From contig PFRX01000022.1 of the NCBI GenBank assembly GCA_002788775.1, forward strand, positions 1 to 35,169: DNA of 35,169 nucleotides, given 5' to 3'. A program made the translations under genes and the position numbers. This DNA comes from Candidatus Peregrinibacteria bacterium CG_4_9_14_0_2_um_filter_53_11 (GTDB taxonomy: Bacteria; Patescibacteriota; Gracilibacteria; UBA1369; UM-FILTER-53-11). Below the pieces are notes generated by a model. That model was not told the DNA's origin and made no database searches. It was given only the letters and a program-made list of their open reading frames with translations. Of this stretch, positions 1 to 35,169 are shown piece after piece (the first letter of the stretch is position 1; every line of letters starts with the position of its first letter).

Positions 1-1
1 A

Positions 2-2272
2 GACTGTGCAGCAGATGGAACGGTGACTCTCGCCGCGGGTGACGACAAGACCTGTACGATTACCAACAGCGATACGCCGGCACGAATTACTATTATCAAA
101 CAAGTTATTAATGATAATGGAGGAACAGCGCGCGTCCGCGACTTCACCCTCACACTCAACGCCCGAGAGGTAACGAGTGGCGAAGCGAACACGGTCGCTC
201 CGGGAAACTACATAGCCCATGAGCTACTTACGCCCGCACAGCAACAGGCCTACACCGCCTCGAGCTGGACCGGAGACTGTCAGCCCGACGGTCGTGTAAC
301 GCTGGCTGCCGGCGACGACAAAACCTGTATCATCACGAACAACGACCGTCCTTCAGTTGAGACCCGTCTTACTCTAATAAAACAGGTTATCAACGACAAT
401 GGCGGAATCCTCGGCCCCCAGAACTTCCCCCTTTTCGTCAACGACCAGCTCGTTGTAACGGGTGTAACCACGATTTTTGCTCCGGGTAACTACACCGTCC
501 GCGAGACCAGCCAAGCCGGCTACGTAGCCTCAGGATGGAGCGGAGACTGTAGCGCAGACGGACAGGTAACGCTCAGTGCGGGGGAGAACAAAACCTGTTT
601 GATTATCAACGACGACCTTCCCTTCACTCCCCCACCACCTCCACCGCCTCCACCACTCGACATCTGTCCTAATATTCCCGGCAACCAGCTTTACGTACCG
701 GTCGGCTTGATCCGCGATATCAACGGAAACTGTGTTCCTCCGGTCATCGACTTCTGCCCCAACATTCCGGGCCTCCAGCCGGCCATTCCTCCGGGACTCG
801 TCCTTGATGCACGGGGAAACTGTGTCCAACTACTCCGCCCCCAGGGAACACTCGAGAAGCGCGGCTTCTCACTCCCCGCTCGTGGAAATGTCATTCAGCT
901 GGGCCAGCAGGCTCAGTATGAGCTGAACTTCCAGGCGCTCTCACCGCTCCCTCATGTAACAATCTGGGATACGATGCGCCCAACTCTTGTAGGTGATAAA
1001 GGCGGCGAACTCACACTCGACCTCAACGCTTTTGACGGAAGACCCTTCGCCGTGCAGCGGGTCACGCCAACAGGCAGTCAGCCACTCTTCCGCTGTGATG
1101 AGCAGCCCGACGCCCGCGTCCGCACCTGCTACCGCGGCAGCCCCTTCACCAATAACGGGCTAACCGTCTTCAACCTCGACACACTCGAACGCGTCGTCAT
1201 CCTCTACCGAGCAACACTCACCCGCTCAGCAATTACGGCAGAGTTTTGTAAGAACCTGCCCCGCGAGTTCTGTGGTGAGAAGTTCAAGAATGAAGCTCGC
1301 GACAGTCTGGGGAATGTAGCGGGCCAGTTCCTCTACACACCCTGCCCCTTCTTGCTGACGCGTGGAATCGGCGACGTCATTCTTGAGCGCGACCTCAGTG
1401 TCGGTTCAGATATCCTCTCATGTTCGGGACTCCCCAACATCGAAGGTCCGGTCATCCGCCCTGAGATTCCAACACCACCGATGGAGACGCCACGAACCGG
1501 TCCCGACGACATTATAAATGTTCCTCGACACACCGTCTGTAAGCAGAGCAACCAGAACACTAGCTCAATTCCGGAGGCCTTCCGCAATCCGTTCCAGAGT
1601 CTCAGTAGCGGAATCTGTGAGCTCTCTCTCAACCTCTCCGACGATCTGACACGACCCGCCATTGAAAAGGCGATCCTCGCAAACGTCACACGTTTCACTC
1701 GCTTTAACGACAACCTCGGCGTGGGTACGGCACGCACTCTGACAAACCTTACCGAACAGCCCGATGCACCTCTTACCAACCCCAACGCCGCCGTCTACAA
1801 GCTCAAGGGAGCAAACCTGACGATCGATCCATTCGTCCAGCCTGTGGGAAGTGGCTCACGCACCTACATTATTGAGGATGGAGATCTCATCATTAACGGC
1901 AACGTCCGCTTTGATGAGAACGTGACGATCAACTCGTTCAAAGACACACCTTCGATCGCCTTCATCGTGATCAACGGTTCGATTCGCATCGCCCCAACGG
2001 TTACCGAACTTGATGGTGTCTACGTCGCCCTGAAGGGTGAGAGTGAAAACAGCGGTAAGATTTTTGGCTCAGCTCCTTCAGAGCGCTCACTAGTCGTCGA
2101 CGGCTCAATCGTCGGTGATCTGGAGCCACTCTTTGAGAGCCGCAGCTACATCGGCGATGCACGCCGCAACCAAGGTACCATCGTGATTAACTATGGTGGC
2201 TGGCTCTTCTACAACCTCCCACCGGTTCTCCGCGATATTATTACCATTCAAGAAGAACAGGTCGCGCGCTAG
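2..2272 (+). CDS. Large secreted repeat protein (prealbumin-like repeats, CPNIPG motifs), 5' truncated
   Basis: The reading frame is open from base 2, so the true start lies upstream; the GTG at 23 sits inside a repeat and is not a start. Two full tandem units (about 94 and 86 residues, bases 83-364 and 365-622) and the end of a third share K-Q-V-I-N-D-N-G-G near their start, A-P-G-N-Y in the middle and G-D-C...K-T-C near their end. This pattern resembles prealbumin-like or SpaA-type beta-sandwich repeats with one probable disulphide each. A proline run follows, then two copies of C-P-N-I-P-G...G-N-C-V (about 660-830), a DUF11-like stretch (about 845-1220) and a beta-rich C-terminal third with repeated I-N-G-x-I/V turns that suggests a beta-helix. 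I infer a secreted or surface protein; no enzyme motif is seen. Function unknown. Confidence 0.8.
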   Translation, partial: DCAADGTVTLAAGDDKTCTITNSDTPARITIIKQVINDNGGTARVRDFTLTLNAREVTSGEANTVAPGNYIAHELLTPAQQQAYTASSWTGDCQPDGRVTLAAGDDKTCIITNNDRPSVETRLTLIKQVINDNGGILGPQNFPLFVNDQLVVTGVTTIFAPGNYTVRETSQAGYVASGWSGDCSADGQVTLSAGENKTCLIINDDLPFTPPPPPPPPPLDICPNIPGNQLYVPVGLIRDINGNCVPPVIDFCPNIPGLQPAIPPGLVLDARGNCVQLLRPQGTLEKRGFSLPARGNVIQLGQQAQYELNFQALSPLPHVTIWDTMRPTLVGDKGGELTLDLNAFDGRPFAVQRVTPTGSQPLFRCDEQPDARVRTCYRGSPFTNNGLTVFNLDTLERVVILYRATLTRSAITAEFCKNLPREFCGEKFKNEARDSLGNVAGQFLYTPCPFLLTRGIGDVILERDLSVGSDILSCSGLPNIEGPVIRPEIPTPPMETPRTGPDDIINVPRHTVCKQSNQNTSSIPEAFRNPFQSLSSGICELSLNLSDDLTRPAIEKAILANVTRFTRFNDNLGVGTARTLTNLTEQPDAPLTNPNAAVYKLKGANLTIDPFVQPVGSGSRTYIIEDGDLIINGNVRFDENVTINSFKDTPSIAFIVINGSIRIAPTVTELDGVYVALKGESENSGKIFGSAPSERSLVVDGSIVGDLEPLFESRSYIGDARRNQGTIVINYGGWLFYNLPPVLRDIITIQEEQVAR
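83..622 (+). repeat. Two tandem protein-coding repeats (prealbumin-like units)
   Basis: Bases 83-364 and 365-622 encode two homologous units. A third copy is cut by the window start and only its last ~27 residues are present. Identity is highest at the unit starts (K-Q-V-I-N-D-N-G-G) and the Cys-containing ends. Synonymous differences between the copies suggest an old duplication rather than recent slippage. Confidence 0.75.
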
Positions 2273-2280
2273 TCCAAGCG

Positions 2281-2310
2281 TTGTGCCCCAAAAGAAAGCT
2301 ACGGTACAAT
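2281..2310 (+). promoter_or_regulatory. Predicted holA promoter
   Basis: TTGTGC (2281-2286), an 18-base spacer, then TACAAT (2305-2310). The expected transcript start near 2317 is downstream of the ATG at 2309, which excludes that ATG and supports the ATG at 2342 as the holA start. Confidence 0.55.
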
Positions 2311-2341
2311 GAGCGGGAACCTCCCTCTCATCCCCTGTTTC

Positions 2342-3316
2342 ATGGCCGCTTTCCTCTTTTTCGGCAGTGACGTCTACAGCCAGACACAGAAGCTGCATTT
2401 CTGGAAGACTGAGTTTGAAAAAAAACACGGCGAGCTGAACATCTCAATCCTCGATGGCGCACAAGTGCCGCCCGGCGAGATAATCAGTGCCGTGAACTCG
2501 GTCCCCTTTTTGGGTGAGAAGCGCTTGGTGATTGTGAAAAACTTCCTCTCACAGGGCGACGCCGAAAACCATAAGCCCCTCACCGAACTGCTCAAGGACA
2601 TTCCCGACTTCACCGTCCTTATTTTTAGTGAGTTCGGAGCTGTCGATCGCCGCCTCTCTCTCTACAAAAAACTTAAAAAAGAGGCGACGATTGAAGAGTT
2701 TGCCGCTCTTGAAGGAACAAAACTGACCAACTGGATTGCCGGCTACGTTACCAAACATGGCGGAAGCATCAGACATGACGCCTCACTGCTCCTGGCTCAG
2801 CAGACCGAGGGCAACCTCTACCGCTTGGAGAATGAGCTCCGCAAGCTGGTGGGCTACACCAATGGGGAGCGAGAGATCGGACTCAGAGAGGTAGAGCTTT
2901 TAGTGAAGACGAGCTTCTCAACCTCAATCTTCAAACTCACAGACAGCATTGGGCAGAAAAATCAGCGCCTGGCACTCAAAACCCTCCACGAGCTGATCGA
3001 CAGTGGTGACGAGCTCCACGGCATCCTCTACATGATCATGCGTCAGTTCAGAATAATTACGGGAGTTAAAGACTTGGTCGATCGAGGGCTGCGCCAAGAT
3101 GAGATAACGAGCGAGCTCAAGGAGCATCCGTACGTGGTGAAAAACACGATGGGACAGGCACGCAAATTCTCAATGACTCAGCTAAAACGAGCCTACAAAC
3201 TCCTGCGGGAGATAGATACGCGCCTCAAGACCGGGGGGATCAGGATTGTGACGGGAGACAACCGCGAGTTCGTCCTCGCCCTGGACACGCTCATAGTAAG
3301 ACTCTGCGAGGCTTAA
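2342..3316 (+). CDS. holA: DNA polymerase III subunit delta
   Basis: This subunit of the clamp loader opens the beta sliding clamp and loads it onto primed DNA. The 324-residue product begins with the family's usual hydrophobic strand and turn (F-L-F-F-G-S-D-V-Y) followed by a divergent AAA+-like domain without a working Walker A, then a helical lid and C-terminal collar domain rich in Lys, Arg and Leu (about 200-324). Length matches HolA proteins (about 320-345). The in-frame ATG at 2309 would add 11 residues before the conserved first strand and overlaps a predicted -10 box, so I chose 2342. The gene follows the surface-protein gene by about 70 bases and seems to have its own promoter. Sequence is divergent, as is normal for delta, so the call rests on overall layout. 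Confidence 0.85.
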   Translation: MAAFLFFGSDVYSQTQKLHFWKTEFEKKHGELNISILDGAQVPPGEIISAVNSVPFLGEKRLVIVKNFLSQGDAENHKPLTELLKDIPDFTVLIFSEFGAVDRRLSLYKKLKKEATIEEFAALEGTKLTNWIAGYVTKHGGSIRHDASLLLAQQTEGNLYRLENELRKLVGYTNGEREIGLREVELLVKTSFSTSIFKLTDSIGQKNQRLALKTLHELIDSGDELHGILYMIMRQFRIITGVKDLVDRGLRQDEITSELKEHPYVVKNTMGQARKFSMTQLKRAYKLLREIDTRLKTGGIRIVTGDNREFVLALDTLIVRLCEA

Positions 3317-3371
3317 CGCCTAGTTTCACCTTGGTATAAACGACGGATAAGCTCCTTTTGCCCATCATTTT

Positions 3372-3399
3372 TTGACAAAAAAATACGATGTGTTATCAT
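3372..3399 (+). promoter_or_regulatory. Strong extended -10 promoter
   Basis: A perfect -35 TTGACA (3372-3377), a 16-base spacer and TATCAT (3394-3399) preceded by TG one base upstream (extended -10). It drives the 331-aa orphan gene at 3432. The in-frame TTG at 3372 is part of the -35 box and cannot be the start codon. Confidence 0.7.
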
Positions 3400-3431
3400 G
3401 CATAACCAGCCCCTTCCTCATCCTAAAAACC

Positions 3432-4427
3432 ATGAAGCTCACCGACCACCCGCTCGCAGAACAACTGAGACAGATACAGACCGACCTTCTGCCCCTTGCC
3501 CCGGACTACTCAAGAGAAGTGGTCGCCCGTGCTCAGGGCGTTGATAGGATTGGAGCAGTAGCCAGGACTCTAGTCGCTCGAATAAAAGATGGCTTTGGCA
3601 TGAACAGACACGGAACAATTTCACGCATAACTGCCGGAGCCCAGGAGGTTGCTAACACAGCAACCGGGATCGAAGGGCTTACACCAAAAGTACGCCTCAC
3701 ACTCTATGGCGAGACCGAGAAGACCATAGCAGCGGTCAAAGCTGCAGCTGCAGAAAGCGGAACATCCGTAAGAGGGATCCTCGAAGATGCTAACGCTCAA
3801 CTAAGTGCAAAACTACATACTATGCGCCATCTGGGCAGCCTTGCCGACTTTCCGGAAGATGCTGAAGCTGCAAGACGCTCAGAGCTGGGAGAGGTTCTCA
3901 ACATGAGCAGGATTCCACATTTAGTGGGAGTTTTTACTCCGGGAGCCAGTACTCAGCACCAGCTCCGCCCTGTAGGTTTTTTGACAGACCTCGCCATCGC
4001 CGATGAGCATGTCCCCAGCAGACCAGACTATGAAGAGCTCCGCCGCTCGGCAGTAGTAGGAATAAGGGAGTTGTGTGACAAACTGATGGACTCAGGCGAA
4101 ACCGGGCTGAACGGCCGCACACCTCTCAAACTCAGCTTTAACAGCCACGAACAACTCGATACCGTCGGCGGACACGCTGAAGTTTTGGCCCTGCCGCTTG
4201 CAGACATTAGCATTAAGTATCGCTGTGGAAAGGCTAATAAGGAGCAAAGTGTCACCTATCAAGTTGATTCGACGCAGAACGGAGTAGTAATAATGAAACG
4301 CGTTGTCGCTCCCGCCACGGTCTTCGATAACGAGCTCTGCCTCGGCTATGCACGACTTAGAGCGCAGCAGCGTGAAGATCGCCGCACACTTATGCCGGCG
4401 GGAGATCTAATGGCAAATGCCGGCTAA
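3432..4427 (+). CDS. Hypothetical protein, 331 aa
   Basis: I do not recognise this protein. Starting at ATG 3432 it has 331 residues, no signal peptide and no membrane segment, so it is probably cytoplasmic. The first half is helical and Ala-rich (an A-A-V-K-A-A-A-A segment near residue 95). The second half is mixed and carries a short polar patch (F-N-S-H-E-Q-L-D-T-V-G-G-H-A) near residues 235-248. No nucleotide-binding or metal-binding signature is convincing. It is preceded by one of the best promoters in the window and followed, 63 bases later, by the TrmB-like regulator, so the two may be functionally linked, but the regulator has its own promoter. It may be lineage-specific. Confidence 0.75.
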   Translation: MKLTDHPLAEQLRQIQTDLLPLAPDYSREVVARAQGVDRIGAVARTLVARIKDGFGMNRHGTISRITAGAQEVANTATGIEGLTPKVRLTLYGETEKTIAAVKAAAAESGTSVRGILEDANAQLSAKLHTMRHLGSLADFPEDAEAARRSELGEVLNMSRIPHLVGVFTPGASTQHQLRPVGFLTDLAIADEHVPSRPDYEELRRSAVVGIRELCDKLMDSGETGLNGRTPLKLSFNSHEQLDTVGGHAEVLALPLADISIKYRCGKANKEQSVTYQVDSTQNGVVIMKRVVAPATVFDNELCLGYARLRAQQREDRRTLMPAGDLMANAG

Positions 4428-4432
4428 GGGGC

Positions 4433-4461
4433 TTGTTCTGAGATCGGGCCAGAGGTATCAT
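4433..4461 (+). promoter_or_regulatory. Promoter of TrmB-like regulator
   Basis: TTGTTC (4433-4438), a 17-base spacer and TATCAT (4456-4461). The transcript should start around 4468, inside the palindrome described next. Confidence 0.6.
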
Positions 4462-4462
4462 T

Positions 4463-4484
4463 TTGTTGTAGTTTCCTACAACAA
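4463..4484 (+). promoter_or_regulatory. Palindromic operator, probably autoregulatory
   Basis: Perfect 9-base inverted repeat: TTGTTGTAG, spacer TTTC, CTACAACAA. It begins one base after the -10 box, covers the expected transcript start and ends six bases before the ATG of the regulator. This is a classic repressor position. With no U-run after it and its place upstream of the gene, a terminator is unlikely. Binding by the downstream TrmB-like protein is an inference. Confidence 0.65.
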
Positions 4485-4490
4485 CTTACT

Positions 4491-5297
4491 ATGGACCTTC
4501 TCCCCGTTATAAAAAATATCGGCCTGAGCGACAAAGAGTCACGCGTCTATCTTGCCTGCCTTGAGCTGGGGAGTTCGGCCGTCAGCGAGATCGCCAGGCG
4601 CGCACGCATTAACCGGGTGACCTGTTACAGCATCCTGGAAAAACTTATGCAGAAGGGGTTGATAAGCTCCATACGGCAGGAAAATAAGATTCTTTTTGAT
4701 GCGACCGACCCAAGGCTCGTCTCAAATGATATGACTCAGCGGGCAAAAGAGTTCAGAGCGGCTCTCCCAGAGTTTCGTCGTCTCCGCGGCGATGTCATCC
4801 ACCCGAATGTGCGCTACTTTGAAGGGCTCGAGGGCGTTAAGGCAATCTATGAAGACACGCTCACCAGCTCGAGCGAGATACTGAACTACTCGAACTCACG
4901 CGAAATTCGTCAGCACTGGCCTGAGTACGATAGCGAGTATGTAAGTCAGCGCGTCAAACATAAGATCTTCCTACGGGGCATCTCTCCTATGGATGAGCAC
5001 GGACTGAGCGTCCACTCTCGGGACGGGATAAGCTTCCGTGAGATCCGCCTGGTCCCCTCGGAAGAGTTTACCTTCACCAACGAGATCAACATCTACGACG
5101 ATAAAGTGGCGATCATCTCTTTTCAAGACGTACCACCCATTGGGATGATCATCCAGTCGGCGGCAATTGCCGCAACACAGCGTGATATTTTTACGATGGC
5201 ATGGCGATTTGCGAGCGCATTTGATGCCACTGCGTCAGCGTCTGGTAGTAAGCGCCGGCCTGCAAGAGACGCGACTCGCCAAACTGGGGCCCGATAA
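4491..5297 (+). CDS. TrmB-family transcriptional regulator
   Basis: Residues about 1-75 form a winged helix typical of TrmB-type regulators: L-S-D-K-E-S-R-V-Y-L-A-C-L-E-L-G, then S-E-I-A-R-R-A-R-I-N-R-V-T-C-Y as recognition helix, then L-I-S-S-I as the wing. A short linker leads to a C-terminal sensor-like domain (about 105-240) as in other bacterial TrmB-like proteins; the ligand cannot be told. The ATG at 4491 lies just after a promoter and a perfect palindrome, suggesting autoregulation. The last 35 residues or so are encoded by DNA that is antisense to the end of gatA (107-base tail-to-tail overlap). They are Ala/Ser/Arg-rich and low in complexity, as if an original stop was lost. Confidence 0.8.
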   Translation: MDLLPVIKNIGLSDKESRVYLACLELGSSAVSEIARRARINRVTCYSILEKLMQKGLISSIRQENKILFDATDPRLVSNDMTQRAKEFRAALPEFRRLRGDVIHPNVRYFEGLEGVKAIYEDTLTSSSEILNYSNSREIRQHWPEYDSEYVSQRVKHKIFLRGISPMDEHGLSVHSRDGISFREIRLVPSEEFTFTNEINIYDDKVAIISFQDVPPIGMIIQSAAIAATQRDIFTMAWRFASAFDATASASGSKRRPARDATRQTGAR

Positions 5298-6684
5298 GCT
5301 GGAAGCCGACGGGGAGATTTTTTTCGGAAGAGAAGCCACACGGAAGAGCCAAGCTCGGCAGCCCGGCACAGTTAATTGCGACGGTGAAGACGTCTTCAAG
5401 GTACATCTGGACCGGATCGCTGGTATGCTCGCCCAGCTTGAAAGCCGGCGTCGGCGTCGTGGGAGCAAGAAGTATGTCGACCTCTTCGAAGGCACGCTGA
5501 AAGTCCTGAATAATGAGAGTTCTAACCTGCTGAGCTTTCTTGTAATAAGCGTCATAATAGCCGGACGAGAGGGCGTAGGTTCCCATCATGATACGGCGCT
5601 TCATCTCGGGGCCGAAGCCCTCACCGCGGGCCTGGCGGTAGTACTCCTCAAGTTCGAGCTCAGCGCCCTTAGCAACAGCCTCCGGCCCGGGGCCATACCG
5701 GATACCATCGTACCGAGCCATATTCGCACTGACCTCGGAAGGACAGATAATATAATAAACCGCGAGCGCCGAAGGCGTGAGCGGGAGGCTCACCTCCTTA
5801 AGAATCGCACCTTCTTTTTCAAGAACTGCAGCCGCATCTCTCACGAGCTGAGCGACCTCTGGATTCAGAGCCTCACTAAAATACTCTTTGGGAAGACCGA
5901 TCTTAAGCCCATTAAGACAGGGCTGGCCGAGGGAGTTCAGATAGTCGGGAATATCCAGCTGTGGAGTCGTCGTATCGTGAGGGTCGTGGCCGGCGATGGC
6001 CTTCAGAACAATCGCAGCATCGCGAGCATCTTTTGTAAGGGGCCCAATAGAGTCGAGTGAGGAGGCCATGGAGATCACTCCAAAACGCGAGACGCGGCCA
6101 TAGGTGACTTTGAGGCCGGTTATGCCACAGTAGGCGGCGGGCTGACGGATCGAGCCACCCGTGTCCGTTCCAAGAGCGTAGATACACTCATCGGCGGCAA
6201 CGGCGGCGGCAGAGCCTCCGGAAGAGCCTCCCGGCGTTCGCTCAAGATCCCAAGGATTATGAGAAGGACCGAAGCAGGAGCTCTCGGTCGAACTCCCACA
6301 GGTAAACTCATCGGTATTCGTCTTCCCCACAAGAACCATGCCGGCATCTTTAAGTTTCCCCACTACCGTCGCATCGTAAGGCGGGACAAAGTCTCTGAGA
6401 ATATTCGAGCAGGCGGTTGTGGGCAGACCTTTAGTACAGAAGACGTCCTTCAGACCACAGGGGATACCATCAAGTTGGGAGAGCGGACTTCCCTTCTCAA
6501 AACGCTCATCGGCACGAGCAGCAGAAGCGAGCGCGCCCTCCTCATCGACATGAACATAGGCCCTCACCGCACCATCGCGCTTGGCGATCTGGTCAAGCAC
6601 CGACTTCGTGAGCTCAACCGAGGAAAAAGTTTTAGAGCGGAGGCCTTCGGCTGCCTCGTGAATTGTCAGGCGGGCAAGATCCAT
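5191..6684 (-). CDS. gatA: Asp-tRNA(Asn)/Glu-tRNA(Gln) amidotransferase subunit A
   Basis: GatA is the glutaminase of GatCAB, which turns Glu-tRNA(Gln) and/or Asp-tRNA(Asn) into Gln-tRNA and Asn-tRNA. At 497 residues it has the family length (about 485). The amidase-signature triad falls at the canonical positions: Lys79 in G-L-K-D, Ser154 in P-G-G-S-S-G-G-S and Ser178 in D-T-G-G-S-I-R. The start at 6684 lies 8 bases after the gatC stop, so the two form one operon. gatB is not in this window. The 3' end overlaps the convergent regulator gene by 107 bases with no terminator visible between them. Confidence 0.97.
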   Translation of the reverse strand: MDLARLTIHEAAEGLRSKTFSSVELTKSVLDQIAKRDGAVRAYVHVDEEGALASAARADERFEKGSPLSQLDGIPCGLKDVFCTKGLPTTACSNILRDFVPPYDATVVGKLKDAGMVLVGKTNTDEFTCGSSTESSCFGPSHNPWDLERTPGGSSGGSAAAVAADECIYALGTDTGGSIRQPAAYCGITGLKVTYGRVSRFGVISMASSLDSIGPLTKDARDAAIVLKAIAGHDPHDTTTPQLDIPDYLNSLGQPCLNGLKIGLPKEYFSEALNPEVAQLVRDAAAVLEKEGAILKEVSLPLTPSALAVYYIICPSEVSANMARYDGIRYGPGPEAVAKGAELELEEYYRQARGEGFGPEMKRRIMMGTYALSSGYYDAYYKKAQQVRTLIIQDFQRAFEEVDILLAPTTPTPAFKLGEHTSDPVQMYLEDVFTVAINCAGLPSLALPCGFSSEKNLPVGFQLIGPQFGESRLLQAGAYYQTLTQWHQMRSQIAMPS

Positions 6685-6692
6685 AGCAGAAG

Positions 6693-6989
6693 TTAAAAAA
6701 CGTTGGGAACGATAATCTGCCCACTCTGCTCATCAAAACGCTGAGAGCAGTTAAGCAGCTCAGCAGGTTCAGCGAGAGGTTTTTTGAGCTCGGCGTCCTC
6801 GCGGAGAATAGTGGAGAGGCCGGTAACTTGAGCTGTAGCAGCAACACCCTGGGTATCAACAGACTCAAGCTGCTCTACATAACCAACAATTCCCGAGAGC
6901 TCATGAGCATAACGTTCCAGCTCCTCATCGGTGAGCCCAAGACGAGCGAGATTGGCCACATGTGCAACCTGTTCTTTAGTAAGTTTCAC
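6693..6989 (-). CDS. gatC: Asp-tRNA(Asn)/Glu-tRNA(Gln) amidotransferase subunit C
   Basis: GatC is the small linker subunit that wraps between GatA and GatB. The 98-residue product has the family opening (M-K-L-T-K-E-Q-V-A-H-V-A-N-L-A-R-L), a two-helix N-terminal half with L-S-G-I-V-G-Y-V-E-Q-L, and the extended C-terminal tail (L-R-E-D...). Length matches GatC (about 95). It is the first gene of a gatC-gatA operon, divergent from the small membrane protein gene at 7057. An extended -10 (TGC then TACACT on the minus strand, 6997-7005) lies 8 bases upstream, predicting a very short leader. Confidence 0.95.
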   Translation of the reverse strand: MKLTKEQVAHVANLARLGLTDEELERYAHELSGIVGYVEQLESVDTQGVAATAQVTGLSTILREDAELKKPLAEPAELLNCSQRFDEQSGQIIVPNVF

Positions 6990-6996
6990 GCTCGAG

Positions 6997-7045
6997 AGTG
7001 TAGCACAAACTGGGCATTGTGCTCCACTCTGGTTCAGTTTATGCT
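6997..7045. promoter_or_regulatory. Divergent promoters for gatC (-) and the 7057 operon (+)
   Basis: Minus strand: extended -10 TGCTACACT (6997-7005) with no good -35. Plus strand: TTGTGC (7017-7022), a 17-base spacer and TATGCT (7040-7045), giving a start only a few bases before the ATG at 7057. The two elements lie back to back, so one bound regulator could affect both. Confidence 0.45.
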
Positions 7046-7056
7046 TATAACCAAGT

Positions 7057-7392
7057 ATGGAACTCTACGACCAGATACGAAAAATCGCCTTTGTCTTCTT
7101 TGTGGTTCTCGGCTTGGGACACTTTCTGGCAGGCCTCTTTTTTGTTAACGGTTACAGCCCCGAGCTCAGCCTCACGACAAATCGAGTTCTGTTTATTCCA
7201 TTCGTCATATCTGCCTACACCTTCGGCTTTGCTCACCTAAAATATCGCCTGATCGAGTACGGAGCAAATCCCCACTGGCTCACACCGGCTGCAATCAGTT
7301 TGGGCACGGTTATCTTCCTCACACTGCTGATCGTTGAGATCTTTATACCCGATGGGGCACATCCCCTCCTTTCCACGATGACATCCCTATGA
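7057..7392 (+). CDS. Small membrane protein, 111 aa
   Basis: Not recognised as a named family. Three hydrophobic segments are clear: about residues 10-30, 43-60 and 77-97, with short polar loops and the N-terminus probably cytoplasmic. No catalytic motif is seen. The ATG follows a predicted -10 box by about 11 bases. Its stop overlaps the next start by four bases (ATGA at 7389-7392), so translation is probably coupled to the nucleotidyltransferase. It opens a four-gene transcript ending with recO; nothing in the neighbours defines its role. Confidence 0.7.
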   Translation: MELYDQIRKIAFVFFVVLGLGHFLAGLFFVNGYSPELSLTTNRVLFIPFVISAYTFGFAHLKYRLIEYGANPHWLTPAAISLGTVIFLTLLIVEIFIPDGAHPLLSTMTSL

Positions 7393-7817
7393 AGAAAAAA
7401 CGAGTAATGGCTTTTGGGACCTTTGACCACTTTCACGCGGGCCACGAGTTCTACCTCAAGGAGGCGCGGAAGCTGGGAGACGAGCTTGTTGTGATCATCG
7501 CACGAGATCAGACGGTCCAGAAGATCAAGGGACGACTTCCCGACACTAATGGAAAAGAGAGGCTCAAGGCCGTCTCAAAAAGTGGACTGGCCGAGAAGGT
7601 CGTTCTGGGCGAGGAGGGCGACAAGTACAAGGTGCTAAAAAAGTATAAGCCCGCGGTCATCGCCCTCGGCTACGACCAGTTTGCCTTCACCTTCCGGCTC
7701 AACAAGTTCCTTATAGATAACGATCTGGATAGCCACATCGTCCGCATTGACTCCTACCAACCGGATGTTTACAAAAGTTCGCTCATCCGCGAACGCAAAA
7801 ACACGCCCAAGCCATGA
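7389..7817 (+). CDS. Cytidylyltransferase-family protein, FAD-synthase (RibL)-like
   Basis: Nucleotidyltransferases of this superfamily transfer AMP or CMP from an NTP to a phosphorylated acceptor. The 142-residue protein has the nucleotide-binding H-A-G-H at residues 16-19 in a G-T-F-D-H-F-H context, and a C-terminal S-S-L-I-R-E-R that corresponds to the second ATP-binding motif. The stretch V-I-A-L-G-Y-D-Q is typical of archaeal-type FAD synthase and glycerol-3-phosphate cytidylyltransferase relatives. The single-domain length of about 150 fits those and not bifunctional RibF (about 310). The substrate is not certain; FMN adenylylation is my best guess. It overlaps both neighbours by four bases (ATGA), implying translational coupling with ftsX. 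Confidence 0.75.
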   Translation: MKKKRVMAFGTFDHFHAGHEFYLKEARKLGDELVVIIARDQTVQKIKGRLPDTNGKERLKAVSKSGLAEKVVLGEEGDKYKVLKKYKPAVIALGYDQFAFTFRLNKFLIDNDLDSHIVRIDSYQPDVYKSSLIRERKNTPKP

Positions 7818-8686
7818 GCACAAACTCGCCTTTCACAACTCTACGCCGCAGCTTTGACGGACTGGGCCGCAACTGGACGACAACGATTCCCGCCCTCATC
7901 GTGCTCGCCCTCGTCCTGACTCTCTTCCACACCCTACTGCTGGTGCACCAACGCGCCGAGGAGACGATCCACTCGCTTGAAGACAAGCTGAGCGTAACGG
8001 TTTATATCAAGGAAGGTGCAGACAGTTTTGAGGTAAGTCAGCTTATCAGCAAGCTCAAGGATCACACTGACCTTATAAGTGAGATCGAGTACACTTCGGA
8101 ACAAGATGCCTGGGAGCTGCTCAATCAGACCTTCTCACTCGACACGGCATTTTTGGAAAAGTACAGTGTCTCGCTGCCCCCACACATCTCGATCATTCCA
8201 ACGGGCGCGGATGCACTGCCTCGGATTCAAGAGCTCGTCATACAAGAAGGCCAGGGGCTGACCGTAGATGAGGGGCAGGTGGGAGATCAACAGAAAAGGC
8301 TTACCGATGAGCTGGTGAGCTTCATCGATGGCCTCAGGGCAAGCACAGTAAAGACCCTCCTCTTTTTCATGATCCTCTTTGGTAGTGCAGGAGTCCTCCT
8401 TATTAGTACGATCATCCATCTGAGCCTACAGGCACGGAGCAAAGAGATTATGATAATGAAGCTCGTCGGCGCTCAACGAAGCAAAATTACCACACCCTAC
8501 CTCATCGAAGGAGTTCTGATGGGAATCGGCGCATTCATACTCCATCTCATATTTGTCACCATACTCCCCTTCTCCACACTCGCGACCAAGTTCGCACTCA
8601 ATGCGCTTGTCTTTGAGCTGGCGGCGGTAACCATCCTCGGAGGAGTAACAAGCTATGTAGCAACAACTCTTTACCTCAAAAAGTAA
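7814..8686 (+). CDS. ftsX: Cell division protein FtsX
   Basis: FtsX is the membrane partner of the FtsE ATPase and signals to peptidoglycan hydrolases at the septum or cell wall. The 290-residue protein has the family layout: a cytoplasmic N-terminus, TM1 (about 22-45), an extracellular domain of about 125 residues starting with the conserved S-V-T-V-Y-I-K, then TM2-TM4 (about 175-200, 230-250 and 262-285). The cytoplasmic loop has R-S-K-E-I-M-I-M-K-L-V-G-A, a hallmark of FtsX/MacB-type permeases. ftsE is not adjacent, so it must be encoded elsewhere if present. The gene sits in an operon with overlapping starts; recO follows after three bases. Confidence 0.93.
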   Translation: MSTNSPFTTLRRSFDGLGRNWTTTIPALIVLALVLTLFHTLLLVHQRAEETIHSLEDKLSVTVYIKEGADSFEVSQLISKLKDHTDLISEIEYTSEQDAWELLNQTFSLDTAFLEKYSVSLPPHISIIPTGADALPRIQELVIQEGQGLTVDEGQVGDQQKRLTDELVSFIDGLRASTVKTLLFFMILFGSAGVLLISTIIHLSLQARSKEIMIMKLVGAQRSKITTPYLIEGVLMGIGAFILHLIFVTILPFSTLATKFALNALVFELAAVTILGGVTSYVATTLYLKK

Positions 8687-8689
8687 CTC

Positions 8690-9262
8690 ATGCAGAAGCG
8701 CACGATTAACGGACTCATTCTGCGCCTAACTCCTCTGCAGGAATACGACAGGATTATCACCCTCTTTTCGAAAGAAGAGGGCGTTATCCGCATCTTTGCC
8801 AAGGGAGTGAGACGATTCAAAAGTACACGGAGCTTCCACCTCGACCTCCTCAACTACGTCCGTATGGAGGTTGAAGAGTCTCAAAAAACAACGGCTCTAC
8901 CAAGGCCCTACCTCCGCGAGGTCCGCTGCAACAATCCCCTCTCCGAACTCAAAAAAGATCCCCACCGCTTTGCCGTGGGGTGCATGGTTGCCTCTTTTAT
9001 TGCACGAATGGTCCCCGAAGCCTCATATCGTCAAGACGAGCTCTACGAGCTCACCGAGACCTCACTAATGACCCTCAACGTCCTCTCCGATCCCAACCAG
9101 CATCTCTTCACCTTTCTGCTCAAAGCCCTTCGCATACTGGGACACCTCCCCAACAACATCTCAAAAACAACACTCAAGAAAAAGCTGGTAGAAAGGCTCG
9201 AGGCACTCGATCCTCAGTTCACCTTGCAAGCTCGGCGAACATTGGGAACCTTCTCGATGTAA
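8690..9262 (+). CDS. recO: DNA repair protein RecO (short form)
   Basis: RecO helps RecR load RecA onto SSB-coated single-stranded DNA. The N-terminal OB fold is clear (G-L-I-L-R-L-T-P-L-Q-E-Y-D-R-I-I-T-L-F-S, then I-F-A-K-G-V-R-R), followed by a helical domain containing the usual Y-x-x-E-L-x-E-L-T-E-like helix. At 190 residues it is about 50 shorter than most RecO proteins and lacks the C-terminal Cys4 zinc-finger region. Its last ~16 codons overlap the convergent rel gene (49 bases). Last gene of the 7057 operon. The call is firm for the OB fold; the short C-terminus may be natural in reduced genomes. Confidence 0.85.
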   Translation: MQKRTINGLILRLTPLQEYDRIITLFSKEEGVIRIFAKGVRRFKSTRSFHLDLLNYVRMEVEESQKTTALPRPYLREVRCNNPLSELKKDPHRFAVGCMVASFIARMVPEASYRQDELYELTETSLMTLNVLSDPNQHLFTFLLKALRILGHLPNNISKTTLKKKLVERLEALDPQFTLQARRTLGTFSM

Positions 9263-11535
9263 GAAAGAAGCTTGTCGAGCTGGTCGATATTCTCAATCTC
9301 CAAAACAAAGTTAATTTTGGCGACCGATTTTTCGGCGGGATCCTGGTAGAAGTAGAGGATGTTAACACCCTGCTGAGCAATAACCCCCGAGATATCACGC
9401 ACGAGCCCCAGACGGTCTTCGACCTCAACTAAGATCTGGACCGCATAGGTATTGGGGAGAGCCGACTTCTGCTTGGTGTGATCAAGCACGGTCACCGGAA
9501 CGAGTCTATACGGATCGGAGTTGCGGATCACCGTACAGTCCTTTTTGTGGAGCGAGACTCCTTTACCGCGGGTTATAAAGCCGACGAGCGATTCGTTTAA
9601 ACTCGCCTTGCAGCACTTCACGAAACGGTAGGGCACTTGAGACATACCCCCAATCAAAACCTGCAGCTGTGGAACTCCGGTCTCACCACGCTTAGCACGC
9701 TCGCGCTTGAGCTCCTTCTTGTTAATGAAAACTTTTCCGGGAACACGCTTATCGTCGCCAAGATCTTTTTGGACACCCCGTGCCCCCAGAAGCTCCTCAA
9801 GAGTGAAGAGCTTTTTAATAACAGTGCTGGGAAGAAGCGTCCCCTGACCGACCTCCGCAAGAACTCCCTCACGCTGTTTTCTTGTGAGCCTTCGCCCCTC
9901 GTAATTCTTCAAAAGTGACAGAGTCATATCGAGAGGTGCCTTACCGAGCTGGTGCAGCTTCTCATTAATAAGACCTCGACCATCTCGGATATTGCGCTGC
10001 TCATCGAGAGTACGGAACCAGGCCTTGATACGGTTGCGCGCATGAGTCGTCTTTACAAAAGTGAGCCACGACTGGCGGGGGCCGGCATTTTTACGCGTAA
10101 TAATTTCGACGACCTCACCATTGTGGAGAACGTAGTCGATGGGAACTATGGTTCCATTAACGCGGGCACCGATACAGTGATTACCCACCTCGGTATGGAC
10201 GGCATAAGAAAAGTCTACCGGGGTCGCGCCAGCGGGCAGATCCTTAACATCCCCACGTGGAGTAAGAACGAAGATCCTATCATGAAGGACATCAGACTGC
10301 AGATCGCTGAGAAGTTCCTGATTATTCTGGGCCTCCTGCTCAAGTGTGCGCAGATCACTGATCCACTCACGCTGCTGCTCAAAGAGCTCCTCGTCACGAT
10401 CGATCACAACATCCTCAAGCTGCTTCTTTTTAAGATGGACATCCTTACTACCCGTTGTCAGAACACCCTTCTCCTCGTAGATCCAGTGAGCGGCAATTCC
10501 AAACTCACCCGAGTGATGCATTGAGAGCGTCCTCAGCTGAACCTCGGTTGGACGAGTATAGTTTTTGGGACCAAGACCGACCACCGTCGTGTGAAGACTA
10601 CGGTAGCCGTTGACCTTCGGAACGGCCACATAGTCCTTAAAACGATAGGCCAGCGGGGTGAAGTTATTGTGAACGATCCCCAGAGCGGTATAAAGATGGC
10701 CGGTGTACTCCTTCCCGTACTTGTAGATATCGGGAAGGATGATGCGCATCGCAAAAACATCAAAGATATCATCAACACTGTTTTTATTCTTCTTCTGCAT
10801 CTTGCGGTAGATCGAGTAAATCCCCTTAACACGGCCATCAACCTCCCCCTGGATCCCCTCTTGAGCCAACATATCCTTAAGGATTTTTTTCGCGATGCCG
10901 ATATACTTTTCGCGCCACTTACCCGTCTTGGCCAGCTGGTCGGCAATATCTTTATAAACGGGCGGCTGGAGATGTTTAAAGCAGAGATCTTCAAGCTCCG
11001 TCTTAAGACGGTAGATACCGAGTCGAGCGGCAATCGGGGCATAAACATTCATCGTTTCTTGCGCGATACGCTCCTGCTTTTCACGGGGAACGTGGTCGAG
11101 TGTTTGCATATTGTGGAGGCGATCGCACAGCTTCAACATAACCACACGAATGTCGTCGGCCATCGCCAAAAAGAGTTTTCTGAGATTGGCCACCTGAGGG
11201 TCATTCAGACGAGACCGAACCTTGCTCAGCTTAACCAATCCCGAGCAAAGATGACGGATCGTCGCACCGAAGATCTTCTCGATATCGTCCAAGGTACGGT
11301 CGGTGTCTTCCGCGACATCGTGAAGAATCGCGGTGATAATTGAGTCTTCATCGGGGTGGTAGTCGAGCAAGATATAGGCAACACTCAGAGGATGAATAAT
11401 GTAAGGATCCCCGGAATAACGCTTCTGTCCGCGGTGAGCTTCCTCGGCAAACTCGTAGGCACTCATAACCCGCTCCTCATTGAGTGTGGGTAAGTACGTA
11501 CGCGCTTTTTCTATGACATCTTTTATAGTGACCAT
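9214..11535 (-). CDS. rel: Bifunctional (p)ppGpp synthetase/hydrolase
   Basis: This enzyme makes and degrades the alarmone (p)ppGpp in response to starvation. Starting at 11535 the protein has 773 residues. The HD hydrolase is intact (His48, His72-Asp73 in L-H-D-V-A-E-D-T, and a later K-L-C-D-R-L-H-N-M). The synthetase follows (about 225-340) with Y-R-F-K-D-Y-V-A, the R-x-K-D type found in bifunctional Rel rather than the E-x-D-D type of RelA. The TGS domain (R-I-F-V-L-T-P-R-G-D) and C-terminal ACT domain are present. A longer start at 11598 would include the promoter, so I chose 11535. The 588-aa membrane protein gene lies just upstream on the same strand. Confidence 0.96.
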   Translation of the reverse strand: MVTIKDVIEKARTYLPTLNEERVMSAYEFAEEAHRGQKRYSGDPYIIHPLSVAYILLDYHPDEDSIITAILHDVAEDTDRTLDDIEKIFGATIRHLCSGLVKLSKVRSRLNDPQVANLRKLFLAMADDIRVVMLKLCDRLHNMQTLDHVPREKQERIAQETMNVYAPIAARLGIYRLKTELEDLCFKHLQPPVYKDIADQLAKTGKWREKYIGIAKKILKDMLAQEGIQGEVDGRVKGIYSIYRKMQKKNKNSVDDIFDVFAMRIILPDIYKYGKEYTGHLYTALGIVHNNFTPLAYRFKDYVAVPKVNGYRSLHTTVVGLGPKNYTRPTEVQLRTLSMHHSGEFGIAAHWIYEEKGVLTTGSKDVHLKKKQLEDVVIDRDEELFEQQREWISDLRTLEQEAQNNQELLSDLQSDVLHDRIFVLTPRGDVKDLPAGATPVDFSYAVHTEVGNHCIGARVNGTIVPIDYVLHNGEVVEIITRKNAGPRQSWLTFVKTTHARNRIKAWFRTLDEQRNIRDGRGLINEKLHQLGKAPLDMTLSLLKNYEGRRLTRKQREGVLAEVGQGTLLPSTVIKKLFTLEELLGARGVQKDLGDDKRVPGKVFINKKELKRERAKRGETGVPQLQVLIGGMSQVPYRFVKCCKASLNESLVGFITRGKGVSLHKKDCTVIRNSDPYRLVPVTVLDHTKQKSALPNTYAVQILVEVEDRLGLVRDISGVIAQQGVNILYFYQDPAEKSVAKINFVLEIENIDQLDKLLSYIEKVPNVRRACKVN

Positions 11536-11545
11536 GCAACTTTTG

Positions 11546-11574
11546 ATTCTACGGTATAAGAATACCACATACAA
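11546..11574 (-). promoter_or_regulatory. rel promoter, near-leaderless
   Basis: On the minus strand: TTGTAT (11569-11574), a 17-base spacer and TAGAAT (11546-11551). The predicted transcript start near 11539 is only about four bases before the ATG at 11535 and leaves no room for a Shine-Dalgarno sequence. Confidence 0.55.
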
Positions 11575-11646
11575 TAGCTGGTGTTCGTCAAATAACACTC
11601 ATCACGAGCGCCCATAAGTTAGAACGTTAAGTTCCAAGAGATGTTT

Positions 11647-13413
11647 CTAGAATCCGCCTCCCGGTTGAGTAATGTAGTCGTGAGAGGCGTTGGGCGTGAT
11701 GACCGTCTTGTAAAGAGGATCGCCACTCGTCGATCCGGTCACCGGAGCCGGAGTTGCGGGGCGTGGTGGCTCTGCTCCCTCAATGGGGATGATGAGCTGC
11801 AAGTCGGAGTCGGGAACATCAAAGACCTTGGTCCCGGCAACAAGTGCCTCTTGGTTAAGCTCGATATCCTGAATGCGACGAGCCAGTTTAGGAAGAGCTT
11901 GATCGAAATAGGATCGGATCTCTTGAAGCGACTTAAAACGAGCACGAAGAGCAACAACATCCTGACTAACCTTTATGAATGAGTTGAGGCGCTCGTCGGC
12001 GGTCGCACCATTCAGTGTCTTAACAGCCTCAAAGAAGATCGCCTCATCAGAGGTCTGCTTGGCCGTGAGTGTCGTATAGTCAGCCTGTATCCGAGAGACC
12101 TCGTCGTCTATGGCGGTGAGGCTCGCCGCCCCTTCATCATAGAGCTTTTTTAGGAGCGCAAGGTGGCCACGCAGACGAGAGCGCCGATCGGAGGCGGTGT
12201 CCAGAAGCTCATTGATATCAACTTGATAGGCGTTCTCAATGCGACGGAAGCCAAAGACGTAGCTTGAGAAAACTGAGGTTGCGACCATCTCAGTCCCAAC
12301 GGCAGTTGTCGAAGCGATCCCGGTGGAATCAATAACTACAGGCTGTGTTGCCTTACCGCTCCCTACCTCGGTAGAGGTGGGAACTCCCGTAGTGGGAACA
12401 CGCGGACGCTGCACGGGAGTCTCGGTTGCGGGCCCTTCCCCTAAGAGGCCGGCAAGTGGATTTCCATAGTTTTGAGTATACCAGCCCCAGCCGAACCATC
12501 CTGCGGCTCCAACCAGTGCCAAAATAACAATGCATCCACACCCTCGGACCAGTGAGCGGCGAGAAATATGGAGCTCGTGAAGAAGTTCATCAACTTTATC
12601 CATGAAAGAAAGGCCTTCTTCCTCCTCCTCATCATCTCCGGGGGAGTCAGCTCCCTCATCGGACCCTTCACTAAGATCCTTAAATCCCACCGTCTTCTCA
12701 AGGGTCTCTTTGGCATCACTGATCATCGGATCCTCATCAATAGTTTTCTTCTCCTGCTCTTCGACCTTCTCTGAAGAAGAAAGAACCTCGCCTTCCACAG
12801 AGCCCGCCTCATCTTCATCAGCAAAGTAGTCGTCACCATCGTCCGCCTCATCATCCTCGCCATAGAGAGGTTCTGCAGGCTCGACGGGCTGAGAAGGTTC
12901 AAGATAAGGTTCAGCAGGTAGTTCTTCGGCAAGCGAACTCGGTGGGGCAGGAGGCCGAGGAGGCACCGGCGGTGGAGGTGGCAAGGTCGAGACCGAAAAC
13001 GGTTCTGAGGGTGTGCCCGCCGGAGCAGTCGTAGAGGGAGCGCCCTGATAGGAAGGATCCTCGTACGAAGGTTCTTGATACGAATCGGCCTGATCGAGAG
13101 CCTCATCGAAGGTCCCGGGGAGAGGGTCTCCCCCATCGGACTCTGTAGATAAATAAGGGTCGGGTTCTTGAGTAAGTTCGACAGGAGCATCTGGTTCGAC
13201 AGAGGCCGCTGATGAAAGAGGAGGCAGAGGTGCGGAGGCAGCTTCCGGAGTGGATGGTGGTGGTGTAGCCGGCTGTGAGACTCCCCATAAACTCATCAAG
13301 TCATCAGCGGATGGCTGAGCGGGCGTGGCGGGAGACGGTGGCAGCTGTGCGTCACCGGAAACGGCAGTAGAGGGTACCGACTGAGGCTCTGGAGGTTTTT
13401 GATCGTCTGTCAT
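11647..13413 (-). CDS. Membrane-anchored protein with long Pro/acid-rich cytoplasmic region
   Basis: I do not recognise this 588-residue protein. Residues 1-270 or so are low complexity, rich in Pro, Ser, Ala, Asp and Glu with P-P-P-P-P-V-P-P-R-P-P-like runs and a D-D-E-E-E-E-E patch, and are probably disordered. A short amphipathic stretch (M-D-K-V-D-E-L-L-H-E-L-H) precedes one membrane helix (about 292-312) that starts with C-G-C. The extracellular part has a Thr/Pro linker and a helical, coiled-coil-like domain (about 400-540) ending in a short tail. Lack of a signal peptide and the acidic N-terminus suggest N-in topology. It precedes rel by 111 bases on the same strand. An extended -10 box lies about 14 bases upstream of its ATG. 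Confidence 0.75.
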   Translation of the reverse strand: MTDDQKPPEPQSVPSTAVSGDAQLPPSPATPAQPSADDLMSLWGVSQPATPPPSTPEAASAPLPPLSSAASVEPDAPVELTQEPDPYLSTESDGGDPLPGTFDEALDQADSYQEPSYEDPSYQGAPSTTAPAGTPSEPFSVSTLPPPPPVPPRPPAPPSSLAEELPAEPYLEPSQPVEPAEPLYGEDDEADDGDDYFADEDEAGSVEGEVLSSSEKVEEQEKKTIDEDPMISDAKETLEKTVGFKDLSEGSDEGADSPGDDEEEEEGLSFMDKVDELLHELHISRRSLVRGCGCIVILALVGAAGWFGWGWYTQNYGNPLAGLLGEGPATETPVQRPRVPTTGVPTSTEVGSGKATQPVVIDSTGIASTTAVGTEMVATSVFSSYVFGFRRIENAYQVDINELLDTASDRRSRLRGHLALLKKLYDEGAASLTAIDDEVSRIQADYTTLTAKQTSDEAIFFEAVKTLNGATADERLNSFIKVSQDVVALRARFKSLQEIRSYFDQALPKLARRIQDIELNQEALVAGTKVFDVPDSDLQLIIPIEGAEPPRPATPAPVTGSTSGDPLYKTVITPNASHDYITQPGGGF

Positions 13414-13427
13414 AGATATATCTGCTA

Positions 13428-13436
13428 ATTATACCA
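13428..13436 (-). promoter_or_regulatory. Extended -10 promoter for the 588-aa membrane protein
   Basis: Minus strand TGG then TATAAT (13428-13436), a consensus extended -10. A TTGACA further up is 27 bases away, too far to act as its -35. The leader would be about 8 bases. Confidence 0.55.
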
Positions 13437-13475
13437 CAAAAAGGCGCGGTGGGCGAGGTCTGTCAACCTCTTACT

Positions 13476-13505
13476 TTGGACATACTCAAGAGGCGCGGCT
13501 ACAAT
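13476..13505 (+). promoter_or_regulatory. hppA promoter
   Basis: TTGGAC (13476-13481), an 18-base spacer and TACAAT (13500-13505). The leader to the ATG at 13564 would be about 50 bases, longer than most in this window. The 150-base region 13414-13563 holds only this and the divergent promoter. Confidence 0.5.
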
Positions 13506-13563
13506 ATCCAACCAGCAAAACCCTACAAATAGACCGTTTTTTATCCCTCTTATTTATCTTCCT

Positions 13564-15609
13564 ATGGCCATCGCCTATATCGCTCTCGGAACCGCCGTTA
13601 TATCCCTTATCTATGCCATTATTTTGGCATGGCAGACACTGAACTATCCCAGTGGATCAGACAAGATGCGTGAGATTGCCTCACATATCCAAGAAGGAGC
13701 ACAGGCCTACCTGAATCGTCAGTCAAAGGCGATCGCACTTGTTGCAATCCTCATTTTCGTCATCCTCCTCTTGGCGTTCAGAGCCCACGGACTTCTCTTG
13801 GCCGGCGGCTTCTTGATTGGCGCCTTCTTCTCAGGCCTGGCCGGTTACATCGGCATGTCGATCTCAGTTCGCGCTAATGTAAGGACGGCAGAGGCTGCAC
13901 ATAAAGGTCTAGGACACGCCCTCACCGTCGCCTTTAAAGGTGGATCAGTCACGGGTTTCGCGGTCGTCGGACTAGCTCTTCTTGGTGTAAGCGGACTCTA
14001 CATTCTCTTCCAGAGCATAGGCGGCCTCAGCTTCTCAGAAGTACCAACTCTTCTCATCGGATTCGGTTTTGGAGCCTCACTCGTCTCACTCTTTGCCCGT
14101 GTGGGTGGAGGAATTTTCACGAAGGCTGCCGATGTCGGAGCCGACTTGGTGGGAAAAGTAGAGGCGGGAATCCCAGAGGATGACCCTCGCAACCCAGCCG
14201 TCATCGCAGACAATGTTGGTGACAATGTTGGTGACTGTGCCGGTATGGGAGCGGATCTTTTTGAGACCTATGCCGTAACGTTGATCTCGGGAATGATTTT
14301 GGCCGCGAGCGTTTTGGGAACAAAAGAGACCATCGAATACCCACTCATGCTCGGTGTTGTCGCCATTCTGGGCTCAATTATCGGAAGCCTCTTCGTCCGC
14401 TTGGGAAAGCGCAAGAACATCATGAAGGCCCTCTATAACGGAATGATCGTCACGGGAGTTATCTCGGCAGTCGGCTTCTACTTCGTCACCGACTACATGC
14501 TCAAGGACATGAACATCTTCTACACATCGCTGATCGGCCTTGCAGTAACTCTCCTCATCACTGTTATAACCGAGTACTACACCTCAACAGAGTACGGGCC
14601 CGTCAAAGAGGTGGCAAAGGCCAGTGAGACCGGTGCGGCAACTAATATCATCTCAGGTCTAGCAGTTGGTCTCCGCAGCACCTTCGCCCCCGTCCTTGTC
14701 ATCGTCCTAGCGATTCTCGGCGCCTACTACCTGGGTGAGGCCTCAACACTGGGCAATGGAATCTACGGTATCGCCGTAGCCGCCATCTCGATGCTCTCAA
14801 CAACAGGCATGGTCATTGCCATCGACTCATACGGTCCCATCACAGACAACGCAGGCGGAATCGCGGAGATGGCCGGACTACCCGAAGAAGTTCGCAAGCA
14901 CACAGACGAGCTCGACGCAGTGGGAAATACAACCAAGGCCGTCACAAAAGGTTATGCGATCGCATCGGCAGCTCTTGCAGCTCTCGTTCTCTTCCAGGCA
15001 TTCACCGAAGAGGTAAACGCCGTTGGTGGAGTTATCTCATTCGATCTCAGTGACCACTTCGTCCTCGTCGGACTTATCCTCGGTGGACTCCTCCCCTTCG
15101 TCTTCGCCTCATCGGCAATGGCATCGGTTGGACGTGCGGCTCAGGATGTCGTTAAAGAGGTACGCCGCCAGTTCCGTGAGATCAAAGGAATCATGGATGG
15201 AACAGGCAAGCCCGAGTATGCTCGCTGTGTCGATATCGTTACGAAAGCGGCTCTAAAAGAGATGATCTTCCCCGGAGTTCTCGCGGTCACCTCACCTATT
15301 ATCGTCGGCTTCGTTCTTGGACCTAAGGCCCTTGGTGGACTTCTCGTCGGTGTTATCGTCGCCGGCCTCCTCCTGGCACTTCAGATGTGTACTGGTGGTG
15401 CAGCTTGGGACAACTCAAAGAAATATATCGAGATGGGACACCATGGTGGAAAAGGCTCCGAGGCTCACAAGGCTGCCGTCGTAGGTGATACGGTTGGCGA
15501 TCCATTCAAAGACACTGCCGGACCCGCTCTCAACGCCCTCATCAAAGTAATCAACACCGTTGCGCTGATCATTGGTTCTCTGATCGCAACGAACCACCTC
15601 CTCGGCTAA
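13564..15609 (+). CDS. hppA: Membrane-bound H+-translocating pyrophosphatase
   Basis: The enzyme hydrolyses cytoplasmic pyrophosphate and pumps ions across the membrane, saving ATP. The 681-residue protein is almost wholly made of about 16 membrane helices. The substrate-site motifs are intact: [32 protein letters not shown] and the C-terminal [10 protein letters not shown]. Lys458 in [10 protein letters not shown] marks the potassium-independent class (potassium-dependent enzymes have Ala there), which are proton pumps. It has its own promoter and a double hairpin at its stop codon. The DUF3006-like gene follows. Confidence 0.97.
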
Positions 15610-15640
15610 ACGAGGAGGTGGGGGCCCGCCCCCTTCTTCT
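15594..15640 (+). terminator. hppA terminator region with two overlapping hairpins
   Basis: Hairpin A: CCACCTCCTCG (15594-15604), loop GCTAAA containing the stop codon, CGAGGAGGTGG (15611-15621); 11 perfect pairs. Hairpin B: GGGGGC (15620-15625) with GCCCCC (15628-15633), followed by TTCTTCT. The two share bases 15620-15621 and cannot both form completely. Either could end transcription; B has the pyrimidine tail. Confidence 0.6.
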
Positions 15641-15660
15641 AACTAACTCCCCCTATTCAT

Positions 15661-15894
15661 TTGACTTCAACCACCTCTCGCCATGGGACACTATCTGCTC
15701 GAGTCGAACGATTCGAGGGAATGTACGCTATCTTGATAGGGCCTCAGCTCAGCGAGTTCCGCTGGCCCATTCAAGAGCTGCCGTCAGATGTAAATGTCGG
15801 GGACACGGTCGTCCTCCAGCTCGTCGATGACAAACATGAGGAGGAGCAGAAGTTCGAGCAGATGAGAAAGCTCCTTGAAGAGCTCATCAACTAA
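15661..15894 (+). CDS. DUF3006-like small protein
   Basis: The 77-residue frame starts with TTG at 15661. The first ATG in frame (15721) would remove V-E-R-F-E-G, which matches the start of the DUF3006 fold (R-F-E-G-x-Y-A-I-L, then L-P-x-x-V-x-V-G-D-x-V-x-L). This small beta-barrel-like protein family has no established function. The C-terminus is a charged helix (E-E-E-Q-K-F-E-Q-M-R-K-L-L-E-E-L). It is cytoplasmic by composition. It lies 51 bases after hppA, past a predicted terminator, and ahead of a bidirectional terminator. The start codon is the weak point. Confidence 0.65.
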   Translation: MTSTTSRHGTLSARVERFEGMYAILIGPQLSEFRWPIQELPSDVNVGDTVVLQLVDDKHEEEQKFEQMRKLLEELIN

Positions 15895-15922
15895 AAAGCG
15901 GCTTCAAACCAGACTACAAAAG

Positions 15923-15953
15923 AAGAGCCCTATCCATTCAGGACAGGGCTCTT
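15923..15953. terminator. Bidirectional terminator between DUF3006-like gene and rplY
   Basis: Arms AAGAGCCCT (15923-15931) and AGGGCTCTT (15945-15953), extended inward by TCC/GGA after one A-C mismatch, with a 5-base loop. T-rich tails follow on the plus strand (TTTAAGTT), and on the minus strand (CTTTTG). It fits between two convergent stops at 15894 and 15983. Confidence 0.75.
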
Positions 15954-15982
15954 TAAGTTATATAAGGATGGAAAGGAGAACC

Positions 15983-16624
15983 TTACTCCTCACCTTTCTC
16001 TTCGGGCTTGGCCTCTTCTGAGCCAGCCGCGGCACCCGCAGACTCACCTTCAGTAGGCGTCTCTTCAGTCTCTTCACGCTTTGCCGTGACTGTTACCACG
16101 GTGTCATCGGGAAGATCAAGAACGGTAATTGCAGAAGGAACCTCAATCGCAGCTACGTGAACCGCGCTGTTGAAGTCAACAAGCTGTGTGAGGTCGACCT
16201 CAACACGGTGTATAAGATCTTTTGGAAGACACTTAATCTTAAGTTCATGCTTCTGAATACTGAGAACACCACCAAGATCTTTAACGGCCGGTGAGACACC
16301 GACAAAGTCGATCTCAACCGAGGTGGAAACCTCCTTATCCATGTTGACCAAGATAAAGTCAACATGGGAGAAATCATCCGTAACCGGATGATACTGCACA
16401 TCGTGAACAAGAACAGGATGAGTCTTACCATCTATCGAGAGTTCGATAATTGTATTCTCACCGGCCTTGCGGAAGGTGCGGCGGAAAGTCTGGTAATCCA
16501 TACTAAGGAGCATTGGATCAATCGTTGGACCGTAAAAAACGGCGGGAACACGTCCCTGACGACGGATCGCTTTGGCTTTGTGCGCTTTGTCGCGCGGTGT
16601 AACTTCAAGTAGTAATTTTTCCAT
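15983..16624 (-). CDS. rplY: Large ribosomal subunit protein bL25 (CTC/TL5 form)
   Basis: bL25 binds 5S rRNA in the large subunit. This is the longer two-domain CTC form (213 residues). The N-terminal 5S-binding domain has R-R-Q-G-R-V-P-A-V-F-Y-G near residues 21-32 and H-D-V-Q-Y-H-P-V-T-D near 74-83. The TL5 C-terminal beta domain follows (about 95-185). The last ~30 residues are an acidic Glu/Ala/Gly tail. A near-consensus promoter ends about 10 bases before the ATG, predicting a leader of only 2-3 bases, so translation probably begins without a Shine-Dalgarno sequence. Confidence 0.95.
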   Translation of the reverse strand: MEKLLLEVTPRDKAHKAKAIRRQGRVPAVFYGPTIDPMLLSMDYQTFRRTFRKAGENTIIELSIDGKTHPVLVHDVQYHPVTDDFSHVDFILVNMDKEVSTSVEIDFVGVSPAVKDLGGVLSIQKHELKIKCLPKDLIHRVEVDLTQLVDFNSAVHVAAIEVPSAITVLDLPDDTVVTVTAKREETEETPTEGESAGAAAGSEEAKPEEKGEE

Positions 16625-16633
16625 AGCGAGGGA

Positions 16634-16662
16634 ATTGTAGATAAACCTCTTTAAAAAGTCAA
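16634..16662 (-). promoter_or_regulatory. rplY promoter, near-leaderless
   Basis: Minus strand TTGACT (16657-16662), a 17-base spacer and TACAAT (16634-16639). The transcript start is expected near 16627, two or three bases before the ATG at 16624. Confidence 0.7.
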
Positions 16663-16681
16663 AGCCAAACGCACAAGGGTC

Positions 16682-16722
16682 AAAAAAGCAAAATCCCGCC
16701 TACCACCGAAGTGATAGACGGG
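16682..16722 (-). terminator. Strong terminator of the 1216-aa surface protein gene
   Basis: On the minus strand, a 12-pair stem (16695-16722, with G-U pairs) closed by a C-TTCG-G tetraloop, then ATTTTGCTTTTTT (16682-16694). It separates the surface-protein gene from the rplY promoter. Confidence 0.9.
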
Positions 16723-16761
16723 AAGTGCGAGAGACGCTCGGAAAGGTAAGGATACCAGATA

Positions 16762-19700
16762 CTAGTTACCAACCTCCTCAAGACGCTCAAAGGTTCGTCC
16801 ACCGATCACGAAGCCCTGATCACGAGTGAGACCACCCGCCGGATCGAAGACTTTCTGACCGTCAACTTCCTTACCGGTCATGATGTTGTACTTACTGACG
16901 AATTCGACAGCTGCACGGTCATCACCGCTGAGGTTATTAACATCCGATGGAAGAGGTGCTGTGTTGATAGCAGGAGCACCGGCGAGGTCATCCTTCAAGA
17001 CACGGTACATGATCTTAGCCGTATCGAGACGGTCGGCCTGCTGGCTCATTGAACCAAGGTCGCTAAAGTTAACGCCCTTGTTCTCAAGCTCGGCGACACA
17101 ACCTGAAGCCCATGGTGAGACGCCCTGAGCCTTGGTAGGCACAGCATTTGAGTCGGTAACCTCCTTAAACTCAACGCCTGAAAGGCGGCAAGCACGGACG
17201 GCAACCATCTCAGGAGTCTCCGGACCGGCAGGATTCAACTTACCCTCGTTTGAGAGAACGGTGATTCCAAGGTCGAGAGCATTTGCTGCGTAAGGAGCGT
17301 TCCATGATGAGTTGTCGGCCATATCAACGGCTGGGACAACTCCCTCCTCAACCTTACGAGTAAGGTTTGCGTTTGCGGCCAAGATAGTAGCGGCAGCATC
17401 CTCAAACTTATCTGAAAGTTGAGCCGCGGTAGCACCCGACTGTGCGTAAGTGGTTACCTGCGTAAGCTGCTCCTGGATCGTCTTGGCTGCACGACTATCG
17501 GGAGGTGATGACAAAAGGCTGTCGGCAATCTTATCAAGGAGAGGTTTCTCGCTGGCAGGTGCAAGAGCACGAGCGGCATCGAGCTTCTCCATGATAGGTT
17601 TGACACGTTCAACGATAGCATCCTGACGATCTGAGCTCTTCAAGATAGCAACGTTATCGAGAGTCTGTCCGATCTTCTTTGCAGAGTCGGCATTTTCGAC
17701 ACTCGCAACACTTGTTGCAATATCGGCAGCATCAGGGTTTGTGGCGATAAAGGCCTGTGTAACCTTCTGAAGACTGTCCGTAAGTTCGTTAACCTTTGTT
17801 GTGAGCTGAGCGATCTGGGCACGGAGCTGAGCTACAAGCTCAGACTCTGCACCACCATCGAGTGAGTCGAGACCAAACTGACTCTCAAGACGGCTGTTCA
17901 ACTTGTCACGGAGAAGGTTACCCGTATCAGCAACCTCAAAGCCGCTTCCACCACTCATCATGGCGAAGAGACGACCCTTGATCTGACCGACACGTGCAGC
18001 GTCATTACTCTTACATGCGCTGAGACCGTCATTGAGAAGTTTCTCAACTACAGCCGGAGGAGGCGTAAGGCCCTCCTTCTCACGATTGTATCGTTCAAGA
18101 CCACTGGTGAAGAAGTCACAACTCTCTTTAGAGAAGATCGCCATATCGATCTCCTGTCGAAGAGTGTCGAGCTCCTGCATCAAGCCGGCGGTACCGAGGT
18201 AACGCTCAACCGGAGGCATACAGTCGCTCGGCATTGGCTCCTGAGGACCGAATCCACCAGGACCAAAGCCCTGAGGACCGAATCCACCCTGTGGGCCAAA
18301 TCCGCCCTGTGGAGCACCGAACTGACCGTTTGGTGCAAGCTGAGCAGTTAGGACCGAGTTCTGACCAAATGAGGCTGGAGCCCCACCGGGACCGAACAGA
18401 CCCTGCTGCTGAAGCTGCTGACTCTTCTCTTGGAGCTTACGAGCGAAGTCGTCGCCACCGAAGGCGGCGGGATCAAATGTTGGACCAAAGTTGGTTGGAC
18501 CGAAGTTAGCCGGACCAAATCCACCCTGTGGGCCAAACTGATCTTGAGGACCGAATCCGCCCTGTGGGCCAAATCCGCCCTGAGGACCGAAGTCGATAGG
18601 CTGCGGAGCAGCGTAAATTCCCCAGGCCTCACACTTCTTAGGAGGGTTCTGGAAGAAGGCATCCTGCTGCTTGGCAAGATCATCAAAGCTGATCGTTAGA
18701 TCGGCAAGAGGATTGTTTGCACGAGCCTGGACCTTGGCAAGAATCTCATTCATCTTGGCAAGAACCTCGGCAGAAGCACCTGCACGCTGAGCATCTTTAA
18801 TGTCGAATGAAAGTCGGTTTGCATCCTCCTTATTGTGCTGGATGATGAATCCGATGTTACGAGCGACATCAAGTTCACGCATGTTTCCCATAAGCTCACC
18901 ACGGAGCTCACGGATCTGGTCTGCACGAGCCTTAAGCTCCTGGAGCTTGGTCGACTCGGTTGATGAGGTTACCGATGAGAGCTCTGTAAGGAAGGCCTCA
19001 AGAGTCTTGGCACCCGCATCATACTTGGAGATCATAGGGATGTTGAGACCACCGGTCTCACGCTTAACCTCCTCGACCTGACGCTTAAGCTGACTTACGT
19101 CGTTCTGAAGCTCGCTGCGGAAGCGGCGAAGTTCATCACGAACACGTCGAGCATCGCCTCCTGAAAGGTCACCCTGATCGACCTCAAACTTACTGGGGTC
19201 GAAGGTAAACTGCTGCTCAAACTGAGCGCGGTTGAAACCGGCCTGACAGAAAGGATCATTAGGATTGAGCTGACAAGGGTCGATGTTCTGGAACTCATCG
19301 CTGAAGATGTCGAACTGAGGACCGTTCTGTCCCTGAGGACCGAAGTTGGACGGACCAAAGCCTGGAACCGGACCGAATGAGTTTGGACCCTGAGGACCAA
19401 AGTTATTGTTAGGACCAAAACCTGCGGCCGGGCCGAAAGGTGTAGGACCGAACTGACCATTCTGTCCGTTCTGACCACCAAGGTAGTCGGCACACGTTGC
19501 TGGAACGAGTGTCAACGTCTGGAAGTCAAAACGCTCTGCCGGGAACTTACGGCCATCACAAGTGAGCTCCTGGAACTGAGTCTGCTGAGCATTGGGGCCG
19601 AAAGCATTTGGACCCTGAGGACCAAATCCTGCATCAGGACCGAACTGACCATCATTGAATCCGGGTTCGCCTGGTGCGTTACGGAAAGCGGGATCGTTAC

Positions 19701-20412
19701 CCTGCTGTCCGTTGAATGGCTGGCCGTTTGGCCCGAACTGACCATTGTTTGGTCCGAACTGGTTAAACTGACCTGCCGGAGGACATGGCGCAGCCTGTGT
19801 CGGTACACAGTTTGTCTGACCCTGCTGTCCATTGAACGGCTGTCCGTTTGGAGCAAACTGACCGTTCTGACCGTTGAATGGCTGCCCGTTAGGTCCGAAC
19901 TGACCTGCTGGCGGACATGGTGCGGCAGCTGTAGGAACACAGTTTGGCTGGCCCTGCTGACCATTGAATGGCTGTCCGAACTGGCTACCGTTGAGAGTTC
20001 CGAAGGGATCTGGAGGAACGAATGTACCATTGTCCCCAGGAGGGGGCACGAACTGGCCACCATTGAAGTTGGGATCACCTGCTGGGGGGACAAAACCACC
20101 GGGAGGAGGCACGAAACTACCGTCCGGAGGTGGTGGAGGTGGTACGAAGCCGCCGCCATCCGGTGGTGGAGGTAGGAAGCCGCCATCCGGTGGTGGAGGC
20201 GGAGGAAGATCGGCCGGAGGAGGTGGGGGTGGGGGTGGGGCATCCGCCGGAGGTGGTGGTGGAGGTGGCTCAGTGGCATCCTGGGCGCTTGAGAGACCGA
20301 AGGTCAGAGCGACGACAAGAACTGCTACTGCAGCAACTCCGCCAACACCAAGATAGAGCTGATTATGCTCCTGCTTGTGCATCGATTTTGTCTGCTTATT
20401 TTTTTTACTCAT
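16762..20412 (-). CDS. Giant surface protein with poly-Pro, F-G-P repeats and SLH-like C-terminus
   Basis: This 1216-residue protein starts with a basic N-terminus and a hydrophobic segment (about 19-43), a signal peptide or anchor. Next come poly-Pro/Gly runs (48-110), then Gln/Asn/Gly/Phe/Pro-rich repeats (Q-P-F-N-G-Q, F-G-P-N-G, F-G-P-Q-G; about 140-405 and 604-726) that include a duplicated C-V-P-T-x-A-A-P-C-P-P-A-G-Q-F pair. Helical, coiled-coil-like parts lie at about 425-600 and 735-1020. The last ~195 residues resemble divergent SLH modules (V-D-M-A-D-N-S-S-W...A-L-D-L-G-I, and a final F-D-P-A-G-G-L-T-R-D-Q). I infer a cell-surface structural protein held to the wall by SLH-like domains. 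Strong terminator; leader of unknown length, CU-rich; no Shine-Dalgarno sequence seen. Confidence 0.85.
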   Translation of the reverse strand: MSKKNKQTKSMHKQEHNQLYLGVGGVAAVAVLVVALTFGLSSAQDATEPPPPPPPADAPPPPPPPPADLPPPPPPDGGFLPPPPDGGGFVPPPPPPDGSFVPPPGGFVPPAGDPNFNGGQFVPPPGDNGTFVPPDPFGTLNGSQFGQPFNGQQGQPNCVPTAAAPCPPAGQFGPNGQPFNGQNGQFAPNGQPFNGQQGQTNCVPTQAAPCPPAGQFNQFGPNNGQFGPNGQPFNGQQGNDPAFRNAPGEPGFNDGQFGPDAGFGPQGPNAFGPNAQQTQFQELTCDGRKFPAERFDFQTLTLVPATCADYLGGQNGQNGQFGPTPFGPAAGFGPNNNFGPQGPNSFGPVPGFGPSNFGPQGQNGPQFDIFSDEFQNIDPCQLNPNDPFCQAGFNRAQFEQQFTFDPSKFEVDQGDLSGGDARRVRDELRRFRSELQNDVSQLKRQVEEVKRETGGLNIPMISKYDAGAKTLEAFLTELSSVTSSTESTKLQELKARADQIRELRGELMGNMRELDVARNIGFIIQHNKEDANRLSFDIKDAQRAGASAEVLAKMNEILAKVQARANNPLADLTISFDDLAKQQDAFFQNPPKKCEAWGIYAAPQPIDFGPQGGFGPQGGFGPQDQFGPQGGFGPANFGPTNFGPTFDPAAFGGDDFARKLQEKSQQLQQQGLFGPGGAPASFGQNSVLTAQLAPNGQFGAPQGGFGPQGGFGPQGFGPGGFGPQEPMPSDCMPPVERYLGTAGLMQELDTLRQEIDMAIFSKESCDFFTSGLERYNREKEGLTPPPAVVEKLLNDGLSACKSNDAARVGQIKGRLFAMMSGGSGFEVADTGNLLRDKLNSRLESQFGLDSLDGGAESELVAQLRAQIAQLTTKVNELTDSLQKVTQAFIATNPDAADIATSVASVENADSAKKIGQTLDNVAILKSSDRQDAIVERVKPIMEKLDAARALAPASEKPLLDKIADSLLSSPPDSRAAKTIQEQLTQVTTYAQSGATAAQLSDKFEDAAATILAANANLTRKVEEGVVPAVDMADNSSWNAPYAANALDLGITVLSNEGKLNPAGPETPEMVAVRACRLSGVEFKEVTDSNAVPTKAQGVSPWASGCVAELENKGVNFSDLGSMSQQADRLDTAKIMYRVLKDDLAGAPAINTAPLPSDVNNLSGDDRAAVEFVSKYNIMTGKEVDGQKVFDPAGGLTRDQGFVIGGRTFERLEEVGN
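18225..18600 (-). repeat. F-G-P-Q-G-G coding repeats (second block)
   Basis: About a dozen imperfect copies of a motif coding for F-G-P with Gln, Gly or Asn (residues about 604-726 of the surface protein). Copies within runs are nearly identical at DNA level, so recent slippage or recombination is likely and allele length may vary. Confidence 0.75.
19320..20000 (-). repeat. F-G-P / Q-P-F-N-G-Q coding repeats (first block)
   Basis: Imperfect repeats coding for F-G-P-N/Q-G and Q-P-F-N-G-Q-Q-G, including two copies of a Cys-pair unit (C-V-P-T...C-P-P-A-G-Q-F). Part of the 1216-aa surface protein. Confidence 0.75.
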
Positions 20413-20657
20413 GTGTTTTTTTATGAGTTAATGAATTAATGAGAGAAAGAGGAGGGAACGCGAAAGAGACGGAATATCGACCGAGAGATCCCGTCAAGAA
20501 ATGAAGGAGAATATAGAGGAAAGCTGCTGAAATTTCATGTTTGTTTTTTTTCGCGAACTTAAAGTAATAATACAATATTATAGGTTAAAAGTCCAGCCCC
20601 AACTTCCCTTCCCCTTTTAGGCGGGAACCGTTACCCTGGGAGTACAGTTAACTTTTA
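20413..20657. other. Divergent intergenic region, surface protein (-) and ybaB (+)
   Basis: Holds two AT-rich stretches. Next to the surface protein gene is a tandem TTAATGA (about 20434-20448); around 20560-20586 lie TACAAT/TATTAT-like boxes on both strands. Between them the minus-strand transcript is strongly CU-rich. A TTGACG on the minus strand (near 20490-20496) has no good -10 at the right distance. Near ybaB, TTACCC (20631-20636), 17 bases and TTTAAT (20654-20659) could be its promoter. I see no tRNA, SRP RNA or DnaA boxes. Confidence 0.5.
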
Positions 20658-20669
20658 ATGTCAGTTCAT

Positions 20670-20975
20670 ATGGGATTATTCGACAAAGCCAAGAACGTCT
20701 ACTCAATACAGAAGCAGGCCAAGGCCATAAAAAATGAGCTCAAAAAAATTCATATAGAGGCCGAATCGGATGGAATGAAGATCACGATGAGCGGTGAGCA
20801 GGACTTCATCGAGTGTGCTCTTACCGATGAGCTCTGGACCGAGCTCACTTCGAGCCCTTACGGCAAGAAAAAGCTGGGAGAACTCTTTGTTAAAGTCGCC
20901 CAGAAAGCCGTTAAAAAAGCTCAAGAAATTGGCAGCGCCAAGATGAAAAACATCTGGGGCCAGCTGGGAGGATAG
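20670..20975 (+). CDS. ybaB: YbaB/EbfC-family nucleoid-associated protein
   Basis: YbaB/EbfC proteins are small dimeric DNA-binding proteins, often encoded near recR and dnaX. The 101-residue product has the family layout: an N-terminal helix with repeated Gln/Lys/Ala (I-Q-K-Q-A-K-A-I-K-N-E-L-K-K), a central three-stranded sheet (I-E-A-E-S-D-G-M-K-I-T-M-S-G), and a long C-terminal helix (F-V-K-V-A-Q-K-A-V-K-K-A-Q-E-I). An ATG four codons earlier (20658) overlaps a possible -10 box; 20670 is preferred but either is possible. mltG follows after 35 bases on the same strand. Confidence 0.8.
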   Translation: MGLFDKAKNVYSIQKQAKAIKNELKKIHIEAESDGMKITMSGEQDFIECALTDELWTELTSSPYGKKKLGELFVKVAQKAVKKAQEIGSAKMKNIWGQLGG

Positions 20976-21010
20976 CACTTCCCCAAACTTATCCTACTTA
21001 ACAGAAGAAG

Positions 21011-21949
21011 ATGCGAAGACGCTTAGTGCTGGTCATAATTGTTTTTTCTCTCATCTACCTTGGCATCCAGTACACAGTACCGGTAGATTTTTTCGGCGAG
21101 GGTGAGGCGAAGCTGATCGAGATCCGGGCAGGAGAGAGCCTCACTTCTGTAGCTGAGACACTCAACGCACAGGGAGTCGTTCGCTCAGTCCGAGCCTTCC
21201 TTCTTAAAGCCAAGTCCGCCGGTGCTGAAGGGCTCGTACAGCCCGGACGCTACCAGCTCGCAACCACGATGAGCATGGGCGAGATTATTGCAGAGATAAC
21301 AAGCACGGAAAAATCGACCGTCTCAGTAACCATCCCGGAGGGATTCTCCAGCTTCGATATTGATGAGCGACTGGTAAGTATGGGCCTCATCAAGGCCGGG
21401 GAGTTCTCAGATAAGGCGCAGAAGTACGAGGGCAGACTCTTTCCGGACACCTACTTTGTCTACAGCACAAACTTCACACCCGAGTCACTTATAGAAAAGA
21501 TGACGAGCACCTTTGACCAAAAATTTACGGCGGAGATGAAGGCGAGCCTCGCACAGAGCGGCCGGACGATGGAAGAGGTTGTGACGATGGCAAGTATCCT
21601 TGAAAAGGAGGTACGGAGTGATAAAGATCGGGCACTGGTCGCCGGGATTCTCTGGAAGAGACTAGACTCGGACTGGGCCATTCAGGCAGACGCAACCTCA
21701 CTCTATGGAAAGAAGATTAGAACTATAACCGCACGCGATCTGGACGCAAACGAGACCCCTTACAGTACGCGCAATAAACTCGGCCTCCCTCCGGGCCCAA
21801 TATCCAATCCCGGGCTGAACTCACTAACGGCCACGCTCTCCCCCGAGAGCTCCGACGACTGGTTCTACCTTAGTGGCCCGGACGGAACAACGCACTACGC
21901 GAAAACCAACGACGAGCACAATGAAAATCGCAGGCTCTACCTCCCCTAG
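21011..21949 (+). CDS. mltG: Endolytic murein transglycosylase MltG
   Basis: MltG cuts nascent glycan strands in the periplasm or outside the membrane and ends their growth. The 312-residue product has one N-terminal membrane helix (about 5-24), a LysM-like subdomain (I-R-A-G-E-S-L-T-S-V-A-E-T-L), and the YceG catalytic domain: E-G-R-L-F-P-D-T-Y-F, A-S-I-L-E-K-E with Glu198 the likely catalytic residue, and G-L-P-P-G-P-I-S-N-P-G near the end. Length agrees with MltG (about 330). A weak GAAG lies just before the ATG. It shares a strand with ybaB and ends 24 bases from the convergent FecR gene. Confidence 0.95.
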   Translation: MRRRLVLVIIVFSLIYLGIQYTVPVDFFGEGEAKLIEIRAGESLTSVAETLNAQGVVRSVRAFLLKAKSAGAEGLVQPGRYQLATTMSMGEIIAEITSTEKSTVSVTIPEGFSSFDIDERLVSMGLIKAGEFSDKAQKYEGRLFPDTYFVYSTNFTPESLIEKMTSTFDQKFTAEMKASLAQSGRTMEEVVTMASILEKEVRSDKDRALVAGILWKRLDSDWAIQADATSLYGKKIRTITARDLDANETPYSTRNKLGLPPGPISNPGLNSLTATLSPESSDDWFYLSGPDGTTHYAKTNDEHNENRRLYLP

Positions 21950-21973
21950 CAAACAGAGTCGAAAACATAAGGG

Positions 21974-23602
21974 TTAGGCTGATGCACCCGTTGTAGCCGG
22001 ATCGCCGACGGGGGCTGTTGGCTCTGTCGGTTGCTGAGTGGGTTTTTCGGCGGGGCCCGTCGGCTGCTTCCTAATAATAGTGAAGGTTGTTACGGGCGTT
22101 TTTTTACCATCACTCGAGAGCCCATAAACGGTATAGGTGTTTTCTCCAATCTTGAGGTTGCCGTACTCCGTGCGGGCATAGTAGCTCCAGCTCTTGCTGT
22201 CGGGTACATAGCGCGTTAGAGGAAAGTCGTTAACGAGGACCTTAACAATCCCCTGTCCGATCGATCCCGTGATCTCAACACTGGAGCTCTCGGTCTCAAG
22301 ACGCGCGGTCGAGTTCGACTGACCGTTGACCGTGAGCACCAGGGGGGCAGAGAGGTCGGCACTGAGTGAAGGTTTATCGTAGTTGATAACAAGCTCAGTG
22401 GGCTCACTCCTCTCACCGGCTGCATCGATCGCCACAAAGGTATAGCGGTTTACACCGGGAACCATGTTGCCAAGACTCTGGGATGCCACATAAGACCACC
22501 GAGTCGAGCCAGAAACATACTTCTGCAGGATATAAGACTCCGGCTTGCCTGCAACATAGGTGGTCGCCTCAATTTTGCGTGTACTACTCTCAACCGAGCC
22601 GGTAACAATGACCGTACTGTTGGTGGTGGTCCGGTCGGCCGGCAGGGGCGTTAAGATCTCAGGAGCGATGAAAACCGGCGTCACCTCTTCCTCAATGGGC
22701 AGCGTCACCTCACTCACCTCTTCTATAGAGGGATCGAGGGATGGGGTCGAAGAGTCGAGTAGAGTGGAGCCATTATCCGTGCCAACGGCATCCGCAACGG
22801 TAATGGCACTATCGCCACTCTCGTCCTGAGCACGATTCCACTTAAACCACTCGCTCTCACGGAAATGATCGGCAAAGAGACCAACAAGCTGAACCGTACG
22901 ACGCTCCTGCAGCTCACGGAGCTCGTTCTGGCCGATACTAACCTGCTGTCCAAGCTGAACGGTGAGAGTCTCGGCATCACGCAAAGTCGGGATCGCCCCA
23001 TCGGCCTCTTCGTTTTCAACACGAACTACAACCTGCACGGCACCGTTCATAACGCGCACATCTTCACGAGCAGAGGTTGTAAAACCGTTGGTCACACTGA
23101 AAATCGTCCCCAAAGAACTCACTTTGAGATGGTCGGTGGTCACAACAAACGAGGTCTGGACCTCCTCTTTTTCCGTACGCTTCAACCATATATCCCCACG
23201 CTTCAGCGAGAACTCGGCCTCATCTTGACCATCGCGTGTTTTGAGCGAGGTCAGCTCGATCTCGGTATCTGAACCGAGACGAATAATACTGCCGTTCAGA
23301 AGCGAGAGGATTGTGCGAGACCCGGCGCCTGTTCGTATCATATCTCCCTCGTGGAGGATGGCGCCTGTAAATGAGTCGTTCCAGTCATCGACGCCCCATA
23401 TCTTCATCTCGGTCCGGCCGGTAACAACTTGGACCGCGGCCTTATTTTCAAGCTGCTGCTGACGTTTTTCAATAAAGTAGTCGGCTATCTGAAAGACCAA
23501 GACGCCGATCAGCACAAGAGTAATAAGCGATAAAAAAGGCAAAAATGCCCCCTTGCGACGTCTGCGTCGCTGACTGTAGCGGGTTCTGTAATGCATATCC
23601 AT
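21974..23602 (-). CDS. FecR-domain membrane protein with two Ig-like repeats
   Basis: The 542-residue product begins with a basic cytoplasmic stretch (R-R-R-R-R-K), one membrane helix (about 22-42), then a FecR domain (about 60-190; G-D-M-I-R-T-G-A-G-S-R-T-I-L-S-L-L-N-G-S, then L-K-R-G-D-I-W). In classical FecR this type of domain senses and signals, but no sigma factor gene is nearby, so a structural or wall-binding role is as likely. Two Ig-like repeats follow (about 330-420 and 440-510), sharing W-S-Y, G-N and G-x-N-x-Y-T motifs, and a Pro/Thr tail. The start at 23602 is chosen because a -10 box (23610-23615) overlaps the longer frame. Confidence 0.8.
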   Translation of the reverse strand: MDMHYRTRYSQRRRRRKGAFLPFLSLITLVLIGVLVFQIADYFIEKRQQQLENKAAVQVVTGRTEMKIWGVDDWNDSFTGAILHEGDMIRTGAGSRTILSLLNGSIIRLGSDTEIELTSLKTRDGQDEAEFSLKRGDIWLKRTEKEEVQTSFVVTTDHLKVSSLGTIFSVTNGFTTSAREDVRVMNGAVQVVVRVENEEADGAIPTLRDAETLTVQLGQQVSIGQNELRELQERRTVQLVGLFADHFRESEWFKWNRAQDESGDSAITVADAVGTDNGSTLLDSSTPSLDPSIEEVSEVTLPIEEEVTPVFIAPEILTPLPADRTTTNSTVIVTGSVESSTRKIEATTYVAGKPESYILQKYVSGSTRWSYVASQSLGNMVPGVNRYTFVAIDAAGERSEPTELVINYDKPSLSADLSAPLVLTVNGQSNSTARLETESSSVEITGSIGQGIVKVLVNDFPLTRYVPDSKSWSYYARTEYGNLKIGENTYTVYGLSSDGKKTPVTTFTIIRKQPTGPAEKPTQQPTEPTAPVGDPATTGASA

Positions 23603-23609
23603 GTAAAAC

Positions 23610-23615
23610 AGTATA
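23610..23615 (-). promoter_or_regulatory. -10 box of the FecR-domain gene, leaderless
   Basis: TATACT on the minus strand, seven bases before the ATG at 23602, so transcription should begin at or next to the start codon. No good -35 is seen. Confidence 0.4.
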
Positions 23616-23631
23616 ATCAAACACACCAGCT

Positions 23632-23658
23632 AAAAAAAGCGGAAATGGCCCTCAGGGC
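23632..23658 (-). terminator. Weak terminator candidate after dnaA
   Basis: Minus strand GCCC-TGA-GGGC (23648-23658) with a seven-T run 10 bases further on (23632-23638). The gap between stem and T-run makes this a weak candidate. Confidence 0.3.
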
Positions 23659-23680
23659 GGCGATCAGAGAGCGGATCAGC

Positions 23681-25102
23681 TTACATTCCCATCTCCTTCT
23701 TGAGAGCGTGGAGGTCTTGGAGGAGCTTTTTATCCTTATTTAGACGCTGTTTTATTTTATTACACGAGTGCAAAACCGTCGTATGGTTGCGCCCGGAGAA
23801 ATAGTCGCCGATGGTATCGTAGGAGTGGCCCAAGATCTCATAGATGAGGAACATACAGATCTGGCGAGGGATCATAATCTCGCGTTTCCTAAGCCCCCCC
23901 TTGATGTGATCGGAGGGAAGGCGGTAGTAGTCGGCAACTATGCTAATGATGTCATCGGCACTTCTCACGGAAGGCTGCGCCGCGATCTGCTCATCGGTAA
24001 CGCCAATGAGCGGCTGGGAGGTGGGAACGAGCCTCTTCAACAGAGTCCCAACTGAGCGGATGGTCGGAGTAGTACTCGTCAGATTCATCTGAGCGACCGC
24101 CTGCGTCAGAACACCTTCAAGCTCACGAATACTATGATGGACGTTGGAGGCGATAAAATCCAAAACTTCCGGAGCGATAAGGGCCTCATGCTGGGCACAC
24201 TTGTTCTGCAGAATAGCCAAGCGCGTCTCGTAGTCCGGGAAGTGGACCTCTGCGACCATACCCATCTCAAAACGGCTCTTAAGACGCTCCTCGATACCCG
24301 CAAGCTCTTTGGGAGGACGGTCTGAGCTTATAATAATCTGCTTATTTGCGTTATAGAGCTCGTTGAAAAGGTGGAAGAACTCTTCCTGTGTACGGTCCTT
24401 ATCTGCCAGCAGCTGAATATCATCAACAATCAGACAGTCCACAGAGCGATAGCGAGACTTAAAATCTTGAGCATTATACTTCTTGATTGCGTCCACAACC
24501 TCATTGAGAAAGCGCTCAGCCGTGAAATAGACGATCGCCTTGTCACGGAAGTTACGAAGGATTGCGCGGCCGGTTCCTTGAAGAAGGTGCGTCTTGCCAA
24601 GTCCCACACCACCATAAATAAAGAGCGGATTCCACTGCGCTCCGGGATTTGAGGCTACAGCCATACAAGCCGCATGGACAAGCCGGTTGTGCTTGCCCAC
24701 GATGAAGTTATTGAGTGTGTACTTTGAGTTGAAGATCACACTGGTCGTATCCCCCGTAACCTTGATCTCCTGCTTCTTTGGAAGCTTGCGAATTTTCTTG
24801 GAGCTCGGAGTAACCTCATCAAGGGAGATCGTCCGACTGTCATCCTTATTGGCCAGTCCTGCATCCACAACAAAAGAGACCTGTGTCAGCTGAGGCACAA
24901 CCTCTTGCGCGCACTCCAAAATAGCAGTGCCATAGTTCTTCTCCAGCCAGCTATGGGCGAACTGGGTCGGGACTCCCACTACAAGCGTCTCCTCATCGAT
25001 ACGCAAAACCGCGGTGTCTGCAAACCAAGTAATAAACTGATCATGGCGCACGATACCGTTAAGTTTGAGCAAAATTTGTTGCCAGAGTTCTTTGTTGTCC
25101 AT
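23681..25102 (-). CDS. dnaA: Chromosomal replication initiator DnaA
   Basis: DnaA binds oriC, melts it and recruits the replicative helicase. All four domains are visible in 473 residues: domain I (about 1-80; L-W-Q-Q-I-L...F-I-T-W-F), a short linker, the AAA+ domain with Walker A G-G-V-G-L-G-K-T-H (about 165-173), Walker B L-I-V-D-D-I-Q, and the C-terminal DNA-binding domain with G-R-N-H-T-T-V-L-H. Length is normal. It has a promoter (25129-25158) just after the rseP stop. dnaN does not follow; a FecR-domain gene does. I saw no cluster of TTATCCACA boxes on either side, so oriC may be elsewhere. Confidence 0.98.
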   Translation of the reverse strand: MDNKELWQQILLKLNGIVRHDQFITWFADTAVLRIDEETLVVGVPTQFAHSWLEKNYGTAILECAQEVVPQLTQVSFVVDAGLANKDDSRTISLDEVTPSSKKIRKLPKKQEIKVTGDTTSVIFNSKYTLNNFIVGKHNRLVHAACMAVASNPGAQWNPLFIYGGVGLGKTHLLQGTGRAILRNFRDKAIVYFTAERFLNEVVDAIKKYNAQDFKSRYRSVDCLIVDDIQLLADKDRTQEEFFHLFNELYNANKQIIISSDRPPKELAGIEERLKSRFEMGMVAEVHFPDYETRLAILQNKCAQHEALIAPEVLDFIASNVHHSIRELEGVLTQAVAQMNLTSTTPTIRSVGTLLKRLVPTSQPLIGVTDEQIAAQPSVRSADDIISIVADYYRLPSDHIKGGLRKREIMIPRQICMFLIYEILGHSYDTIGDYFSGRNHTTVLHSCNKIKQRLNKDKKLLQDLHALKKEMGM

Positions 25103-25128
25103 CGCGGAAAAGGAGGGAAAGGGACTTC

Positions 25129-25158
25129 ATTCTAAAGGAGGTCCCGCGCAAAACGCAA
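25129..25158 (-). promoter_or_regulatory. dnaA promoter
   Basis: Minus strand TTGCGT (25153-25158), an 18-base spacer and TAGAAT (25129-25134). It sits just past the rseP stop; the leader would be about 20 bases and contains a CCTCC-type pyrimidine run but no GGAGG. Confidence 0.5.
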
Positions 25159-25162
25159 GAAA

Positions 25163-26788
25163 CTAGAATAGCCGAACGATATCGCTGTATGTCACGAGAA
25201 CGATAAGGATCATGAGGAGGAAAAATCCGGCAAAATGGATATAAGACTCCACACGACTACTGATACGTTTTCTGAAGATTGCCTCAATAATGATGAAGAA
25301 GAGGCGGCCTCCATCAAGTGCCGGTATAGGCAAGATATTGAGGACGGCGAGTGAGATCGAGAGCAAGGCGGTAAAGCGCACGAGGGCAAAGAATCCCTCT
25401 TGGACAAAGGTGTGGGTGTAATAGGCGATCTGGACCGGCCCACCGATATCTCCGGGGACCGTAAACTTGGAGAAGATCGTCTGAAGAGTTCGACCAAATG
25501 ACTCCACGGTAAGGACAGTTAGACGCCCGGTCTCACCTACTGCAGTTTTTAAAGCTGCCCAAGGACCGAGCCGAACCTTACCGATCTCAATAATTGAAGT
25601 AAGGATCGAATCCTTATAGAGAGTCAGCTGTTCATTCTGATAAGGTTCGAGTATCGAGAGCGCGATGCCAATCGGCTCACCAACCTTTCCTGCGCCAACC
25701 AACTGGACCTCCTCCTCGCCACGACGGATGGTGTAGCTGAGTTCCTGGCCTGCAGCCTGCTGAATCGCCATCTGCACCTCTTGAGGTGCCCTCACCGACT
25801 GACCATTAATCGCGAGGACCAGATCCCCTACCTTGAAGCCTACGCGCTCGGCATCAGAGCCGGCAAAAACATCGGCGATGACGACGCGCTGTCCCAGAGG
25901 CAGCGGAATTTCGACGGCACCGATATCTGTACCTCTCAAAACGGTAAGACTGAGTGTGCCGAGGCTCTCAGCCAACTGGGCCTGATAATCGGCCAGCTCG
26001 TATATCTGGGCATCGTTCACCGTAAGCAGGACATCACCCGATCTCACACCCGCAAGCTGTGCCGGGCTTCCCTCTCTAACGGACTGGATGGTCATACGAG
26101 GAAAGGCGGTGAAGTTTTTAAGTGTCAGACCGTAGGATTCGGCCCCTGTGACAAAGGGAAGGTGGACACTGCGAACGGCATGAGTCTGAGGAGAGCGGAC
26201 GGTTAGATCCACATCCTTGGTAGCACCATCTTTCCTAAAGATATCCAGCTGACTTACCTCCGTGACGGGCTGGTCGTTAATCGCAATGATCTGATCCCCT
26301 ACCATAAGACCCGTCTGTGCAAGCTCGTCGGTGAAGGCGCCCACATAGGCCCCCGGCGCCGCCTGAACAACGCCCGCATCAATCTGTTCAATAAGGTCTT
26401 CCTGGCTAACCAGAAGAGGCTGGATGCCGAACATAAATCCAACAGCCAGGAGAGCTACTGCCAGAACGATATTCATCACCACACCGGCAACAACAACCTT
26501 GAAGCGAACCCATGGGGTCTGATGGGCAAAACTGCGCTTATCTTTCATGATCTTTGGATCAGAGCCGTCTTCACCATAGAGTTTCACAAAGCCCCCAAAG
26601 GGAATCGCATTAATAGTGTAGAGCGTCTCTCCCTTCTTGAAGCTAAAAAGTCGGGGGGGGAAACCGATGCCAAACTCAAGGACCTTAATACCGGCACGAC
26701 GGGCAGCGGCAAAATGACCGAACTCGTGAATAAGCACGAGGGCGGAAAAAATAACAATAGCCGCTATGATGGTCAGAAAAATCGTCAT
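25163..26788 (-). CDS. rseP: RIP metalloprotease RseP with three PDZ domains
   Basis: RseP is a site-2 protease that cuts membrane-spanning regulators or leftover signal peptides within the membrane. The zinc motif H-E-F-G-H is at residues 21-25 in the first membrane helix, and the third ligand lies in N-I-L-P-I-P-A-L-D-G-G near residue 490. Between them I count three PDZ-like segments (about 140-205, 235-290 and 300-370), each with a V-G-D or S-G-D turn followed by I-N or V-N. E. coli RseP has two, which fits the extra length here (541 against about 450). It follows frr by 15 bases in a pyrH-frr-rseP cluster seen in many bacteria. Confidence 0.95.
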   Translation of the reverse strand: MTIFLTIIAAIVIFSALVLIHEFGHFAAARRAGIKVLEFGIGFPPRLFSFKKGETLYTINAIPFGGFVKLYGEDGSDPKIMKDKRSFAHQTPWVRFKVVVAGVVMNIVLAVALLAVGFMFGIQPLLVSQEDLIEQIDAGVVQAAPGAYVGAFTDELAQTGLMVGDQIIAINDQPVTEVSQLDIFRKDGATKDVDLTVRSPQTHAVRSVHLPFVTGAESYGLTLKNFTAFPRMTIQSVREGSPAQLAGVRSGDVLLTVNDAQIYELADYQAQLAESLGTLSLTVLRGTDIGAVEIPLPLGQRVVIADVFAGSDAERVGFKVGDLVLAINGQSVRAPQEVQMAIQQAAGQELSYTIRRGEEEVQLVGAGKVGEPIGIALSILEPYQNEQLTLYKDSILTSIIEIGKVRLGPWAALKTAVGETGRLTVLTVESFGRTLQTIFSKFTVPGDIGGPVQIAYYTHTFVQEGFFALVRFTALLSISLAVLNILPIPALDGGRLFFIIIEAIFRKRISSRVESYIHFAGFFLLMILIVLVTYSDIVRLF

Positions 26789-26803
26789 ATATAGTACGTA
26801 AAC

Positions 26804-27367
26804 TTAAATGGTCATTACCTCCTGCTCTTTTTTCTTCGAGAGCTCCTCGATCATCTTATTGGACTCATCCACCTTCTCTTGAAGGTGCTTTTCTGAAAGA
26901 CGTCGAACATCTTCAGTGATCTCATCCTTATCCTCGAGCTGTTTAAAGGCTGAGTGAGCTGTACCTCGAGCGTTACGGATCGAGATCTTAGCATCCTCGG
27001 CAAGCTGCCCAACCCTTTTTACGAGCTCAAGTCTTCGTTCTTCTGTCATTGGAGGCATGTTCAAGCGGATCAGATGGCCCTCATTAACAGGGTTAAGGCC
27101 GAGGTTCGCTGCAGTAAGGGCCTTTTCTATAGAGGCGAGGGAGCTCTTATCCCAAGGCTGAATCGCCATCGTATGAGCATCGGGAATACTTATCGAGGCC
27201 AGACCCTTGAGCGGCTGCTTGGCACCGTAAACCTCAACCGGAATGTCTTCAACGAGGGCGGGTGAGGCACGACCTACCTGCAGACGAGAATACTCACGCT
27301 TGAGATGGTCGATTGTCGAGTGGAACTCGGCATCTGCAGAGTTGATAAATTCCTGTGGGGTTGGCAT
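26804..27367 (-). CDS. frr: Ribosome recycling factor
   Basis: RRF works with EF-G to split the ribosome after translation ends. The 187-residue product has the long three-helix bundle with the key segments L-Q-V-G-R-A-S-P-A-L-V (about 31-41), the inserted beta domain (V-E-V-Y-G-A-K-Q-P-L-K, about 45-55), and the C-terminal helix with E-E-R-R-L-E-L-V-K and I-R-N-A-R. Length is the family norm (185). It sits between pyrH and rseP, 30 bases after pyrH, in the usual order. Confidence 0.98.
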   Translation of the reverse strand: MPTPQEFINSADAEFHSTIDHLKREYSRLQVGRASPALVEDIPVEVYGAKQPLKGLASISIPDAHTMAIQPWDKSSLASIEKALTAANLGLNPVNEGHLIRLNMPPMTEERRLELVKRVGQLAEDAKISIRNARGTAHSAFKQLEDKDEITEDVRRLSEKHLQEKVDESNKMIEELSKKKEQEVMTI

Positions 27368-27397
27368 AGAAAGATGCGGTAAAATGATTAAAGCGGA

Positions 27398-28120
27398 CTA
27401 AGACCGAGCGGGGGCTATGAGGGTACCGATCTTCTCACCTTGAACGGCGGCTTTTATGTTGCCGTGTTTCTGGAGGTCAAAGACGAGGATCGGCATCGAG
27501 CTATCCTTGCAGAGAGAGACGGCCGCCTGATCCATGAAGGAGAGATCCATCTCCATAACATCATGATAGGTGAGCTGGTCAAAGCGATGAGCAGCGGGAT
27601 TTTTGACGGGATCCTCATCGTAGACGCCATCGACTTTAGTAGCCTTGAGAAGAATATCGCAGTTGGTTTCAAGAGCCCTCAGTGCGGCGGCGGAGTCAGT
27701 GGTAAAGAAAGGACTGCCCGTACCTCCGGCACAAATGACGATCCTCCCCTTCTCCAGGTGACGGATTACCTTTCGACGAAGGTAAGGTTCGGCAATCTGA
27801 GGGATATCTATGGCCGTAGCGACTCGGCACTCAACTTTCATCCGCTCAAAAGCACTCTGCATTGCAACAGCGTTCATGATGGTTGCGAGCATACCTATGT
27901 TATCCGAGGTTACCCGCTCGATCCCGGTCTCTGTAAAGTCACGATAGCGCCAGATATTTCCACCACCAATGACGATTACGATCTGAACGCCGAGCGCTTT
28001 AACTTCCTTTATCTCCTCACAGAGACGAGTTACCACATCTTGATCGATACCGGTCTGCTGGCTTCCCAACAAAACCTCACCGGAAAGTTTCAACATAACA
28101 CGCTTATACTGTGACTCCAT
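27398..28120 (-). CDS. pyrH: UMP kinase
   Basis: PyrH phosphorylates UMP to UDP and is the entry to UTP and CTP synthesis. The 240-residue protein shows the amino-acid-kinase fold: K-L-S-G-E-V-L near the start, I-V-I-G-G-G-N-I-W (about 50-58), D-N-I-G-M-L-A-T, and the nucleotide loop G-G-T-G-S-P-F-F-T-T-D-S-A-A-A-L-R-A (about 130-147). Family length is about 240. The start lies three bases after the stop of the 112-aa membrane protein gene. A TATTAT 12 bases upstream with TTGGTG 16 bases further up could be an internal promoter. Confidence 0.97.
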   Translation of the reverse strand: MESQYKRVMLKLSGEVLLGSQQTGIDQDVVTRLCEEIKEVKALGVQIVIVIGGGNIWRYRDFTETGIERVTSDNIGMLATIMNAVAMQSAFERMKVECRVATAIDIPQIAEPYLRRKVIRHLEKGRIVICAGGTGSPFFTTDSAAALRALETNCDILLKATKVDGVYDEDPVKNPAAHRFDQLTYHDVMEMDLSFMDQAAVSLCKDSSMPILVFDLQKHGNIKAAVQGEKIGTLIAPARS

Positions 28121-28123
28121 AGA

Positions 28124-28462
28124 TTAGAAACGGATAATAAGATAGGTAAGGACGACACCAATCAAGACACCAATAACGATCCAAAGGGGAATCTTGTTCC
28201 CATGAAGCTCAACCTCTTCGTGAGCATTGGCAAGGTCGGTGAGAAGGTTGGTACTCAGAACAATATCTTCATCGGCATAGCGTGACATAACATCCGCAAA
28301 GTCGTGTGTTGCAACAAGCTGGACGAACTTCTGAAACTTGACCTTCACCTTGTCATCCGGCTCACGTGCCTGCTTCTCGTGAGCGGGGGGCTCATCGCGC
28401 ATCATCTGTTTGATCTTAAAGCTGTCGCCATTCTGAGCCCCGGGAATTGTTATGTCATCCAT
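28124..28462 (-). CDS. Tail-anchored hypothetical protein, 112 aa
   Basis: Not recognised. The 112-residue product is a soluble, charged, mostly helical N-terminal part (about 1-88) with one membrane helix at the very C-terminus (about 92-110, I-P-L-W-I-V-I-G-V-L-I-G-V-V), so a C-tail-anchored layout with the bulk in the cytoplasm. Its stop is three bases before pyrH, so it is probably co-transcribed and translationally coupled. The conserved link to pyrH would be worth comparing in related genomes. Confidence 0.7.
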   Translation of the reverse strand: MDDITIPGAQNGDSFKIKQMMRDEPPAHEKQAREPDDKVKVKFQKFVQLVATHDFADVMSRYADEDIVLSTNLLTDLANAHEEVELHGNKIPLWIVIGVLIGVVLTYLIIRF

Positions 28463-28481
28463 AGATCAGACGGTAAAAAAA

Positions 28482-28943
28482 CTACTTAATAAGCTCAGCC
28501 TGAATGCCACAGATGGCGGGATGATCTGCCGACGAAGGGAAGCGCTCAAGATAGCTACGGGTGAGAACCATCTGATTGGGAAGTTCGAGAGTTAGAAGCG
28601 GTGGCTTCTCGTCACTGGCACGAGCGACAAACTCTTCGCTACTCATAAGACGATACCCGATGAGTGCACCTTCCCACTCCTGCGCCTTTGGAAGGTAGAC
28701 ATTTAACCATTTTTCAGCCTCCGCTCCCTCGGAAGCAAGGTCTTCCTGACGCACTTCGTAAATGGCCGCACATTCCTGTGGCGCGGTAAGCTGGTAGCCG
28801 GCTGCGGCATCACGATAAAGGATGGCATCACCATCAGAGGTCACCGTTGGGGCCCCACGGAGAAAGAAAACGGCGGCCAGAATAATGGCGATTAAGACGA
28901 AGATTGCAATTAACGATGAGTTTTTCCTTGAGGAGCTGGACAT
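28482..28943 (-). CDS. Single-pass membrane hypothetical protein, about 153 aa
   Basis: Not recognised. A short Ser-rich, positively charged N-terminus is followed by a membrane helix (about 10-29, L-I-A-I-F-V-L-I-A-I-I-L) and a soluble domain of about 120 residues on the outer side, with two Cys (one near residue 58, one near 147) that could form a disulphide. An ATG four codons upstream (28955) is possible, but a predicted promoter (28959-28987) would start the transcript near 28952, after that ATG; hence 28943. First gene of the run that leads into pyrH-frr-rseP. Confidence 0.65.
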   Translation of the reverse strand: MSSSSRKNSSLIAIFVLIAIILAAVFFLRGAPTVTSDGDAILYRDAAAGYQLTAPQECAAIYEVRQEDLASEGAEAEKWLNVYLPKAQEWEGALIGYRLMSSEEFVARASDEKPPLLTLELPNQMVLTRSYLERFPSSADHPAICGIQAELIK

Positions 28944-28958
28944 CTTCTCTGACATACA

Positions 28959-28987
28959 AGAATAAGTAATGGGTAAAAAACTGACAG
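28959..28987 (-). promoter_or_regulatory. Promoter of the small membrane protein/pyrH operon
   Basis: Minus strand CTGTCA (28982-28987), a 17-base spacer and TATTCT (28959-28964). Spacing is ideal, -35 match moderate. It lies next to the 40-base palindrome at 29000-29039. Confidence 0.45.
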
Positions 28988-28999
28988 GGGTACTATATC

Positions 29000-29039
29000 A
29001 TAATGGGGTGCATTCCTGTACAGGAATGCACCCCATTAT
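29000..29039 (-). terminator. 40-base perfect palindrome after groEL
   Basis: Arms of 20 bases: ATAATGGGGTGCATTCCTGT (29000-29019) and its exact reverse complement (29020-29039). As RNA it would fold into a very stable hairpin about 35 bases past the groEL stop on the minus strand. The bases after the stem on that strand are AT-rich but not a clean T-run, so this may be a transcript-end stabiliser or a protein site as well as a terminator. Confidence 0.65.
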
Positions 29040-29074
29040 TTGTCATCTTACGAAAGGTGAAGACAGAGAGGCTC

Positions 29075-30742
<1,668 letters not shown>

Positions 30743-30772
30743 TTATGAATAAATTATTTATACAAGAAAGAC

Positions 30773-31108
30773 CTACTCACCGATGACGGCAAGAACGCTC
30801 GCCTCTTCAAGAAAGAGCACCTCACGACCGGCGACCTTAACCTCTGTTGGGCCATACTTACTGTAGAGCACCATATCGCCAACCTTAACAGTCATGGGAA
30901 TACGCTCACCGTTTTTTCCACGCTTTCCCTCTCCGACTGCAAGAACACGTCCCTTCTGAGGACGATCTTTCGAAGCCGAATCAGGAAGAACCAGGCCGAA
31001 ACTCGTCTCGGTCTTCTCTTCTTCTGCCTCGACCAAAACTCGGTCTCCCATAGGCTTAACGGTCTTTAGAAACTCCTGAAAATGTGCGTCATCCATCGTG
31101 TGTGACAT
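30773..31108 (-). CDS. groES: Co-chaperonin GroES
   Basis: GroES caps the GroEL ring. The 111-residue product contains the family core: P-M-G-D-R-V-L-V-E (residues about 19-27), a mobile loop (S-F-G-L-V-L-P, where G-G-I-V-L-P is usual), K-G-R-V-L-A-V-G-E-G and D-M-V-L-Y-S-K-Y-G. An N-terminal extension of about 16 residues precedes the usual start. An ATG four codons later would trim it only slightly. The promoter and a CIRCE-like operator lie just upstream, so heat-shock control by HrcA is likely. Confidence 0.97.
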   Translation of the reverse strand: MSHTMDDAHFQEFLKTVKPMGDRVLVEAEEEKTETSFGLVLPDSASKDRPQKGRVLAVGEGKRGKNGERIPMTVKVGDMVLYSKYGPTEVKVAGREVLFLEEASVLAVIGE

Positions 31109-31126
31109 AAGGTAGTGGGTTAGTAA

Positions 31127-31153
31127 TTATCACTCATTGCGAGCAAGTGCCAG
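31127..31153 (-). promoter_or_regulatory. CIRCE-like operator (HrcA site) of groESL
   Basis: On the minus strand CTGGCACTT, 9 bases, GAGTGATAA, against the CIRCE consensus TTAGCACTC-N9-GAGTGCTAA. The second half matches 8 of 9, the first 6 of 9, and the spacing is exact. It overlaps the end of the -10 box and covers the expected transcript start. hrcA itself is not in this window. Confidence 0.75.
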
Positions 31154-31179
31154 TATAGCGTGCCCCCAGCACTCGTCAA
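31152..31179 (-). promoter_or_regulatory. groESL promoter
   Basis: Minus strand TTGACG (31174-31179), a 16-base spacer and TATACT (31152-31157). The leader to the groES ATG is about 37 bases and includes the CIRCE-like operator. Confidence 0.7.
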
Positions 31180-31210
31180 GAATGAGCGCTGAGCGCGGCC
31201 TCTCAATAAA

Positions 31211-31239
31211 TTGACTATATGGCATTTTAGGCGCATAAT
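31211..31239 (+). promoter_or_regulatory. Promoter of the 152-aa orphan gene
   Basis: TTGACT (31211-31216), a 17-base spacer and CATAAT (31234-31239); leader about 28 bases to ATG 31275. Confidence 0.6.
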
Positions 31240-31274
31240 TATACTTAAGACTGAAAAACCTAATACAAAAAAAC

Positions 31275-31733
31275 ATGAACGAATCGGGGGCTGAAAAACA
31301 AAGAGCCGAGCTTACACCTGAGGGACGCCTAAGCATTGCCCAGGTAGCTGCAAAAAAAATGTCCGGCGGCTCGCTCGTCAGGATGAAAAACCTAGCTTTT
31401 CGCGCGCGTCAGCTTGAAGATGGTAGCTATACGTTAATGATCCAACCGGCAGATGAGCAGGGGCAGGCAGATGGCAGCCCCGAGGTGACCTTCGCGCTGA
31501 AGGCAGACGGCAGCTACCCGTCCGAGCTGGCTCCGAGAGAAGATGAGCTCGACGAGCTGATGTCACTACTTGGTCGGAAGACCGGCTTCTTCAAGAAGAG
31601 TGTACCAGTGAGGCCAACTGACCTCCCCACGGAGGCACGAGTACCGCGAGAGCTCAGCGACCGTATGGGTATGGATATGGTCAATGCGACTACTCTGCGT
31701 ATGCCTCGCCGCGGACCTCGCGGAACATACTGA
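31275..31733 (+). CDS. Hypothetical protein, 152 aa
   Basis: Not recognised. No signal peptide or membrane helix, so probably cytoplasmic. The middle (about 35-80) looks like a small beta domain (F-R-A-R-Q-L-E-D-G-S-Y-T-L-M-I-Q and V-T-F-A-L-K-A-D-G-S-Y), followed by a charged helix and a basic, Pro/Met/Arg-rich tail (M-P-R-R-G-P-R-G-T-Y). The last 44 bases overlap the end of the convergent RNase Y gene. It has a good promoter of its own, so I believe it is real. Confidence 0.65.
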   Translation: MNESGAEKQRAELTPEGRLSIAQVAAKKMSGGSLVRMKNLAFRARQLEDGSYTLMIQPADEQGQADGSPEVTFALKADGSYPSELAPREDELDELMSLLGRKTGFFKKSVPVRPTDLPTEARVPRELSDRMGMDMVNATTLRMPRRGPRGTY

Positions 31734-33210
31734 TCTTCACCTGCCCAGGGAACTTGAGGTCGGTCTCGATCTTTCGTCCGATTGAGTGCGAGAGCTTGAG
31801 CATCTCCAGATCATTGATCTTCTCGGGATTGACGATTATGCGAACCTCACTTCCGGCCTGAAGAGCAAAGACGCGCTCAACTCCATCAAAACCCTTGATT
31901 AGATTTTCCATCTCCTCCATGCGGCGGATAAAGGTGTCGAGGTTGTCCTTACTTGCACCCGGCCGCGCCTGTGAGATGGCAACCGCTGCACTGACCAGAG
32001 CGGCCTCGATGCTCTTTGCCTCGGGATCACCGTTCTGAGCCTCCACGGCGTGGATGATCTCTTGAGGAAGTCCGAATTTCTTAAGAATATCGCGACCGAT
32101 CTGAGTGTAGTGCCCTCCAATCTCATGATCGACAGCCTTACCGACCGCATGGAGCAGACCGGCCTTCCTGCAGAGCGCCGCATCTCCACCGATCTCATTG
32201 GCAAGCGCACCTGCCAGGAAGGAGACCTGAATCGAGTGCTTAAGAACGTTCTGACCAAAGCTTACTCGGAAGTGTAGACGGCCCAAGAGCTTAATAAGAT
32301 TTGGCGGAAGTCCGACAACACCGGTCTCGTAGGCGGCTTTTTCTCCGAGCTCACGAATAAGCTCGTTGACCTCTTTCTTAGCCTTCTCAACAGTCTCTTC
32401 AATGCGTCCGGGGTGGATGCGGCCATCGGCGATAAGTCGCTCGAGAGCAACCTTTGCAATGTGTCGTCGCATAGGGTCGAAACCTGAGATCACAATCGAG
32501 CCGGGCGTATCATCGACGATAACATCAACACCGGTAGCCTGCTCAAAGGCATTAATATTGCGACCTTCTTTCCCAATGATACGGCCTTTCATGTCGTCAC
32601 TCGGAAGAGGAACTATTGTAGCTGTAGACTCTGCGGCAACCTCTGCGGCATAGCGCTGAATAGCATCACCAATAATTGAACGAGCCTTGTCTTTGGCAGT
32701 CTTCTTCTCTTCTTCCTCTAGCTTCTTAATGTGGATGACCAGATCGTTGTGCATCTCCTCCTCAACATTTTTAAATAGGAGGTCACGCGCCTCAGTTTGG
32801 GAGAGGCTGGCAATCTGTTCGAGCTGCTCGCGCTGCTTCCCGTGAAGCTTCTCGGCTTCTTCCTTGAGCTCTTTAACATGCTCCGTGCGCTTCTCAAGCT
32901 CTTCACGCATCTTCTCACTCTCTTCCAGCTTCTTCTCGAGCTGATCTTCTTTGATGACCATGCGCTCACTGACCTTCTCGAGCTGGCGACGCTTCTCGCG
33001 CTCCTGGCGCTTAGCATCTTCCTGAATACGGAGAGCCTCATTTTTAGCCTCCAAAAGGAGTTCTTTTGAGCGAGACTGAGCCTCATTTAAAGTGCGCTCA
33101 CTGCGCTCGATCGCCTCTCGGTTTTTCGCATCTACTTGGTACTTCCTGTAGAGGAAGCCCCCGATGCCACCGGCGATTATACCAATAACTATAAGGATAG
33201 TGGGAGTCAT
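31690..33210 (-). CDS. rny: Ribonuclease Y homologue with degenerate HD active site
   Basis: RNase Y is a membrane-anchored endoribonuclease that starts mRNA decay in many bacteria. The 506-residue protein has the full layout: membrane helix (about 4-20), a long Glu/Lys coiled coil (about 30-165), a KH domain (about 200-270; G-R-I-I-G-K-E-G-R-N), the HD domain and C-terminal domain. Several HD-domain ligand positions are altered: the H-D pair is His354-Ala355, the later H-H-G-D reads Gln392-Asn393-G-D, the A-A-D-A Asp is Val410, and V-A-H-L-A-G reads V-S-F331-L-A-G. His325 (V-L-K-H-S) and D-H-E remain. As drawn it is probably unable to bind metals like RNase Y. Otherwise it aligns end to end, so I keep the name for the family, not for the activity. 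Confidence 0.9.
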   Translation of the reverse strand: MTPTILIVIGIIAGGIGGFLYRKYQVDAKNREAIERSERTLNEAQSRSKELLLEAKNEALRIQEDAKRQEREKRRQLEKVSERMVIKEDQLEKKLEESEKMREELEKRTEHVKELKEEAEKLHGKQREQLEQIASLSQTEARDLLFKNVEEEMHNDLVIHIKKLEEEEKKTAKDKARSIIGDAIQRYAAEVAAESTATIVPLPSDDMKGRIIGKEGRNINAFEQATGVDVIVDDTPGSIVISGFDPMRRHIAKVALERLIADGRIHPGRIEETVEKAKKEVNELIRELGEKAAYETGVVGLPPNLIKLLGRLHFRVSFGQNVLKHSIQVSFLAGALANEIGGDAALCRKAGLLHAVGKAVDHEIGGHYTQIGRDILKKFGLPQEIIHAVEAQNGDPEAKSIEAALVSAAVAISQARPGASKDNLDTFIRRMEEMENLIKGFDGVERVFALQAGSEVRIIVNPEKINDLEMLKLSHSIGRKIETDLKFPGQVKISMFREVRGEAYAE

Positions 33211-33503
33211 GTTTGTGACGTTATCCTCAAGGTTTCGAGCTGGTATGAGATGCTTTTTAGAGCAAAGATCGTGATCAGTTCTGGCGCACGAGGAGGCACG
33301 TCGACAGATCGCCGACGTCTTCCTTATGAGCTTTTTTCGTTATCAGAATCATAATCAACACTTGGTAACACAATCTTAATTAATCTCAGATTTCCAGTTT
33401 CTACCTCAAGGGAAATAAAACTTACCTCTAGGATAGATAATAAGGCGCCGGTTGGCAATGGACAGTTCATAAAATTTTCAGGCGCCTACGCTAGGGTGCC
33501 GAC
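33211..33503. other. Intergenic region between rny (-) and the LTD protein gene (+)
   Basis: About 290 bases with no gene that I can support. It has AT-rich stretches (about 33350-33440) but no promoter pair I would trust for either gene. Two GGCGCC palindromes occur at 33443-33448 and 33481-33486; the second can pair with GGTGCC (33495-33500), giving a six-pair hairpin right before the ATG at 33504. Confidence 0.5.
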
Positions 33504-35169
33504 ATGAATTACACACGCCTCGCCATTTTAGCACTCTTCGTAAGCTCACTGGCCCCCACTCCCCTTGCCTATGCAGAAAACGAACTTAGCCAAACGCTCA
33601 CGATAGAAGAAGTTGGAGCTTTTGAGACGAGCGATCGCGAGTGGATTTTAATAAAGAATAGAGGGAGCGAGGCTCTGGAGCTGCAAGAATGGCACTTTTG
33701 GGAACAAGAGACGAACCACGGCATAAACATCGTTGATGACCAGAGAATTATAGAGCCGGGAGCGACGGCGATCATCGCTCAGAAGGCAGATATCTTCAAA
33801 GAGACCTACCCTGAGTACACGGGCCTCCTTTTCGACTCAAGCTGGAGCAGCCTCTCGATGGACGGAGAGCTACTCGGCATGAGATTACCCAACGGTGAGC
33901 TCAGTGATGAGACTAACTATGGCCCGACTACGGAAAGTCACAGCCAAATTCGAGATGGTGAGAGCTGGAAGGCCCATCCTACCGGAAGCTCACTGCGCGA
34001 CGCACCACAACCGTCAGTCCCTGACTCAACGTCAGCGACCGAAGCCGCGAAAACGCCTTCAACAAGCGACCCCACAGCTACCGAGGAGAAGACCACAACT
34101 ACCCCACCGCCGAGCTTTAACAAGCCCACCGCGATAGTCACGGTCGAGAGCGGCCAGCTTACGGGGGCTGCCCCCTTCACACTCAACCTGAACGGTCGCG
34201 ACTCATTTGATGCACACGACCAGCCGCTCAGCTTCTCCTGGGATTTTGGAGACAGAACCTACACGAATGCCCCCAATCCGTTTCCGCATACCTATAAAAA
34301 CCCGGGCCGGTACCAGGTTCGCCTCCTGGTGAAAAACGCCGCTGGCGAGACGCATAGTGACGCTCGGGAGGTTGTGGTGCGGGGAAGCGATCAGGGTGAT
34401 GCTCCAAGTGGGGCCCCTCTCACAAGTTCACACCAGATCTCTTCTCAGGGGATCAGCAGTGGTGGTGGCGCACCTATCTATCTTATTACCTATGTGGGAC
34501 TGCCCCCCGCGGAAGCTCCGGCATCGACCATCTCCACAAAAAAGGTAACGCCCAAGAAGACGACCGGGCCGGAAGTGAGCTCTGAAAAAATCTCACTTGA
34601 GCAGGCCCTCAACGAGGCAGATAGCCTCCTGGCGAACTTTACTGAAGCGGAGGCCGATGAGGAGAAGGTAAAAAGTGAGAAGAAATCAGGCAGCAAGGCG
34701 AGCGGTTATTCAAATGGGGAGCTGTCGAGTGAGATTGAGATTAGTGAGCTCCTGCCCGCTCCGGACACAAAAAACGCCTCACCTCTTCTATCTGAGGAGT
34801 GGATCGAGCTTCATAATAAGGGAAGCGCCCCCGTCAATCTTGGCAACTGGCTACTGGCCGACAAGAGCAAGCTCAAAAATCCCTTTAAAATTCCGGACAC
34901 ACTTATTATCCCCGCCGGTGGGTACATGCTCTTCCACAAGGTCGACACGAAGATATCGCTCAATAATGACACGGACGCCATCGTCTTGGCAGACTTCACC
35001 GGGACGCCCATCGATGCCCTCAGCTATACCCAGGCCTCAAAAGGCAAAGCCTATGCAAAAACAGAGAACAAGACGACCGGCACATCTGCCTGGCGCTGGA
35101 CCGAGCCCACACCGGGAGTCGCCAACATCGCTACGACTACGCTCCAGGGCTCGGTGAAACGCACGCCGG
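33504..35169 (+). CDS. Secreted LTD-PKD-LTD protein, 3' end cut by window
   Basis: The frame opens at ATG 33504 and stays open for 555 codons to the last base, so it continues beyond the window. A signal peptide is clear (residues 1-24, N-Y-T-R-L-A-I-L-A-L-F-V-S-S-L-A, cut after A-Y-A). A first lamin-tail-like domain follows (about 30-165), then a Thr/Pro-rich linker, a PKD domain (about 208-292; F-S-W-D-F-G-D, H-T-Y-K-N-P-G-R-Y-Q-V), a Lys/Glu-rich linker, and a second lamin-tail domain (about 410-540; E-W-I-E-L-H-N-K-G-S-A-P-V-N-L, then L-I-I-P-A-G-G-Y). Lamin-tail domains of this kind are common in secreted Patescibacteria proteins, sometimes beside nuclease or repeat domains that would lie beyond the cut. 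Surface adhesion or DNA binding is a guess. Confidence 0.85.
   Translation, partial: MNYTRLAILALFVSSLAPTPLAYAENELSQTLTIEEVGAFETSDREWILIKNRGSEALELQEWHFWEQETNHGINIVDDQRIIEPGATAIIAQKADIFKETYPEYTGLLFDSSWSSLSMDGELLGMRLPNGELSDETNYGPTTESHSQIRDGESWKAHPTGSSLRDAPQPSVPDSTSATEAAKTPSTSDPTATEEKTTTTPPPSFNKPTAIVTVESGQLTGAAPFTLNLNGRDSFDAHDQPLSFSWDFGDRTYTNAPNPFPHTYKNPGRYQVRLLVKNAAGETHSDAREVVVRGSDQGDAPSGAPLTSSHQISSQGISSGGGAPIYLITYVGLPPAEAPASTISTKKVTPKKTTGPEVSSEKISLEQALNEADSLLANFTEAEADEEKVKSEKKSGSKASGYSNGELSSEIEISELLPAPDTKNASPLLSEEWIELHNKGSAPVNLGNWLLADKSKLKNPFKIPDTLIIPAGGYMLFHKVDTKISLNNDTDAIVLADFTGTPIDALSYTQASKGKAYAKTENKTTGTSAWRWTEPTPGVANIATTTLQGSVKRTP

Follow-up and report, generated by a model that had tools for sequence, protein, structure and literature searches.

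S-layer proteins such as Sap of B. anthracis (PDB 3PYW, 6BT4) and SpaA of P. alvei (6CWH and others) are exported and carry an SLH trimer fold, and CsaB is found in their genomes. Each ligand groove of the trimer is made up of Arg43, Gly29 and Trp13, each from a different domain, and both Sap and SpaA bind ligand in the groove termed G2 (PMC6081394). Ca. Peribacter riflensis, from the same broad lineage as the protein described here, has large, exported, fast-changing extracellular proteins that are often Cys-rich, with an average of 7.2% Cys; among strains of Ca. Peribacter, large proteins, several of them predicted to be extracellular, differ by small indels, and the paper contains no description of SLH triplets with FGP repeats (PMC4736985). 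When we searched the literature for SLH in Peregrinibacteria, no paper turned up. FG-repeat nucleoporins and Gly-Pro-rich silk or elastic proteins, which have FG dipeptides, low charge and compositions rich in Q/N/G/P, provide analogues only. Little is known about the surfaces of CPR bacteria, and the surface governs the encounters of these tiny cells with partners and phages.

Here we present a concrete candidate for a major coat protein of a Peregrinibacterium, from an order-wide family with recognisable loci. The window, that is the whole stretch of DNA analysed, is one complete contig of 35,169 bases from a host genome of 1.2 Mb that is 99% complete. The host is a Peregrinibacterium (Patescibacteria/CPR) of the same family as G004 (Candidatus Peregrinibacteria bacterium CG11_big_fil_rev_8_21_14_0_20_46_8, contig PCVQ01000055.1), the closest relative carrying the gene. 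Like Sap and SpaA, the protein is predicted to be exported and to have an SLH trimer fold, and a CsaB-type gene is present in its genome; unlike them, it is divergent in sequence, falls below the Pfam cut-off, carries a Phe-Gly-Pro stalk and appears to have lost groove G2. Its likeness to lattice-forming S-layer proteins is one of predicted fold and gene content. It shares large size, predicted export and fast change with the Ca. Peribacter proteins, but with 1.2% Cys it is not Cys-rich.

The protein is a variant of SLH-anchored surface proteins and not a new kind of system; its codon-bias signal and its pattern of groove loss set it apart from an ordinary SLH protein. Our preferred reading, which we consider reasonably probable, is a highly expressed, exported, SLH-anchored surface-coat protein with a projecting FGP/Cys brush, and this protein is probably a main component of the outer coat of the cell. 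The main rivals to this reading are a membrane-to-wall tether and an adhesin. New in this analysis are the codon adaptation rank, the order-wide family, the loss of G2 and the distribution of FGP.

Results and discussion

Gene layout and genomic context

The 1216-aa open reading frame of the original prediction is present on the minus strand, and the ortholog in the same gene order in G004 marks it as a true gene. The described architecture, from an N-terminal signal through poly-Pro, repeats, Cys pairs and helices to an SLH C-terminus, was likewise borne out. The features, with the evidence for each, are as follows.

16762..20412, minus strand: whole gene, 1216 aa, ATG to TAG (open reading frame and translation; G004 ortholog in the same gene order; strong coding bias)
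20284..20412, minus strand: residues 1-43, positive start, one hydrophobic stretch and S-x-A at 41-43, a probable Sec signal (hydropathy scan, alignment)
19198..20283, minus strand: residues 44-405, poly-Pro, Gln/Asn/Gly/Phe/Pro repeats and Cys-pair units (composition, shuffle test)
19246..19275, minus strand: residues 380-389, Cys motif CQLNPNDPFC (motif search)
18622..19158, minus strand: residues ~419-597, first helical core, common to homologs beyond the SLH part (sequence search, profile)
18241..18591, minus strand: residues 608-724, second Phe-Gly-Pro block (repeat scan, count)
17344..18222, minus strand: residues ~731-1023, predicted helices and coiled coil (AlphaFold secondary structure, of low confidence here, and alignment)
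16777..17343, minus strand: residues ~1024-1212, predicted divergent SLH triplet (Pfam, hhalign, AlphaFold, Foldseek, groove residues)
16694..16723, minus strand: terminator-like hairpin of 13 pairs with a T-rich tail, directly past the stop codon (consensus scan; terminator-like sites in the region are no more numerous than in shuffles)
20510..20595, minus strand: two weak promoter-like matches upstream of the start codon (consensus scan only)
15983..16624, minus strand: neighbour rplY (ribosomal protein L25), locus marker (homolog search, 59 genomes)
20658..20975, plus strand: neighbour ybaB-like gene, divergent, locus marker (homolog search, 59 genomes)

The gene's own terminator-like hairpin was counted in favour of the coat reading. 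The G004 ortholog is ~1210 aa long, 46% identical to the target over the C-terminal part, and is found in two pieces of 508 and 697 aa at two contig ends, with flanking genes as in the target. The matching sequence and gene order suggest that the two pieces are one gene.

An order-wide family

The original prediction held that the protein resembles no common family. It is instead a divergent member of a common SLH-anchored class and belongs to an order-wide family consisting of an export signal, a hypervariable stalk, a helical core and an SLH triplet. A profile of the C-terminal 450 residues gave matches in 58 of 59 genomes, most of the weak ones being generic SLH. The helical core is common to the homologs beyond the SLH part and a profile recovers members outside its seed, with the reservation that coiled coils raise such scores.

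The target lies between rplY and ybaB; the family is usually found beside alr. In four f1 genera (G000, which is the target genus, G001, G002 and G004) the homolog adjoins ybaB and, where visible, rplY. The two markers are neighbours in G003, ~270 bp apart, and in G005 a 282-aa exported helical protein stands divergent from ybaB, with rplY directly after ybaB. Genomes of f5, f10, f14 and f15 have a homolog divergent from alr, mostly beside DUF177-nusB-rnc genes.

The stalk is replaced between genera. TPPTNTY repeats are found in G001, whose homolog is without the SLH part, Cys-rich units in G002, and CQPGQPCPPPPNG together with FGPGGPG in G004. Among family members, only those of the target genus and of G004 showed long FGP blocks; G002 has shorter FGP runs, which lie in separate exported proteins encoded at its alr locus. 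A scan of genome contigs for a second genome of the target's genus returned only the G004 contig.

A divergent SLH triplet predicted at the C-terminus

Scans of the whole protein against Pfam and NCBIfam gave nothing over threshold; weak matches to Gp58 and Zincin_2 look like coiled-coil noise. With the C-terminus alone as a single sequence, residues 1030-1216 match Pfam SLH at E 0.0048 and 17.3 bits, below the cut-off of 20.8, while several homologs (L011, L012 and L016) pass that cut-off. Comparison of profiles by hhalign, setting the C-termini of the target and G004 against ten clear SLH relatives, aligned 213 columns with a probability of 99.4% and E 7e-22, and a profile of five family members matched the SLH trimer of B. 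anthracis Sap at E 2e-9. A two-sequence profile of the target and G004 found no SLH match in the PDB; one appeared after clear family members were added.

AlphaFold modelled residues 780-1216 poorly except for the SLH part (pLDDT 59.9), and the C-terminal part was then modelled again alone. With 14 sequences, residues 990-1216 reached a pLDDT of 88.9 and a pTM of 0.82, and in a Foldseek search with the modelled C-terminus the best 16 PDB matches were all SLH-containing or S-layer proteins, Sap and SpaA first. The assignment as a divergent SLH triplet with the three-module SLH trimer fold is thus supported computationally. The SLH-like anchors of the original prediction are upheld by the profile comparison and by these structural matches, the single-sequence Pfam match being sub-threshold; the C-terminal SLH search, set beforehand as the refuting test in case of no SLH similarity, found such similarity.

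The host genome encodes ~28 SLH repeat matches and a single CsaB-type pyruvyltransferase (PF04230, G000:C36:60705-61541, 77.6 bits vs a cut-off of 25.3), an enzyme present in 20 of the 21 genomes searched and presumed to modify the wall polymer. From what is known of SLH domains, and with CsaB present, the target would be expected to bind a pyruvylated wall polymer.

Apparent loss of one ligand groove across the family

Groove positions were read in 14 family members and, as controls, in 16 other SLH triplets of the same order, a groove being called complete if it holds R/K, G, and an aromatic residue or His; the family was counted by hand. In the family, G2 is complete in 0/14, G1 in 10/14 and G3 in 13/14, against 15/16, 13/16 and 9/16 in the controls for G2, G1 and G3 respectively, all these counts coming from sequences related by descent and so not being independent events. 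A loss of G2 general to SLH proteins of this order was ruled out by its integrity in 15 of the 16 control triplets. The family appears to have lost G2, and because its residues sit in three domains and were lost together, this looks like the loss of one binding site. Such a pattern would amount to a structural rule: the family has lost one SLH groove built from three domains, while it is retained in the order's other SLH proteins.

In the target, G3 is complete (W1037, R1128, G1180), G1 is without the Gly only (L1053) and all G2 residues are lost (P1067, S1117, D1165). The arginine of TRAE is missing from SLH1, and the G004 ortholog has no complete groove. Among the controls, L027, L053, L054 and L094 show joint loss of G3; in SpaA, too, this groove is non-functional. 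The loss of the SLH1 arginine, the presence of one complete groove and the lack of any in G004 were counted against the coat reading.

N-terminus and export

A hydropathy scan gave a single segment of strong hydrophobicity, beginning near residue 19, with poly-Pro from ~residue 49, and the alignment shows a long, strongly conserved hydrophobic stretch followed by an S-x-A at residues 41-43 that is invariant across four genera. Residues 1-43 are a probable Sec export signal. Taken with the structure prediction, the sequence makes export and wall anchoring via SLH well supported.

The same N-terminus could be read as remaining uncleaved in the membrane, the C-terminal SLH part sitting on the wall polymer, so that the protein would act as a strut that spaces the envelope. 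The length and strong conservation of the hydrophobic stretch fit such a tether, as do the f15 homologs, which are lipoproteins by their lipobox and would probably combine a lipid-anchored N-terminus with a C-terminal SLH part. We nevertheless regard it as unlikely: an invariant S-x-A closing the hydrophobic stretch is what cleavage would predict, and a strut would not need fast-changing Phe-Gly-Pro and Cys-rich stalks.

Codon adaptation and abundance

Codon adaptation was scored against a reference of ribosomal proteins, EF-G and EF-Tu for frames of at least 150 aa from about one third of the genome. The target scores 0.735 and ranks 3 among 248 frames sampled, with EF-Tu and a MopE-repeat lipoprotein-like protein over it and GroEL below. 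Outside the repeats the score is the same (0.757 and 0.722), so repeat composition is not the cause, and a repeat artefact was ruled out. Codon adaptation is high in the G004 and G009 homologs as well. Homologs rank 5/82 and 10/82 (the two G004 pieces), 4/61 (G009), 10/47 (G026) and 8/30 (G044); the G002 homolog, at 57/84, is without codon bias. Judged from codon adaptation, the target protein is probably very abundant.

Abundance also bears on the proposal that the variable stalk is an adhesin binding other cells or surfaces, as has been proposed for large exported Ca. Peribacter proteins. Replacement of the stalk sequence between genera would suit this function, and variation in large, partly extracellular proteins separates Ca. 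Peribacter strains and has been linked to possible hosts (PMC4736985); Pfam and NCBIfam, however, gave no adhesion domain, and the very strong codon bias is more in keeping with a structural protein made in bulk than with an adhesin present in few copies. We consider an adhesin a rather doubtful alternative, if one to be taken seriously. It is compatible with the coat reading and does not exclude it. Counted against the coat reading were the sub-threshold Pfam SLH match, the unbiased G002 homolog and the G001 homolog that has no SLH part.

A model of the coat

In the preferred reading, that of an abundant coat protein, the N-terminal signal would direct the protein to the Sec pathway and would probably be removed at the conserved S-x-A site. 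The C-terminal SLH triplet would hold a pyruvylated cell-wall polysaccharide made with the CsaB-type enzyme, mainly through the one complete groove, G3. Helical segments would give length and probably oligomerise the protein, and the two nearly uncharged Phe-Gly-Pro blocks, together with the Cys-pair units, would project as a flexible brush. This brush may be weakly self-cohesive, perhaps disulfide-linked, and would form the coat's outer layer, with fast evolutionary turnover. The low-complexity parts are likely to be an exposed, flexible outer layer.

Phe-Gly-Pro blocks and Cys units

The target contains 25 FGP and 32 FG, mostly in blocks at residues ~137-359 and 608-724, and these 32 FG dipeptides are the highest number among 290 frames sampled from the host genome. 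The two low-complexity segments contain 13 and 12 FGP, where composition-preserving shuffles gave an expectation of 1.6 and 0.5 and, in 2000 shuffles, maxima of 7 and 5. FG is found 15 and 15 times vs 6.8 and 4.1 expected, so that the excess of FGP is the larger. Stalk residues 44-405 are almost without Lys or Arg. The protein has 14 Cys, which is 1.2% overall, and Cys makes up 2.2% of the stalk. A Cys unit, NCVPT...APCPPAGQF, is present in two copies, and by motif search the CxxxxxxDPFC motif is conserved in the G004, G002, G009 and G018 homologs. The F-G-P repeats and the Cys-pair units of the original prediction are both present.

Its description of very similar repeat copies does not hold at the DNA level. 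Exact DNA repeats in the gene reach 23 nt at most, with no 24-mer occurring twice, and the FGP units differ in their synonymous codons, Phe being encoded by TTC 15 times and TTT 10 times, and four Gly and four Pro codons being in use. Therefore, the sequence itself gives no sign of strain length variation, an idea made reasonable only by analogy, with the Ca. Peribacter strains as the analogue (PMC4736985). Total length is nearly equal in the two genera (1216 vs ~1210 aa), with different repeat wording. An assembly error in the repeats is unlikely because of the shortness of the longest exact repeat, the same layout in G004 and the position of the G004 contig break, which falls within the helical core, outside the repeats.

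The low-complexity blocks could also be a neutral spacer, expanding and drifting and serving for length alone, and stalk sequence and composition are indeed not conserved between genera. Against this, the FGP units persist while encoded by varying synonymous codons, and the DNA retains no long exact repeats, a combination that points to peptide-level selection and not to fresh slippage; a separate exported protein in G002 contains FGP as well. We hold a neutral spacer to be quite improbable.

The FGP blocks may form an elastic or phase-separating polymer, their cohesion being suggested only by analogy. If they do cohere, the protein would stand out among bacteria as an unusual case of a cohesive coat built from low-complexity sequence. 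A more far-reaching proposal is that the protein makes up the bulk of the cell coat in this CPR lineage, as a bacterial, extracellular counterpart of FG-repeat hydrogels: cohering Phe-Gly-Pro blocks would give a selective, elastic layer on an SLH trimer re-tuned to one non-standard groove; this we judge very improbable. Dependence on contact with other cells would be a lineage-level expectation. The likeness to FG-repeat nucleoporins and silk lies in low charge, a Q/N/G/P-rich composition and, in the two segments, about one FG for every 11-24 residues; unlike them, the target is an extracellular bacterial protein, likened by composition and not by homology. The repeats of the G004 version, reading FGPGGPG, add to the resemblance to silk and elastic proteins.

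Loss of single ligand grooves in SLH triplets

Joint loss of residues of G3, one of the three ligand grooves that an SLH triplet builds from residues of three domains, was found in further triplets of the order, encoded on four of the DNA stretches compared:

L053, 2548-4929
L054, 2961-4316
L027, 1390-2781
L094, 5975-7810

The joint loss of G3 residues in these triplets supports the view that SLH grooves are lost one at a time as a wider pattern.

Related proteins at the alr locus

At the alr locus, the usual site of the target's family, G002 carries two adjacent Gly/Gln/Phe-rich proteins with FGP motifs:

L041, 2393-3760 and 4058-5071, both minus strand

The 455-aa member of this pair matches the helical-core profile (E 9e-7, small set searched). 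The G036 homolog, at the high-coordinate end of L047, begins at the contig edge within a stretch of over 40 Gln; its helical region contains an FGGPQG-type block of its own.

Other highly codon-adapted proteins of the target's genome

Two other proteins rank high in codon adaptation among the 248 frames sampled:

L062, 16740-19325, minus strand, lipoprotein-like protein (861 aa; MopE metal-binding motifs, thrombospondin type 3 motifs); 2nd
L039 (alr locus), 4911-5510, minus strand, exported protein (199 aa); 4th

The 199-aa protein has no Pfam match; small proteins resembling it adjoin alr in G002, G003 and G005.

Other proteins of the window

2-2272, plus strand, exported-looking large protein, truncated at the contig edge (Pfam SpaA_2)
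21974-23626, minus strand, FecR-domain protein adjoining dnaA
33504-35168, plus strand, second large surface-type protein, at the opposite contig edge (Lamin Tail and PKD domains)

The position of the FecR-domain protein is conserved in the relatives examined (G001, G002 and G004). The truncated protein contains repeated copies of SpaA_2 prealbumin-like domains (Pfam E 4e-21), and a poly-Pro linker is present in it too.
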